From Chitinophagaceae bacterium (lineage in GTDB: Bacteria; Bacteroidota; Bacteroidia; Chitinophagales; Chitinophagaceae), in contig JAICZH010000011.1 of the NCBI GenBank assembly GCA_025933775.1, positions 1 through 47,679 of the forward strand: a stretch of DNA of 47,679 bases, read 5' to 3'. Positions 1 to 47,679 of this stretch are shown here, one piece after another. The translations under genes were made by a program, and so were the position numbers. Below the pieces are notes generated by a model. It was not told the DNA's origin. It saw only the letters and a list, made by a program, of their open reading frames with translations, and did no database searches. Position 1 is the stretch's first letter; each line of letters opens with the position of its first letter.

Positions 1-834
1 GATTTTTTTTCTGAATTATCTGTAAGCTATTCGCATGCTATTTCTAAAAAAACAGATGCATTTATTTATCTCGGTTATCCGGGCGAGCCTGCGCTTGGGC
101 CTGTTGCATTTATGCATCGGCGATCGGCTTTTTATAATCCTGATGCGCCTCTAAGCCACCATTGGAGCGATGCTACGCATATTACATTTGGTGTGGCAAC
201 ATTAGGAGTTCGATTTGGAAATGTAAAAATTGATGGTTCATTGTTTACCGGAAGAGAGCCAAATGATATGCGTTATGATTTTGATAAACCAAAATTTGAC
301 TCATACAGCGGAAGAATATCTTACAATCCTTCTAAAAACTGGTCATTGCAAATTTCTCACGGCTTCTTAAAAAGCCCTGAGGCGTTACATCCTGATGAAG
401 ATATGAACAGAACTACCGCTTCTGCTGTTTACAGTTTGCCTTTAAAAAATAAATCGTCATTAAATATTTCATCAGTTTATGGATTGAATAAAATAAAAGA
501 TCATCAGGGTGAAAATAGTTTTTTACTGGAAGCTTTATGGAAAATAAACCGGCTTGCTTTGTATTCAAAATATGAATACGTACAGAAATCTGTTGAAGAA
601 TTAGCGCTCAATGAAAACGTGTACGGGCAAGATGCTTTATTTCCTGTAAATGCGGCTACGCTTGGCTTTGGCTATGATTTGTTTCATATTGGTAAAACCA
701 ATTTTGCAGCAGGCTCTCAATTTACTTTTTATCATGCTGATGAAAAACTAAATTCTTTGTATGGAAAAAATCCAATGGCTTTTGAAATTTATTTAAAAAT
801 ATTTCCAGGGTTAATGAAGATGCATGGAATGTAA
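1..834 (+). CDS. Partial outer-membrane-type protein, C-terminal part (5' end outside window)
   Basis: The reading frame is open from base 1, so the gene starts upstream and 277 residues of its C-terminal part are visible. Around visible residues 31-57 it carries the conserved stretch GEPALGP, FMHR, NP.APLSHHW and THITFG, which I recognise from a family of uncharacterised bacterial proteins that look like outer membrane barrels. The rest alternates aromatic and polar residues as expected of beta strands (SLQISHGFL, LNISSVYGL, NFAAGSQFTFYH). The extreme C-terminus (GLMKMHGM) lacks a classical terminal aromatic residue. No function can be assigned. I have seen this family near metal-handling genes, but nothing in the window supports that role here. 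Confidence 0.75.
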   Translation, partial: DFFSELSVSYSHAISKKTDAFIYLGYPGEPALGPVAFMHRRSAFYNPDAPLSHHWSDATHITFGVATLGVRFGNVKIDGSLFTGREPNDMRYDFDKPKFDSYSGRISYNPSKNWSLQISHGFLKSPEALHPDEDMNRTTASAVYSLPLKNKSSLNISSVYGLNKIKDHQGENSFLLEALWKINRLALYSKYEYVQKSVEELALNENVYGQDALFPVNAATLGFGYDLFHIGKTNFAAGSQFTFYHADEKLNSLYGKNPMAFEIYLKIFPGLMKMHGM

Positions 835-935
835 AAGGTTTATTTCTGCGTCTATGCGTTACCGTTAGTAATTTGCTTTTAAAACAATGGCACATTTTTT
901 TATAAATATTTTGAAAGAATAAATTAAAATATTAT

Positions 936-1358
936 ATGAAAATTCATCAGCAAATGATAAGGCTGCCTTCCAAAAAAAGAGGCTTTCATATTATTACAAA
1001 TGAAATTGTACACTCACTGCCATGGCTACACGAAATTAAAACCGGAGTTTGCCATGTTTTCATTCAACATACTTCTGCATCACTTGCCATTAATGAAAAT
1101 GCCGATGCAACCGTAAGAAAAGATTTTGAAATGTTCTTTAACAAAACCGTTCCCGAAAATGATTCCGGTTATCAACATGATACAGAAGGCAGCGATGATA
1201 TGCCTGCGCACCTGAAAGCCGCTATATTAGGGAGTTCTGTGTTAATCCCTATTCATAAGGGAAGGCTCGCATTAGGCACATGGCAAGGCATTTATTTATG
1301 TGAACATCGTAATAATAGCCGGCAAAGAAATCTTATAGTTACTGCATGGGGAGAATGA
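936..1358 (+). CDS. yjbQ: YjbQ/UPF0047 family protein (secondary thiamine-phosphate synthase-like)
   Basis: A 140-residue protein, the usual length for the YjbQ (UPF0047) family. Diagnostic stretches are HTSASLAINENAD (about residues 46-58), the acidic DTEGSDDMPAHLK and the C-terminal HKGRLALGTWQGIYLCEHRN, which hold the conserved His, Asp, Trp and Glu of the family's single-domain trimer. Escherichia coli YjbQ shows weak thiamine-phosphate synthase activity in suppressor studies, which is the source of the family name; its real substrate is unknown. No thiamine genes are adjacent. It lies alone, about 100 bases after the preceding gene and 150 before the next, so it probably has its own transcript. 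Family assignment is secure, the reaction is not. Confidence 0.9.
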   Translation: MKIHQQMIRLPSKKRGFHIITNEIVHSLPWLHEIKTGVCHVFIQHTSASLAINENADATVRKDFEMFFNKTVPENDSGYQHDTEGSDDMPAHLKAAILGSSVLIPIHKGRLALGTWQGIYLCEHRNNSRQRNLIVTAWGE

Positions 1359-1506
1359 TGTAGCTCATACAATTTGTAGAAATTTATCTTCATTAATTTC
1401 CTGTTTCTCAAAACTATTTTTAGAAAAATATGCTTGTTTTAGTTTTAACGAACTGATATAAAATTTAGCTTGTTTTTTGTGCTAACTTTTACATCAGTTT
1501 TTAAGA

Positions 1507-2253
1507 ATGCTACATATGAAAATACTCCGGCCCAACCCAGTTGCTATTTTTGCAATTTATTTTTGTTACAATCTTTTCTGTATTCAAAAGGCCTCCGCTC
1601 AATTATCTGCAGGTATTGAAGGAGGTTATAATAAAAATTATTTGGTAACAAATAATGCCAACAGGGCTTTTACAAATTATCAACCCCTGAGTGGATTTAC
1701 AATAGGTATTCCTTTACAATATAAAATTGCAGATTGGTTTGCCATTGAAACGGAGCCAACGTTTATTCAAAAAAATTATAGCCAGCAACGTTCTGCTTTT
1801 TTTGTAGGCGTGTACCAGGAAAATTATAATAATTATTTGCAGCTTCCTCTTATGGGTCATTTTATGTTTGGGGGAAAACGCTTGAAAGGTTTTTTAAATG
1901 CGGGCTTGTATGGAGCTTATTGGATGAGTGGTACGGTAAAAGGAGTGATGCCGAATATTCTTGATATTACCAATAATCAAAAGCCCGGCAATTCCATTTA
2001 TAATTATCAAAATCCATACAGCTTCAATGAAGCATATACTTTCAACAGTCGAAAGGATAATCGCATGGAAGCCGGATGGGCTGGAGGTTTGGGCATCTCA
2101 TATCTTTTAAACCGCCGCTACGAAGTATTTACCGAAGCCAGATTATTATATGGCTTTACCGATCAGCAAAAGAAATATATGATTAACCAGGTGCCAAGAT
2201 ATAATACTACTTATAGTCTTAACGCAGGTGTTATGTTTCATTTTAAAAAATAA
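1507..2253 (+). CDS. PorT-like outer membrane beta-barrel protein
   Basis: A 248-residue secreted protein. The N-terminus has a signal peptide with a hydrophobic core (VAIFAIYFCYNLFCI) and probable cleavage after KASAQ near residue 32. The mature part matches the porin-family/PorT-type barrel layout: LSAGIEGGYNKNY at the start, GFTIGIPLQYKIADWFAIETEPTFI, then repeated amphipathic strands ending in YSLNAGVMFHFKK. Such barrels are very common in Bacteroidota and mostly uncharacterised; true PorT belongs to type IX secretion, but this one has no such neighbours. The start may be the ATG nine bases further on, at 1516, since MKILRP is an equally good signal-peptide start. It lies 24 bases before the S41 peptidase gene and may be co-transcribed with it. 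Confidence 0.75.
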   Translation: MLHMKILRPNPVAIFAIYFCYNLFCIQKASAQLSAGIEGGYNKNYLVTNNANRAFTNYQPLSGFTIGIPLQYKIADWFAIETEPTFIQKNYSQQRSAFFVGVYQENYNNYLQLPLMGHFMFGGKRLKGFLNAGLYGAYWMSGTVKGVMPNILDITNNQKPGNSIYNYQNPYSFNEAYTFNSRKDNRMEAGWAGGLGISYLLNRRYEVFTEARLLYGFTDQQKKYMINQVPRYNTTYSLNAGVMFHFKK

Positions 2254-2277
2254 AAAAATTTATAACTATTCAATTTT

Positions 2278-3453
2278 ATGAAAAAAAAATATTTTTTGTT
2301 GCCGGTGATTTTGTTAATAGCATTGTTTTTTTCTTCATGCAGAAAAAATTTTTCTAATGTGGAAGCGCCGGAAAGTTACATCGGCGGTTCTTTCAACGAA
2401 GTGTTCGATGCCTTCTGGAACGGGATGAACAATAATTATGTATTCTGGGATATTGATACTACCAATTGGGATAATATGTATAAAATTTACAAACCCATTT
2501 TTGCAAATCTAGATATTACCAAGACAAGTGATATACAAAAGTCGGTTCAATATTTTAGGGCAATGACAGACGGGCTGATTGATTCACATTATAATCTTAC
2601 ATTCACCTCTCCTATTTCTGATTCATTTGTATCGCCTGCTTACGATCGTAAATTAAGAGCCGGAATTATAAGGCCCGCTTATGTTTTTTATCAATACGAT
2701 GCCAATTATTATTTAGATTCTCCCTATGTTTACGGCATTGATTCGGTAAATCTTTTAAATGGAAACCCTACCGAAGCTATTGCGGGAACTATTCATAAAA
2801 ATATTTTGTATCTCGGCTTTAATCAATTCAATTTAAAAAATTCTTATACCGGCACAGATAATGGCGTAAAAAAAGTATTACAATTTTTTTTAGATTATTT
2901 GCATAATCCGCCTTCCGATTTTAAAGGCGTTATTATTGATGTAAGAGGCAATGGTGGTGGAGATATTAGCGATCTTAATTTTTTGATAGGAAATTTAATT
3001 GACAATAAACTAACGGTGGGGCATACACGATATAAAAGTGGCAATGGCCGCCTCGATTATACACCATGGGCCCCGGCAATTGTAACGCCGCAAACAGGCG
3101 CTATTGCTGTAAAAGTTCCGGTAGTGGCCATCACTGATATATGGACAACGAGCATGGCGGAACTAACCGCAATGTCTATACATGCATTGCCCGATGGAAA
3201 TGGGCACACTGTTGGAGAAACCACTTGGGGAGCCACCGGCCCGCTTACCGATAATGAAATATTAAACGGCGGACAATTTACTGCAGCCAATTTTTTATTT
3301 GCTTATACATCTTCCAGTGAGTTTAAATATATAGATGGTAAAATATACGAGGGCAAAGGGTTTCCGCCCGACTATTATGTACCTTTCGATCTGCACACAT
3401 TTCAAACCATGGGCGATACTCAGTTGGAAAAAGCATTATCCCTGATGCCATAA
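2278..3453 (+). CDS. S41 family (C-terminal processing) peptidase, lipoprotein
   Basis: A 391-residue lipoprotein. Residues 1-20 form a signal sequence ending in a lipobox with Cys21 (FFSSC). The body matches bacterial S41/Tricorn-type peptidases: an N-terminal helical part (FDAFWNGMNNNYVFWDIDT), the GVIIDVRGNGGGDISD strand-loop, and WTTSMAEL with the probable nucleophile Ser292, followed by GETTWGATGP. I see no clear PDZ domain, which fits the short subfamily common in Bacteroidota. It is probably anchored in the envelope; the substrate is unknown. It sits 24 bases after the barrel gene on the same strand. Family confidence is high; activity is inferred from the conserved Ser and glycine-rich loop. 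Confidence 0.85.
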   Translation: MKKKYFLLPVILLIALFFSSCRKNFSNVEAPESYIGGSFNEVFDAFWNGMNNNYVFWDIDTTNWDNMYKIYKPIFANLDITKTSDIQKSVQYFRAMTDGLIDSHYNLTFTSPISDSFVSPAYDRKLRAGIIRPAYVFYQYDANYYLDSPYVYGIDSVNLLNGNPTEAIAGTIHKNILYLGFNQFNLKNSYTGTDNGVKKVLQFFLDYLHNPPSDFKGVIIDVRGNGGGDISDLNFLIGNLIDNKLTVGHTRYKSGNGRLDYTPWAPAIVTPQTGAIAVKVPVVAITDIWTTSMAELTAMSIHALPDGNGHTVGETTWGATGPLTDNEILNGGQFTAANFLFAYTSSSEFKYIDGKIYEGKGFPPDYYVPFDLHTFQTMGDTQLEKALSLMP

Positions 3454-3536
3454 TTTTTTTCTTTTCTTATTTATCTTAAATCAAATCCATGCGATAGATT
3501 TAGTATTTTTAGCATCATCCCCCAAAAAAAAATTCT

Positions 3537-3731
3537 ATGGCGCAGTTTATTAAAGTAAAACAAAAAGATGATGTTGAATTATTGATCAATACTTCTATTA
3601 TTGAGACAATCTTTCCAGACAGAAGTGTAGAAAAATGCAAATCATTGATAAACTTTAAAAGAGAAGCCGCCAAAAAAAGTTTTTATGTACAGCAAACGGT
3701 TGAAGAAATTTGGCAAATGATTTTATTGTAA
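3537..3731 (+). CDS. Small conserved hypothetical protein (64 aa)
   Basis: A 64-residue soluble protein with no signal peptide: it begins MAQFIKVKQKDDVELLINTS and ends in a hydrophobic/aromatic tail (EEIWQMILL). The pattern of an initial FIKV strand, ELLIN and a later strand resembles the many small Bacteroidota proteins of about 60 residues that read as a single beta-sheet unit, but I cannot name a family. The start lies just after an A-rich stretch. It stands alone between two genes of unrelated type, with 80-140 bases on each side. It is probably real given its normal codon use, but it is short enough that chance cannot be excluded. Confidence 0.55.
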   Translation: MAQFIKVKQKDDVELLINTSIIETIFPDRSVEKCKSLINFKREAAKKSFYVQQTVEEIWQMILL

Positions 3732-3873
3732 AAAAATATATTGCAACCTTCGCAAGTGCCAAATATTAATAACTTCCATCAATAGAACCTTTACAAAAAT
3801 TATAATTTATCATTTTATTTTTTTAAATTCCTGCAAGAAATTTTTTCTTTTATCTTAATAAAATTACAGATAC

Positions 3874-5448
3874 ATGAAAACTTTATTGATTGCTTTGATG
3901 TGCACTTCGTGCCTGCAATTATATGCGCAAAAAACGATTACCGATTCTCTCAACAAGCGCATTGATAGCCTCGAATCTGCATTGAAAGAAAAAAATTATT
4001 CACGAATACCTATTGGCGATTTTGATAAAAATCTGGATGTGCATGTTCAGTCAGAAGTATATAATGCTTTTTACAAATACCTTGCTGTATTGGGCTTAAT
4101 TCTTTTTGGTGGCGGTTTTGGCATTTATCGCAGCCTGCAATCAGAATTAAAAAAACAGGTGGACGATGCAGTGAGCGGTAATAACGAGGCCAATAAAAAT
4201 AGTTTGAAAGATCTTGCCGATACACAGAATCGTGAAAACAACCGGCAAGATATTTTAATAAAAGCAATAACAGATAGCGTAAGTCTTATATCATCCAAAC
4301 AAGAAACATTTTTATCGGATGTATCAGCCAATGTTGAGAAAAAAATTTCTGCAGCTACACAAATCATCTGGAATGATATTGCCGATAATAAATTACGAAA
4401 TGCAAAAGAAGCTAATTATGTTGGCGGTTCATTGGCCAGAGAGTTGAATGATTTTTTGGATAATGATTCTGTTATATTAACGATGGAGAAAAAACAATTT
4501 TTAGTGGATGCGCTCATGCGTTGTTTGTATGCCACTTCGGAAAGTGAATTAAAAAAAAGCGGCTATGATAAATACAATGCAATGATTGAATTGCTGAAAA
4601 AACATGAAAGTAATATAGACCTTTTGCCTGAAACATACGCCAATGCTGCTATTGCGCTAACTAATAATTATGAGCATTATAAAAATGAAGAAGACAAAAA
4701 GCTTAGCATTGATTGCTGCGATAAAGCATTGCTTAAATTAAAAGATTATGGAATTCCTTTTGTATTAAAATTAGAAATTTATAGTATTGATTATAAAAAA
4801 GCATACGACCAGGCTGAAAGAGATGTGAGCCTCGATCAACTGCGGCGCATATTTCATGCAATTAACAACAATCAATCCGGTGCATTATTTTTTGAAGCGC
4901 TTGAGCGCATGAATGTTGATAAAAAAGTTGCTTACTTGAAACCTTATCTTGAATTGATTGAAAAAATTTGTTCTGATGAAATGTTCACTTTTAAAGAAAG
5001 AGCCGCCCGGTATTTTGTAATGCCACAATTTATGAAGCTGGAAGCATACAAAAATTCATTTTTCGATTTAATAAATGAAGCCAGCTTATCCAATACACAA
5101 ATGAACGGAACATGGAAAGCCCGTTCTTCCCTCATTGCGGGCGTTGCAGTAAAGCCGGAGGATGTTGGAATGGAAATTTCTATTAACGGTTACGACTATA
5201 CGCAAAAAGATAAAGATTATATCAATGCAGGTTACATTCATTATTTGCCTTTCACCCAACAGGCGACCATAAATTTTTATGTTTTTAATGAAAACAAAGA
5301 ATATGTGCAAACTATTTTTTGCATCAGCCAAATGCAACAAGATGGCTCATGGAAACTTTGTTCCAATTACAACAGCGATGACCGTCCTGCTGATTTTATT
5401 TCGACTGCAGATAATAAATTTTATTTGGATGAATTGGTAAAAATATAA
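3874..5448 (+). CDS. Hypothetical envelope protein: signal peptide, one membrane segment, coiled coil
   Basis: A 524-residue protein I do not recognise. Residues 1-19 are a signal peptide (LLIALMCTSCLQLYAQ). A short helical stretch follows (ITDSLNKRIDSLESALKEK), then one membrane helix at about residues 68-88 (YLAVLGLILFGGGFGIY). A long charged segment (about 89-170, SELKKQVDDAVSG to FLSDVSANVEKKI) looks like a coiled coil. The middle (170-400) is all-helical and TPR-like, with NAAIALTNNYEHYK and CCDKALLKLKDYG. The last 120 residues look like a beta-rich domain (GTWKARSSLIAGVAV, FYVFNENKEYVQTIF). The layout suggests an inner membrane protein with a large soluble domain. It is monocistronic, with no informative neighbours. 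Confidence 0.7.
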   Translation: MKTLLIALMCTSCLQLYAQKTITDSLNKRIDSLESALKEKNYSRIPIGDFDKNLDVHVQSEVYNAFYKYLAVLGLILFGGGFGIYRSLQSELKKQVDDAVSGNNEANKNSLKDLADTQNRENNRQDILIKAITDSVSLISSKQETFLSDVSANVEKKISAATQIIWNDIADNKLRNAKEANYVGGSLARELNDFLDNDSVILTMEKKQFLVDALMRCLYATSESELKKSGYDKYNAMIELLKKHESNIDLLPETYANAAIALTNNYEHYKNEEDKKLSIDCCDKALLKLKDYGIPFVLKLEIYSIDYKKAYDQAERDVSLDQLRRIFHAINNNQSGALFFEALERMNVDKKVAYLKPYLELIEKICSDEMFTFKERAARYFVMPQFMKLEAYKNSFFDLINEASLSNTQMNGTWKARSSLIAGVAVKPEDVGMEISINGYDYTQKDKDYINAGYIHYLPFTQQATINFYVFNENKEYVQTIFCISQMQQDGSWKLCSNYNSDDRPADFISTADNKFYLDELVKI

Positions 5449-5503
5449 AGATTTGTTTTTTACAATTTTCACAATTTTCGTATAGGCGGCACCGTTAGTT
5501 ATG

Positions 5504-5929
5504 CTATTGTTGAACCACTTTAGCGCTTAATACTGAAATAGCAACGCTGTCTGTTCCTTTGGGCGCAAAATATTTGGTTTTAAAATTTTTAGATTCTCCC
5601 GGATGCAATACTTCATACACTGTTTCGTTATCTGTTTCTAAAAGCGCATGGGTTTTACTATAAAACGATAATTTTAATTCAACGTCTTTAAAAATAGCAA
5701 CAGATGCGGTGTTGGTTACTATCCCTTTTATAACCGTTTGCCCAAGAATATTTCTTTTATTATTTCCATGCACTGCTAAAAAACCGGCAGGCTTTTTTTC
5801 TTCTTTTTCTTTCATGCTTTCTTTTGTTTTTTCGTAACTCTCTTTTTCAGTTACTGCTTTTTGAGAGTTGTTGCTGCATGAAAATATCATTGCACAAAAT
5901 GCAAATGACAAACAAACAATTGCTTTCAT
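5504..5929 (-). CDS. Small lipoprotein with a FxLYD-like beta domain
   Basis: A 141-residue lipoprotein. I use the ATG at 5929 rather than the in-frame one at 5956, because it gives a normal signal sequence MKAIVCLSFAFCAMIFSCSN with lipobox Cys18. A highly charged linker follows (EKESYEKTKESMKEKEEKKP, residues 25-45), then one beta-sandwich-like domain (QTVIKGIVTNTASVAIFKDVELKLSFYSKTH, ending HPGESKNFKTKYFAPKG). This resembles the FxLYD/DUF3426-type domain, which has an immunoglobulin-like fold of unknown role. It lies downstream of mfd on the same strand with 180 bases between, so it is probably independent. Lipoprotein call is firm, domain naming is tentative. Confidence 0.7.
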   Translation of the reverse strand: MKAIVCLSFAFCAMIFSCSNNSQKAVTEKESYEKTKESMKEKEEKKPAGFLAVHGNNKRNILGQTVIKGIVTNTASVAIFKDVELKLSFYSKTHALLETDNETVYEVLHPGESKNFKTKYFAPKGTDSVAISVLSAKVVQQ

Positions 5930-6115
5930 TGAAAAAAATTTATTGTAATAAATCAATTTTTAAAAAAAAACCTTTAAAAAAATAATTACCCAACTATTGC
6001 AATAGAAATATGCAATTGTAAATTTATACAAACGATTGTTATGATTACCAATTCTATCATATATGTCTTGGCAGCTGTATTATTACTAATCTTAATCTGA
6101 TTTATTCTTAAAAAG

Positions 6116-9100
6116 TTAAATAGCGTTTTCTTTCATCTTCTTTAAAAAATAATACATCTGATTCATGCTACGAATATCATTCACTATTAAAATTCCATTT
6201 TTTCCAACTTGTTTTAATTTTGCTTTATTGGTTTTGGTTTGAATAAAATCAAGAATCTTTTGAAAAACTTTACTGCTGAAATAAGGCGACTCCGGATTAG
6301 CAACAAAAAAACATTTTAAAGTATTTTCTTTTACAATCATCTTCTCAAAACCCAGGTCAACAGCCATTTTGCGGCAACGTACAGTTGTAAACAAATCTTC
6401 CACCTGCGGGGGAATTGGCCCAAACCGGTCAATTATCTCTTTATGAAAATCGGTAAGGTCTTTTTCATTTTCACAATTATCTAATCGTGAGTAAAGACTT
6501 AATCTTTCGGTAATACTTTCAACATATTCATCAGGAATTAAAATTTCCAGATCAGTATCAATCGTGCAATCGGAAACATAATCATCCTGCTTTTGTATTT
6601 CTTCTTTAAACAATTCTTTAAACTCTTTTCTTTTTAATTCGCGTATTGCTTCATCTAAAATTTTTTGATACATTTCAAACCCAATTTCTGCAATAAAACC
6701 ACTTTGCTCGCCACCCAATAAATTTCCTGCACCGCGTATGTCAAGGTCACGCATCGCAATCTGGAAGCCGCTTCCAAGGTCACTGTATTGTTCGAGGGTG
6801 GTTAATCGTTTACGGCTGTCGGCAGTTAATGTGCTCATTGGCGGAGCCAGTAAATAACAAAATGCTTTTTTATTACTACGCCCAACACGGCCTCTCAATT
6901 GATGCAAATCGCTTAATCCAAATTGATGCGCATTGTTTACAATTATAGTATTCACATTCGGAATATCAACGCCGCTTTCAATAATGTTGGTACATAAAAG
7001 CACATCATATTTGCGATCCATAAAATCAAGAATAGTTTCTTCCAGTTTATCGCCTTCTAATTTTCCATGTGCATACGCAATGCTGAGATCAGGGCACAAG
7101 CCTTGTATCAATGCACGCATTTCGGCAAGACCATGCACCCGATTATGAATAAAAAAAACCTGGCCGCCTCTTTCGGTTTCATAATAAATAGCATCACGAA
7201 TAAAATCCTGGTTAAATACATGCACCTCCGTTTGAATAGGCTGACGATTAGGTGGCGGTGTATTGATAATGCTCAAATCTCTTGCACCCATTAAACTAAA
7301 TTGCAACGTTCTTGGGATAGGCGTTGCCGTTAGTGTGAGTGAATCAACTGTTGTTCGTATTTGTTTTAATTTTTCTTTTGCAGAAACGCCAAACTTTTGT
7401 TCTTCATCAATTACCATTAAACCGAGGTCTTTAAATTTTACATCTTTACCAAGCAATGCATGTGTGCCGATGATAATATCAATTTTTCCATCATGCACTT
7501 TTTGCAATGTTTCTTTTTTTTCTTTTGATGTTTTAAAACGGTTAATGTAATCTATCGTTACAGGAAAATCTTTTAAGCGATCGCTGAAAGTTTTATAATG
7601 CTGATAAGCAAGGATAGTGGTAGGAACCAGTACTGCAGCCTGTTTGCCGTCGAGATTAGTTTTAAACGCTGCTCTTATTGCCACTTCCGTTTTACCAAAA
7701 CCTACATCACCGCACACAAGCCTATCCATCGGCGAAGGTTTTTCCATATCATTTTTTACATCAACAACAGCTTTGTTTTGATCAGGAGTATCTTCATAAA
7801 TAAAGGATGCCTCCAATTCTGTTTGCATATAATTATCGGACGAGTGAGCAAAGCCTTTTAAACTTTTTCTTTGCGCATATAATTTTATAAGATCGGCTGC
7901 AATATCTTTTACTTGCTTCTTCGTTTTATCTTTTAATTTATTCCAAACATCGCTGCCGAGTTTATTCATTTTAGGAACCGTTCCTTCTTTGCCGCTGTAT
8001 TTACTTATTTTATGTAGCGATGAAATATTTACATACAAAAGATCATTATCCTTATACACAATTCTTACCGCTTCCTGCAATCTTCCATTTGCTTCAATCT
8101 TCTGCAAGCCGCTATACACGCCCACCCCATGATCAATATGGGTAACATAATCGCCGGGTTGTAATTCACGAAGTGTTTTTAAAGTAAGCGCTTTGCTTTT
8201 ACTGAATGCTTGTTTTATTCTGTATTTATGATAGCGCTGAAAAATCTGATGATCAGTATAACAAACAATTTTTAAATCATGATCAATATAACCCTCATGG
8301 ATAGGCGCAGATATGGGAGTGAAATTTATTTCAGCATTTAAATCAGCAAAAATGGTATGTAATCTTTCTAACTGTTTTGGATTATCTGCAAAAATAAATA
8401 AGCAGTATTTTTTTGTTTCAAAGCTTTTAAGATTATCAATTAATAAATTAAAGTTACGATTGAAAGCGGGCTGCAGCGCGGTGTTGAAGTGGTGGGTTGT
8501 GCGTAGTGAGTGGTGAGTTGAAAGGGGTGAGTTGTGAGTGGTGAGTTGTGAATCATCAATTTTTGTGAAATAAGATTTACTGCCTATTTCAACAATAGTT
8601 CTTTGTTTTATTTGTTCTTCTAATTCTGCAACATTTACAAAATCATTTAATGAAATATTTTTTTTAAAATTGATTTCATCTTCATCAGTTGCCTTCTGAT
8701 AGTTATTGGGATGCCGATTGTCATTTGTTTTTTGAAAATCAAGAAATGCATTCACATCTTTCCATTGCTCTTCAATTATTTCTTTGATGAATTCCCAATC
8801 TTCCGTCCATACAATTGTATTTTCAGGAAGAAAATTTAATAAAGAAACTTTTTCATCACTTGCAAATTGTGTTTCAACATTTGGAATAATATTTACCTGT
8901 AACAATTTTCTTTCGCTCAATTGAGTTTCAGGATCAAAAATGCGAATGCTGTCAATATCATTGCCAAATAATTCTATGCGGTAAGGCTTTTCATTGCCGT
9001 AAGAATAAATATCAAGAATACCTCCTCGTAAGGCAAACTGCCCCGGCTCATACACAAAATCTGTCCGGTTAAAACCATATTCAACAAACTTAGAAAGCAA

Positions 9101-9577
9101 TTCATCCAAATTAATTGTTTCACCTTGTTTAAATGAAATGATATTTTGTGAAAGTGTTTTTGATACCACCACTTTTTCAAATATTGCTTCCGGATAAGTA
9201 ACAATAATTTTTTTATTGCCTCCCGCGCTCAATTTTGTAAGCGCTTCTGTGCGCAACATTACATGGCTGCTATTGAGCAGGGTATAATTTTTTTTATTTT
9301 TAAATGAAGAAGGAAAATAAAAAATATCCAAAGCATTGGTGATGTTTTCAAGTGTATTATGAAAATAAGCTGCTTCTTCCGCATCTCTTAAAATAATAAG
9401 ATGATTGAGTTGCGAAGAAATATTATGATTAAAAACTGAAGCAACAACAAACTGGGAGGAACTACCGGCAAGGCCTGAAAGGTGCAACTGTTGTGGTTTT
9501 GACAATACGATCCTGTCCGCAATTGAAAAAATGCGGGGATCATTTTCATACTTATTCATCAGCACTTCCAGGTTCAT
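6116..9577 (-). CDS. mfd: Transcription-repair coupling factor Mfd
   Basis: A 1153-residue ATP-dependent translocase that releases stalled RNA polymerase and recruits UvrA for nucleotide excision repair. Visible parts in order: a UvrB-like N-terminal module (residues 1-300, with GGILDIYSYGNEKPYRIELFG), the RNA-polymerase-interacting domain near 470 (PGDYVTHIDHGVGVYSGL), helicase motif I near 620 (GDVGFGKT), the DEEQ box near 724 (MVIDEEQKFG), TATPIPRT, HGKL, and motif VI QLRGRVGRS. The C-terminal TRCF domain (VESITERLSLYSRL) closes the protein. Length is slightly above the family norm. Residues 342-363 are encoded by a GTGAGTGGTGAGTTG repeat and read as a Ser/Thr/His-rich insert. It is monocistronic. 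Confidence 0.97.
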   Translation of the reverse strand: MNLEVLMNKYENDPRIFSIADRIVLSKPQQLHLSGLAGSSSQFVVASVFNHNISSQLNHLIILRDAEEAAYFHNTLENITNALDIFYFPSSFKNKKNYTLLNSSHVMLRTEALTKLSAGGNKKIIVTYPEAIFEKVVVSKTLSQNIISFKQGETINLDELLSKFVEYGFNRTDFVYEPGQFALRGGILDIYSYGNEKPYRIELFGNDIDSIRIFDPETQLSERKLLQVNIIPNVETQFASDEKVSLLNFLPENTIVWTEDWEFIKEIIEEQWKDVNAFLDFQKTNDNRHPNNYQKATDEDEINFKKNISLNDFVNVAELEEQIKQRTIVEIGSKSYFTKIDDSQLTTHNSPLSTHHSLRTTHHFNTALQPAFNRNFNLLIDNLKSFETKKYCLFIFADNPKQLERLHTIFADLNAEINFTPISAPIHEGYIDHDLKIVCYTDHQIFQRYHKYRIKQAFSKSKALTLKTLRELQPGDYVTHIDHGVGVYSGLQKIEANGRLQEAVRIVYKDNDLLYVNISSLHKISKYSGKEGTVPKMNKLGSDVWNKLKDKTKKQVKDIAADLIKLYAQRKSLKGFAHSSDNYMQTELEASFIYEDTPDQNKAVVDVKNDMEKPSPMDRLVCGDVGFGKTEVAIRAAFKTNLDGKQAAVLVPTTILAYQHYKTFSDRLKDFPVTIDYINRFKTSKEKKETLQKVHDGKIDIIIGTHALLGKDVKFKDLGLMVIDEEQKFGVSAKEKLKQIRTTVDSLTLTATPIPRTLQFSLMGARDLSIINTPPPNRQPIQTEVHVFNQDFIRDAIYYETERGGQVFFIHNRVHGLAEMRALIQGLCPDLSIAYAHGKLEGDKLEETILDFMDRKYDVLLCTNIIESGVDIPNVNTIIVNNAHQFGLSDLHQLRGRVGRSNKKAFCYLLAPPMSTLTADSRKRLTTLEQYSDLGSGFQIAMRDLDIRGAGNLLGGEQSGFIAEIGFEMYQKILDEAIRELKRKEFKELFKEEIQKQDDYVSDCTIDTDLEILIPDEYVESITERLSLYSRLDNCENEKDLTDFHKEIIDRFGPIPPQVEDLFTTVRCRKMAVDLGFEKMIVKENTLKCFFVANPESPYFSSKVFQKILDFIQTKTNKAKLKQVGKNGILIVNDIRSMNQMYYFLKKMKENAI
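8490..8552. repeat. GTGAGTGGTGAGTTG minisatellite inside mfd
   Basis: On the plus strand this stretch is built almost only of G, T and A, with two perfect copies of a 15-mer, GTGAGTGGTGAGTTG, at 8506-8520 and 8534-8548, and degenerate copies around them (GTGGTGGGTTG, AGGGGTGAGTTG). On the coding strand it reads SQLTTHNSPLSTHHSLRTTHH, in frame with mfd and without a stop. The composition is quite unlike the flanking coding sequence. It sits between the UvrB-like module and the RNA-polymerase-interacting domain. Confidence 0.85.
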
Positions 9578-9659
9578 TCAACAACTTTTATCGCCGGCGC
9601 GAAGTTAAATTTTTCCATTAGAAATATCAGTTGTATTTTACCCAAAATTTATTTTGTAA

Positions 9660-10421
9660 ATGGCATTAGAACCCTGGCGTACCGGAACGGTGATACGAAT
9701 TGAAGATGAAACTTACAATACAAAACGTTATTTTATTAAAGTAAATGAACTGGAAACTTTTAATTTTAAAGCCGGGCAATTTGTTACGCTCGATTTGCCC
9801 ATTCACGAACAAATAAATAAAAGATGGCGCAGCTATTCTATTGCCAGCTGGCCTGAGAACTCCAATGTGTTTGAATTGTTGGTTGTATTGATGAAAGAAG
9901 GCGCAGGAACTAATTATTTATTCAATGAAATAAAAACCGGAAGTGAGCTTAGCTTTCGGGGACCGCAAGGAATTTTTACTTTACCTCCGATTATTGATAA
10001 AGATTTGTTTTTTATTTGTACCGGAACCGGAATAGCGCCATTCCGAAGCATGCTTAATTATATACAATTGCATAATATTTCTCATAAAAATTTATATCTT
10101 ATTTTTGGTTGCCGCACTAAAAAAGATCTTTTATATTATGAGGAAATGAAACTGCTTGAAACGAAAATGCATAATCTAATATATATGCCTACGCTAAGCC
10201 GTGAAGGATGGGATGGAGAAAAAGGTTTTACAGGTTACGTGCATAGCCTTTATGAAGAAATTTGTAAAAAAAATAATGAAGCCTGTGAAGACCTGAATAA
10301 TTTAAAACCTGCTTCATTTTATTTATGCGGATGGAAAGCCATGATTGATGATGCGCGAAAAAAAATTACGGAATTAGGGTATGATAGAAAATCAATACAT
10401 CTTGAATTGTATGGTCAATAA
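9660..10421 (+). CDS. Ferredoxin/flavodoxin-NADP+ reductase-type FAD/NAD(P) oxidoreductase
   Basis: A 253-residue soluble flavoprotein of the ferredoxin-NADP reductase superfamily. The FAD domain (residues 1-100) holds FKAGQFVTLDLP and the FAD-binding RxYSIAS motif (RWRSYSIAS, about 57-65). The nucleotide domain starts with FICTGTGIAPFRSMLNYI (about 118-135), followed by YLIFGCR and the C-terminal YLCGWKAMIDDARKKITELG; it ends HLELYGQ. No iron-sulfur cysteines or fused haem domain are seen, so it must work with a separate electron partner. It begins 82 bases upstream-divergent from mfd, so the two probably have back-to-back promoters. Whether it is a true Fpr or another reductase cannot be decided here. 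Confidence 0.85.
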   Translation: MALEPWRTGTVIRIEDETYNTKRYFIKVNELETFNFKAGQFVTLDLPIHEQINKRWRSYSIASWPENSNVFELLVVLMKEGAGTNYLFNEIKTGSELSFRGPQGIFTLPPIIDKDLFFICTGTGIAPFRSMLNYIQLHNISHKNLYLIFGCRTKKDLLYYEEMKLLETKMHNLIYMPTLSREGWDGEKGFTGYVHSLYEEICKKNNEACEDLNNLKPASFYLCGWKAMIDDARKKITELGYDRKSIHLELYGQ

Positions 10422-10472
10422 AAAATTTTTTAAACCAATACCAACTTAAACCATATTACCAAACTGCACTTT

Positions 10473-10664
10473 ATGAGTACTAAAAATTCACACATAAGAG
10501 CCATGACGATTGCATTTTTTATAGTGGCGCTTTCCTTTTTCAATTTTGTAGGATTGAGTGGCAGCGAATGTATCAGATCTATTCATATTGTTACACTGTT
10601 GGTATGCGGAGCAGCAATAGGAATATTTCTTTCCAATCTTTTTTCTGTATTAAGAAATAAATAA
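10473..10664 (+). CDS. Small membrane protein with two predicted helices (63 aa)
   Basis: A 63-residue protein with two hydrophobic stretches: IRAMTIAFFIVALSFFNFVGL (about residues 8-28) and IVTLLVCGAAIGIFLSNLF (about 39-57), with short charged ends (MSTKNSH and RNK). It looks like a small double-pass inner membrane protein. I do not recognise a family. It lies 51 bases after the reductase on the same strand, so it could be co-transcribed, but nothing in it suggests a redox role. Its coding status rests on the membrane pattern and the spacing. Confidence 0.5.
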   Translation: MSTKNSHIRAMTIAFFIVALSFFNFVGLSGSECIRSIHIVTLLVCGAAIGIFLSNLFSVLRNK

Positions 10665-10723
10665 CGCTTTATTAAATTTTTATTAGGAATGATTTTTGGA
10701 GTTACTTTTCAAAATCATTTAAA

Positions 10724-11113
10724 ATGGAAAATTTAAATATTGATGCAACTAATAACCGGCCTGAAGGAGATAGAAAAATTGACGCTCCTGTTTTGCTAAT
10801 TGACATTGCTGATTTGATAAAACAATTAAAGGACGAAAACGCCTGGCAGCAAAATGATCGCAATTCCATCACCGTTTTTAAAACTGATAAAATGAGGATT
10901 GTTTTAGTTGCATTGCACAAAGATTCGATAATGAAAACCGAAAAACCTGAAAACTTATTCAGTATAAAAGTTTTAAAAGGAAAGATAAAGCTATCAACCA
11001 ATCTTACTGCAACAGAAGTAGAAAAAAATATGTTGGCAACGGTGCACGATCAGGTTCCTTATTCAATTACAGCTTTAAAGAAATCTGTATTTCTGTTAAC
11101 TGTGATTGAATAG
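10724..11113 (+). CDS. Cupin-like domain protein
   Basis: A 129-residue soluble protein resembling a small cupin family found widely in Bacteroidota: NRPEGDRKIDAPVLLIDIADLIKQLK, AWQQNDRNSITVFKTDKMRIVLVALHK, then SIKVLKGKIKLSTN and HDQVPYSITALKKSVFLLTVIE. The cupin motif 1 histidines are reduced: a single His in VALHKDS, and the expected second His position reads EKPEN. Motif 2 has HDQVPYS. Metal binding is therefore uncertain. The role is unknown; relatives are annotated only as cupin-domain proteins. It converges on glyQS with 12 bases between the two stop codons. Confidence 0.7.
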   Translation: MENLNIDATNNRPEGDRKIDAPVLLIDIADLIKQLKDENAWQQNDRNSITVFKTDKMRIVLVALHKDSIMKTEKPENLFSIKVLKGKIKLSTNLTATEVEKNMLATVHDQVPYSITALKKSVFLLTVIE

Positions 11114-11125
11114 TATTGTAAAAGC

Positions 11126-12586
11126 TTAGTTGATCTTTTCCATGATTATTTTTTTTACATCTGCTAATAAAATTCTTTCCTGCAACATTGTATCTCTATA
11201 ACGAATCGTAACGGTATTATCTTCTTTTGTTTGATGATCTATTGTTACGCAAAAAGGAGTTCCTATGGCATCCATTCTTCTGTAACGCTTGCCGATGCTG
11301 TCTTTCTCTTCATAAAATGCATGAAAACTTTCTTTACATTCATTCAAAATATGTTTGGCAATTTCGGGCAAGGCATCTTTTTTTACCAAAGGAAGAATCG
11401 CTAACTTATAAGGAGCAATCTTTGCAGGTATTCTCAAAACTACCCGGCTGTCTTCTGTTCCGTCTTCTTTATTCCATTTTTCATTTGCATAAGAATTGCT
11501 TATAACGGCAAGGCATAAACGATCCAGTCCGACAGAAGTTTCTACAACATAAGGAATATAATTTCCGATTGGTTTTCCATCTTCCTTTAAATCGTTATCG
11601 AAATATTGTAATTTCTTTTTACTAAGTTGCTGATGTTGTTTTAAATCAAAATCAGTTCTTGAGTGAATGCCTTCTAATTCTTTAAAACCAAATGGAAATT
11701 CAAATTCAATATCAACAGCAGCATTTGCATAATGAGCGAGTTTTACATGATCGTGATAGCGCAGCTTTGATGCAGGAATACCAAGGCTTTCATGCCATTT
11801 CAATCTTTCTGCCTTCCAGAAATTATACCATTCCATTTCGGTTCCCGGCTTTACAAAAAACTGCATTTCCATTTGTTCAAATTCTCTCATGCGAAAAATA
11901 AATTGCCGTGCAACAATTTCATTTCTGAAAGCTTTGCCTGTTTGTGCAATGCCAAAAGGAATTTTCATTCTTCCTGTTTTTTGCACATTTAAAAAATTTA
12001 CAAAAATTCCCTGAGCCGTTTCGGGGCGCAAATAAATGGTATCTTCTTCGCCTGATACACTTCCCAATTTTGTATCGAACATTAAATTGAACTGGCGAAT
12101 ATCAGTCCAGTTGCTGGTTTCGCTGATCGCGCAAGTGATTTTATTTTCTTCAATTAAATTTTTTAATCCATCAAAATCATCTTTCGATAATAGCGCATCC
12201 ATTTTTTTTAATAAAGCATATTCTTCTTCTTTCTTTCCTTCAAGCGCTAATTTTTCTGCATGAGTTTCTATTAAATGATCTACGCGATACCGTTTTTTAC
12301 TGTCTTTATTATCAATCATCGGGTCGCTGAAATTATCAACATGGCCGCTCGCTTTCCATGTAAGGGGGTGCATAAATATTGCTGCGTCTATGCCTACAAT
12401 ATTTTCATGAAGTTGCGTCATGTTTTTCCACCAGTAATCGCGGATGTTCTTTTTTAATTGAGCGCCGTTTTGTCCATAATCATACACAGCGCTTAATCCA
12501 TCATAAATTTCGCTTGAAGGAAAAATGTATCCATACTCTTTGCAATGCGCAATTATCTCACTAAAATTATTTTGTTCATTTGCCAT
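11126..12586 (-). CDS. glyQS: Glycyl-tRNA synthetase, dimeric alpha2 type
   Basis: A 486-residue class II synthetase that charges tRNA-Gly. This is the single-chain homodimeric type, not the alpha/beta type of Proteobacteria. Visible parts: the N-terminal catalytic start HCKEYGYIFPSSEIYDGLSAVYDYGQNG, the WTDIRQFNLMF and YLRPETAQGIFVNF segments, motif 2 (FRNEIVARQFIFRMREFEQMEMQFF, about 217-241), motif 3 (ETSVGLDRLCLAVIS, about 345-360), and a C-terminal anticodon-binding domain (KIAPYKLAILPLVKK to the end). Length is normal. A TATCTTTG motif lies just ahead of the ATG on this strand, which suggests a very short leader. Confidence 0.97.
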   Translation of the reverse strand: MANEQNNFSEIIAHCKEYGYIFPSSEIYDGLSAVYDYGQNGAQLKKNIRDYWWKNMTQLHENIVGIDAAIFMHPLTWKASGHVDNFSDPMIDNKDSKKRYRVDHLIETHAEKLALEGKKEEEYALLKKMDALLSKDDFDGLKNLIEENKITCAISETSNWTDIRQFNLMFDTKLGSVSGEEDTIYLRPETAQGIFVNFLNVQKTGRMKIPFGIAQTGKAFRNEIVARQFIFRMREFEQMEMQFFVKPGTEMEWYNFWKAERLKWHESLGIPASKLRYHDHVKLAHYANAAVDIEFEFPFGFKELEGIHSRTDFDLKQHQQLSKKKLQYFDNDLKEDGKPIGNYIPYVVETSVGLDRLCLAVISNSYANEKWNKEDGTEDSRVVLRIPAKIAPYKLAILPLVKKDALPEIAKHILNECKESFHAFYEEKDSIGKRYRRMDAIGTPFCVTIDHQTKEDNTVTIRYRDTMLQERILLADVKKIIMEKIN

Positions 12587-12593
12587 AGGGCGG

Positions 12594-12601
12594 CAAAGAT
12601 A
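12594..12601 (-). promoter_or_regulatory. Putative -7 element (TATCTTTG) of glyQS
   Basis: Read on the minus strand this is TATCTTTG, a full match to the Bacteroidota -7 consensus TAnnTTTG. The glyQS ATG follows seven bases after it, which would give an almost leaderless transcript. I do not see a good TTG box at the usual distance upstream, so the call rests on the -7 element and its position. Confidence 0.45.
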
Positions 12602-12656
12602 AGGAGAGCAAAATTTGTTAAACTAAATAAGAAAAAAATTTATTGAGTTATAAAAG

Positions 12657-13055
12657 CTAAATTCGGAAATTTTTTTTCAACAATATAACTAATTCTATAT
12701 TCCTAAAATAGTTAACACCATCATTAAATATTGCAAACTTATCAAAACAATATTTAAATTGGTGGCCGTGCAACACATATTCAATTTTGCCTCTTACGTC
12801 TATTCCATTTGCCTTTACTTTTACAAATTTTTGAAAAGAGTTTCCAAATATTATTAACTCAGATTTCTTTTTTAATTGAAGTAATTTATAATCATTCTTT
12901 GCAAACTCTTTATCAAAAAAATTACAGGGAATTGCAAAAAATGTTTCGATAGAAAAATTGACATAGGTAATTTTAATAGATCGGGGATAATTATTTTGTG
13001 AGAATCCAAAATTTATAAAAGTGGATAAAAGAAAGGCCAATAACATAGATCTCAT
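12657..13055 (-). CDS. Secreted hypothetical protein (132 aa)
   Basis: A 132-residue protein with a clear signal peptide (MRSMLLAFLLSTFINFGFSQ, cleavage after about residue 19). The mature part is short and beta-rich (SIKITYVNFSIETFFAIPCNFFDKEF, SELIIFGNSFQKFVKV, RNIELVILLKKNFRI). I do not recognise a family. The single mature Cys (IPCNFF) rules out an internal disulfide. It is divergent from the small coiled-coil membrane protein at 13137 and lies 70 bases upstream of glyQS on the same strand. It is probably exported to the periplasm or surface; no function can be inferred. Confidence 0.6.
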   Translation of the reverse strand: MRSMLLAFLLSTFINFGFSQNNYPRSIKITYVNFSIETFFAIPCNFFDKEFAKNDYKLLQLKKKSELIIFGNSFQKFVKVKANGIDVRGKIEYVLHGHQFKYCFDKFAIFNDGVNYFRNIELVILLKKNFRI

Positions 13056-13136
13056 AAATTTTATTTAACCTTAAGAGTTAAAATAGTCTTATTTTCCATA
13101 CTTTCTTTATTTGAGTTATTTATTTAAATTTACAAT

Positions 13137-13418
13137 ATGATTGTTGCATCGGATTTACAACTTTTTAAAATTCTTAAAGAAAGACTTGGCGAAAAAGAAG
13201 CCGAGTCATTAGTTAGTTTTGTTGACGCTAAATTGAAAGAAAATAATGATGCTAATCTTAAAATATTAGCGACCAGAGAAGATTTGAAAGAAGAAATTGG
13301 AGCGACTAAAGTTTTAATTGCAAATACAAAAGCAGAGTTAATAAAATGGATGTTTATTTTTTGGGTTGGACAGGTTGCTGTAACTTTTGGATTTATTCTT
13401 CTTTTTTTAAAAAGATAA
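13137..13418 (+). CDS. Small coiled-coil protein with C-terminal membrane anchor (CCDC90/DUF1640-like)
   Basis: A 93-residue protein: an amphipathic N-terminus (LFKILKERLGEKEAESLVSFVDAKL), a coiled-coil centre with LATREDLKEEIGATKVLIANTKAEL, and a C-terminal membrane helix (MFIFWVGQVAVTFGFILLFL) followed by KR. The RLGEKEA and ATREDL elements are also present in the protein encoded at 21314-21643, so the two are paralogues. The layout resembles the CCDC90/DUF1640 group, tail-anchored coiled-coil proteins of unknown bacterial function. Its stop codon is three bases from that of the convergent MazG gene. The family label is tentative; the paralogy is read directly from the sequences. Confidence 0.7.
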   Translation: MIVASDLQLFKILKERLGEKEAESLVSFVDAKLKENNDANLKILATREDLKEEIGATKVLIANTKAELIKWMFIFWVGQVAVTFGFILLFLKR

Positions 13419-13421
13419 TTT

Positions 13422-13766
13422 TTATTTCAACTTCTCATTCTTCTTGTGCCTTTCTTTATCTCTTACATTTTTTTTTTCAAAATTTTTTTGCAGCGCTTCT
13501 GTTAAGTCAACGCCGGTTTGATTGGCAAGGCAAATTAAAACCCACAGTACATCGGCCATTTCATCACTTAGCAACTCCTGCGAAGAAGGAGGAGAATCCG
13601 TTTCTTTAAAAGATTGCTCGCCGTAAATGCGCACCATTAATCTTGATAGCTCACCCACCTCTTCCATTAAAATTCCAAGATTGGTAAGTTCGCTGAAATA
13701 TTTTACGCCCACGGTTTTTATCCATTGGTCAATTTTTGTTTGTGCTTCTTTTATTGTTATGTCCAT
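13422..13766 (-). CDS. MazG-type nucleotide pyrophosphohydrolase
   Basis: A 114-residue all-helical protein of the MazG/dUTPase-like NTP pyrophosphohydrolase superfamily, which removes pyrophosphate from (d)NTPs and probably cleans the nucleotide pool. The metal-binding motifs are visible: EEVGELSRLMVRIYGE (EExxE-type helix, about residues 31-46) and DEMADVLWVLICLANQTGVD (ExxD helix, about 68-87). It is a single MazG domain, about half the length of Escherichia coli MazG, as in the short RS21-C6/MazG-like branch. The C-terminus is very basic (KKNVRDKERHKKNEKLK). The exact substrate is not predictable. It lies directly next to the decayed GxxExxY locus. Confidence 0.88.
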   Translation of the reverse strand: MDITIKEAQTKIDQWIKTVGVKYFSELTNLGILMEEVGELSRLMVRIYGEQSFKETDSPPSSQELLSDEMADVLWVLICLANQTGVDLTEALQKNFEKKNVRDKERHKKNEKLK

Positions 13767-13772
13767 TTTTTT

Positions 13773-13806
13773 AATTACACGAATTTTAGCGAATTACACG
13801 AATTTT
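13773..13806. repeat. Left arm of inverted repeat flanking the GxxExxY pseudogene; two 15-bp direct copies inside
   Basis: AATTACACGAATTTT occurs twice, at 13773-13787 and 13792-13806. The reverse complement of the whole arm matches 14335-14368 with about three substitutions (shared pattern AATTnGTGTAATTCG), so the two form an imperfect inverted repeat around the pseudogene. The pseudogene's stop codon lies immediately inside this arm. Confidence 0.75.
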
Positions 13807-14179
13807 TCAAAAAACAATTCTTTTCCATGTGAGAGATTTTTCTCCAAAATTTATAATCATTCCTAACTTTTGCTGCGCTACCGATAAATAACTTAAAGCC
13901 TGGTAAGTATGGCTTTCAATGATCGCACTTAGAGATTTCACTTCCAAAATGATAGAATTATATACCAAAAAATCTGCCTGATAAGGATTGCGTAATATTC
14001 TTTCCTTATTTTACAGTAAATCTCTTTTCTCTTTCATAAGGAATATTATTTTAGATGAATTCGATTTCCATTGCATCTTTATAATTAATTTCTTTTAAAC
14101 CCATGCCCAGTGTTTTATGTATTTCCATACATATTCCTATGATTTTAAAAGATCCTTCTTTAAATAGTAACTCTGCCAT
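13807..14179 (-). pseudogene. Decayed GxxExxY family gene
   Basis: Read on the minus strand from an ATG at 14179, the sequence starts MAELLFKEGSFKIIGICMEI and matches the GxxExxY family start (ELLYKELSYKIIGAAMEVH). Codon 43, at 14053-14051, is a TAA where the family continues. The same frame then reads NNIPYEREKRFTVK up to a second stop at 14008. Past a net two-base loss there, another frame reads RNPYQADFLVYNSIILEVKS, IIESHTYQALSYLSVAQQKL and GMIINFGEKSLTWKRIVF to a TGA at 13807, an intact family C-terminus. Two lesions in a roughly 124-codon gene mark it as non-functional. GxxExxY proteins are uncharacterised and distantly nuclease-like in some classifications. Confidence 0.85.
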
Positions 14180-14210
14180 TTGTAAAAGTAATTAGTGTAA
14201 TTCGATTAAA
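14086..14210. repeat. Tandem duplication, copy 1 (N-terminal GxxExxY segment plus upstream DNA)
   Basis: This 125-base segment aligns base by base with 14231-14355, a period of 145 with 20 unique bases between. It covers the first about 31 codons of the GxxExxY pseudogene and the bases upstream of its ATG, including a degenerate copy of the flanking AATTnGTGTAATTCG element at about 14191-14208. The copies differ at scattered positions, so the duplication is not recent. Confidence 0.75.
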
Positions 14211-14230
14211 TCCGTGTAGTAAATGCTTAT

Positions 14231-14355
14231 TAATTTCCTTTAAACCCATCCCAAGTGTTTTGTGTATTTCCATACCTATTCCAATAATCTTAAAAGGTTC
14301 TTCTTTAAAATAGTAACTCTGCCATTTGTAAAAGTAATTAGTGTAATTCGATAAA
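14231..14355. pseudogene. Second, truncated copy of the GxxExxY N-terminus
   Basis: On the minus strand an ATG at 14325 starts MAELLF and then hits TAA, because one extra T relative to the other copy shifts the frame. If corrected it reads on as KEEPFKIIGIGMEIHKTLGM and GLKEIN before homology ends. It is a partial tandem duplicate of the pseudogene at 13807-14179 and cannot encode a protein. It ends just before the stop codon of dtd. Confidence 0.7.
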
Positions 14356-14368
14356 ATTAGTGTAATAA
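14335..14368. repeat. Right arm of inverted repeat flanking the GxxExxY pseudogene
   Basis: This arm shares the pattern AATTnGTGTAATTCG and TAAAATTnGTGTAAT with the reverse complement of 13773-13806; the three n positions are C in the left arm and A here. It abuts the dtd stop codon. A further degenerate copy is inside the duplicated unit at 14191-14224. Confidence 0.7.
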
Positions 14369-14369
14369 A

Positions 14370-14822
14370 TTATTCCCTATTCTTCGTGTCAATCCAAATC
14401 GTTACCGGCCCGTCATTAATTAAAGCCACTTTCATATCGCCGCCAAAAACTCCGGTATGTATTTTTTTACCAAGGTCTTTTGATAAGTGAATAATAAATT
14501 TTTCATAGAGAGGAATAGCTATTTCAGCCTTACTTGCTTTAATGTAAGATGGCCTGTTTCCTTTTTTGGTAGCAGCATGCAATGTAAACTGGCTCACTAC
14601 TAAAATATCTCCATCAATATCTTTTACAGAAATATTCGGTATTTTATTTTCATCATCAAAAATGCGCAGATTGACTATCTTATTACTCAGCCATTCAATA
14701 TCTTTTTCATTGTCATTATCTTCAATGCCAACCAATACCAGCAAGCCTTTGGCGATGTTTCCTTCTGATAAAGAATTAACTGATACAGATGCTTCAGATA
14801 CCCGTTGAATTACTGCTCTCAT
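14370..14822 (-). CDS. dtd: D-aminoacyl-tRNA deacylase
   Basis: A 150-residue enzyme that hydrolyses D-amino acids (and mischarged glycine) from tRNA, protecting translation. It is the normal length for DTD and starts with the typical MRAVIQRVSEASVSV. The active-site motifs are present: SQFTLHA (about residues 77-83), with its Thr/Gln, and the NDGPVTIWIDTK segment near the C-terminus, whose Gly-Pro cis-peptide pair gives chiral selectivity. The KKGNRPSY loop is also conserved. It stands alone, with the decayed GxxExxY locus directly downstream. Confidence 0.96.
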   Translation of the reverse strand: MRAVIQRVSEASVSVNSLSEGNIAKGLLVLVGIEDNDNEKDIEWLSNKIVNLRIFDDENKIPNISVKDIDGDILVVSQFTLHAATKKGNRPSYIKASKAEIAIPLYEKFIIHLSKDLGKKIHTGVFGGDMKVALINDGPVTIWIDTKNRE

Positions 14823-14865
14823 AATAAAAATTTAAGTGTATTTTATTTAGAAAAAAAAATTTTTT

Positions 14866-14907
14866 GTGCCAAAAATTTTTAATTGTACTGTGCAAAAATT
14901 TTTAAAA
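14866..14907. repeat. Direct repeat GTGC(C)AAAAATTTTTAA upstream of nrdJ
   Basis: GTGCCAAAAATTTTTAA at 14866-14882 is repeated as GTGCAAAAATTTTTAAAA at 14890-14907, start to start 24 bases. The AAAAATTTTT cores are themselves palindromic. The pair lies in the 233-base gap between dtd and nrdJ, about 150 bases ahead of nrdJ. It could be a regulator site or chance AT-rich similarity. I see no cobalamin riboswitch elements in this gap. Confidence 0.3.
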
Positions 14908-15055
14908 GCAATGTGAGCAAGGCTTACCAAATTAAACACATTTCTTTTCCACAGATGTGCAAAATTCAGAATAGATTTTATGCATGAGAAAAAATATTTT
15001 CGTTCTCCCGCATTGCTAAAACAAAATTATTTAATCACAAAAAATACTAAGCCCC

Positions 15056-18000
15056 ATGCCAAATAAAAATGTGCCTTCAACCGGCCTTCGCTTCCATCGG
15101 CAATTTACCAAAGATGGTATTTCTCCCTTTGATATGTTTGAATATGATTACCGCATATCTGTAATAAAAAATACAACCGGAGAGATTGTATTTAAAATGG
15201 ATAATGTGGAAGTGCCGAAACAATGGAGCCAGATTGCTACGGATATTTTAGCGCAAAAATATTTTCGCAAAGCAGGCATACCACAACCCGATGGAACAAC
15301 AGGACGGGAAACATCAATCAAACAAGTGGCACATCGTATGGCGCATTGCTGGCGGGTTTGGGGCGAGAAAAATCATTATTTCGCTTCCGCAGAAGATGCA
15401 CAAATTTTTTATGAAGAAATAGTGTATGCAATATTAAATCAATCGTGCGTGCCCAATTCACCACAGTGGTTCAATACAGGCTTGCACGAAGTATATGGCA
15501 TTACAGGCAAGCCGCAAGGGCATTATTTTGTAGATGCAAAAGATGGGCAATTAAAAAAATCAACATCGGCTTATGAAAGGCCACAACCACATGCATGTTT
15601 TATTTTAAGTGTAGAAGATGATTTGGTAAATGAAGGAGGCATCATGGATCTTTGGGTACGCGAAGCAAGAATTTTTAAATACGGAAGCGGTGTAGGAACA
15701 AACTTTTCAAGCATTCGCGGGGAAGGCGAAAAACTCAGTGGCGGCGGTACTTCCAGCGGGTTGATGAGTTTTTTGAAAATTGGTGATCGTGCGGCAGGAG
15801 CTATAAAAAGCGGCGGCACTACGAGGCGTGCAGCCAAAATGGTTTGCCTGGATTTGGATCATCCTGAAATAGAATCATTCGTAAACTGGAAAGTAGAAGA
15901 AGAAAAAAAAGTGGCTGCATTAATTGAAGCGGGCTATCCCAGCGATTATGAAGGCGAAGCTTATAAAACAGTAAGCGGACAAAATAGTAATAACTCTGTT
16001 CGCATACCCAATGAATTTTTTCATGCATTGGAAAACGATAGCGATTGGGAATTAAAGGCAAGGAGTGACAACCGCACCATGAAAAAAGTAAAAGCAAAAA
16101 AATTATGGGATGATATTACGTATGCTGCATGGCGCTGTGCTGACCCTGGAACGCAATACAATACAACAATAAATGAATGGCACACTTGTCCCGAAGGTGG
16201 AAGTATAAGAGCAAGTAATCCCTGCAGTGAATATATGTTCTTAGATAACACGGCATGTAATCTTGCATCAGTAAATCTTCGCAGATTTTTTAATGAAGCC
16301 GACAATTCGTTTGATGTAAATGGTTTTGAATTTACCGTAAGATTATGGACAACTGTTCTTGAAATTTCTGTGTTGATGGCTCAGTTCCCAAGTAAAGAAG
16401 TTGCTCAACTTAGTTATGACTACAGAACATTGGGTTTAGGTTATGCCAATCTTGGCAGCATGTTAATGGTAAACGGAATTGCTTATGACAGCGAAGAAGC
16501 AAGAGGCATCGCCGGCGCCATCACAGCGATTATGACCGGCATTGCTTACAAAACATCGGCAGAGCTTGCTTCGCAATTAGGGCCTTTTAGAAAATATGGC
16601 GAAAATAAACAACACATGCTTCGTGTAATGCACAATCATCGCGCTGCTGCTTATGATGCAATGGATGCTTATGAAGGCATTGAAATAAAACCACAAGGCA
16701 TCAATGCAAAATATTGCCCCGATTATTTATTAAAAGCAGCTACCAAAGCATGGGATGATGCAGTAATGATGGGTGAAAAATATGGTTACAGAAATGCGCA
16801 AACAACTGTAATCGCACCAACCGGGACAATTGGATTGGTAATGGATTGCGATACCACCGGAGTAGAACCTGATTTTGCTTTGGTTAAATTTAAAAAATTA
16901 AGCGGCGGCGGTTATTTTAAAATCATTAATCAAAGCGTGCCGCAGGCTTTAAGAAATTTAAAGTATAATGAAAATGAAATTGATGAAATAGTTAATTATG
17001 CAAAAGGCCATGCTACTTTAAACGGAGCACCACACATAAATCCTGTAAGCCTTGCTGAGAGAGGATTTAACGGAATTGAAATTCAAAGATTAGAAGGAGC
17101 AATGTCATCGGCATTTGAAATTTGTTTTGTTTTTAATGTTTACAATTTAGGAGAAGAATGTTTGCAACGATTAGGTTTTAAACCGGAAGATTACAACAAT
17201 TTTGAATGGAGTCTTTTACATGCATTGGGTTTTAGTGAAGAGCAAATTGAAGAAGCTAATACGTACATCTGCGGAACAATGACAGTTGAAGGCGCTCCTT
17301 ATTTAAAACAAGAACATCTCTCTGTATTTGATTGTGCTAATAAATGCGGCAACATTGGCAAAAGATTTATACATCACGGCGGCCATATTCGCATGATGGC
17401 TGCTACGCAACCTTTCATTAGCGGCGCTATTTCCAAAACAATTAATCTTCCCAATGAAGCAACAATAAATGAAATCGCTGAAGCTTATAAATTAAGCTGG
17501 CAATTAGGATTAAAAGCATGTGCGCTTTACCGGGATGGTTCTAAATTATCACAACCATTAAGTAATAAAAGTGATAAGAAAAAGAAAATGGACAATGGAC
17601 AATTAGCAATAGACAATGAAATCAAAACAAACGAATCGCGCATCGTTGATATGAGCCAACTTACTGTTGAAGATCTTTTAGAAGAAATGAATAAGCGTGT
17701 GCAAAACAGCGCTGATACGGCTTTGAAGCGTCAGCTTGCAATGATTGTAGAGCGCAGAACATTGCCCGCAAAGCGCCGAGGATTTACTCAAAAAGCAAAA
17801 ATAAATGGGCAGGCTCTGTTCCTTCGCACCGGCGAATACAGCGATGGCACGCTTGGAGAAATTTTTATTGATATGGCAAAAGAAGGCGCCACCATGCGCA
17901 GCATGCTCAATTGTTTTGCGATTGCTATTTCAATCGGTTTGCAATATGGTGTTCCGTTAGAAGAGTTTGTTGAAAAATTTGTCTTTACAAGATTTGAACC

Positions 18001-18415
18001 ATCCGGAATGGTGGACCATCCTAACATTAAAACCACCACTTCTATCATTGATTTTATTTTCCGTTCATTGGCTTATGAATATTTAGGAAGAAATGACCTC
18101 GTGCACGTACTCGATAAGCCGGAAGTTGAAAACACCGGCAATGCACCATGGGATGAAAATACGCCAACCATTGGCGAAAGAGTTCCTGAATTAAGCGAAG
18201 TGCGTGTAATGGGCTCCACTAACGGTAACGCACAAACGCAGAAACAAAAAACAGATACCACAAAAAAAATAAACAAAGAATATGATGCTGTAAACTCTGC
18301 TGCAAAAAATATGCAGAGCGATGCGCCGGCATGTAATACTTGCGGGCATATAACAATCAGAAGTGGCACTTGTTATAAATGTTTGAATTGTGGCAACAGC
18401 ATGGGATGCAGTTAG
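15056..18415 (+). CDS. nrdJ: Adenosylcobalamin-dependent (class II) ribonucleotide reductase
   Basis: A 1119-residue enzyme that makes deoxyribonucleotides using adenosylcobalamin, so it needs no oxygen-dependent radical subunit. Visible parts: CVPNSPQWFNTGLHEVYG (about residues 130-147), RIFKYGSGVGTNFSSIRGEGEKLSGGG, the finger-loop NPCSEYMFLDNTACNLASVNL (about 388-408), and GTIGLVMDCDTTGVEPDFA (about 590). The C-terminus has a four-Cys ribbon, CNTCGHITIRSGTCYKC, then LNCGNSMGCS (about 1090-1119), which probably supplies the redox-active cysteines. Residues about 838-860 are a Lys-rich linker containing a repeat-derived MDNGQLAIDNE. No second RNR subunit is in the window. A strong hairpin terminator follows. 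Confidence 0.97.
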   Translation: MPNKNVPSTGLRFHRQFTKDGISPFDMFEYDYRISVIKNTTGEIVFKMDNVEVPKQWSQIATDILAQKYFRKAGIPQPDGTTGRETSIKQVAHRMAHCWRVWGEKNHYFASAEDAQIFYEEIVYAILNQSCVPNSPQWFNTGLHEVYGITGKPQGHYFVDAKDGQLKKSTSAYERPQPHACFILSVEDDLVNEGGIMDLWVREARIFKYGSGVGTNFSSIRGEGEKLSGGGTSSGLMSFLKIGDRAAGAIKSGGTTRRAAKMVCLDLDHPEIESFVNWKVEEEKKVAALIEAGYPSDYEGEAYKTVSGQNSNNSVRIPNEFFHALENDSDWELKARSDNRTMKKVKAKKLWDDITYAAWRCADPGTQYNTTINEWHTCPEGGSIRASNPCSEYMFLDNTACNLASVNLRRFFNEADNSFDVNGFEFTVRLWTTVLEISVLMAQFPSKEVAQLSYDYRTLGLGYANLGSMLMVNGIAYDSEEARGIAGAITAIMTGIAYKTSAELASQLGPFRKYGENKQHMLRVMHNHRAAAYDAMDAYEGIEIKPQGINAKYCPDYLLKAATKAWDDAVMMGEKYGYRNAQTTVIAPTGTIGLVMDCDTTGVEPDFALVKFKKLSGGGYFKIINQSVPQALRNLKYNENEIDEIVNYAKGHATLNGAPHINPVSLAERGFNGIEIQRLEGAMSSAFEICFVFNVYNLGEECLQRLGFKPEDYNNFEWSLLHALGFSEEQIEEANTYICGTMTVEGAPYLKQEHLSVFDCANKCGNIGKRFIHHGGHIRMMAATQPFISGAISKTINLPNEATINEIAEAYKLSWQLGLKACALYRDGSKLSQPLSNKSDKKKKMDNGQLAIDNEIKTNESRIVDMSQLTVEDLLEEMNKRVQNSADTALKRQLAMIVERRTLPAKRRGFTQKAKINGQALFLRTGEYSDGTLGEIFIDMAKEGATMRSMLNCFAIAISIGLQYGVPLEEFVEKFVFTRFEPSGMVDHPNIKTTTSIIDFIFRSLAYEYLGRNDLVHVLDKPEVENTGNAPWDENTPTIGERVPELSEVRVMGSTNGNAQTQKQKTDTTKKINKEYDAVNSAAKNMQSDAPACNTCGHITIRSGTCYKCLNCGNSMGCS
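17588..17620. repeat. GACAATG-type low-complexity repeat inside nrdJ
   Basis: The stretch reads ATG-GACAATG-GACAATTAGCAAT-AGACAATGAA, i.e. three copies of (G/A)GACAAT within 30 bases, in frame as MDNGQLAIDNE (residues 845-855). It directly follows a run of lysine codons. Its repetitive composition differs from the flanking conserved coding sequence and it falls between the barrel domain and the C-terminal domain. Confidence 0.65.
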
Positions 18416-18432
18416 TGTTACAACAAGCAAAA

Positions 18433-18462
18433 AAAAAGCCATCCGTGAAGGTGGCTTTTTCT
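18433..18462 (+). terminator. Rho-independent terminator of nrdJ
   Basis: Nine-base arms AAAAAGCCA (18433-18441) and TGGCTTTTT (18452-18460) enclose a 10-base loop, and the T-rich right arm continues with CTTTT. It lies 17 bases after the nrdJ stop codon. Confidence 0.85.
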
Positions 18463-18562
18463 TTTAAAAAAATAAGCGGCATCAATTCAATTACTTCTTG
18501 AATTTTATTCCGCAGATTTTTAATAAACTTCTTTTACTTCAATTTTCTGTGCAACTACATCG

Positions 18563-18570
18563 TACATTTG
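18563..18570 (+). promoter_or_regulatory. Putative -7 element (TACATTTG) ahead of the YcxB-like gene
   Basis: TACATTTG matches the TAnnTTTG consensus and ends eight bases before the ATG at 18579. It supports that ATG as the start over the upstream in-frame ATG at 18498, which would lie ahead of the transcription start. No convincing TTG box is seen upstream. Confidence 0.45.
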
Positions 18571-18578
18571 TTTCCACT

Positions 18579-19052
18579 ATGACGTCTTCTTTTTTTACTT
18601 ACAATAAAAGCAAAGTTTTACAGGCATTGCGGTATCATTTTATTACGCGGAAAGAAATAAAATTTATGGTAATTCTGGTAAATTTATTTGCGATAGTTGC
18701 TGCATGTTTTTACTATTTAAAAAAAGTATCGGCGTTTGTATTTTTAGGAAGTTCCTTATTATGGTTTTGCTTAATGATATCTTTTTGGTATATACTTCCC
18801 AATATTATTTATCGCAAATCAAAAACTTTTAAAGATAGGCTAAAGGTAACATTGAACCCACAACAACTATCAATTGAAAATAAATATGGCAGCAGAAGCT
18901 GGCCCTGGCAGGCTTTCAGCACCATGATTGAAAGCCCTTATTTTTTTTATTTGTATTTTAACAGCCGTTCATTTTTTATTATTCCAAAAGATGCCTTTGA
19001 TATAAACATACTAAGTGAAGTAAGAAAATTTTTAAAAGAAAAAATCAATTAA
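18579..19052 (+). CDS. YcxB-like membrane protein
   Basis: A 157-residue protein from the ATG at 18579, starting MTSSFFTYNKSKVLQALRYH. Two membrane helices follow (FMVILVNLFAIVAACFYYL and FVFLGSSLLWFCLMISFWYIL), then a soluble C-terminal domain with RLKVTLNPQQLSIENKYGSRSWPWQAFSTMIESPYFFYLYFNSRSFFIIPKDAF. The last part matches the YcxB-like C-terminal domain (a beta-rich module ending in FFIIPKxAF). The role of this family is unknown. The longer reading from 18498 adds 27 residues without resemblance to the family, and a promoter-like motif lies between the two ATGs. It is monocistronic and converges on the GNAT gene. Confidence 0.7.
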   Translation: MTSSFFTYNKSKVLQALRYHFITRKEIKFMVILVNLFAIVAACFYYLKKVSAFVFLGSSLLWFCLMISFWYILPNIIYRKSKTFKDRLKVTLNPQQLSIENKYGSRSWPWQAFSTMIESPYFFYLYFNSRSFFIIPKDAFDINILSEVRKFLKEKIN

Positions 19053-19062
19053 ACTATAATTT

Positions 19063-19500
19063 TTAAAAACGGCTTAGTTTTTTTGCCATTACAACATGCG
19101 GAATTGAAATCTCAATAAATTCATGTCCTGAGACTTTATAACCCAATTTTTCATAAAAGCCGATAGCGGTTTTGCGGGCGTGCATAATAATTTTTTTATA
19201 TCCGGCATCATGCGCAATATTTTCGGCATAATGCAACATGGAAGCGCCAATACCTTTGCCTTGTAAATTATTTTGAACAGCCATTTGGCGAAGCCGTACA
19301 CTATCTTTATCCATCCGGGTAAGCAGGCAGCAGCCCAATATTTTTTCTTCTTCAAAAGCACCAATGAGAATATCATTTTTTTCTCTGTCAAGTTCGCTTG
19401 CTTCAAAAGTAAGATGCAAAGGCTTGCGCAAAATTTCATAGCGCAAATCCACCATTTGCTTATATTCTTTTGTTCCGTGATCTATTTGCTTAATTGGCAT
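19063..19500 (-). CDS. GNAT family N-acetyltransferase
   Basis: A 145-residue single-domain acetyltransferase. The acetyl-CoA-binding signature is clear: VRLRQMAVQNNLQGKGIGASMLHYAENIA (about residues 69-97), with the Q-x-x-G-x-G/A pyrophosphate loop QGKGIG. The later YKKIIMHARKTAIGFYEKLGYKVSG has the usual AxxFYEKLGF pattern. The N-terminal part (YKQMVDLRYEILRKPLHL) recalls the ElaA-like subgroup that acts on small molecules. The acceptor substrate is unknown. The gene ends 11 bases from the convergent YcxB-like gene, and the 270 bases upstream to acpP are AT-rich and non-coding. Confidence 0.85.
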   Translation of the reverse strand: MPIKQIDHGTKEYKQMVDLRYEILRKPLHLTFEASELDREKNDILIGAFEEEKILGCCLLTRMDKDSVRLRQMAVQNNLQGKGIGASMLHYAENIAHDAGYKKIIMHARKTAIGFYEKLGYKVSGHEFIEISIPHVVMAKKLSRF

Positions 19501-19770
19501 AAAGTAAATGTAAAGAAAGTAATTTCCACCTTTAATAATTGTACAATATACTATTTTTTGGAATTATGATTAATGAAGAAAAAAATTTTAATAAGCTGCA
19601 ATAAAAAAAGTTTTATAACAATTCGTTTTGTATTTTTAAATTTAAATGCTCATGCAAAATCGCAACTTAAACAAGATTTATTTTTAACTAAAATAAATGA
19701 ACATTAGTTATTATTTTTTTTTATTGCAAAAAGTATATTTTTGTAGCCGTATTAACTAAATTTTACAATC

Positions 19771-20007
19771 ATGCAAGACGTTGCAACAAGAGTTAAAAAA
19801 ATCATTGTTGACAAATTAGGAGTTGATGAAGCAGAGGTTACTCCCGAAGCTTCATTCACCAACGATTTAGGTGCCGATAGTTTAGACACTGTTGAATTGA
19901 TCATGGAATTTGAAAAAGAATTTAATATTTCTATTCCTGATGAGCAAGCCGAAACCATTACCACTGTTGGCCAGGCAGTAGCATACCTTGAAGAGCATGC
20001 TAAGTAA
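19771..20007 (+). CDS. acpP: Acyl carrier protein
   Basis: A 78-residue acidic carrier protein of type II fatty acid synthesis. The phosphopantetheine attachment site is Ser37 in [17 protein letters not shown], followed by the typical [29 protein letters not shown]. Length and charge are as expected. It lies 30 bases before fabF and is almost certainly co-transcribed with it, the usual acpP-fabF-rnc order of Bacteroidota. A TATTTTTG motif at 19736-19743, 27 bases ahead of the ATG, is a candidate -7 promoter element. The start is preceded by TTTTACAATC with no strong Shine-Dalgarno, normal for this phylum. Confidence 0.98.
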
Positions 20008-20037
20008 ATCATCGTATTTAACATCGCAGGCAAGCTT

Positions 20038-21291
20038 ATGGAATTAAAACGTGTAGTAGTAACCGGGTTGGGAGCCATAACGCCTTTAGGTAAATCCGTT
20101 CCGGAATATTGGGATGGTTTAGTTAAAGGTGTTTCCGGGGCTGATTTTATTCAACAATTCGATGTTACGAAATTTAAAACCAGGTTTGCCTGTGAAGTTA
20201 AAGATTTCGATCCCACCGTTTATCTTGAAAGAAAAGAAGCCCGAAAATTAGACAGGTTTGCACAGTTTGCGCTCATCGCAAGTGATGAAGCCGTAAAAGA
20301 TGCAGGAATAAATAAAGACAATGTCAATCCCGACCGCGTAGGCGTAATCTTTGCCAGTGGCATTGGCGGCATCACTACTTTTCAAGACGATGTAATGGAA
20401 TTTGCAAGAGGCGATGGTACGCCACGTTTCAATCCTTTCTTCATTCCTAAAATGATTTTAGATATTGGCGCCGGGCAAATTTCTATGCGTTATGGATTTC
20501 GCGGCCCCAACTTCGCCGTGGTAAGCGCATGTGCCAGCAGTACCAATGCTATTATTGATGCGTATGATACTATTCGATTGGGCAAAGCAGATATAATTCT
20601 TTCTGGAGGAAGCGAAGCAGTTATTTGCGAAGCCGGCGTTGGCGGCTTTAATGCAATGAAAGCATTGAGCGAAAGAAATGATGATCCCAAAACTGCATCG
20701 CGCCCGTTTGATAAAGACCGCGATGGTTTTGTAATGGGCGAAGGCGCAGGCGTTTTAGTTTTAGAAGAATTAGAACATGCTCTTGCAAGAGGCGCAAAAA
20801 TTTATTGCGAAATTGCCGGAGGCGGCGCCACTGCTGATGCGTATCATATCACTGCTCCGCATCCTGACGGATTGGGAGCAAAAAACGTAATGCATGTTGC
20901 CCTCGAAGATGCAGGCATGAAGCCCGAAGATATTGATTACATCAATGTTCATGGCACTTCCACACCTTTGGGCGACATTGCAGAAACCAAAGCAATCTTA
21001 AGCGTGTTTGGCGATAAAGCATACGAATTAAATATCAGTTCAACCAAATCAATGACAGGCCATTGCCTTGGCGCAGCAGGTGTAATAGAAGCCTTGGCTT
21101 GTATTCTGGCTGTAACAAAAGATGTAATCCCACCCACCATCAATCATTTTACTGATGATCCTGAGTTTGATTCCAAGCTGAATTTTACTTTCAATGAAGC
21201 GCAGCACAGAGAAGTGAATGCCGCTCTCAGCAATACTTTCGGCTTTGGGGGCCACAATGCTTCCGTTATAATAAAAAAGTATAAGCTATAA
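20038..21291 (+). CDS. fabF: 3-oxoacyl-ACP synthase II
   Basis: A 417-residue condensing enzyme that elongates acyl-ACP with malonyl-ACP. The catalytic triad is visible: Cys165 in VVSACASSTNA, His305 in NVHGTSTPLGD and His342 in STKSMTGHCLGAAG. The C-terminus NTFGFGGHNASVIIKKY is typical. Length is normal for KAS II. It directly follows acpP in the same operon. The coiled-coil membrane protein gene begins 22 bases downstream, so that gene probably shares the transcript. Nothing unusual in the sequence. Confidence 0.98.
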   Translation: MELKRVVVTGLGAITPLGKSVPEYWDGLVKGVSGADFIQQFDVTKFKTRFACEVKDFDPTVYLERKEARKLDRFAQFALIASDEAVKDAGINKDNVNPDRVGVIFASGIGGITTFQDDVMEFARGDGTPRFNPFFIPKMILDIGAGQISMRYGFRGPNFAVVSACASSTNAIIDAYDTIRLGKADIILSGGSEAVICEAGVGGFNAMKALSERNDDPKTASRPFDKDRDGFVMGEGAGVLVLEELEHALARGAKIYCEIAGGGATADAYHITAPHPDGLGAKNVMHVALEDAGMKPEDIDYINVHGTSTPLGDIAETKAILSVFGDKAYELNISSTKSMTGHCLGAAGVIEALACILAVTKDVIPPTINHFTDDPEFDSKLNFTFNEAQHREVNAALSNTFGFGGHNASVIIKKYKL

Positions 21292-21313
21292 TTATTTTAT
21301 TAATTTAAATAAA

Positions 21314-21643
21314 ATGGAAACGCCTGAAAATATTTCTACTGCTGACATCCGCAATTTTCTGGAACGCAGGCTTGGTGAAAAAGAAGCCGATGAAATAATG
21401 AATTACATCAATACCGAAATTGATAAACAAGTAGCTGAAAAAGTAGATGCATCCAGGAAAGAAATTACTCTTTGGCGCGATGATATGAAAAATGTTTTTG
21501 CTACAAAAGAAGATGCAACTGTTCTTCAAAAAAAATTAATAAAAAGAGTTTCCACTGCAGAAGGCACTTTAATATTATGGTCATTCGTTTTTTGGATTAC
21601 ACTCATCATTGCGATTGTTGTTATTTTTAAAGTAATGAGATAA
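21314..21643 (+). CDS. Small coiled-coil protein with C-terminal membrane anchor (CCDC90/DUF1640-like), paralogue of 13137
   Basis: A 109-residue protein with an N-terminal segment STADIRNFLERRLGEKEADEIMNYINTEIDKQV, a coiled-coil centre (ASRKEITLWRDDMKNVFATKEDATVLQKKL), and a C-terminal helix (LILWSFVFWITLIIAIVVIF). It shares RLGEKEA, ATKEDA/ATREDL and the WxFxFW entry into the membrane helix with the protein at 13137-13418. It sits between fabF and rnc, which are often direct neighbours in this phylum, so it looks like an insertion into a conserved cluster. The function is unknown; a tail-anchored oligomeric coiled coil is the most one can infer. Confidence 0.72.
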   Translation: METPENISTADIRNFLERRLGEKEADEIMNYINTEIDKQVAEKVDASRKEITLWRDDMKNVFATKEDATVLQKKLIKRVSTAEGTLILWSFVFWITLIIAIVVIFKVMR

Positions 21644-21766
21644 TTATTTTTCAGAAGAATTTTTTTTTGAATTCTTAATTCCAGTTAATTTATTTTAAGT
21701 TCCCTCCAATCTATTAAAATTTATTTTTCTTAATTTAGAGTTCCGGTAATTACCTAAATTTCGATT

Positions 21767-22477
21767 GTGCATTTTTTAAAAAATATTTTTTCTTCAAAAG
21801 CAGATAAAGATTTAAGAATACAACTACGCAACGTTCTTGGCTTGCATCCCGGAAAATTAAATTTGTATAAAACCGCTCTCAGCCATCGTTCCATAAGAGA
21901 AGGCGCCGATGAAAATAATGAACGCCTCGAATTTTTAGGCGATGCAGTGCTTAGCTCATTAGTTGCTCATTATCTTTTTATGCGCTATCCTTATAAAGAT
22001 GAAGGCTTCTTAACTGAGATGCGAAGTAAGATGGTAAATCGAAACCAATTAAATGAAATTGCATTAAAAATCGGATTGAAAAAAATTACCATCTATAATC
22101 GCTTTGATAATTCTTTAAAAATTTCACAGATATTCGGCAACACGCTGGAAGCCGTAGTGGGCGCGGTTTACCTTGATAAAGGATATAGAAAAACACGCTA
22201 TTGGGTAAATCAGCATATCATTAGTCCGCACTTTTTTATGGAGGATTTGGAAAATCTCGACATCAATCAAAAAAATAAATTGTATGGATGGGCAAATAAG
22301 AATGGAAAAAATCTGGAGTTTGAAACGCTCGATGAAAAAATAGAAAATGGAAGAAGGCTTTTTACCATTGCTGCAAAAGTGGATGGAATCGTAATTGCCG
22401 AAGCAAAAGCGTTTAATAAAAAAGACGCCAGCCAGGTAGCCGCACAAATTGCTGTAGAAAAATTAGGACTGTTATGA
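21767..22477 (+). CDS. rnc: Ribonuclease III
   Basis: A 236-residue double-strand-specific endoribonuclease that matures rRNA and structured RNAs. The catalytic signature NERLEFLGDAVLSSL is at about residues 51-65, with the second acidic cluster in NTLEAVVGAVYLDKGY (about 125-140). A C-terminal double-stranded RNA-binding domain follows (NKLYGWANKNGKNLEFETLDEK to AAQIAVEKLGLL). The start is a GTG at 21767. The gene overlaps gpsA by four bases (ATGA), which implies translational coupling. Confidence 0.95.
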   Translation: MHFLKNIFSSKADKDLRIQLRNVLGLHPGKLNLYKTALSHRSIREGADENNERLEFLGDAVLSSLVAHYLFMRYPYKDEGFLTEMRSKMVNRNQLNEIALKIGLKKITIYNRFDNSLKISQIFGNTLEAVVGAVYLDKGYRKTRYWVNQHIISPHFFMEDLENLDINQKNKLYGWANKNGKNLEFETLDEKIENGRRLFTIAAKVDGIVIAEAKAFNKKDASQVAAQIAVEKLGLL

Positions 22478-23544
22478 AATTCGCAATCATTGGAAGCGGA
22501 AGCTGGGGAACCGCGCTGGCAAAGATTTTAACCGATAATAAAAATTCAATTAACTGGTGGATACGAAGCGAAGCCATTATAGATCATTTTAAAAAACGCC
22601 ATCATAACCCGCAATATTTAAGCTCGGCATATTTTAATACCGGCTTATTAAATTTTTATACTGATATTAAAAAAACAATCAACGATGCTGATTGCATTAT
22701 AATTGCCGTTCCCTCCGCATATATTTTGGATGTGATAAATGATTTGCCCAAAAATATTTTTAATGATAAAAAAATTATTTCTGCAGTAAAAGGAATATTG
22801 CCCGAGCAAAATTTATTGCTCAACGATTATCTTAAAAATAAGTATGAAGTAGATCTTGTAAATTATTTTACCATACTTGGGCCATGCCATGCAGAAGAAG
22901 TTGCTGCCGAAAAATTATCGTATCTCACTTTTACCGGAATTGATAAGTCAACAGCACAATCCATCGCATCTTATTTTAAAAACGATTACATCAACACTAT
23001 TGAAAACACTGATATTTATGGAGTGCAGTATGCATCGGTTCTTAAAAATATTTATGCATTGGGCGCCGGTATTGCTCATGGGCTTGAGTATGGCGATAAT
23101 TTTTTGAGTGTGCTTATTGCTAACAGCGCCGATGAGATGGCGGGTTTTTTAAGAAAAGCAGGAATACAAAATGTAGAAGTAGGAAGCATTGAACACAAAC
23201 TAACCTGCCTACCGGACAGGCAGGCGGTAACGCACACACGAAATGAAAAGCACACTACTAATTATGCAGCTTCGGTTTATCTTGGTGATCTTTTGGTAAC
23301 CTGCTATTCTTTGTATAGCCGCAATCGTACATTCGGAAATATGATTGGCAAAGGCTATTCGGTAAAGGCTGCACAGCTGGAAATGAATATGGTTGCCGAA
23401 GGTTATAATGCCAGCAAATGCATTTATATCATCAATAAAAAAATTAATGCCGAAATGCCTGTTGCTGAAACTATTTATAAAATTTTATGGGAACAGTTTT
23501 CACCCGAGGAGGGCTTTAAAAAAATTGAAGAAACTTTGGTGTAA
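22474..23544 (+). CDS. gpsA: Glycerol-3-phosphate dehydrogenase [NAD(P)+]
   Basis: A 356-residue enzyme that reduces dihydroxyacetone phosphate to sn-glycerol-3-phosphate for phospholipid synthesis. The N-terminal Rossmann motif GSGSWGTALAKIL (about residues 7-19), the SAVKGILPEQ segment and the catalytic-lysine helix QYASVLKNIYALGAGIAHGL (about 188-207) are present. The C-terminal domain ends with GYNASKCIYIINKK and TIYKILWEQ. It is about 20 residues longer than usual: residues about 241-259 (LTCLPDRQAVTHTRNEKH) interrupt the conserved region before NYAASVYLGDLLVTC. Part of this insert is encoded by a palindromic repeat. The frame stays open, so the enzyme is probably functional. Confidence 0.94.
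   Translation: MKFAIIGSGSWGTALAKILTDNKNSINWWIRSEAIIDHFKKRHHNPQYLSSAYFNTGLLNFYTDIKKTINDADCIIIAVPSAYILDVINDLPKNIFNDKKIISAVKGILPEQNLLLNDYLKNKYEVDLVNYFTILGPCHAEEVAAEKLSYLTFTGIDKSTAQSIASYFKNDYINTIENTDIYGVQYASVLKNIYALGAGIAHGLEYGDNFLSVLIANSADEMAGFLRKAGIQNVEVGSIEHKLTCLPDRQAVTHTRNEKHTTNYAASVYLGDLLVTCYSLYSRNRTFGNMIGKGYSVKAAQLEMNMVAEGYNASKCIYIINKKINAEMPVAETIYKILWEQFSPEEGFKKIEETLV
23204..23224. repeat. CCTGCCT/AGGCAGG palindrome inside gpsA
   Basis: Seven-base arms CCTGCCT (23204-23210) and AGGCAGG (23218-23224) enclose ACCGGAC. Its high GC content stands out in an AT-rich gene. It reads in frame as part of CLPDRQA and falls within the extra segment of GpsA. Palindromes with this core are recognised by me as a dispersed repeat of Bacteroidota genomes; that part is from memory. 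Confidence 0.8.
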
Positions 23545-23567
23545 AGTTATTAGTTTAATTATAGCAC

Positions 23568-24092
23568 ATGCGCATCATTTTTGAAACGCCCCGCCTTTTA
23601 TTACGACAATTCACTGAAGAAGATGCACCGATTATTTATAAATTAAACAGGGATCCTGATGTAATAAAATATATACACGAGCCTTTGCTTGAAAATGAAA
23701 CGCAGGCGAAAAAAATTCTTACTGATATTATTTTACCGCAATACAAATTGAATTTGGGAAGATGGGCTGTACATACCAAAAGCGATTATGAATTTATTGG
23801 CTGGTGTGGATTAAAATATATTTCTGAAACCGGCATTACCGATCTGGGCTATCGCTTGCTAAAAACCGAATGGGGAAAGGGTTACGCAACTGAAGCCGCA
23901 CAATACACCCTCATTTATGGATTGCGAGATTTAAAAATTAAATGCATCACTGCTATGGTTCATGTTCAAAATTTTGCGTCAATAAAAGTGCTGGAAAAAA
24001 TAGGAATGAAATTTAAAAAAGAAACCATTTTTGATGCACAACCTGTAAAAGTTTACACGCTTTCTTTACCTGATGTAAATAACTTTTGTTAA
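23568..24092 (+). CDS. GNAT family N-acetyltransferase, RimJ/RimL type
   Basis: A 174-residue acetyltransferase of the RimJ/RimL-like branch. It starts MRIIFETPRLLLRQFTEEDAPIIYKLNRDPDVIKYIHEP, the characteristic family opening. Middle motifs are GRWAVHTKSDYEFIGWCGLKYI and DLGYRLLKTEWGKGYATEAAQYTLIYG (about residues 98-124), in which WGKGYATEA is the acetyl-CoA pyrophosphate loop. HVQNFASIKVLEKIGMKF follows near the C-terminus. These enzymes acetylate protein N-termini or small molecules; the substrate here cannot be predicted. It lies 23 bases after gpsA on the same strand and may be the last gene of the rnc-gpsA transcript. Confidence 0.88.
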   Translation: MRIIFETPRLLLRQFTEEDAPIIYKLNRDPDVIKYIHEPLLENETQAKKILTDIILPQYKLNLGRWAVHTKSDYEFIGWCGLKYISETGITDLGYRLLKTEWGKGYATEAAQYTLIYGLRDLKIKCITAMVHVQNFASIKVLEKIGMKFKKETIFDAQPVKVYTLSLPDVNNFC

Positions 24093-24140
24093 ACAAAAGC
24101 AATTATTATGCGAAATATTTCGTAGTTAAATAAAAGTTAT

Positions 24141-24148
24141 TACATTTG
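24141..24148 (+). promoter_or_regulatory. Putative -7 element (TACATTTG) of the double-PDZ gene
   Basis: TACATTTG matches TAnnTTTG and lies 37 bases before the ATG. Upstream, at 24111-24122, is a perfect 12-base palindrome, CGAAATATTTCG, which overlaps the region where the distal promoter element would be and could be an operator. There is no good TTG box. Confidence 0.4.
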
Positions 24149-24185
24149 TTCTACTAAACATTTCGTATTTAAAAAATTTATTACC

Positions 24186-25178
24186 ATGAAAAAGAGTTTG
24201 ATTTGTGCATTTGCATTGACTGCTTGCACGTTTTTATCTTCCAATTTATTTGCTCAAAAGCCCGAAGAACAAAAGAAAAAATCTGAAGAAATTATCATCA
24301 GAAAAAATGGAGATGAAAATAAAAAGATGACTATCGTTGTTGATGGCGATAATGTTACTGTGAATGGAAAACCACTCTCCGATTATCATAATGGTGATGT
24401 AACTATTATGAAAAAAGATAACGATATTCTACTTCGCAGCCCCGGGGATTTTACATTTACGCCCGGAAATGAAAATCACGATTTTCAGCTTTTTAATGAT
24501 GATAGGAGTAATGCAAAACCCAGAACTTTCCTCGGAGTTGAAACACAAAAAACAGATGAAGGCGTAAAAATAACAGACGTTATAAAACAAAGCGCTGCAG
24601 AAAAAGCGGGATTACAAAATGGCGACATCATTACAAAATTGAATGATACAAAAATTGAATCGCCCGAAGATTTAATGGAAGCAGTAAGATTGCACAAGCC
24701 TGATGATGATGTAAAAATTTATTACTCAAGAGATGGCAAAAAGAAAAATGCAAAAGTAAAGCTTGGCGAAACGAAAGAATACAATAACAATTTCATTTTT
24801 AAAAATGATAACCCAAACGCTTACAATTTCAAAATGCCGCGCATGCCGCGTATTGAAAGATTACCTAACACGAATTATAATTTTAACTGGAATTCTAACA
24901 CACCAAAGCTGGGATTAAAAGTTCAGGACACAGAAGATGGAAAAGGAGTGAAAGTATTAAGCGTTGAAAGTGGCTCTGCTGCTGAAAAAGCAGGTTTACA
25001 AAAAGATGATATCATTACAAAAGTAAATGGCGAAGACGTGAATGATGTGAACGATGTAAGAGAACAGTTGAATGAATTAAACGACAATGATAATTTTAAA
25101 GTGGAAGCAAAACGCAATAACTCAACAATGAATTTGGATGTAAAAATTCCTAAAAATCTTAACAGCGCTGATTTATAA
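24186..25178 (+). CDS. Secreted protein with two PDZ domains
   Basis: A 330-residue exported protein with a signal peptide (SLICAFALTACTFLSSNLFAQ, cleavage after about residue 23). The next part is charged (EEQKKKSEEIIIRKNGDENKK). PDZ domain 1 lies at about residues 115-200 (FLGVETQKTDEGVKITDVIKQSAAEKAGLQNGDIITKLN) and PDZ domain 2 at about 240-325 (LGLKVQDTEDGKGVKVLSVESGSAAEKAGLQKDDIITKVN). No protease domain is present, so unlike DegP/HtrA it can only bind C-terminal peptides or act as an adaptor or scaffold in the periplasm. A strong terminator follows. The partner is unknown. Confidence 0.85.
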   Translation: MKKSLICAFALTACTFLSSNLFAQKPEEQKKKSEEIIIRKNGDENKKMTIVVDGDNVTVNGKPLSDYHNGDVTIMKKDNDILLRSPGDFTFTPGNENHDFQLFNDDRSNAKPRTFLGVETQKTDEGVKITDVIKQSAAEKAGLQNGDIITKLNDTKIESPEDLMEAVRLHKPDDDVKIYYSRDGKKKNAKVKLGETKEYNNNFIFKNDNPNAYNFKMPRMPRIERLPNTNYNFNWNSNTPKLGLKVQDTEDGKGVKVLSVESGSAAEKAGLQKDDIITKVNGEDVNDVNDVREQLNELNDNDNFKVEAKRNNSTMNLDVKIPKNLNSADL

Positions 25179-25230
25179 ATCATTTTATAATCTAATAACC
25201 TAAGAAAATTCTCACGGGTTTGGTTTTGAT

Positions 25231-25258
25231 AAAAGCTGCCTTAGGGCAGCTTTTTGTT
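25231..25258 (+). terminator. Rho-independent terminator after the double-PDZ gene
   Basis: Perfect 10-base arms AAAAGCTGCC (25231-25240) and GGCAGCTTTT (25245-25254) with a TTAG loop, followed by TGTTTTG. It lies about 50 bases after the stop codon. Confidence 0.9.
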
Positions 25259-25313
25259 TTGTTTAAGTTTTCTTCTGCAAAATTGGAAATGTCTTTTCAT
25301 ACCTTCGCATTTC

Positions 25314-26762
25314 ATGTCGTTACTAAAAAAATATGAACCGGTAATAGGCCTTGAAGTACACACACAGTTGCTTACAAAAAGTAAATTGTTTTGCGGCGAT
25401 AGCGCTATATTTGGCGCTGCACCTAATACACAGGTGAGCCCTGTTTCTTTGGCGCATCCCGGCACTTTGCCTGTGATGAATAAAAAAGCAATTGATTATG
25501 CAATAAAGATTGGCGTTGCTTTTAATTGCGATATTATCCGCCATAATTATTTTGCAAGAAAAAATTATTTCTATCCTGATCTTCCGAAAGGTTACCAGGT
25601 TTCGCAGCACACCACTCCCATTTGCAAAAATGGTTTTGTAACTATTATGATTAATGGCGTCCAAAAAAATATTTTATTAAACAGAATCCATCTTGAAGAA
25701 GATGCAGGAAAAAGTATTCATGATGCTGATGAAAATTTTACTTGCATTGATTTGAATCGTGCAGGAGTTCCCTTGCTTGAAATCGTTTCTGAGCCTGATA
25801 TGCACAGTGCAGAAGAAGCGTACACTTATGTAACTGAAATAAGAAAAATTGTGCGTTATCTGGAAATATGCGATGGTAATATGGAAGAAGGAAGTATGCG
25901 ATGCGATGCCAATATTTCTGTAAGATTAAGAGGAGAAAAAAAATTGGGAACAAAAGTGGAAGTAAAAAATCTTAACTCAATACGGAATGTAAAACGAGCC
26001 ATTGATTTTGAAATAAACCGGCTTATTCATTTATTGGAAAATAATGAAGAAGTAATGCAGCAAACAAGAAGCTTTGATGCGGTAAGCGGCACTACATTTT
26101 CACTAAGGGATAAAGAAGAAGCCAATGATTACCGGTATTTTTCTGAGCCAGACCTTACGCCTTTTTTTATTACTGATGAAAAAATTGAATCTATAAAAAA
26201 ATCATTGCCCGTGTTGCCGGCTGTGCTGGAAAAGAAATTTATTTTCGAGTATGCGTTACCGTTAGCTGATGCAAAAATTCTTTGCGATGACAGGGAAACA
26301 GCAACATTTTTTGAAAATATAATTTGCCATACAAGAAATTATAAAGCAGCCGCCAACTGGGTTTTGGGCCCTGTGAAATCTTATTTAAATGATACCAATA
26401 CCTCACTTGATTCGCTTCCGGTTCATCCCGAAACATTTGCAAAACTTATAGAGATTATTGAGGCAGGAAAAGTGAGCTTTAGTGTGGCAGCATCGCGAAT
26501 ATTTCCTGTTTTAATAAACTTTCCGGAAAAAGAACCTATTGAAATTACCAAAGAATTAAATCTTTTGCAGGAAAAAAATGATGATTCCTTACGATCGTGG
26601 ATAGACGAAGTTTTATCGAAAATGCCTGATAAAGTTTTGGAATACAAAAAAGGTAAAAAAAATTTAATAGGTTTATTTTCTGGCGAAGTAAAAAAAATAA
26701 GCAAAGGCAAAGCCGATATGAAAGCGGTAAATCAATTACTCAATCAAAAACTCAATCAATAA
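25314..26762 (+). CDS. gatB: Aspartyl/glutamyl-tRNA(Asn/Gln) amidotransferase subunit B
   Basis: A 482-residue subunit of the GatCAB complex, which converts Glu-tRNA(Gln) and Asp-tRNA(Asn) to the amidated forms; GatB binds the tRNA and activates the carboxyl group. I use the ATG at 25314 (MSLLKKYEPVIGLEVHTQL), the family start, and not the in-frame ATG at 25254, which lies at the terminator. Family motifs include PGTLPVMNKKAIDYA, YFYPDLPKGYQVSQ, LEEDAGKSIHD, NRAGVPLLEIVSEPD and DYRYFSEPDL. The C-terminal tail is the YqeY-like domain. gatA and gatC are not in the window. The next gene starts six bases downstream. Confidence 0.97.
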   Translation: MSLLKKYEPVIGLEVHTQLLTKSKLFCGDSAIFGAAPNTQVSPVSLAHPGTLPVMNKKAIDYAIKIGVAFNCDIIRHNYFARKNYFYPDLPKGYQVSQHTTPICKNGFVTIMINGVQKNILLNRIHLEEDAGKSIHDADENFTCIDLNRAGVPLLEIVSEPDMHSAEEAYTYVTEIRKIVRYLEICDGNMEEGSMRCDANISVRLRGEKKLGTKVEVKNLNSIRNVKRAIDFEINRLIHLLENNEEVMQQTRSFDAVSGTTFSLRDKEEANDYRYFSEPDLTPFFITDEKIESIKKSLPVLPAVLEKKFIFEYALPLADAKILCDDRETATFFENIICHTRNYKAAANWVLGPVKSYLNDTNTSLDSLPVHPETFAKLIEIIEAGKVSFSVAASRIFPVLINFPEKEPIEITKELNLLQEKNDDSLRSWIDEVLSKMPDKVLEYKKGKKNLIGLFSGEVKKISKGKADMKAVNQLLNQKLNQ

Positions 26763-26768
26763 ATAACA

Positions 26769-27902
26769 ATGAAAAAAAATTTAATTTTTATAAGCGTATT
26801 TCTTTTATTATCGTGCAACAGCGCTCAAAAAAAAGGAATGTTTACGGTGAGTGGCGAACTGAAAGGTGCGCCGGATCAGAAAATTTTTTTAGAACAAATT
26901 TATTTTAATCAAAAACCACCGCAGGTGCTTGATACCTCCAATGTAAGCAAAGGTAATTTTAAAGTAAGTGCCGTTGCTCCTGAGCAAGGCCTTTACAGGC
27001 TTAGGTTTGAGAAGAATGCCGGATACATTTTTATTAACGACCAGCCCGAAATTCAATTCGGCGCTGATGTAAAAGATTCAACGCTTCAATCTACGCGGTT
27101 TAATTCTCCGGCCAATGTATCGCTTACAAAATTTATTATTCTTTTAGATTCTATTCATACTATTCTTATCGGGCAAAATAATAATATAAATGACATTCAA
27201 AAACAAAATAATGATAGCCTTACTTTGATTGCAAAAAATCAATTTAATACAACAGACAACTGGTACAAAAATTTTTTATATCAATACATAGACACCACTA
27301 AAAGCCCCGTGATTGCTTTGTTTGCATTAAGTTATTCAGAAGAAATTGGAATTGATAGTGTAAAAAAATTGATTGATGGTTTGCAAAAAAAATTCCCTGA
27401 TCAAACAGCTATTGCAGATGTTGCCAAACAGTTTCAGGAATATACGGCGGCTCAAAATAAGCAAGCATCACAATCTGCGGAAATTACACCTGGGCAAGTG
27501 GCTCCCGATTTTACATTGCCCGATGTGAACGGCAAACCTTTTTCATTAAGTTCATTACGTGGTAAATATGTGTTGGTTGATTTTTGGGCAAGCTGGTGTG
27601 GCCCTTGCCGGGAAGAAAATCCAAATGTGGTAGCTACATACAATCAATTTAAAAATAAAAATTTTACAGTGCTCGGCGTATCGCTTGATAAGGATAAAGA
27701 AGCCTGGCTCAAAGCGATTAAAGATGACGGGTTGGTTTGGAAACAAATAAGCGATTTAAAATATTGGAACAGCGAAGCAGCTGCATTATACGGCGTAGAA
27801 GCCATTCCATACAACGTACTGATTGATCCGAAAGGAAAAGTTATTGCAACATCATTACGCGGCAGCGACCTGACTAATAAACTCAATGAAGTTCTAAAAT
27901 AA
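26769..27902 (+). CDS. Thioredoxin-fold lipoprotein (TlpA/ResA type with N-terminal DUF4369-like domain)
   Basis: A 377-residue lipoprotein. The signal sequence ends with the lipobox LLLSC (Cys16). Residues about 24-120 form a beta-rich domain of the DUF4369 type (FTVSGELKGAPDQKIFLEQIYF), common in Bacteroidota. A helical linker follows, then a thioredoxin domain from about 240 (PGQVAPDFTLPDVNGKPFSLSSLRGKYVLVDFWASWCGPC) with the redox pair Cys277 and Cys280. It probably reduces or rearranges disulfides in the periplasm. It is six bases after gatB and surely co-transcribed, although the pairing has no obvious functional logic. Confidence 0.93.
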   Translation: MKKNLIFISVFLLLSCNSAQKKGMFTVSGELKGAPDQKIFLEQIYFNQKPPQVLDTSNVSKGNFKVSAVAPEQGLYRLRFEKNAGYIFINDQPEIQFGADVKDSTLQSTRFNSPANVSLTKFIILLDSIHTILIGQNNNINDIQKQNNDSLTLIAKNQFNTTDNWYKNFLYQYIDTTKSPVIALFALSYSEEIGIDSVKKLIDGLQKKFPDQTAIADVAKQFQEYTAAQNKQASQSAEITPGQVAPDFTLPDVNGKPFSLSSLRGKYVLVDFWASWCGPCREENPNVVATYNQFKNKNFTVLGVSLDKDKEAWLKAIKDDGLVWKQISDLKYWNSEAAALYGVEAIPYNVLIDPKGKVIATSLRGSDLTNKLNEVLK

Positions 27903-27917
27903 TTTGCTTAAAAAAAA

Positions 27918-28070
27918 TTAAATAATATTTAGCGCCTTGCTAAATGTGGTAACAAAAAATGGCAATGCCATCCAAAAATATTCGCGTACAAAAAGCAGCA
28001 TCAGGGTAATTCCGATTGTAGAAAGAATGAAATAAATCCAGTATTTAGTTCTTGGTTGTTTATCGCTCAT
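27918..28070 (-). CDS. Small conserved membrane protein (50 aa)
   Basis: A 50-residue protein from the ATG at 28070 (MSDKQPRTKYWIYFILSTIGITLMLLFVREYFWMALPFFVTTFSKALNII). The upstream in-frame ATG at 28100 would add ten residues lacking this pattern. It has two short hydrophobic stretches (YWIYFILSTIGITLMLLF and WMALPFFVTTF), so it is probably a small inner membrane protein. I have the impression of a conserved Bacteroidota protein of this kind but cannot name it. It converges on the thioredoxin lipoprotein gene with 15 bases between, and is divergent from rplM. Confidence 0.6.
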   Translation of the reverse strand: MSDKQPRTKYWIYFILSTIGITLMLLFVREYFWMALPFFVTTFSKALNII

Positions 28071-28231
28071 CTGGTAAAATTTATGCAAATATATACGCAA
28101 TGGGGTTATAAATAAAATTCATACAAAAAAAATAATAATTCCATTGGTGTGCTCAATCAATTTTTTTCTACAACAAAATTTTAATAGATTATCAGCATGT
28201 TATAAGAGTCCTATAAAAAACTTTGTAAAAA

Positions 28232-28265
28232 TTGACCAATCGTATTTTGTTTTCCCATACCTTTG
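28232..28265 (+). promoter_or_regulatory. Putative promoter of the rplM-rpsI operon
   Basis: TACCTTTG at 28258-28265 is a full TAnnTTTG match. TTG at 28232-28234 lies 23 bases upstream, a little further than the spacing of the other promoters here. The leader to the rplM ATG at 28331 would be about 60 bases. Confidence 0.55.
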
Positions 28266-28330
28266 CACTCCTTTAAAAAAAGGCCGGGATAGCGGCAGAT
28301 AAATAAACCGTTTCATTATAAAAAAATAAA

Positions 28331-28774
28331 ATGAGTCATTTACATTTCACCACTAAACATGCGAACGAGGCTACCGTGCAGCGTAACTGGTACGTTGTTG
28401 ACGGCACTAATCAAACCGTTGGCCGCATGTGCGCTAAAATAGCATCCGTTCTTCGTGGTAAGAACAAACCGTATTATACGCCCCATGTAGATTGTGGCGA
28501 CTTTGTTATCGTTACCAATTGTGATAAAGTAAAGTTTACCGGCAATAAACTTGAAAATAAAATGTACATTAATTTCAGTGGATACCCTGGCGGAAAAAAA
28601 GAAGAAAGCGCTGCTGATCTTATCAAACGCAGACCAGATGCAGTAATTGAAAGAGCGGTAAAAGGAATGTTGCCAAAGAATCGCCTTGGCCGTAAGATGT
28701 ACAAAAAATTGTTTGTGTATGCGGGCTCCGAACATCCGCATACAGCACAAAATCCAAAAGAATTAAAATTTTAA
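28331..28774 (+). CDS. rplM: Large ribosomal subunit protein uL13
   Basis: A 147-residue 50S subunit protein, normal in length. It starts MSHLHFTTKHANEATVQRNWYVVDGTNQTVGRMCAKIASVLRGK, with the uL13 core GKNKPYYTPHVDCGDFVIVTNCDKVKFTGNK and the C-terminal AVKGMLPKNRLGRKMYKKLFVYAGSEHPH. It binds 23S rRNA early in assembly. It is followed 67 bases later by rpsI, the conserved rplM-rpsI pair. Confidence 0.98.
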   Translation: MSHLHFTTKHANEATVQRNWYVVDGTNQTVGRMCAKIASVLRGKNKPYYTPHVDCGDFVIVTNCDKVKFTGNKLENKMYINFSGYPGGKKEESAADLIKRRPDAVIERAVKGMLPKNRLGRKMYKKLFVYAGSEHPHTAQNPKELKF

Positions 28775-28841
28775 AAGCAGGCTTGAAAGTTTTGATTTCA
28801 TTTTTTAAATTTTCACATCCTCACATTTTCAAATTAGTATA

Positions 28842-29231
28842 ATGGAAAAACAAAAAAATGCAGTAGGCCGCCGGAAAGAAGCCGTAACAAGGGTTTTCCT
28901 TAATAAAGGAGATGGCAACATTAGTATCAATGGAAAAGATTATAAAACTTATTTTCCTTTAGTTTATTTACAAAACCAGGTAGAAGCTCCTTTTAAAAGT
29001 ATTGAAGCTGCAGATAAATTTGATGTAGTAGTGAATGCATCAGGTGGTGGTGTAAAAGGACAGGCAGAAGCAGTAAAGCTGGGCATAGCACGTGCATTAT
29101 TACAGGTAAATCCTGAGTACAGGCCGGCATTAAAAGATGCAGGTTTGCTTACTCGCGATCCACGTTCGGTAGAACGTAAAAAGCCTGGTAAAAAGAAAGC
29201 AAGAAAGAGCTTCCAGTTTAGTAAGAGATAG
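28842..29231 (+). CDS. rpsI: Small ribosomal subunit protein uS9
   Basis: A 129-residue 30S subunit protein. NAVGRRKEAVTRVFLNKGDG is the family start. The middle GGGVKGQAEAVKLGIARALLQVNPEYRPALK and the basic tail RDPRSVERKKPGKKKARKSFQFSKR are typical; the final KR reaches the decoding centre near P-site tRNA. It is the second gene of the rplM operon. Just after the stop codon begins a palindromic repeat region that separates it from rpsB. Confidence 0.98.
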   Translation: MEKQKNAVGRRKEAVTRVFLNKGDGNISINGKDYKTYFPLVYLQNQVEAPFKSIEAADKFDVVVNASGGGVKGQAEAVKLGIARALLQVNPEYRPALKDAGLLTRDPRSVERKKPGKKKARKSFQFSKR

Positions 29232-29349
29232 AAGCCTCTATCTCCCCGAAGGGGGAGAATTCGGAAAATATATTTGTATGATAAAAATAATTTTAATTTA
29301 AAAAATCTTTCGAAAGTCCCCCGATTTCTTCGGGAGATTTAGGGAGGCC
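29232..29349. repeat. Pair of inverted CCCC-GAAG-GGGG type repeats between rpsI and rpsB
   Basis: AAGCCTCTATCTCCCCGAAG followed by GGGGGAGA starts the gap (29231-29256). AGTCCCCCGATTTCTTCGGG and AGATTTAGGGAGGCCTT end it (29315-29350). The reverse complement of the second reads AAGGCCTCCCTAAATCTCCC-GAAG, so the two are inverted copies of one family, about 60 bases apart. They could form a large hairpin on the message. They resemble the palindrome at 42741-42761. Confidence 0.75.
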
Positions 29350-29358
29350 TTATTATTT

Positions 29359-30267
29359 ATGGAAAATAATACTTCTTTACAACAGCAGCTTTTAGAAGCG
29401 GGCGTTCATTTCGGGCATTTAAAAAAGAAATGGAATCCTAAAATGTTGCCTTACATTTTTGCTGAGAAAAAAGGTATTCACATTATTGATCTCAACAAAA
29501 CGGTTGAAGGAATGCAGGAAGCAGCAGCTGCATTAAAATCAATTGCAAAAAGCGGGAAAAAAATAATGTTCGTCGCTACAAAAAAACAGGCGAAAGAAAT
29601 TGTAACGGAAGCTGCAAAAAGAGTGAACATGCCCTTCGTTACAGAGCGCTGGCTCGGTGGCATGCTTACTAATTTTAATACCGTTCGTAAAAGTGTAAAG
29701 AAAATGCAAAGCATTGAAAAAATGTTGAATGATGGCACTCTCGACAGCATTACAAAAAAAGAACGCCTCACCCTTACCCGCGATAAAGAAAAAATGGAAA
29801 AAGTGTTGGGAGGTATTGCTCAAATAAGCCGTATCCCTGCAGCATTATTTTTGGTTGACATAGGCCATGAGCACATTGCACTTTCCGAAGCAAAAAGATT
29901 GAACATAACAACTTTTGGAATGGTAGATACCAACTGCGATCCTAACAAAGTAGAGTTCTCAATTCCGGCGAATGATGATGCTACCAAATCAATTGCAATT
30001 GTAACTAATTATATAGTTGCAGCTATTGCAGAAGGGCTTTCAGAAAGGCAAGCTGAGAAGGCAGAGGAAGCAGAAGAAAGCACAGAAGAGCGTAACGCTG
30101 ATGCCATAAAATTTGATGTAAACACTGATGATGAAAGAGAACGCCGTAGAGGTGGTGGCGCACCCGCAGGCGGCAAAGGACGTGGTGCAGCAGGACCTCA
30201 AAAACGCAGAATAGTAAGCAGTGGCCCGGGAAGCAGCAGAGCAGGCGGCCAAGGTGGCCGCAGATAG
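29359..30267 (+). CDS. rpsB: Small ribosomal subunit protein uS2 with Gly/Arg-rich C-terminal extension
   Basis: A 302-residue 30S protein, longer than the roughly 240 residues of the Escherichia coli protein. The core is complete: LLEAGVHFGHLKKKWNPKMLPYIFAEKKGIHIIDLNKT, TERWLGGMLTNFNTVRKS, and PAALFLVDIGHEHIALSEAKRLNITTFGMVDTNCDPN, up to about residue 230. Then comes an acidic stretch (EKAEEAEESTEERNAD) and a tail of Gly, Arg, Ala and Ser (RRRGGGAPAGGKGRGAAGP to AGGQGGRR, about 262-302), probably disordered and RNA-binding. Such tails occur in this phylum. It is followed 72 bases later by tsf. Confidence 0.97.
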   Translation: MENNTSLQQQLLEAGVHFGHLKKKWNPKMLPYIFAEKKGIHIIDLNKTVEGMQEAAAALKSIAKSGKKIMFVATKKQAKEIVTEAAKRVNMPFVTERWLGGMLTNFNTVRKSVKKMQSIEKMLNDGTLDSITKKERLTLTRDKEKMEKVLGGIAQISRIPAALFLVDIGHEHIALSEAKRLNITTFGMVDTNCDPNKVEFSIPANDDATKSIAIVTNYIVAAIAEGLSERQAEKAEEAEESTEERNADAIKFDVNTDDERERRRGGGAPAGGKGRGAAGPQKRRIVSSGPGSSRAGGQGGRR

Positions 30268-30339
30268 CGTACGCCCAAAAGGTTTAGAAAAAACATAAAA
30301 ATTATTCATTTAAAAAATTAGTCCCCTAGGGATTTAGGT

Positions 30340-31164
30340 ATGACAACAACAATAACAGCAGCAGATATAAATAAATTGCGTCAACAAACAGGCGCAGGAA
30401 TGATGGATTGCAGAAAAGCTTTAACCGAATCGGATGGCGACTTTGAAGCTGCCATTGATTACTTAAGAAAAAAAGGACAAAAAGTTGCCGCATTGCGTGG
30501 CGACCGGGAGGCAAAAGAAGGAGTTGTTATTGCACAAACTTCAGCAGATAATAAAACTGGATACATCATAAATGTAAGTTGCGAAACTGATTTTGTAAGT
30601 AAAAATGCTGAGTACATTTCTTTTGCCCAATTAATAATGAACGCGGCAATTGCCAATAATGTAAAAAGCGCCGAAGAATTGAATAAAGTAAAAATTGGCA
30701 ATGAAACTATTGCCGATAAAGTAAATGAGCAGGTAGCAAAAATTGGAGAAAAGATAAGTGTTTCCCGGTTTGAAAAAATTGATGCGCCTTATGTTTCAGC
30801 TTACATACATGGTTCTTATCGCATGGGCGTTTTAGTGGGTTTGAATAAAAAAGCTGAAGAAGCAGGTAAAGATATTGCGATGCAGATTGCAGCCATGAAC
30901 CCAATTGCAATTGATGAAAGTTCCGTGCCCGCAGAAACACTTGCCCGCGAAAAAGAAATTGCCATTGAGCAAGTAAAAGCAGAAGGCAAACCCGAAGCGA
31001 TGGCAGAAAAAATTGCCATCGGAAAGATCAATAAATTTTTTAAAGAAAGTACTTTACTGGCACAGGCTTTTGTAAAAGACGGCAACAAATCAGTTGCGGA
31101 CTATCTCAAAAGCATAGACCCTGTTTTGAAAGTAATAGAATTTAAAAGAGTAGCTTTAGGTTAA
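30340..31164 (+). CDS. tsf: Elongation factor Ts
   Basis: A 274-residue nucleotide exchange factor for EF-Tu. The N-terminal UBA-like domain ITAADINKLRQQTGAGMMDCRKALTESDGDFEAAIDYLRKKG is typical, as is the core segment NVSCETDFVSKNAEYISFAQ (about residues 76-96). Two related core subdomains follow, ending FVKDGNKSVADYLKSIDPVLKVIEFKRVALG. Length is normal. It forms the rpsB-tsf pair and ends in a strong terminator. Confidence 0.97.
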   Translation: MTTTITAADINKLRQQTGAGMMDCRKALTESDGDFEAAIDYLRKKGQKVAALRGDREAKEGVVIAQTSADNKTGYIINVSCETDFVSKNAEYISFAQLIMNAAIANNVKSAEELNKVKIGNETIADKVNEQVAKIGEKISVSRFEKIDAPYVSAYIHGSYRMGVLVGLNKKAEEAGKDIAMQIAAMNPIAIDESSVPAETLAREKEIAIEQVKAEGKPEAMAEKIAIGKINKFFKESTLLAQAFVKDGNKSVADYLKSIDPVLKVIEFKRVALG

Positions 31165-31174
31165 ATAATATTTT

Positions 31175-31207
31175 AAAAAAGTCGCAAAAAAAATTGCGAC
31201 TTTTTTT
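31175..31207 (+). terminator. Rho-independent terminator after tsf
   Basis: Thirteen-base arms AAAAAAGTCGCAA (31175-31187) and TTGCGACTTTTTT (31194-31206), a loop of six A, and a T-run in the right arm. It lies ten bases after the tsf stop codon. Confidence 0.9.
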
Positions 31208-31297
31208 ATGGATCAATTCTTTAAATAATAAATCAAAATTTTTCCATTTCATAAATCCATTATCTTCGCTCACTCGAAACAAATTTTATTTCTGTAC

Positions 31298-32011
31298 ATG
31301 CTTCCAAAGTATAAAAGAATTCTTCTCAAACTTTCCGGGGAATCTTTAATGGGTGAAAATAATTTTGGTCTCGACTCAAAAGTTATTTCGCAATATGCTC
31401 AGGATATTAAATTAATAACGGAGTTAGGTGTACAAGTAGCAATAGTGATTGGCGGCGGAAATATTTATCGCGGAATGAATGAAGCCGAAACCGGCATTGA
31501 GCGTGCCCAGGGCGATTATATGGGAATGCTTGCCACAGTTATCAATGGAATGGCCTTGCAAAGCGCACTTGAACGCGCCGGCGTTTATACAAGATTGCAA
31601 AGCGCTATAAAAATGGAACAAATTGCAGAGCCTTATATTCGTCGCCGTGCCATTCGGCATTTGGAAAAAGGAAGAGTAGTAATTTTTGGCGCCGGTACGG
31701 GAAACCCTTATTTTACAACAGATACAGCGGGTTCATTAAGAGCTATTGAAATAAAAGCAGATGTTATTTTAAAAGGTACGAGAGTAGATGGCATTTATTC
31801 AGCCGATCCTGAAAAAGATACCCTGGCATCAAAATTTGAAAGTATCACATTTGCAGAATGTATTACTCAAAACTTAAGAGTAATGGATATGACGGCTTTT
31901 ACGCTTTGCATGGAAAACCAGCTTCCCATTATTGTTTTTGATATGAACACACCAGGCACTTTGCTTCGTGTGGTTAGCGGCGAAAAAGTGGGCACTTTGG
32001 TTTCTGGATAA
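31298..32011 (+). CDS. pyrH: UMP kinase
   Basis: A 237-residue hexameric kinase that converts UMP to UDP in pyrimidine nucleotide synthesis. Motifs: [15 protein letters not shown] (phosphate-binding start), [14 protein letters not shown] (about residues 47-60), [31 protein letters not shown] (about 115-146), and [20 protein letters not shown]. Length is normal. It follows tsf, the common rpsB-tsf-pyrH order, but the terminator between them suggests its own promoter; TATCTTCG at 31261-31268 is a near match to the -7 element. Confidence 0.97.
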
Positions 32012-32042
32012 TATTTACTTAATTTACATTTCTTTTTTAAAG

Positions 32043-32061
32043 CCAGGTTTTGCAAACCTGG
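32043..32061. repeat. Perfect 8-bp palindrome after pyrH
   Basis: CCAGGTTT-TGC-AAACCTGG. It has no T-run behind it, so it is not a standard terminator. It is followed by GAACCTG, which partly repeats the right arm. It may be a small dispersed palindromic repeat. Confidence 0.5.
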
Positions 32062-32151
32062 AACCTGTTATCAAAATACCTGTGAAATTCTGTAGGATGT
32101 AACTCCCAAAAAGTAAGATTATTTTTCATTTATTTTTTAAAAGAATTACTT

Positions 32152-32955
32152 ATGTGGATATGGTGGATGGTATCCCTTCTTATTCTTATAGCCTGTATTA
32201 TATTTGCCTACCGGATGATCGTTAGCTCCTATCAATTTTTACCAGTTGATAAAAGATATTTTTTAGGAAATGGAAAAAACCCGGCAAAAGCCGAAACAGA
32301 ATTATTGCAAAAAGATGCGCTCAAATCGTTAAAAACTCAGGTTCAATCTGTAGAAGATAATAATACATTTTATCAAATTCAACTTTCAAAATTTCAGCAA
32401 CGCCTCAAGATTTTGGAAGAAATGCAACAATCTATTGCGCAACCTGCATTACAAGTAAAAGATGAAGAAGACTGGAAAGAAATGTATTATGAAGAAAATG
32501 AAATAAAAGAAAAACTGGAAAATGAGCTTGACATTACAAAACAAAAACTGGAAGATGCAGAAACAAAATTAAAAGCATCTTCGGAAAATAATTTTAATTC
32601 TATAAGGCTGCAAAGTGATTATGAAAGTAGCCCTCAAGAGCTTCAATGGCTTCGCCGTGAAATTGATATTTTACAAAGCAAGCTCGCCGCAGCAACAGAT
32701 CGTGAAAAAGACCTTGAACAATTATTGATTGCCGAAATAACCGTTCGTGAAAAATATATTGTGCTGCAAAAAGAATATGTGCAGTTGCAAAGTGAAGCAG
32801 ACGAGCTGCGACAAAGAATTGCAGAATTTAGTAAAAAAGATATGAACCTCGAAATGCGTTTGCTCCGCATCAGTGAACTTGAAAGTAAACTTTCTATTTG
32901 CGAACAAGAAAAATTAAAACTTAAATCCCGCCTGGAAAATCATTTATTGGGTTGA
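32152..32955 (+). CDS. Membrane-anchored coiled-coil protein (267 aa)
   Basis: A 267-residue protein. It begins with a membrane anchor (MWIWWMVSLLILIACIIFAYRMI, residues 1-23) and then is almost entirely charged heptad-like sequence from about residue 55 to the end, e.g. LKSLKTQVQSVEDNNTFYQIQLSKFQQRLKILEEM and LQWLRREIDILQSKLAAATDREKDLEQLL. This is an N-terminally anchored long coiled coil facing the cytoplasm or periplasm. I do not recognise a family; coiled coils give misleading similarity. It has no close neighbours. A structural or cell-envelope organising role is possible but not shown. Confidence 0.7.
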   Translation: MWIWWMVSLLILIACIIFAYRMIVSSYQFLPVDKRYFLGNGKNPAKAETELLQKDALKSLKTQVQSVEDNNTFYQIQLSKFQQRLKILEEMQQSIAQPALQVKDEEDWKEMYYEENEIKEKLENELDITKQKLEDAETKLKASSENNFNSIRLQSDYESSPQELQWLRREIDILQSKLAAATDREKDLEQLLIAEITVREKYIVLQKEYVQLQSEADELRQRIAEFSKKDMNLEMRLLRISELESKLSICEQEKLKLKSRLENHLLG

Positions 32956-33130
32956 ATTTTTAATGAATATCGTTTAAGAAATTTTTCTTTCATATCCCAT
33001 CTCAAAAATTTACCCGGCATTTCATTTGCTTTATAAAAAAATTTTTGTTATTTTTCAATACCAATCTATGTTTCACACCGCACGGTATCTCTTGGTATTT
33101 TAATTAAATCACTTTCAAAAACTTTTACTC

Positions 33131-33643
33131 ATGAATTTCTCTACAATGAGCAGGCAACGAAAATTTGTATTGATTGCTGCTGTAATAGGCGTTATCTCTA
33201 TGTTTTTGCCATGGCTTTCCATTCCTTTTTTAGGCAGCGTAAATGGAATGCATGGCAGCGGCATTCTTGTTTTCATTTGCTTTGTAGCCGCCGGCATAAT
33301 TGCATACCTTGGCGATCAGACAAAAAATTTAGATAATACTATGTGGGCAATTACATTGGTAGCCGGAGCAATTGCTTTTCTTCTTGTTTTATATTTTATT
33401 ATAGAAGCATCTGGAAATGGTGTTTTTGGATCTGTAACAGGTTTCGGACTTTATATTAGCGGGCTTACCTCTATTGGCTTACTACTTTCTGCATATCTTC
33501 TGCGCAGCCCTACTGATAATTTAAAAGACGGCTTCAACAGCATGAAAAAAAATATTGAAAGTAAAATTAACACACCCACCTCGTCTGCCAATTCTACTAT
33601 ACCCGATAATAATAAAAGCGCTGAAAATACCCCGACTACATAA
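33131..33643 (+). CDS. Small multi-pass membrane protein (170 aa)
   Basis: A 170-residue protein with four probable membrane helices: FVLIAAVIGVISMFLPWLSI (about residues 12-31), GSGILVFICFVAAGIIAYLG (38-57), MWAITLVAGAIAFLLVLYFII (69-89) and VFGSVTGFGLYISGLTSIGLLLSAYLL (95-121). A hydrophilic tail of about 45 residues rich in Ser, Asn, Thr and Pro follows. The FLPWLSI motif within helix 1 is typical of small membrane proteins of unknown function in many bacteria. The start may be MSRQRK at residue 7. Terminator downstream. Confidence 0.7.
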   Translation: MNFSTMSRQRKFVLIAAVIGVISMFLPWLSIPFLGSVNGMHGSGILVFICFVAAGIIAYLGDQTKNLDNTMWAITLVAGAIAFLLVLYFIIEASGNGVFGSVTGFGLYISGLTSIGLLLSAYLLRSPTDNLKDGFNSMKKNIESKINTPTSSANSTIPDNNKSAENTPTT

Positions 33644-33668
33644 TTGTACATCTTGCTATATTTTATTC

Positions 33669-33700
33669 AAAGCATCTCATAACCGGGATGCTTTTATTTT
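33669..33700 (+). terminator. Rho-independent terminator after the 170-aa membrane protein
   Basis: Eight-base arms AAAGCATC (33669-33676) and GATGCTTT (33687-33694) with a ten-base loop, followed by TATTTT. Confidence 0.75.
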
Positions 33701-33756
33701 TATTCAAAAAAATTAATCATTTTTTTTTTGATTGAATAACTCTCATCTTTCGCTAT

Positions 33757-33764
33757 TACATTTG
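33757..33764 (+). promoter_or_regulatory. Putative -7 element (TACATTTG) of pdxH
   Basis: TACATTTG matches TAnnTTTG and lies 21 bases ahead of the pdxH ATG. TTG occurs at 33732-33734, 22 bases upstream, a plausible distal element. Confidence 0.5.
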
Positions 33765-33785
33765 TATTTGTTTGAATAAAAAATT

Positions 33786-34433
33786 ATGCAAAACGTTATT
33801 GAGCTTGCAAGCATCAGGAAAGAATATCGCTTACAATCGCTTCTCGAAAAAGATGTGAACGCCAACCCTATCAATCAATTTAAAAAATGGTGGCAAGATG
33901 CAATGCATAGTCAGATTGATGAACCCAATGCAATGACACTGGCAACATGCACCCGTGATGGCAAACCTTCTGCACGCATTGTTTTATTAAAAGCAATTAA
34001 ACAAAATGGATTTGTTTTTTTTACAAATTACAATAGCAAAAAAGGTAAACAAATACACGATAATCCTTTTGTATGTCTCGTTTTTTTCTGGAAAGAATTA
34101 GAGAGGCAGGTGCGAATTGAGGGAACAATAAAAAAAATTAGTAAAAAAGAAAGCGATGAATATTTTTCAAAACGACCTGTAGAAAGCCGGATTGGCGCAT
34201 GGAGTTCGCCGCAAAGTAAAGTAATTAAAAATAGAAATGTTCTTGAAAAAGAAGTTTTATTTTTTACTAAAAAATTTCAATCGCAACATATTCCGCGTCC
34301 TGATAACTGGGGGGGATATATATTACAACCAAACTTGGTTGAGTTCTGGCAAGGGCGCCCGGGCAGGCTTCACGACCGTTTACAATATACTATTAAAAAT
34401 AAATTGTGGCACATTGAAAGATTAGCGCCATAA
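33786..34433 (+). CDS. pdxH: Pyridoxamine 5'-phosphate oxidase
   Basis: A 215-residue FMN enzyme that oxidises pyridoxamine/pyridoxine 5'-phosphate to pyridoxal 5'-phosphate. The family signature is complete: NAMTLATCTRDGKPSARIVLLKAIKQNGFVFFTNYNSKKGKQI (about residues 42-84), VCLVFFWKELERQVRIEGT, SRIGAWSSPQS, and the C-terminal WGGYILQPNLVEFWQGRPGRLHDRLQY, which closes the active site with the conserved Arg and His. Length is normal. It ends six bases from the convergent bTHX gene. Confidence 0.97.
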   Translation: MQNVIELASIRKEYRLQSLLEKDVNANPINQFKKWWQDAMHSQIDEPNAMTLATCTRDGKPSARIVLLKAIKQNGFVFFTNYNSKKGKQIHDNPFVCLVFFWKELERQVRIEGTIKKISKKESDEYFSKRPVESRIGAWSSPQSKVIKNRNVLEKEVLFFTKKFQSQHIPRPDNWGGYILQPNLVEFWQGRPGRLHDRLQYTIKNKLWHIERLAP

Positions 34434-34439
34434 CTGAAT

Positions 34440-34556
34440 TTATTTCTGCTCCGCCGGTTTTGTTATTTTTTTTGCGCCTGTTTTTGATGGCCGTTTTTTA
34501 CCAAAAGACCCTTTAAATATTTTTCCTTTTTTTGTTTTTTTATCACCGCGTCCCAT
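34440..34556 (-). CDS. Small ribosomal subunit protein bTHX
   Basis: A 38-residue, very basic protein read on the minus strand from the ATG at 34556: it starts MGRGDKKTKKGKIFKGSFGK, then KRPSKTGAKKITKPAEQK. MGRGDKKTKKGKI...GS.G..RP is the signature of the THX/S31e ribosomal protein known from Thermus and found throughout Bacteroidota, where it sits in the head of the 30S subunit. It is too short for most gene finders. It lies downstream of HU on the same strand, but a terminator-like hairpin separates them. No strong promoter is seen between. Confidence 0.9.
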   Translation of the reverse strand: MGRGDKKTKKGKIFKGSFGKKRPSKTGAKKITKPAEQK

Positions 34557-34617
34557 AAATAATTTTTTTTAAAATGAAAGATTATAATATCAATTGAATA
34601 ATTGCTAAACAAATAAA

Positions 34618-34647
34618 AAAGCAAGATACATCCATGCATCTTGCTTT
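34618..34647 (-). terminator. Rho-independent terminator after the HU gene
   Basis: Ten-base arms AAAGCAAGAT (34618-34627) and ATCTTGCTTT (34638-34647), ten-base loop. On the minus strand it is followed by TTTTTTATTTG. It lies about 20 bases after the HU stop codon and before bTHX. Confidence 0.85.
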
Positions 34648-34665
34648 AAAAAATTTTACCATCAA

Positions 34666-34935
34666 TCAGATTTTCGCTGATAGCTCTTTGCCTGCTTTAA
34701 ATTTAGCTACTTTCTTAGCTTTAATTTTAATAACAGCTCCTGTTTGAGGATTGCGGCCATTGCGGGCAGCTCTTTTGCTTACAGAAAAAGTTCCAAAACC
34801 AACCAGGGTAACTTTGCCGCCTCCCTTTAAAGTTTTAGTAACTGCTTCTACAAAAGAATCTAAAGCGTCATTAGCTTGCGATTTAGTAACGCCTGCATCA
34901 TCGGCCATTTTGGTAATTAGTTCAGCTTTGTTCAT
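34666..34935 (-). CDS. HU family DNA-binding protein
   Basis: An 89-residue nucleoid protein. It starts MNKAELITKMADDAGVTKSQANDALDSFVEAVTKTLKGGGKVTLVGFGTF and contains the DNA-binding arm SVSKRAARNGRNPQTGAVIKIKAKKVAKFKAGKELS, with the RNPQTG tip whose Pro intercalates in DNA. Length and sequence are canonical for a bacterial HU. It has a good promoter upstream on the minus strand and a terminator downstream, so it is a single-gene unit. Confidence 0.97.
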   Translation of the reverse strand: MNKAELITKMADDAGVTKSQANDALDSFVEAVTKTLKGGGKVTLVGFGTFSVSKRAARNGRNPQTGAVIKIKAKKVAKFKAGKELSAKI

Positions 34936-34966
34936 AATAATTTATTTGAGTTTTTTTAAACAGCAA

Positions 34967-34995
34967 CAAATATATAAGGTTTTTGATTGCAACAA
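34967..34995 (-). promoter_or_regulatory. Putative promoter of the HU gene (TTG-N18-TATATTTG)
   Basis: On the minus strand, TTG (34995-34993) is followed after 18 bases by TATATTTG (34974-34967), a full match to the Bacteroidota promoter consensus. The same 18-base spacing occurs at 40618-40646. The leader to the ATG at 34935 would be about 27 bases. Confidence 0.65.
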
Positions 34996-35310
34996 AATTT
35001 TTTATAATTTTTTTTTTGCACTTCTTTTGCCTGAAAACCGCAATTGGCAAAGGTTTTACTTTATATCTTAAAAAAATTATTTCTGAATTATTAAATCTAA
35101 AACTCCAAAATCAAGGACAGGCAAGCATTCCAGCAATATTTTAAAAACCTTTACCACAAAGGATTTGCGTGAAATTACTTTTTTTTAAAAGACAATCCAA
35201 TCCATAAAATAATATGCACTTTTAATGCACACTGCTTAAAAAGTGCGCTCAATAAACAATTAAATTCATTGCCCTCCTTTCTTTATCAGTTATTATTTTT
35301 TGTAAAAAAA

Positions 35311-36867
35311 TTAGTTTCTATGCTGGCTGTTCAAATATTTTTTATGAATAATTTCTTCCATAGAAGTTTCGTACACTTTGCTTTCAACCCACGATATTAT
35401 ATCGAGGTAAGCAAATGAACGGGTTTCAAAACGATTCTTTTCCAAATGTTTTATTTTATTTAAAAATTCTTTTAATTCGGGTTTCAATTGTTTTGCATCC
35501 AGCTTAAATGAGTGGCGCAAAAAACTAAATATCTCTTCTTCTACCACAGTGAGTGTTTTCATTTTTGCCATAAACCGATAAACGGATTTTATTAATGAAT
35601 CTAATATTTCATCGTTGCCAATTTCATAATGGCAAAGCAAATGCATCAATCTTGCATAGCATTGCAAATCGTTGCGAAGGCCGGTTTGATTATCATGAAT
35701 TATTTTGAGTAAATAATCAATGGCTTTATTATAATTTCCTGCACCAAAAAAAAGCGAAGCGATTTTATAATTAAAAACTAAGATGCGATGGCTGTCCACG
35801 AAAATGACATACTCTTTTAATTTTGCTTCAATCTCAGGTATTACAGCAAGGCCTTTGGTAAATTCGCCCTGCATCAAAAACTGGTTGATGCGTGCGCTGT
35901 TAATATAAATAGAAGTATGGGTGCGAAAATTGTCATATTGATTGGCGACAAATGTCTTAGCAAATGCTTCAAATTTCTGCAACGTTATTTTAAATTGATA
36001 AAAATTGCGAAGATCAAAATGTGCATTTAATAAGGTATGCATTCCTTTTATGTAATGACCTGTTTCCACCGCAATCATTACAGGATTTTCTGTAAAAAGA
36101 TTTATCCATTTTTGGCTGTACCGGTAGTACATTAAAAAATCCTGGCGAATAAATGCATACCAGCAATAGCTTTGATACAAATATAACTTTTCATAAAAAC
36201 CATATATCGCATTGGCATTATGCGGAATGGAATTTTTAAAAAAATGACGTACATCTTTTTCATCTTCTTTATTGCGTGCATGGCCATTTTTTATATACCA
36301 TCTGTAAAGAAGCAATGCAAGATTTGATAAACGCGTAACCCGATCAATATGTTCGCTGATGAAAAGAGCTTCCTCTGCTATCATCTCTGTTTTCTCAAGC
36401 GTACTGCGTGTTATATGCAATGTTTCAATTTTCTTTTCAAGCGAAATTGCCTGTACCAAAAAATTCATTTTTTGGTTAGCCTTTGCCAGTTCTTTTGCTT
36501 TTTCAAGTATGTGAAGGCTTTGTATTTTCAAGCCTTTATTATAAAGTAATCGTGCATTATCAAGATGCTCACTCAATTTCAAATCTATATTATCGTTTGT
36601 TTTTAAAAGACGCAGGCTGGCCAATAATTGTTTATATAAATGCGTTTTTAAATTAGCTAATTGTGGCTTTGTAAAATCGCGGAGATTTTTTAAAAGTTGT
36701 TTTTCATCATATTCGGATTGTTTGTCCAATGCATCAAAAAGCCGGATGATTTTGAGATCTTCTTTTGCAGAACTTCGTTTTATATAAAGTTTAAAATGTC
36801 TTTTTTCAGATTTTTCTAAAGATTGGATTAGTTGAAATAATGTATCGGAAACAAGGTTGGACATCAT
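35311..36867 (-). CDS. Conserved hypothetical helical-repeat protein (518 aa)
   Basis: A 518-residue soluble protein with no signal peptide or membrane segment. It opens MMSNLVSDTLFQLIQSLEKSEKRHFKLYIKRSSAKEDLKIIRLFDAL and continues as alpha-helices throughout, with TPR-like pairs (NARLLYNKGLKIQSLHILEKAKELAK, YNKAIDYLLKIIHDNQTGLRNDLQCYARLMHLLCHYEIGND). The N-terminal EKSEKRHFKLY segment is, to my memory, typical of a Bacteroidota-specific family without known function. Helical repeats usually serve as protein-protein scaffolds. It is monocistronic. Either of the two adjacent ATG codons could be the start. Confidence 0.75.
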   Translation of the reverse strand: MMSNLVSDTLFQLIQSLEKSEKRHFKLYIKRSSAKEDLKIIRLFDALDKQSEYDEKQLLKNLRDFTKPQLANLKTHLYKQLLASLRLLKTNDNIDLKLSEHLDNARLLYNKGLKIQSLHILEKAKELAKANQKMNFLVQAISLEKKIETLHITRSTLEKTEMIAEEALFISEHIDRVTRLSNLALLLYRWYIKNGHARNKEDEKDVRHFFKNSIPHNANAIYGFYEKLYLYQSYCWYAFIRQDFLMYYRYSQKWINLFTENPVMIAVETGHYIKGMHTLLNAHFDLRNFYQFKITLQKFEAFAKTFVANQYDNFRTHTSIYINSARINQFLMQGEFTKGLAVIPEIEAKLKEYVIFVDSHRILVFNYKIASLFFGAGNYNKAIDYLLKIIHDNQTGLRNDLQCYARLMHLLCHYEIGNDEILDSLIKSVYRFMAKMKTLTVVEEEIFSFLRHSFKLDAKQLKPELKEFLNKIKHLEKNRFETRSFAYLDIISWVESKVYETSMEEIIHKKYLNSQHRN

Positions 36868-37206
36868 GCAATTTTTTTACTGAAACTCCATCCTGCAAAG
36901 GATTTTGGAATAAAAAAACTTTTCTGAGATTGTATAACAGGTTATAAAATGATTGGTTTCGATTAACATCTCAGCGTATGTTTGTTAGGCAATTGAAACA
37001 ATAAAGATATAAAGGAATTATTAAGGCAACTTTTAATAAGGGGTTTCAATGCAAGCTGTGAAATCAGCGCAACTTCAATAGTTAAAAATTCTCATATCAA
37101 GCAATCGTAAAAGGCCGTCTTGTTTCTACAGGAGGGCCTGTTTTTTGAGAAGACGAAAATAATCATTATAAATTATTAACAAAATTTTTATTCTTATTAA
37201 GCGTCC
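36868..37206. other. Non-coding gap of 339 bases with nested inverted repeats
   Basis: No supported gene. Outer arms ATTGAAAC (36992-36999) and GTTTCAAT (37043-37050) enclose inner arms TTATTAA (37018-37024) and TTAATAA (37033-37039). A separate hairpin lies at 37112-37139. The upstream part should hold the promoter of the 518-aa protein gene, but I see no clear TAnnTTTG on the minus strand. Confidence 0.4.
37112..37139 (-). terminator. Hairpin, possible terminator of the DUF1697 gene
   Basis: AGGCCGTCTT (37112-37121) pairs with AGGAGGGCCT (37130-37139) with one mismatch and one wobble. On the plus strand it is followed by GTTTTTT, on the minus strand by TTTTACG. It lies about 70 bases past the DUF1697 stop codon, so it may end that transcript; the longer T-run on the other strand leaves the orientation uncertain. 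Confidence 0.4.
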
Positions 37207-37737
37207 TTAGATTGTTGCTAATTTAATGATTGTATTCCAGTTTCTTGTTGTAACATTTTTGCCAAATTCATGTTCAATAAATGCCATTGCTTTTACTGAT
37301 TCGGAAGTTAGCAAAGTTAACGCTGAAAAAGCTTCCCGTTTTGTTTTGCTTAAAATATGAAAATCTTTTCCGGGTGAAGTATAAGGAAGTTTTAATTTAC
37401 TTTTTTCATTTTCCGGGAGAAGCGTAATGTACAAACGCGTGTGCTTTTCTATGGTAATTTTTTTAAAAGGATTCAGTCCAATAATTTTTTCAATTTCGGC
37501 AAATGTGCGAATGATAATTTTACTTTCAAAACCAAACTTACTTTTAAAATTACTTTCAACTTTTTTTATCAAATCTTCTTCAGCAGTTTCTTTTGTTTCA
37601 AAAACAACGTTTCCTGAATTTAAAAGTGTTTTTATATTTTTAAAACCTAAAGTTTCCAAAAACACTTTTAATTCCGTCATAGAAATTTTTTTATTGCCGC
37701 CCACGTTAATGCCTCGCAGAAATAATGCATATTTCAT
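37207..37737 (-). CDS. DUF1697 domain protein
   Basis: A 176-residue protein of the DUF1697 family, seen by MKYALFLRGINVGGNKKISMTELKVFLETLGFKNIKTLLNSGNVVFET (residues 1-48), the family hallmark. The ARLYITLLPE-type strand appears as TRLYITLLPENEKSK, and the end FGKNVTTRNWNTIIKLATI is also typical. The family is widespread in bacteria and has no established function. It lies 47 bases after alaS on the same strand and could be transcribed with it. Confidence 0.9.
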   Translation of the reverse strand: MKYALFLRGINVGGNKKISMTELKVFLETLGFKNIKTLLNSGNVVFETKETAEEDLIKKVESNFKSKFGFESKIIIRTFAEIEKIIGLNPFKKITIEKHTRLYITLLPENEKSKLKLPYTSPGKDFHILSKTKREAFSALTLLTSESVKAMAFIEHEFGKNVTTRNWNTIIKLATI

Positions 37738-37783
37738 CTTCGCTTTATTTTTAAAGATTAATTTTTCCTGATTGAATTATCAT

Positions 37784-40591
37784 TTATAAAAATGATTTTA
37801 CTTTTTCAATAACTGCTGAAAGCTTTGATGCGTCCTGTCCTCCAGCTGTTGCCAATGTTTTTTGTCCACCACCCCCACCCTTAATCAACGGCGCAATATT
37901 TTCTTTAATTATTTTTGATGCATCCAAATTTTTATCAGCAGCCACAGTGTCATCAAGCATTAAAGCAACATGTGGCTTACCTTCAATAGTACTTGCTAAA
38001 ACGATTACATAATTCTTCATCCGATAATTATCGGATTCATTTTTTAATAAAAAGCAAATCTTCTTTAAAGACTCAACATTAAAAACATCAACAACTTTTC
38101 CAATAAAATTTATTCCATTTATTGTTTCCACTTGCTGCAAAAGATCATTCTTTAATAAAGCAAGCTGTTTTGTTTCAAACCTTTCAGATTGCTTTTTTAA
38201 TTCACCGTTTTCATTGATAAGATTATCTATCGCTTTAAAAATATCTTTTGGATTTTTTAGACTTTGGCGAATATTATGGATTAAGTTAAATTCTTTTTGC
38301 ACATAATCTTCGGCAGCCTTACCACTCAATGCTTCAATGCGCCGGATACCTGCTCCCACAGCCGTTTCTGCAATTATTTTAAAAAATCCTATCTCACCTG
38401 TATTGCCAACATGTGTTCCGCCGCAAAGTTCAACTGAATAATCCGGATCAATAGTTACCACACGAACGGTATCGCCATATTTTTCGCCAAACAATGCCAT
38501 TGCACCGGTTTTCAACGCTTCTTCTTTTGGTAAAAATTGTATTATAACGGGAACGCATAAACGAATTTTTTCATTCACGATGGTTTCTATTTTTTTTATT
38601 TCACCATCGGTAAGTTTTGCAAAATGAGAAAAATCGAAACGCAAATATTCATCATTGACAAGACTGCCTTTTTGCGCAACATGATTGCCTAAAACCTGCC
38701 GCAACGCTGCATGAAGCAAATGCGTAGCGCTGTGGTGAATGGCAGTTTTTTTTCTTTTATCTAAATCAATTTTAGCAATAACTTTTGTTTCAACATTTGT
38801 TGGAAGTTTTTCAATAAAATGAATGATAAGATCATTTTCTTTTTTAGTATCTACAACCGGAATTTTTTCTTCATCAAAAAACAAAACCCCTGTATCGCCC
38901 ACCTGGCCGCCACTTTCAGCATAAAAAGGAGTAACATCTAAAACAATTTGATACAACTGTTTCCCCTGCGATTTCGTTTTCCGGTATTTTAAAACTTTAC
39001 TTTCAGTTTTAGAATTTTCATAACCAACAAATTTTGAAGAACCATTTTCATTTATGGTTATCCAATCTTCTGCATCAATAAAGCTTGCTGCGCGTGAACG
39101 ATTTTTTTGAAGTTGCATTTCTTTTTCAAAACCTGCTTCATCAACCGTAAATCCATATTCTGCAACTATTAATTTTGTTAGATCTAAAGGAAATCCATAA
39201 GTATCACTTAACTCAAAAGCGAATTTTCCATCTATCTCTTTAATTTTTTTTATTTCATCTTTTAAATTGTGAAGCTTCATTAATTTATTTTGGATATAAA
39301 TATTAAGCTTTAAAAGTCCAACTCCTAACGTGCGTAAAAAAGCCTCTTCTTCTTCCTTAACAACTTTTGTAATAAAATCTTTCTGTGCATTCAGTTCAGG
39401 AAAAACATTTTCAAACTGCCCCGCAATAACAAAAACCAATTGATGTAGCAAAGGAAATTTATAATCTAAATAAGAATAATAATAACGAACAGCCCTTCGT
39501 AAAATTCGGCGAATAACGTAACCTGCGCCGGTATTTGATGGTAATTGTCCATCAGCAATAGTAAAACAAATTGCTCTTATATGATCTGCAATTACTCTAA
39601 AGGCCACTGCTGTCTTTACAATTTTAGGTAGTCCAATTTCAGCGGCTTTTGCAATTTCAGTTTGTAAAAAAGCTATTTGAATATCTTCTCCATAAGACTT
39701 TAAATCGATTTCATTCGAGTTAACTTTTATCAAAGAAGATGTATCAGATATATATTTTTTACCCGTTATTTTTTCTATTGCTGCAATCGTTCCGGTAAAA
39801 ATATCCGTATCGTAATTGCTTTGTTTATTTTGTAAAACTCTTACCAATCTTTCAAAACCCATTCCCGTATCTACATGCTTTGCTGGCAAGGGTTCCAGGC
39901 TTCCGTCTTTTTTACGGTTGTACTGAATAAATACAATATTCCATATTTCTATTACCTGGGGATCGTCATTATTTATCAAGGTTTTTCCATCAACTTTTTT
40001 TCTTTCATCGTCTGTTCTGCTATCATAATGTATTTCAGAAGAAGGGCCACAGGGGCCGCTATCACCCATTTCCCAAAAGTTATCTTTTTTATTTCCCAAA
40101 AGAATTCTTTCTTCATCAATCCATTTTTTCCATTCATTGTACGCTTCTTCATCTTTTAATAAATTTTCTTTTTTATCGCCTTTAAAAACGGTTACGTATA
40201 AACGATCTTTATCCATTTTAAAAACTTCCGTTAATAATTCCCAAGCCCATGCAATCGCTTCTTTTTTAAAATAGGGCGATGCATTTCCTTCACCATTGCC
40301 AAAGCTCCAGTTGCCAAGCATTTCAAACATTGTGTGGTGATACGTATCCACACCTACTTCTTCCAAATCATTATGCTTGCCGCTTACTCGTAAACATTTT
40401 TGCGTATCGGCAACTCGTGTATAAGCAGGTTTTTTATTTCCTAAAAAATAATCTTTGAATTGATTCATTCCTGCATTGGTAAACATCAATGTAGGATCGT
40501 GTTTAATTACAATAGGTGCAGAAGGAACGATTACGTGCTCTTTCGATTTAAAAAAATCAAAAAAAATTTGTCGTATTGCTTCGCTTTGCAT
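37784..40591 (-). CDS. alaS: Alanyl-tRNA synthetase
   Basis: A 935-residue class II synthetase with editing function. The catalytic core holds MLGNWSFGNGEGNASPYFKKEAIAWAWELL and DSGPCGPSSEIHYD. The editing domain has the zinc-binding HHSATHLLHAAL (about residues 615-626) and LCGGTHVGNTGEIGFFKI (about 721-738). The C-terminal DHHA1 domain ends with IAPLIKGGGGGQKTLATAGGQDASKLSAVIEKVKSFL. It is somewhat longer than the 876 residues of the Escherichia coli enzyme, as is usual in this phylum. The start MQSEAIRQIFFDFFKSKEH is the family start. Confidence 0.98.
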   Translation of the reverse strand: MQSEAIRQIFFDFFKSKEHVIVPSAPIVIKHDPTLMFTNAGMNQFKDYFLGNKKPAYTRVADTQKCLRVSGKHNDLEEVGVDTYHHTMFEMLGNWSFGNGEGNASPYFKKEAIAWAWELLTEVFKMDKDRLYVTVFKGDKKENLLKDEEAYNEWKKWIDEERILLGNKKDNFWEMGDSGPCGPSSEIHYDSRTDDERKKVDGKTLINNDDPQVIEIWNIVFIQYNRKKDGSLEPLPAKHVDTGMGFERLVRVLQNKQSNYDTDIFTGTIAAIEKITGKKYISDTSSLIKVNSNEIDLKSYGEDIQIAFLQTEIAKAAEIGLPKIVKTAVAFRVIADHIRAICFTIADGQLPSNTGAGYVIRRILRRAVRYYYSYLDYKFPLLHQLVFVIAGQFENVFPELNAQKDFITKVVKEEEEAFLRTLGVGLLKLNIYIQNKLMKLHNLKDEIKKIKEIDGKFAFELSDTYGFPLDLTKLIVAEYGFTVDEAGFEKEMQLQKNRSRAASFIDAEDWITINENGSSKFVGYENSKTESKVLKYRKTKSQGKQLYQIVLDVTPFYAESGGQVGDTGVLFFDEEKIPVVDTKKENDLIIHFIEKLPTNVETKVIAKIDLDKRKKTAIHHSATHLLHAALRQVLGNHVAQKGSLVNDEYLRFDFSHFAKLTDGEIKKIETIVNEKIRLCVPVIIQFLPKEEALKTGAMALFGEKYGDTVRVVTIDPDYSVELCGGTHVGNTGEIGFFKIIAETAVGAGIRRIEALSGKAAEDYVQKEFNLIHNIRQSLKNPKDIFKAIDNLINENGELKKQSERFETKQLALLKNDLLQQVETINGINFIGKVVDVFNVESLKKICFLLKNESDNYRMKNYVIVLASTIEGKPHVALMLDDTVAADKNLDASKIIKENIAPLIKGGGGGQKTLATAGGQDASKLSAVIEKVKSFL

Positions 40592-40617
40592 CGTGCCGGG
40601 TTTAATTTTTTTTAAGA

Positions 40618-40646
40618 TTGAATTGTATATTATGAACTTATCTTTG
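40618..40646 (+). promoter_or_regulatory. Putative promoter of the M23 peptidase operon (TTG-N18-TATCTTTG)
   Basis: TTG at 40618-40620 and TATCTTTG at 40639-40646, 18 bases apart, match the Bacteroidota consensus. The leader to the GTG start at 40757 would be about 105 bases, longer than for the other promoters here. Confidence 0.6.
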
Positions 40647-40756
40647 TTTGTTCAGAAAAAAATAAGATGGCAAAGGTATTTTGTTTGATGCATTTATAAA
40701 AAGATAGGCCTTAAAAAAATAATAGAACAAATGCATTCATCAATTTTTTTAAAAAG

Positions 40757-41731
40757 GTGAAAAAAATTAAATACTATTATAATACCCATACTTTACGTTA
40801 CGAAAAACTCGTAACCCCTTTGCACGTAAAGCTTTTAAGGTTTTTTGGGTTTATAGCAACTGCATTGGTAACTGCATTTATTATTGTTGCGCTTGCATTT
40901 CGTTTTATTCCTTCGCCGCAGGCAAAGATTACCGAAATGAAATATGATAAAATGAAAGAAAACTATGACATGCTTGCATCACAGGCATCCACATTGCAAC
41001 AACAAATAACCATTCTCGAAAAACGGGACAACCAGGTATATCGTTCAATATTTGAAGCAAACCCTTTACCAGACAGTGCCCGCATAAAACTTACCGAAAA
41101 GAAAAATGAAGTGCAAAAAATAGAAGCCATAAATGATGAACAACTCGGAAATGAACTTGCAAAAACACTCAACAATATTCGTGAAAGAGTAAATTACCAA
41201 TTTGCAAGCTATAATGAAATTGAAAAATTAATAAAAAATCAGGGCGAAAAATTAGCGTGCATTCCTGCAATACAACCCGTGAGCAATCGCGATCTTGACA
41301 GAATTGCTTCCGGATTTGGTATGAGAATTGACCCTGTATATGGAACACCCAAAATGCACAAAGGCCTTGATTTTACTGCTCCGCGTGGCACGCCAATTTA
41401 TGCAACCGGTAATGGAACTATTGAAATAGCCGGCGAAACGGGCGATGGTTATGGCAAACATGTTGTTATAAATCATGGATACGGTTATGAAACATTGTAT
41501 GGCCACATGTATAAAGTAAAAGTAAAACCCGGTGAAAAAGTAAAAAGAGGCGAAGTAATTGGTTGGGTAGGAAGCAGCGGAAAAAGTACCGGCCCGCATT
41601 GCCATTACGAAGTGCATGTGAATGGTCAGGAAGTTGATCCCGTTTATTTTTTTTATAACGATCTTACTCCGGAGCAATTTGACCGGATTTTAAAAATTGC
41701 ATCAACCGGCAGTGCAAAAAGTTTTGATTAA
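40757..41731 (+). CDS. M23 family metallopeptidase (membrane-anchored)
   Basis: A 324-residue cell-wall endopeptidase-like protein. The start is a GTG at 40757; no in-frame ATG exists before the next upstream stop, and MKKIKYYYNTHTLRYEKL is the typical family opening. A membrane helix follows (FIATALVTAFIIVALAFRFI, about 32-51), then a coiled-coil region. The LytM domain has zinc and catalytic residues His201 and Asp205 (HKGLDF), His250 (YGHM) and the HxH pair His281/His283 (PHCHYEVH). The full set is present, so an active enzyme cutting peptidoglycan crosslinks is likely. Its stop overlaps the next gene's start by one base. Confidence 0.92.
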   Translation: MKKIKYYYNTHTLRYEKLVTPLHVKLLRFFGFIATALVTAFIIVALAFRFIPSPQAKITEMKYDKMKENYDMLASQASTLQQQITILEKRDNQVYRSIFEANPLPDSARIKLTEKKNEVQKIEAINDEQLGNELAKTLNNIRERVNYQFASYNEIEKLIKNQGEKLACIPAIQPVSNRDLDRIASGFGMRIDPVYGTPKMHKGLDFTAPRGTPIYATGNGTIEIAGETGDGYGKHVVINHGYGYETLYGHMYKVKVKPGEKVKRGEVIGWVGSSGKSTGPHCHYEVHVNGQEVDPVYFFYNDLTPEQFDRILKIASTGSAKSFD

Positions 41732-42207
41732 TGGCGCTATCACAAATAACATTTGATTTTGGAAATGAATCTTCAAAAAAAAATGAAGACAAAAAAGTTT
41801 TGCGTGAAAGTGTAAAACAAAAAAGAGGAAGAAAAAGCCTCAAAGAAATGGGCGTAAATGCAGAACTGGTGGAAATTCCGGAAGATGATATTCTTTTTCA
41901 AAAACAATATTATTCCATCGGCGATGTGGCAACCATGTTTAAAGAAAATACTTCGCTGATACGATATTGGGAAAATGAATTTTCAATTTTAAAACCGAAG
42001 AAAAATAAAAAAGGCGATCGGTTTTTCAGGCCGGAAGATATTAAGAACCTCAAAATGATTTATCATTTGCTTCGCGAAAAAAAATATACCATTGATGGCG
42101 CCAAAGAATTTTTAAGAAAAAATAAAAATGCAGGCGAGAAATTTGAAATGGTACAATCGCTGCAAAAAATAAAATCATTTTTACTTGAATTAAAAAACAA
42201 TTTATAA
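41731..42207 (+). CDS. MerR family transcriptional regulator
   Basis: A 158-residue DNA-binding protein. The N-terminal 45 residues are charged and unstructured-looking (GNESSKKNEDKKVLRESVKQKRGRK). The winged helix-turn-helix then reads KQYYSIGDVATMFKENTSLIRYWENEFSILKPKKNKKGDRFFRPEDIKNLKMIYHLL (about residues 53-110), and KKYTIDGAKEFLRK completes the MerR domain. A short helix ends the protein; there is no effector-binding domain and no metal-binding cysteines, so the signal is not evident. It is translationally linked to the M23 peptidase gene, and regulation of the envelope genes in this operon is plausible but inferred. Confidence 0.92.
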   Translation: MALSQITFDFGNESSKKNEDKKVLRESVKQKRGRKSLKEMGVNAELVEIPEDDILFQKQYYSIGDVATMFKENTSLIRYWENEFSILKPKKNKKGDRFFRPEDIKNLKMIYHLLREKKYTIDGAKEFLRKNKNAGEKFEMVQSLQKIKSFLLELKNNL

Positions 42208-42210
42208 CCT

Positions 42211-42768
42211 ATGAAAAAATTTGTATTCATTTTTTTTATTTTAATAAGCGCAACTTTTATTTCTAAAGCACAACCATCTTCTCCGCATCCATACCTTATA
42301 CTTAACGATTCTGCGCAGGATAATGCAAAAATGCTGAAAGGCATTATTGATAAAGATGATTTAAAAAATGATACCTCATTCACCTGGTATGCAGAAAGCC
42401 AAAAAATTTATCAACATCCCGATAGCGCTGCTATAGCGGCTTTCAGAAACAATAGAGACAAAATTTATTTTATAATTTTTGGCGGCACATGGTGCGAAGA
42501 CACGCATTTTATTTTACCCAAATTTTATAAAATACAAGAAGCGTCAGGCTTTCCCGAAAACAGGATTACCGTTTTTGCAGTTGACAGAAATAAAACAACC
42601 ACCGGCAATATTGCGCAAGCAATGAACATTACCAATGTGCCTACCATTATTGTAATGAAAGATGGTAAAGAATTAGGCCGTATTGTTGAATATGGCAAAA
42701 CCGGTTATTGGGACAAAGAATTAACAGCCATTATTAATAGCCCCCTAACCCCCGAAGGGGGAAACTAA
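42211..42768 (+). CDS. Secreted thioredoxin-fold protein with a single active-site Cys; repeat-derived C-terminus
   Basis: A 185-residue exported protein with a signal peptide (FVFIFFILISATFISKAQ, cleavage after about residue 21). The thioredoxin-like core reads KIYFIIFGGTWCEDTHFILPKFYKI, with Cys95 in the position of the first active-site Cys, but the second position is Thr (CEDT), so no CxxC pair exists. ITNVPTIIVMKDGKELGRIVEYG holds the cis-Pro loop. The last ten residues (SPLTPEGGN) are encoded by a CCCCC/GGGGG palindromic repeat. It starts three bases after the MerR gene, third gene of the operon. Possibly a thiol-binding or peroxidase-like role. Confidence 0.8.
   Translation: MKKFVFIFFILISATFISKAQPSSPHPYLILNDSAQDNAKMLKGIIDKDDLKNDTSFTWYAESQKIYQHPDSAAIAAFRNNRDKIYFIIFGGTWCEDTHFILPKFYKIQEASGFPENRITVFAVDRNKTTTGNIAQAMNITNVPTIIVMKDGKELGRIVEYGKTGYWDKELTAIINSPLTPEGGN
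42741..42761. repeat. CCCCC-TAACCCCCGAA-GGGGG palindromic repeat at a gene's 3' end
   Basis: Five-base C and G blocks (42741-42745, 42757-42761; a second C block at 42749-42753) form a GC-rich palindrome in AT-rich DNA. It supplies the last codons (SPLTPEGGN) of the thioredoxin-like gene, whose stop TAA follows at 42766. The same core lies between rpsI and rpsB. Confidence 0.75.
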
Positions 42769-42811
42769 AACAAGATTTTTTCTTGAGCGCGTGCTGCTTT
42801 AATAAAAAGTG

Positions 42812-42890
42812 ATTGCACTGCTTCGTTTCAATATAAACTTTCCACCCTTCCCCTCGGAAAGGCTTCAGCAGGGACTTTCAGCAGTGTAAT
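42812..42890. repeat. Imperfect inverted repeat enclosing a CCCTTCCCC-CGGAAAGG motif
   Basis: ATTGCACTGCT (42812-42822) and AGCAGTGTAAT (42880-42890) are inverted copies with one mismatch, 57 bases apart. Between them CCCTTCCCCTCGGAAAGG is a second, GC-rich partial palindrome. The element lies between the convergent thioredoxin-like and MscS genes and has no T-run. Confidence 0.4.
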
Positions 42891-42911
42891 GAAATGATGA
42901 GAAGGGCTTTT

Positions 42912-43994
42912 TTAACTCACAATTTTTACAGATGTTGTAGCAGATGGTTTTATTTCGTGCTTTTCCTGTAGCTTTCTTATATCAAAATTTATTTCTTCTT
43001 TCAATTCATTAATATCATCCTGGCTCATCGGAAACTTTGTAAAATAAATTACCATGATTACTGCATTATCATTATTGATTTCCTGCAGATACACCGAGTG
43101 AGATTGTACCATTTCTTTTTTAGATAAAATTTCTTTAATGCCTGAAATAATTTTTTCCAAATCTTCGGAAGAAGCATGAGGAGATAAAAAAGTTTTTATT
43201 TCATTTCTTATCACATTGCGCACGCTCCAGTTGTCAAGTATGCTATCTACCATTTGTTTATTAGGCACGGTAATAATTGATTTTTCAGGAGTCCTCAAGC
43301 GGGTGCTTCGCAGTCCAATTCGCTCTACTGTTCCTGAAAAATTATTCACCTTCACAAGGTCTCCGGTTTCAAAAGGTTTATCAAAAAAAATGATAAACGA
43401 GGCAATTAAATTTTCAAGGCTTTCTCTTGCAGCCAGCGCCAATGCTGCGCCCACAATGCTTAAGCCGGTTAGCAGGTTTCCAATATCAAGCCCAAAAGAA
43501 AATTTTAGAATGAAAGCAAATCCAATAATTATTATAACAACTCTTATTAAATCTTTAAAGAAAAAAAGAAGCTGATGTTCGCCGGCTGTGTGGCCGGTAA
43601 CCGCTTTATTTTTTATAAGCAATACTAAAAAATCCATAAAGCGGATAATTAAAAAAACAAAACAAATAATGATGATTGCAGAGGCAATTCCTTCTACAAT
43701 ATCCTGGCTGGTAACTTTATGAATGTTGAACAAAAAATCGTGCGGAAAATTGAGCCGGTCAATTGCAAAAAAACTGATGAGCACAAATAAAATTCTTTCA
43801 ATCGGCGCCACGATAAGGTTGTTGAATTGCAGTTTGTCCAATCCGCCCGACTTTGGTTTTATCAATTTAAAAAGTAACGAAGCTGCATATTTTGAAATGA
43901 TTCGTTTTAAAATAAATGCAATAAATATAATAATACAAACAGTAATATAACTGCGCAGTGAATTATCAAAATAAACCTGGTCAAGAAATTTCAT
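42912..43994 (-). CDS. MscS family mechanosensitive ion channel
   Basis: A 360-residue membrane protein. Several N-terminal helices are seen (YITVCIIIFIAFIL, IERILFVLISFFAI, GIASAIIIICFVFLIIRFMDFLVLLI, LIRVVIIIIGFAFIL), then the pore helix GNLLTGLSIVGAALALAARESLENLIASFIIFFDKPFETGDLV (about residues 171-213). The MscS beta domain follows: VNNFSGTVERIGLRSTRLRTPEKSIITVPNKQMVDSILDNWS. These channels open on membrane tension to release solutes under hypo-osmotic shock. There are more helices than in the smallest MscS. It lies 26 bases after the propeller-like gene on the same strand. Confidence 0.92.
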   Translation of the reverse strand: MKFLDQVYFDNSLRSYITVCIIIFIAFILKRIISKYAASLLFKLIKPKSGGLDKLQFNNLIVAPIERILFVLISFFAIDRLNFPHDFLFNIHKVTSQDIVEGIASAIIIICFVFLIIRFMDFLVLLIKNKAVTGHTAGEHQLLFFFKDLIRVVIIIIGFAFILKFSFGLDIGNLLTGLSIVGAALALAARESLENLIASFIIFFDKPFETGDLVKVNNFSGTVERIGLRSTRLRTPEKSIITVPNKQMVDSILDNWSVRNVIRNEIKTFLSPHASSEDLEKIISGIKEILSKKEMVQSHSVYLQEINNDNAVIMVIYFTKFPMSQDDINELKEEINFDIRKLQEKHEIKPSATTSVKIVS

Positions 43995-44020
43995 ACTGCA
44001 ATTTAAAACATGACAAGCAC

Positions 44021-44851
44021 CTAATGAAGCGAATAAATTTCGAGGCGTTGATTTTTCAAAACATAAATGAATTGATTATTTACTTCAATTGAATTAGCAT
44101 TTTGCAATGCAGATGAAAGCGGATATTTTTTTACATCTGGATACGGTGGAATATAGCGATACAAATAGTTTTCATCAAAACCATAAATTTTTTTATCTAT
44201 CACGGCAATATTTTTCCAATGCAAAAAAGATAATTTATTTTTAAAGCTTCCATAATAATCAAAAATGTACAATCCTTTTTCAGGATCATATAAATAGACA
44301 AAGCCATCGCTGTCTATAATTTTTCGCGGAGTGGGAACCGAATCAAAAAGCAAACGGAAATCAACAGTTTCAAAAAGAATATTGCCATCGTCATCAATCT
44401 TTTTTAATTTATTATCCTGCTCATCATACAACCAGATGTTATTATCATAAGAAGTAGTTACTGCCTGTACCTGGAAAATATTTTGCTTACGCAAATTGAG
44501 GCTGGTAAGCACGTTCAGATATTTATCCAACAATACAATGGTGGAATAATTTTTATAAAACAAAATTGTTTTCCATGGATTTTGTGCCTGCACATACGTA
44601 AGCTTTCCATATTTGGTAACCTGGTTAAATAGGCCGACAGAATCTCCTTTTTCATTATATTTTTTTAGTTGATTATCGGTATTAATGATATACAGCTCAC
44701 CAAGATTATCCACTGCAAAAGAAGAAATAGAATATTCTATTTTTTTAAAAAAACGAAATAATGAATCGTCCTGTGCATTTACTTTTATAGATAAAAAAAC
44801 AAATATAACGGTAACGGCTATACGAAAATATTTATGGCAAATAGGAATCAT
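44021..44851 (-). CDS. Secreted beta-propeller-like hypothetical protein (276 aa)
   Basis: A 276-residue exported protein with a signal peptide ending SIKVNAQ (about residue 26). The mature part consists of repeated short strands with aromatic and Asp turns (FAVDNLGELYIINTDNQLKKYNEKGDSVGLF, NIWLYDEQDNKLKKIDDDGNILFET, GFVYLYDPEKGLYIFDYYGSFKN, KIYGFDENYLYRYIPPY), about six units. This resembles NHL or SMP-30-like propellers, where each unit has a YLYD or WLYD core. I do not recognise a specific family. Its start overlaps the lpxH stop by four bases, so it is translationally coupled to lpxH. Confidence 0.7.
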   Translation of the reverse strand: MIPICHKYFRIAVTVIFVFLSIKVNAQDDSLFRFFKKIEYSISSFAVDNLGELYIINTDNQLKKYNEKGDSVGLFNQVTKYGKLTYVQAQNPWKTILFYKNYSTIVLLDKYLNVLTSLNLRKQNIFQVQAVTTSYDNNIWLYDEQDNKLKKIDDDGNILFETVDFRLLFDSVPTPRKIIDSDGFVYLYDPEKGLYIFDYYGSFKNKLSFLHWKNIAVIDKKIYGFDENYLYRYIPPYPDVKKYPLSSALQNANSIEVNNQFIYVLKNQRLEIYSLH

Positions 44852-45606
44852 TGTTCATAATATTTTAGCTGAAGATTATTCCCGTCGAAAATAGCAAAGC
44901 TGTTGTATTTTATCCAGTCGCCGAGGTTTATATAACGGCTTGTATCGCTAAGTTTATAATCAATCGGTAAATGCCTGTGGCCGAAAATAAAATAATCATA
45001 ATGTTTTTTGGTGAGCATTTCTTTACAAAAAATAATCAGCCATTCTTTATCTTCTCCCAAAAATTCTTCATCGGTTTTTCCGGTAGCAGCCCTGCTTTTG
45101 CGGCTCATGTAATCTGCCAAACCTATGCCGGCGGCGGGATGCAAAGCGCCAAATAATTTTTGAGAAAATTTATTTCTGAAAATTTTTTTTATAAATTTAT
45201 AGCGATGATCTCCCGGGCCAAGCCCATCGCCGTGGCCTATCAAAAAATTTTTTTCATTAAATTTAAATTCTTGTGGTTCATAAAAAACTTCTATGTTCAG
45301 TTCTTTTTCAAAATAACCATTCATCCACATATCATGATTTCCCACAAAAAATTTTATAATGATGCCGCTATCGGTTAATTCAGCCAGCTTGCCGAGAATT
45401 CTTACAAATCCTTTCGGAACTACTTTTTTGTATTCATACCAAAAATCAAAAAGATCGCCGAGAATAAATATGTGAGAGGCTTCATTTTTTATTTCATTTA
45501 AAAAAGTTACAATCCGTTTTTCTCTCACCAGGCTTGATGCATAATCGGGCGCTCCCAAATGAAAATCGGAAAGAAAATATATTTTTTTACCGGGATTAAT
45601 TTGCAT
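44848..45606 (-). CDS. lpxH: UDP-2,3-diacylglucosamine diphosphatase-like metallophosphoesterase
   Basis: A 252-residue calcineurin-type phosphoesterase matching LpxH, which cleaves UDP-2,3-diacylglucosamine to lipid X in lipid A synthesis. Metal-binding motifs are in order: FLSDFHLGAP (residues 11-20), LGDLFDFWYE (about 49-58), FVGNHDMW (about 86-93), IGHGDGLGPGDHRYKFIKKIF and FGHRHLPID near the C-terminus. The family is often annotated only as metallophosphoesterase, so the LpxH role is likely but not proven. It overlaps the HicB-like gene by 11 bases and the propeller-like gene by four bases, a compact operon. Confidence 0.88.
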   Translation of the reverse strand: MQINPGKKIYFLSDFHLGAPDYASSLVREKRIVTFLNEIKNEASHIFILGDLFDFWYEYKKVVPKGFVRILGKLAELTDSGIIIKFFVGNHDMWMNGYFEKELNIEVFYEPQEFKFNEKNFLIGHGDGLGPGDHRYKFIKKIFRNKFSQKLFGALHPAAGIGLADYMSRKSRAATGKTDEEFLGEDKEWLIIFCKEMLTKKHYDYFIFGHRHLPIDYKLSDTSRYINLGDWIKYNSFAIFDGNNLQLKYYEQ

Positions 45607-45742
45607 AATTCAGACGAATTAATTTAGGATTTTTCTTTATTTCTTCCAAAGTTTCGCCTTGTGTGCAAATACTTTCACCAATAGCTTTAGCATTGTACCC
45701 ACCTTCTAATTCTTTTTCAATTAAAAAAACAATTTCATTCAT
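45596..45742 (-). CDS. Truncated HicB-like (UPF0150) protein, 48 aa
   Basis: Read on the minus strand from the ATG at 45742: MNEIVFLIEKELEGGYNAKA, IGESICTQGETLEEIKKN, PKLIRLNYAN. The start matches HicB-like antitoxin-fold proteins (MNEIxFLVEEAxEGGYxAxALGxSIFTEGDTLEEL), and PKLIRL matches the strand near their C-terminus. The segment between (about 20 residues, usually a helix with VRDAVRCHF) is missing, so this is an in-frame internally deleted version of a roughly 70-residue protein. No HicA toxin is beside it. It overlaps lpxH by 11 bases. It may be translated, but is probably a remnant. Confidence 0.6.
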   Translation of the reverse strand: MNEIVFLIEKELEGGYNAKAIGESICTQGETLEEIKKNPKLIRLNYAN

Positions 45743-45795
45743 CTTAAAATTTAATTCCTTTTAAAATTATATAAACTATCACACTATTTTTTAAC

Positions 45796-46437
45796 TTATG
45801 CAGAAGTTTCATCTACCAAAAACAAATACACTTCCTTTGGGCCATGCACACCAACCACTAATGTTTTTTCAATATCGGCAGTGCGACTGGGTCCTGCGGC
45901 AAAAGTTATAAAAGAAGGAAGAGAATTTCCGTATTCATTTTTCAAAGCCTTCAACGCATCTCTTGTATCGTAAACTAATTGGTGAATATAGGCAATACAA
46001 ATGTGAACCGGCGCATAAGCGCTCACCGTGCGCCCGCTTTGCTGCGCAGAAGTCATAACAATAGAGCCGGTTCGCGCAATAAGATATTTACAAGTGGTTA
46101 TTGCTGCATCGCAATCGGCAAGTGAAGATTTATTTAAATTAAAATTTTTATCATTAAATATTTTTAATAAATCGTCTTCATTACAAAAAATGTTTTCCCA
46201 TTTTTTTTCTGAAATCAATTGCTGCAATTGCGTTTTCATATCGGCTTCATTTACGCAAAATGCAAACTTTCCGAGCAGCTTTGTAAATTCTTCGGCAAAT
46301 ACAATTTCCAAATCATCTTTTGGTTGTGGAAATATAGAGCTCGTTCCTTCGCTGTTTGGAAAAGGTAAAGGCGCCGGATTGCTCAGCGCCTCTCTTATTT
46401 TTTTTAAAATTTTTTCTTTTGAAGAAGAAACCTTCAT
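45796..46437 (-). CDS. LUD domain protein (LutC/YkgG type)
   Basis: A 213-residue soluble protein with the LUD (lactate utilisation) domain. Relevant stretches are VSSSKEKILKKIREALSNPAPLPFPN (N-terminus), AITTCKYLIARTGSIVMTSAQQSGRTVSAYAPVHICIA (about residues 108-145) and PSFITFAAGPSRTADIEKTLVVGVHGPKEVYLFLVDE near the end, with the conserved SGPSRTADIE-type loop (here AGPSRTADIE). In LutABC the domain works in L-lactate oxidation with iron-sulfur subunits. LutA and LutB are not adjacent here, and the gene is 23 bases after ftsH, the usual Bacteroidota arrangement, so a lactate role is uncertain. Confidence 0.87.
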   Translation of the reverse strand: MKVSSSKEKILKKIREALSNPAPLPFPNSEGTSSIFPQPKDDLEIVFAEEFTKLLGKFAFCVNEADMKTQLQQLISEKKWENIFCNEDDLLKIFNDKNFNLNKSSLADCDAAITTCKYLIARTGSIVMTSAQQSGRTVSAYAPVHICIAYIHQLVYDTRDALKALKNEYGNSLPSFITFAAGPSRTADIEKTLVVGVHGPKEVYLFLVDETSA

Positions 46438-46460
46438 TAAAATTTCATTTATAAAAAAGA

Positions 46461-47679
46461 TTAAGAAATTACACCGGTTACAGGTGGTTCTATAACTGCT
46501 TCTTTGGGGTTATCAACAAAGTCAAGCGCTTTCTTATCTTCATAAGGTCGCTTACCAATTAATGCTTCCACATCACTTTGAAACAGCACTTCTCTTTTTA
46601 ATAAAGCCTGTGCAATTATTTCTACCTCTTTCTTTTTTTCTATTAATAAACTTTTGGTTCTTTCAAAAGCCATCTCCACTAATTTTCTTACTTCTTCATC
46701 AATCATTTTTCCGGTTTCTTCACTAAAAGGTTTTGTAAAAGTATTTTCCTGCTGCGGATCGTAGTAACTCACATTCCCAACTTTATCATTCATTCCATAC
46801 ACGGTTACCATACTGTACGCCATTTTAGTTATTTGTTGCAAATCATTACTGGCACCGGTAGAAATTTTACCAAAGAAAATTGTTTCGGAAGCTCTTCCGC
46901 CGAGTGTCATACAAATCTGGTCGAGCAATTGATCGGTGTTATATAAATATTGTTCTTTCGGAGTGTACTGCGCATAACCCAACGCAGCCGTGCCTCTTGG
47001 CACAATGGTAACTTTCAATAATGGATAAGCATGTTCGAGAAACCAACCGCAAATAGCATGACCGGCTTCGTGATATGCAATGATCTCTTTTTCTTCTGGC
47101 AGAATAATTTTATTTTTCTTTTCCAATCCGCCAATCACTCTGTCAATAGCATCCTGAAAATCGCTCATATCAACAGCGTCTTTATTTTTTCGCGCAGCAA
47201 TTAATGCCGCTTCATTACAAACGTTAGCAATATCAGCGCCGGCAAATCCCGGGGTTTGTTCTGCAAGTTTGTGTACATCGAGTGTTTGTGAAATTTTTAT
47301 CGGCAGTAAATGAACTTTAAATATCGCTTCACGGCCTACCAGGTCAGGACGGTCAATTGTTATTTGCCTGTCGAATCTTCCGGGCCTTAATAATGCATTG
47401 TCCAAAACATCGGGCCGGTTGGTAGCTGCTAAAATAATGATACCAAGGTCGGTTCCAAATCCATCCATTTCTACCAGCAATTGATTAAGCGTGTTTTCTC
47501 TTTCATCATTGCTCATCATCATATTTTTTCCGCGTGCACGGCCTATGGCGTCTATTTCATCAATAAAAATAATGCACGGCGCTTTTTCTCTTGCCTGCTT
47601 AAACAAATCTCTTACCCGGCTGGCGCCCACACCTACAAACATTTCTACAAAATCACTTCCACTGAGGCTAAAGAAAGGA
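46461..47679 (-). CDS. ftsH: ATP-dependent zinc metalloprotease FtsH, C-terminal part (5' end outside window)
   Basis: The frame is open to the window edge, so only the last 405 residues are visible. They begin [26 protein letters not shown]. The AAA+ part shows Walker B ([16 protein letters not shown]) and the second region of homology ([23 protein letters not shown]). The protease part has the zinc motif HEAGH (47058-47072) and [13 protein letters not shown]. FtsH is a membrane-anchored hexamer that degrades unassembled membrane proteins and regulators. The C-terminus ends with a variable tail ([23 protein letters not shown]). The LUD gene is directly downstream in the same operon. Confidence 0.97.

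Follow-up and report, generated by a model that had tools for sequence, protein, structure and literature searches.

A 21-nt palindrome lying in frame in gpsA belongs to a family that we interpret, with a probability of about 0.8, as a small non-autonomous mobile element, mostly 19–22 nt long and patchily distributed across Bacteroidota, whose location is shaped by a reading-frame filter. The window, the whole 47,679-nt stretch of DNA analysed here, carries gpsA, the gene for NAD(P)-dependent glycerol-3-phosphate dehydrogenase, at 22474–23544 on the forward strand. Its 356-aa product is normal apart from the insert (Pfam PF01210, PF07479, and PF20618; PDB homologues 1z82 and 3k96). The palindrome, CCTGCCTACCGGACAGGCAGG, occupies 23204–23224 (+), equal to seven codons, and has no counterpart in the closest orthologue. 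As the preliminary description had stated, its arms are CCTGCCT and AGGCAGG and it reads in frame as (T)CLPDRQA. The pattern CCTGCCT(N7)AGGCAGG matched only this copy in the window and never in 100 dinucleotide shuffles, and a search of the window against Rfam at gathering thresholds was negative. The palindrome splits a second, dispersed motif, with the left half (ACTAA, from a consensus of 33 copies) at 23199–23203 (+) and the right half (CGGTAACGCACACACGAAA; 17.8 bits for the half-copy) at 23225–23243 (+). The preliminary description overlooked both the identity of these flanks and the relationship, reported below, between palindrome length and genic or intergenic location.

Matches to GpsA were found in 57 of 59 genomes, including the window's own, and 30 fetched loci were aligned, one of which was the window itself. 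The palindrome was absent from the loop in all 29 other loci, in agreement with the earlier expectation that relatives would lack it. The loop, which precedes NYAASVYLGD / NYAASVYLGDLLV, was hypervariable and differed in length among the 30 aligned loci. The closest GpsA found, from genome G016, shared 81% identity, was 9 residues shorter, and had TFMPIR in place of KLTCLPDRQAVTHTR, leaving a local gap of 27 nt in the hypervariable loop. Since the loop is hypervariable and the flanks belong to a motif that evolved in place, the 21-nt palindrome is the only definable insertion. The preliminary description was therefore correct about the palindrome and its frame, but its insert of about 20 residues (about 60 nt) was overstated and included normal loop. 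The variation in loop length among relatives would also fit a native GpsA loop that is palindromic by coincidence, but the same 21-mer occurs in unrelated genes of this and other genomes, a copy number that refutes this explanation and leaves its probability close to nil. In a sister species (G012, L055), the same GpsA loop carries another, different insert, VQLVHSTSSGETGSLEYSRSLR, some 20 residues long, and the DNA there contains CGGAGTCTCCG.

Far from being unique to gpsA, the palindrome had many copies in the window's own genome (G000, 3.25 Mb in 197 contigs). It occurred at 14 places with a 7-nt loop and at 19 with a loop of 4–9 nt, of which 16 lay inside ORFs of 150 aa or more; a reversed-pattern control had no match. 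Besides gpsA, the genes hit included lepA, maf, topA, anmK, and those for kynureninase, phosphoglucomutase, an RsmB/F-type methyltransferase, and another methyltransferase. A gene that we take from our own reading of the sequence to be alpha-2-macroglobulin-like was hit twice (L003, L004). The palindrome was present in 59 of 149 genomes (own included) at 0 to 99 copies each, and the control in 2. Genome G015, from the same genus as G000, had 65 copies, and six other listed members of the genus had none. A sample of the phylum contained the palindrome in 89 of 296 genomes, where low counts mean little because the control also matched, by our count, in 22 of the 296, once with 50 matches. Those 50 matches to the backwards pattern were in G347, which thus has an abundant palindrome of its own. 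In the literature searched, which covered few subscription papers, we found no description of this palindrome by sequence, peptide, or topic. One 350-aa ORF (L006, G000 contig C108) contained a second, apparently decayed palindrome (TDLPTGQVGANTYT), again with flanks resembling motif halves on both sides.

Genic or intergenic location tracked palindrome length. We scored a copy as genic if its ORF reached 150 aa, a mechanical rule, read 50 of the 65 copies in G015, and dropped from the length counts and the removal test described below any copy less than 150 nt from the end of its locus (3 of those 50). All 14 of the 21-mers in G000 were genic compared with 2 of 5 19/20-mers, and in G015 22 of 27 21-mers were genic compared with 3 of 20 19/20-mers. 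For the two genomes together, 36/41 21-mers and 5/25 19/20-mers were genic (Fisher p = 4e-8). A mixture of other genomes showed a weaker pattern (21-mers 7/14, 18-mers 0/2, other lengths 2/25), and in all genomes counted 43/55 21-mers were genic. Palindromes of this kind provide a natural experiment on insertion tolerance, with the same palindrome in frame-neutral and frame-breaking lengths; the place where each length survives shows the strength of the selection filter in genes and the tolerated seven-residue peptide.

The 20 non-genic 19/20-mers were not broken genes, with the exception of L159 and perhaps L160. None of the 20 attained an ORF of 150 aa in a scripted test in which the palindrome alone was removed; L159 reached 225 aa if one more nucleotide was taken out, and L160 reached 124–128 aa. 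The genic 19/20-mers comprised four 20-mers and one 19-mer (L197). Removal of exactly 20 nt shortened the ORF in all four 20-mers (L162 from 475 to 458 aa, L199 from 413 to 374, L155 from 351 to 178, and L183 from 388 to 275), so a 20-nt gain does not account for their present frame. All four fit a gain of 21 nt, which an orthologue confirms for L162 only; taking out the palindrome plus one nucleotide keeps any open frame by arithmetic and is no evidence by itself. Under our reading, the palindrome would insert widely with a slightly variable length, and selection would remove the copies that break a frame, leaving survivors that add a presumably harmless loop of seven residues.

The encoded peptide was also biased. 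Among 40 genic oriented 21-mers (12 from G000, 22 from G015, and 6 from others), LP(T/A)GQAG, the product of one of the six possible frames, appeared in 29, and CLPDRQ, a minority form that includes gpsA, appeared in 5. The palindrome lay on the same strand relative to the gene in 36 of the 40. The simplest reading is that selection favoured a small, cysteine-free loop, and the peptide and strand preference may also stem from an insertion bias.

Sites with and without the palindrome indicate that it behaves as mobile. Orthologous alignments spanned four palindrome sites. At two of these the gap was clean and 21 nt long, namely kynureninase (L001) compared with G015 and L162 compared with G016. 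The others were gpsA, with its 27-nt gap in the variable loop, and L014, which aligned uncleanly. Structural homologues lacked 7 residues at the palindrome in kynureninase (PDB 3e9k) and 6 in LepA (PDB 2ywe), and Maf of G000 was 14 rather than 7 residues longer than PDB 1ex2 at that point. Within G015, repeat families had members with and without the palindrome, which are different members of one family and not orthologous sites, with the junctions GGGGGAGA^TTTAGAGG and CTGAACCATGA^TTTATGG. One pair consisted of GGGGGAGATTTAGAGGGGGC versus GGGGGGAGA-palindrome-TTTAGAGAGGG, and the other of GTCTGAACCATGATTTATGGGATT versus ...CCATGA-palindrome-TTTATAG. The orthologues and the repeat-family sites together support the earlier proposal of a mobile palindrome tolerated in frame in a core metabolic gene.

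No target duplication, the mark of a MITE of a DDE transposon, was seen in the G015 family pairs that were read. Across 45 oriented copies, flanking repeats were in slight excess: repeats of at least 4 nt occurred in 3 compared with 0.8 in shuffles (largest 5), and a 6-mer was shared across the insert in 8 compared with 2.0 (largest 7). In L014, one of those three, the palindrome was flanked by a 7-nt direct repeat. Some copies may therefore have a target duplication or lie among local repeats. The flanking bases of 34 oriented copies outside G000 were A on the left in 24 and T or C on the right in 28. Outside G000 the palindrome was often embedded in other repeated words, some of them loosely tandem and specific to one genome (ACTACAAA, GACACAA, AACGCTAAACGC), which look like further dispersed repeats (L158, L194, and L195 in G015; L127 in G122; L254–L268 in G112 and G072).

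Nine of the 19 palindromes in G000 lay inside the same dispersed motif as the gpsA copy, which is itself one of them (L008; the others are L002, L003, L004, L005, L009, L011, L012, and L147). All nine were preceded by ACTAA and followed by a form of CGGTAACGC..., which began with CGG in seven, CTG in L004, and CGC in L012. The insertion bond was CTAA^C, mostly CTAA^CGG. By arithmetic, 9 of 19 uniformly random hits on about 560–700 points in 3.25 Mb would have a probability of about 1e-28, which is essentially impossible. About half of the copies in G000 would have landed at one bond of an unrelated dispersed motif, and the pattern points to a site-specific link between motif and mobile palindrome.

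The same nine copies, with ACTAA on one side and a form of the right half opposite, could also be seen as complete versions of a single 45-nt mobile element, ACTAA-palindrome-CGGTAACGCnTAnACGAA, of which the 67 exact short copies of the motif would be deletion products. Orthologue alignments and protein positions led us to reject this composite, which we consider very improbable. Short copies in E1-beta and prephenate dehydrogenase code for conserved positions and add no length, and 12 orthologous motif sites had no gap of more than 1 nt inside the motif. In LepA, the motif-encoded GNAYT corresponds to native GNTYK and the palindrome is the extra part. Palindrome flanks in other genomes were also quite different.

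The motif itself, ACTAACGGTAACGCnTAnACGAAA, is spaced and asymmetric, spans about 24 nt, and was present in and between genes of G000. Its 13-nt core had 67 exact copies in that genome, of which 26 fell within ORFs of 150 aa or longer; the pattern TAACGGNNNNGCNTANACG with at most one mismatch had 565 matches compared with 8 for the control. Orientation looked random (37 versus 30 of the 67; neighbours in a contig were in the same orientation in 11 cases and opposite in 12), and one inverted pair was seen (L026). A reading of the sequence as a protein motif, NGxAYT, was rejected, since 10 of 33 exact copies had a stop codon in that frame. A position-specific scoring matrix (PSSM) found 11 places in the window at 12 bits or more, including the gpsA half-copy and one borderline case at 12.0, and none in each of three shuffles. 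The mismatch spectrum was graded, with 11 places at 1–4 mismatches and none in two Markov shuffles. The motif did not emerge from counts of 9-mers in the window.

Intact copies were found at 18217–18245 (+; 37.3 bits), in a 1119-aa ORF and ungapped against the G016 orthologue, at 26239–26267 (−; 39.3 bits), in a 502-aa ORF, and at 842–870 (−; 40.2 bits), outside any ORF of at least 60 aa. Variant copies were at 5472–5500 (−; 29.8 bits), 44803–44831 (+; 26.7 bits), 38542–38570 (+; 25.7 bits), 3008–3036 (+; 23.2 bits), 7307–7335 (−; 22.8 bits), and 5181–5209 (+; 21.3 bits). The copy at 7307–7335 may be a native look-alike, as the G016 orthologue is nearly identical.

Relatives carried weaker versions. 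G016 had a degenerate form with 41 PSSM matches scoring 16 bits or more over 400 kb, compared with none in a third-order Markov shuffle, and 218 pattern matches compared with 8 for the control. The top 10-mer in those 400 kb was the motif tail (6 versus 0.11 expected). Among 99 genomes, motif counts in other members of the genus varied between that of the control and 95. Four of the family's other genera were clearly above control (count/control: G021 76/20, G027 64/9, G076 44/8, G081 30/5), and genomes of other families were not. A scan of contigs, which possibly left out the own genome, recovered the exact motif in a single Chitinophagaceae MAG contig.

Copies of the motif build up through point changes in place and not by insertion. 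Orthologue alignment was tried at 131 sites and spanned 17, and at all 12 motif sites with a spanning alignment, excluding the gpsA half-copy, the gap inside the motif was at most 1 nt. Three of the 12 (L020, L023, L043) were ascertained, because the relatives' loci (L078–L088) had been fetched for holding the motif; the remaining nine were not, and two of those nine match the motif weakly and may be native. The pattern resembles the gradual drive that the available parts of PMC1939737 describe for uptake sequences. Like the USS and DUS of Pasteurellaceae and Neisseriaceae, the motif is strongly overrepresented with no orientation preference seen, lies in genes and intergenic regions, evolved gradually in place, and is weaker in relatives. 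It is a candidate, and differs in being longer, spaced (~24 nt), and in Bacteroidota. The paired inverted USS copies of Haemophilus influenzae form terminators, according to the portion of PMC5217627 consulted.

A DNA-uptake-type signal is our best guess for the motif, offered tentatively and at somewhat less than even odds. An uptake sequence would be unusual in Bacteroidota, and none was found described for the phylum in the mostly open literature that was covered. The motif would provide a candidate of this type in what is probably Chitinophagaceae. G000 has one ComEC-family gene (on C123), and the family was also present in 10 of 14 control genomes. A binding site for a chromosome-organising or repair protein, or an iterated sequence like HIP1, would likewise suit a long, spaced, non-palindromic motif in and between genes, and we regard this as a real possibility that still falls short of an even chance. 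The seemingly random orientation speaks against it, being unlike that of Chi or KOPS. Both the motif and the HIP1 of cyanobacteria are iterated short sequences, but the motif is far longer and asymmetric, whereas HIP1 is an 8-bp palindrome (GCGATCGC) in the part of PMC4390886 available. Overrepresented 10-mers such as AAAAATAAAA occur in Flavobacteriaceae, with their function left open in the accessible part of PMC7965970.

The palindrome was likened in the preliminary description to the palindromic elements in Rickettsia proteins, and the comparison is supported as an analogy. RPE-1, RPE-4, and RPE-6 occur in genes of R. conorii, RPE-1 being longer, and REPs are 20–40 nt palindromes at high copy that are sometimes intragenic (both from the portion of PMC3733652 available). 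Like RPE, the palindrome is small, occurs in and between genes, and sits in frame in conserved proteins where homologues lack it; by analogy it may work like RPE and intragenic REPs. It differs from RPE in its phylum, its unit of 21 nt or seven codons, the genic/intergenic split between 21 and 19/20 nt, and its frequent insertion into other repeats. It shares with the REP/RAYT system a comparable size, high copy number, and some intragenic copies, but its 21-mers are mostly intragenic (43/55) and REPs mostly intergenic, and neither a constant tag nor a REPtron was found for it.

Our best guess for the mobiliser is a Y1-HUH (RAYT-like) single-strand transposase acting in trans, although we would sooner bet against it than for it. 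The narrower proposal, a GTAG/CGTC-type REP moved by its cognate RAYT (a tyrosine Y1 transposase), is rather unlikely. Y1 chemistry leaves no target duplication, which fits the family pairs, and each of the 21 genomes that carried five or more palindromes had a Y1_Tnp match compared with 114/149 overall (Fisher p = 0.002), in a comparison that ignores phylogeny and uses a threshold of 5 that we chose ourselves. G000 had two Y1_Tnp matches over the cut-off and one just below. Against a cognate pair, the palindrome was present in only 2 of 35 loci around 33 Y1_Tnp genes, at a distance of roughly 1 kb or more in loci that mostly extend ~1.5 kb from the gene, and none of the 35 loci held a REPtron, a transposase gene flanked by the same repeat. 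The hairpins beside the two clear Y1_Tnp genes of G000 were other sequences, and no autonomous partner was found among them. No GTAG/CGTC tag was constant either: copies in the G000 motif had CTAA, those elsewhere were mixed, and GTAG occurred in single copies only. A still more comprehensive scheme, in which ACTAACGGTAACGCnTAnACGAAA is a Bacteroidota uptake sequence with graded dialects in genus and family, its core CTAA^CGG is the preferred landing site of a palindrome with frame-filtered length, and uptake or single-strand processing is linked to insertion, is unlikely when taken as a whole.

A series of short hairpins with GTTCC...GGAAC arms adjoined one of the Y1 transposase genes in G000 (L120, contig C30, 4949–5346); these make up a further family of small palindromes and are perhaps the REP of that gene. 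A GC-rich hairpin, ACATAGGGCGCAAGCCCTATGT, adjoined the second (L100, contig C115, 936–957). Elsewhere in the window, at 14084–14370, a unit of about 145 nt was present twice in tandem, the copies being nearly identical (86–88% identity).
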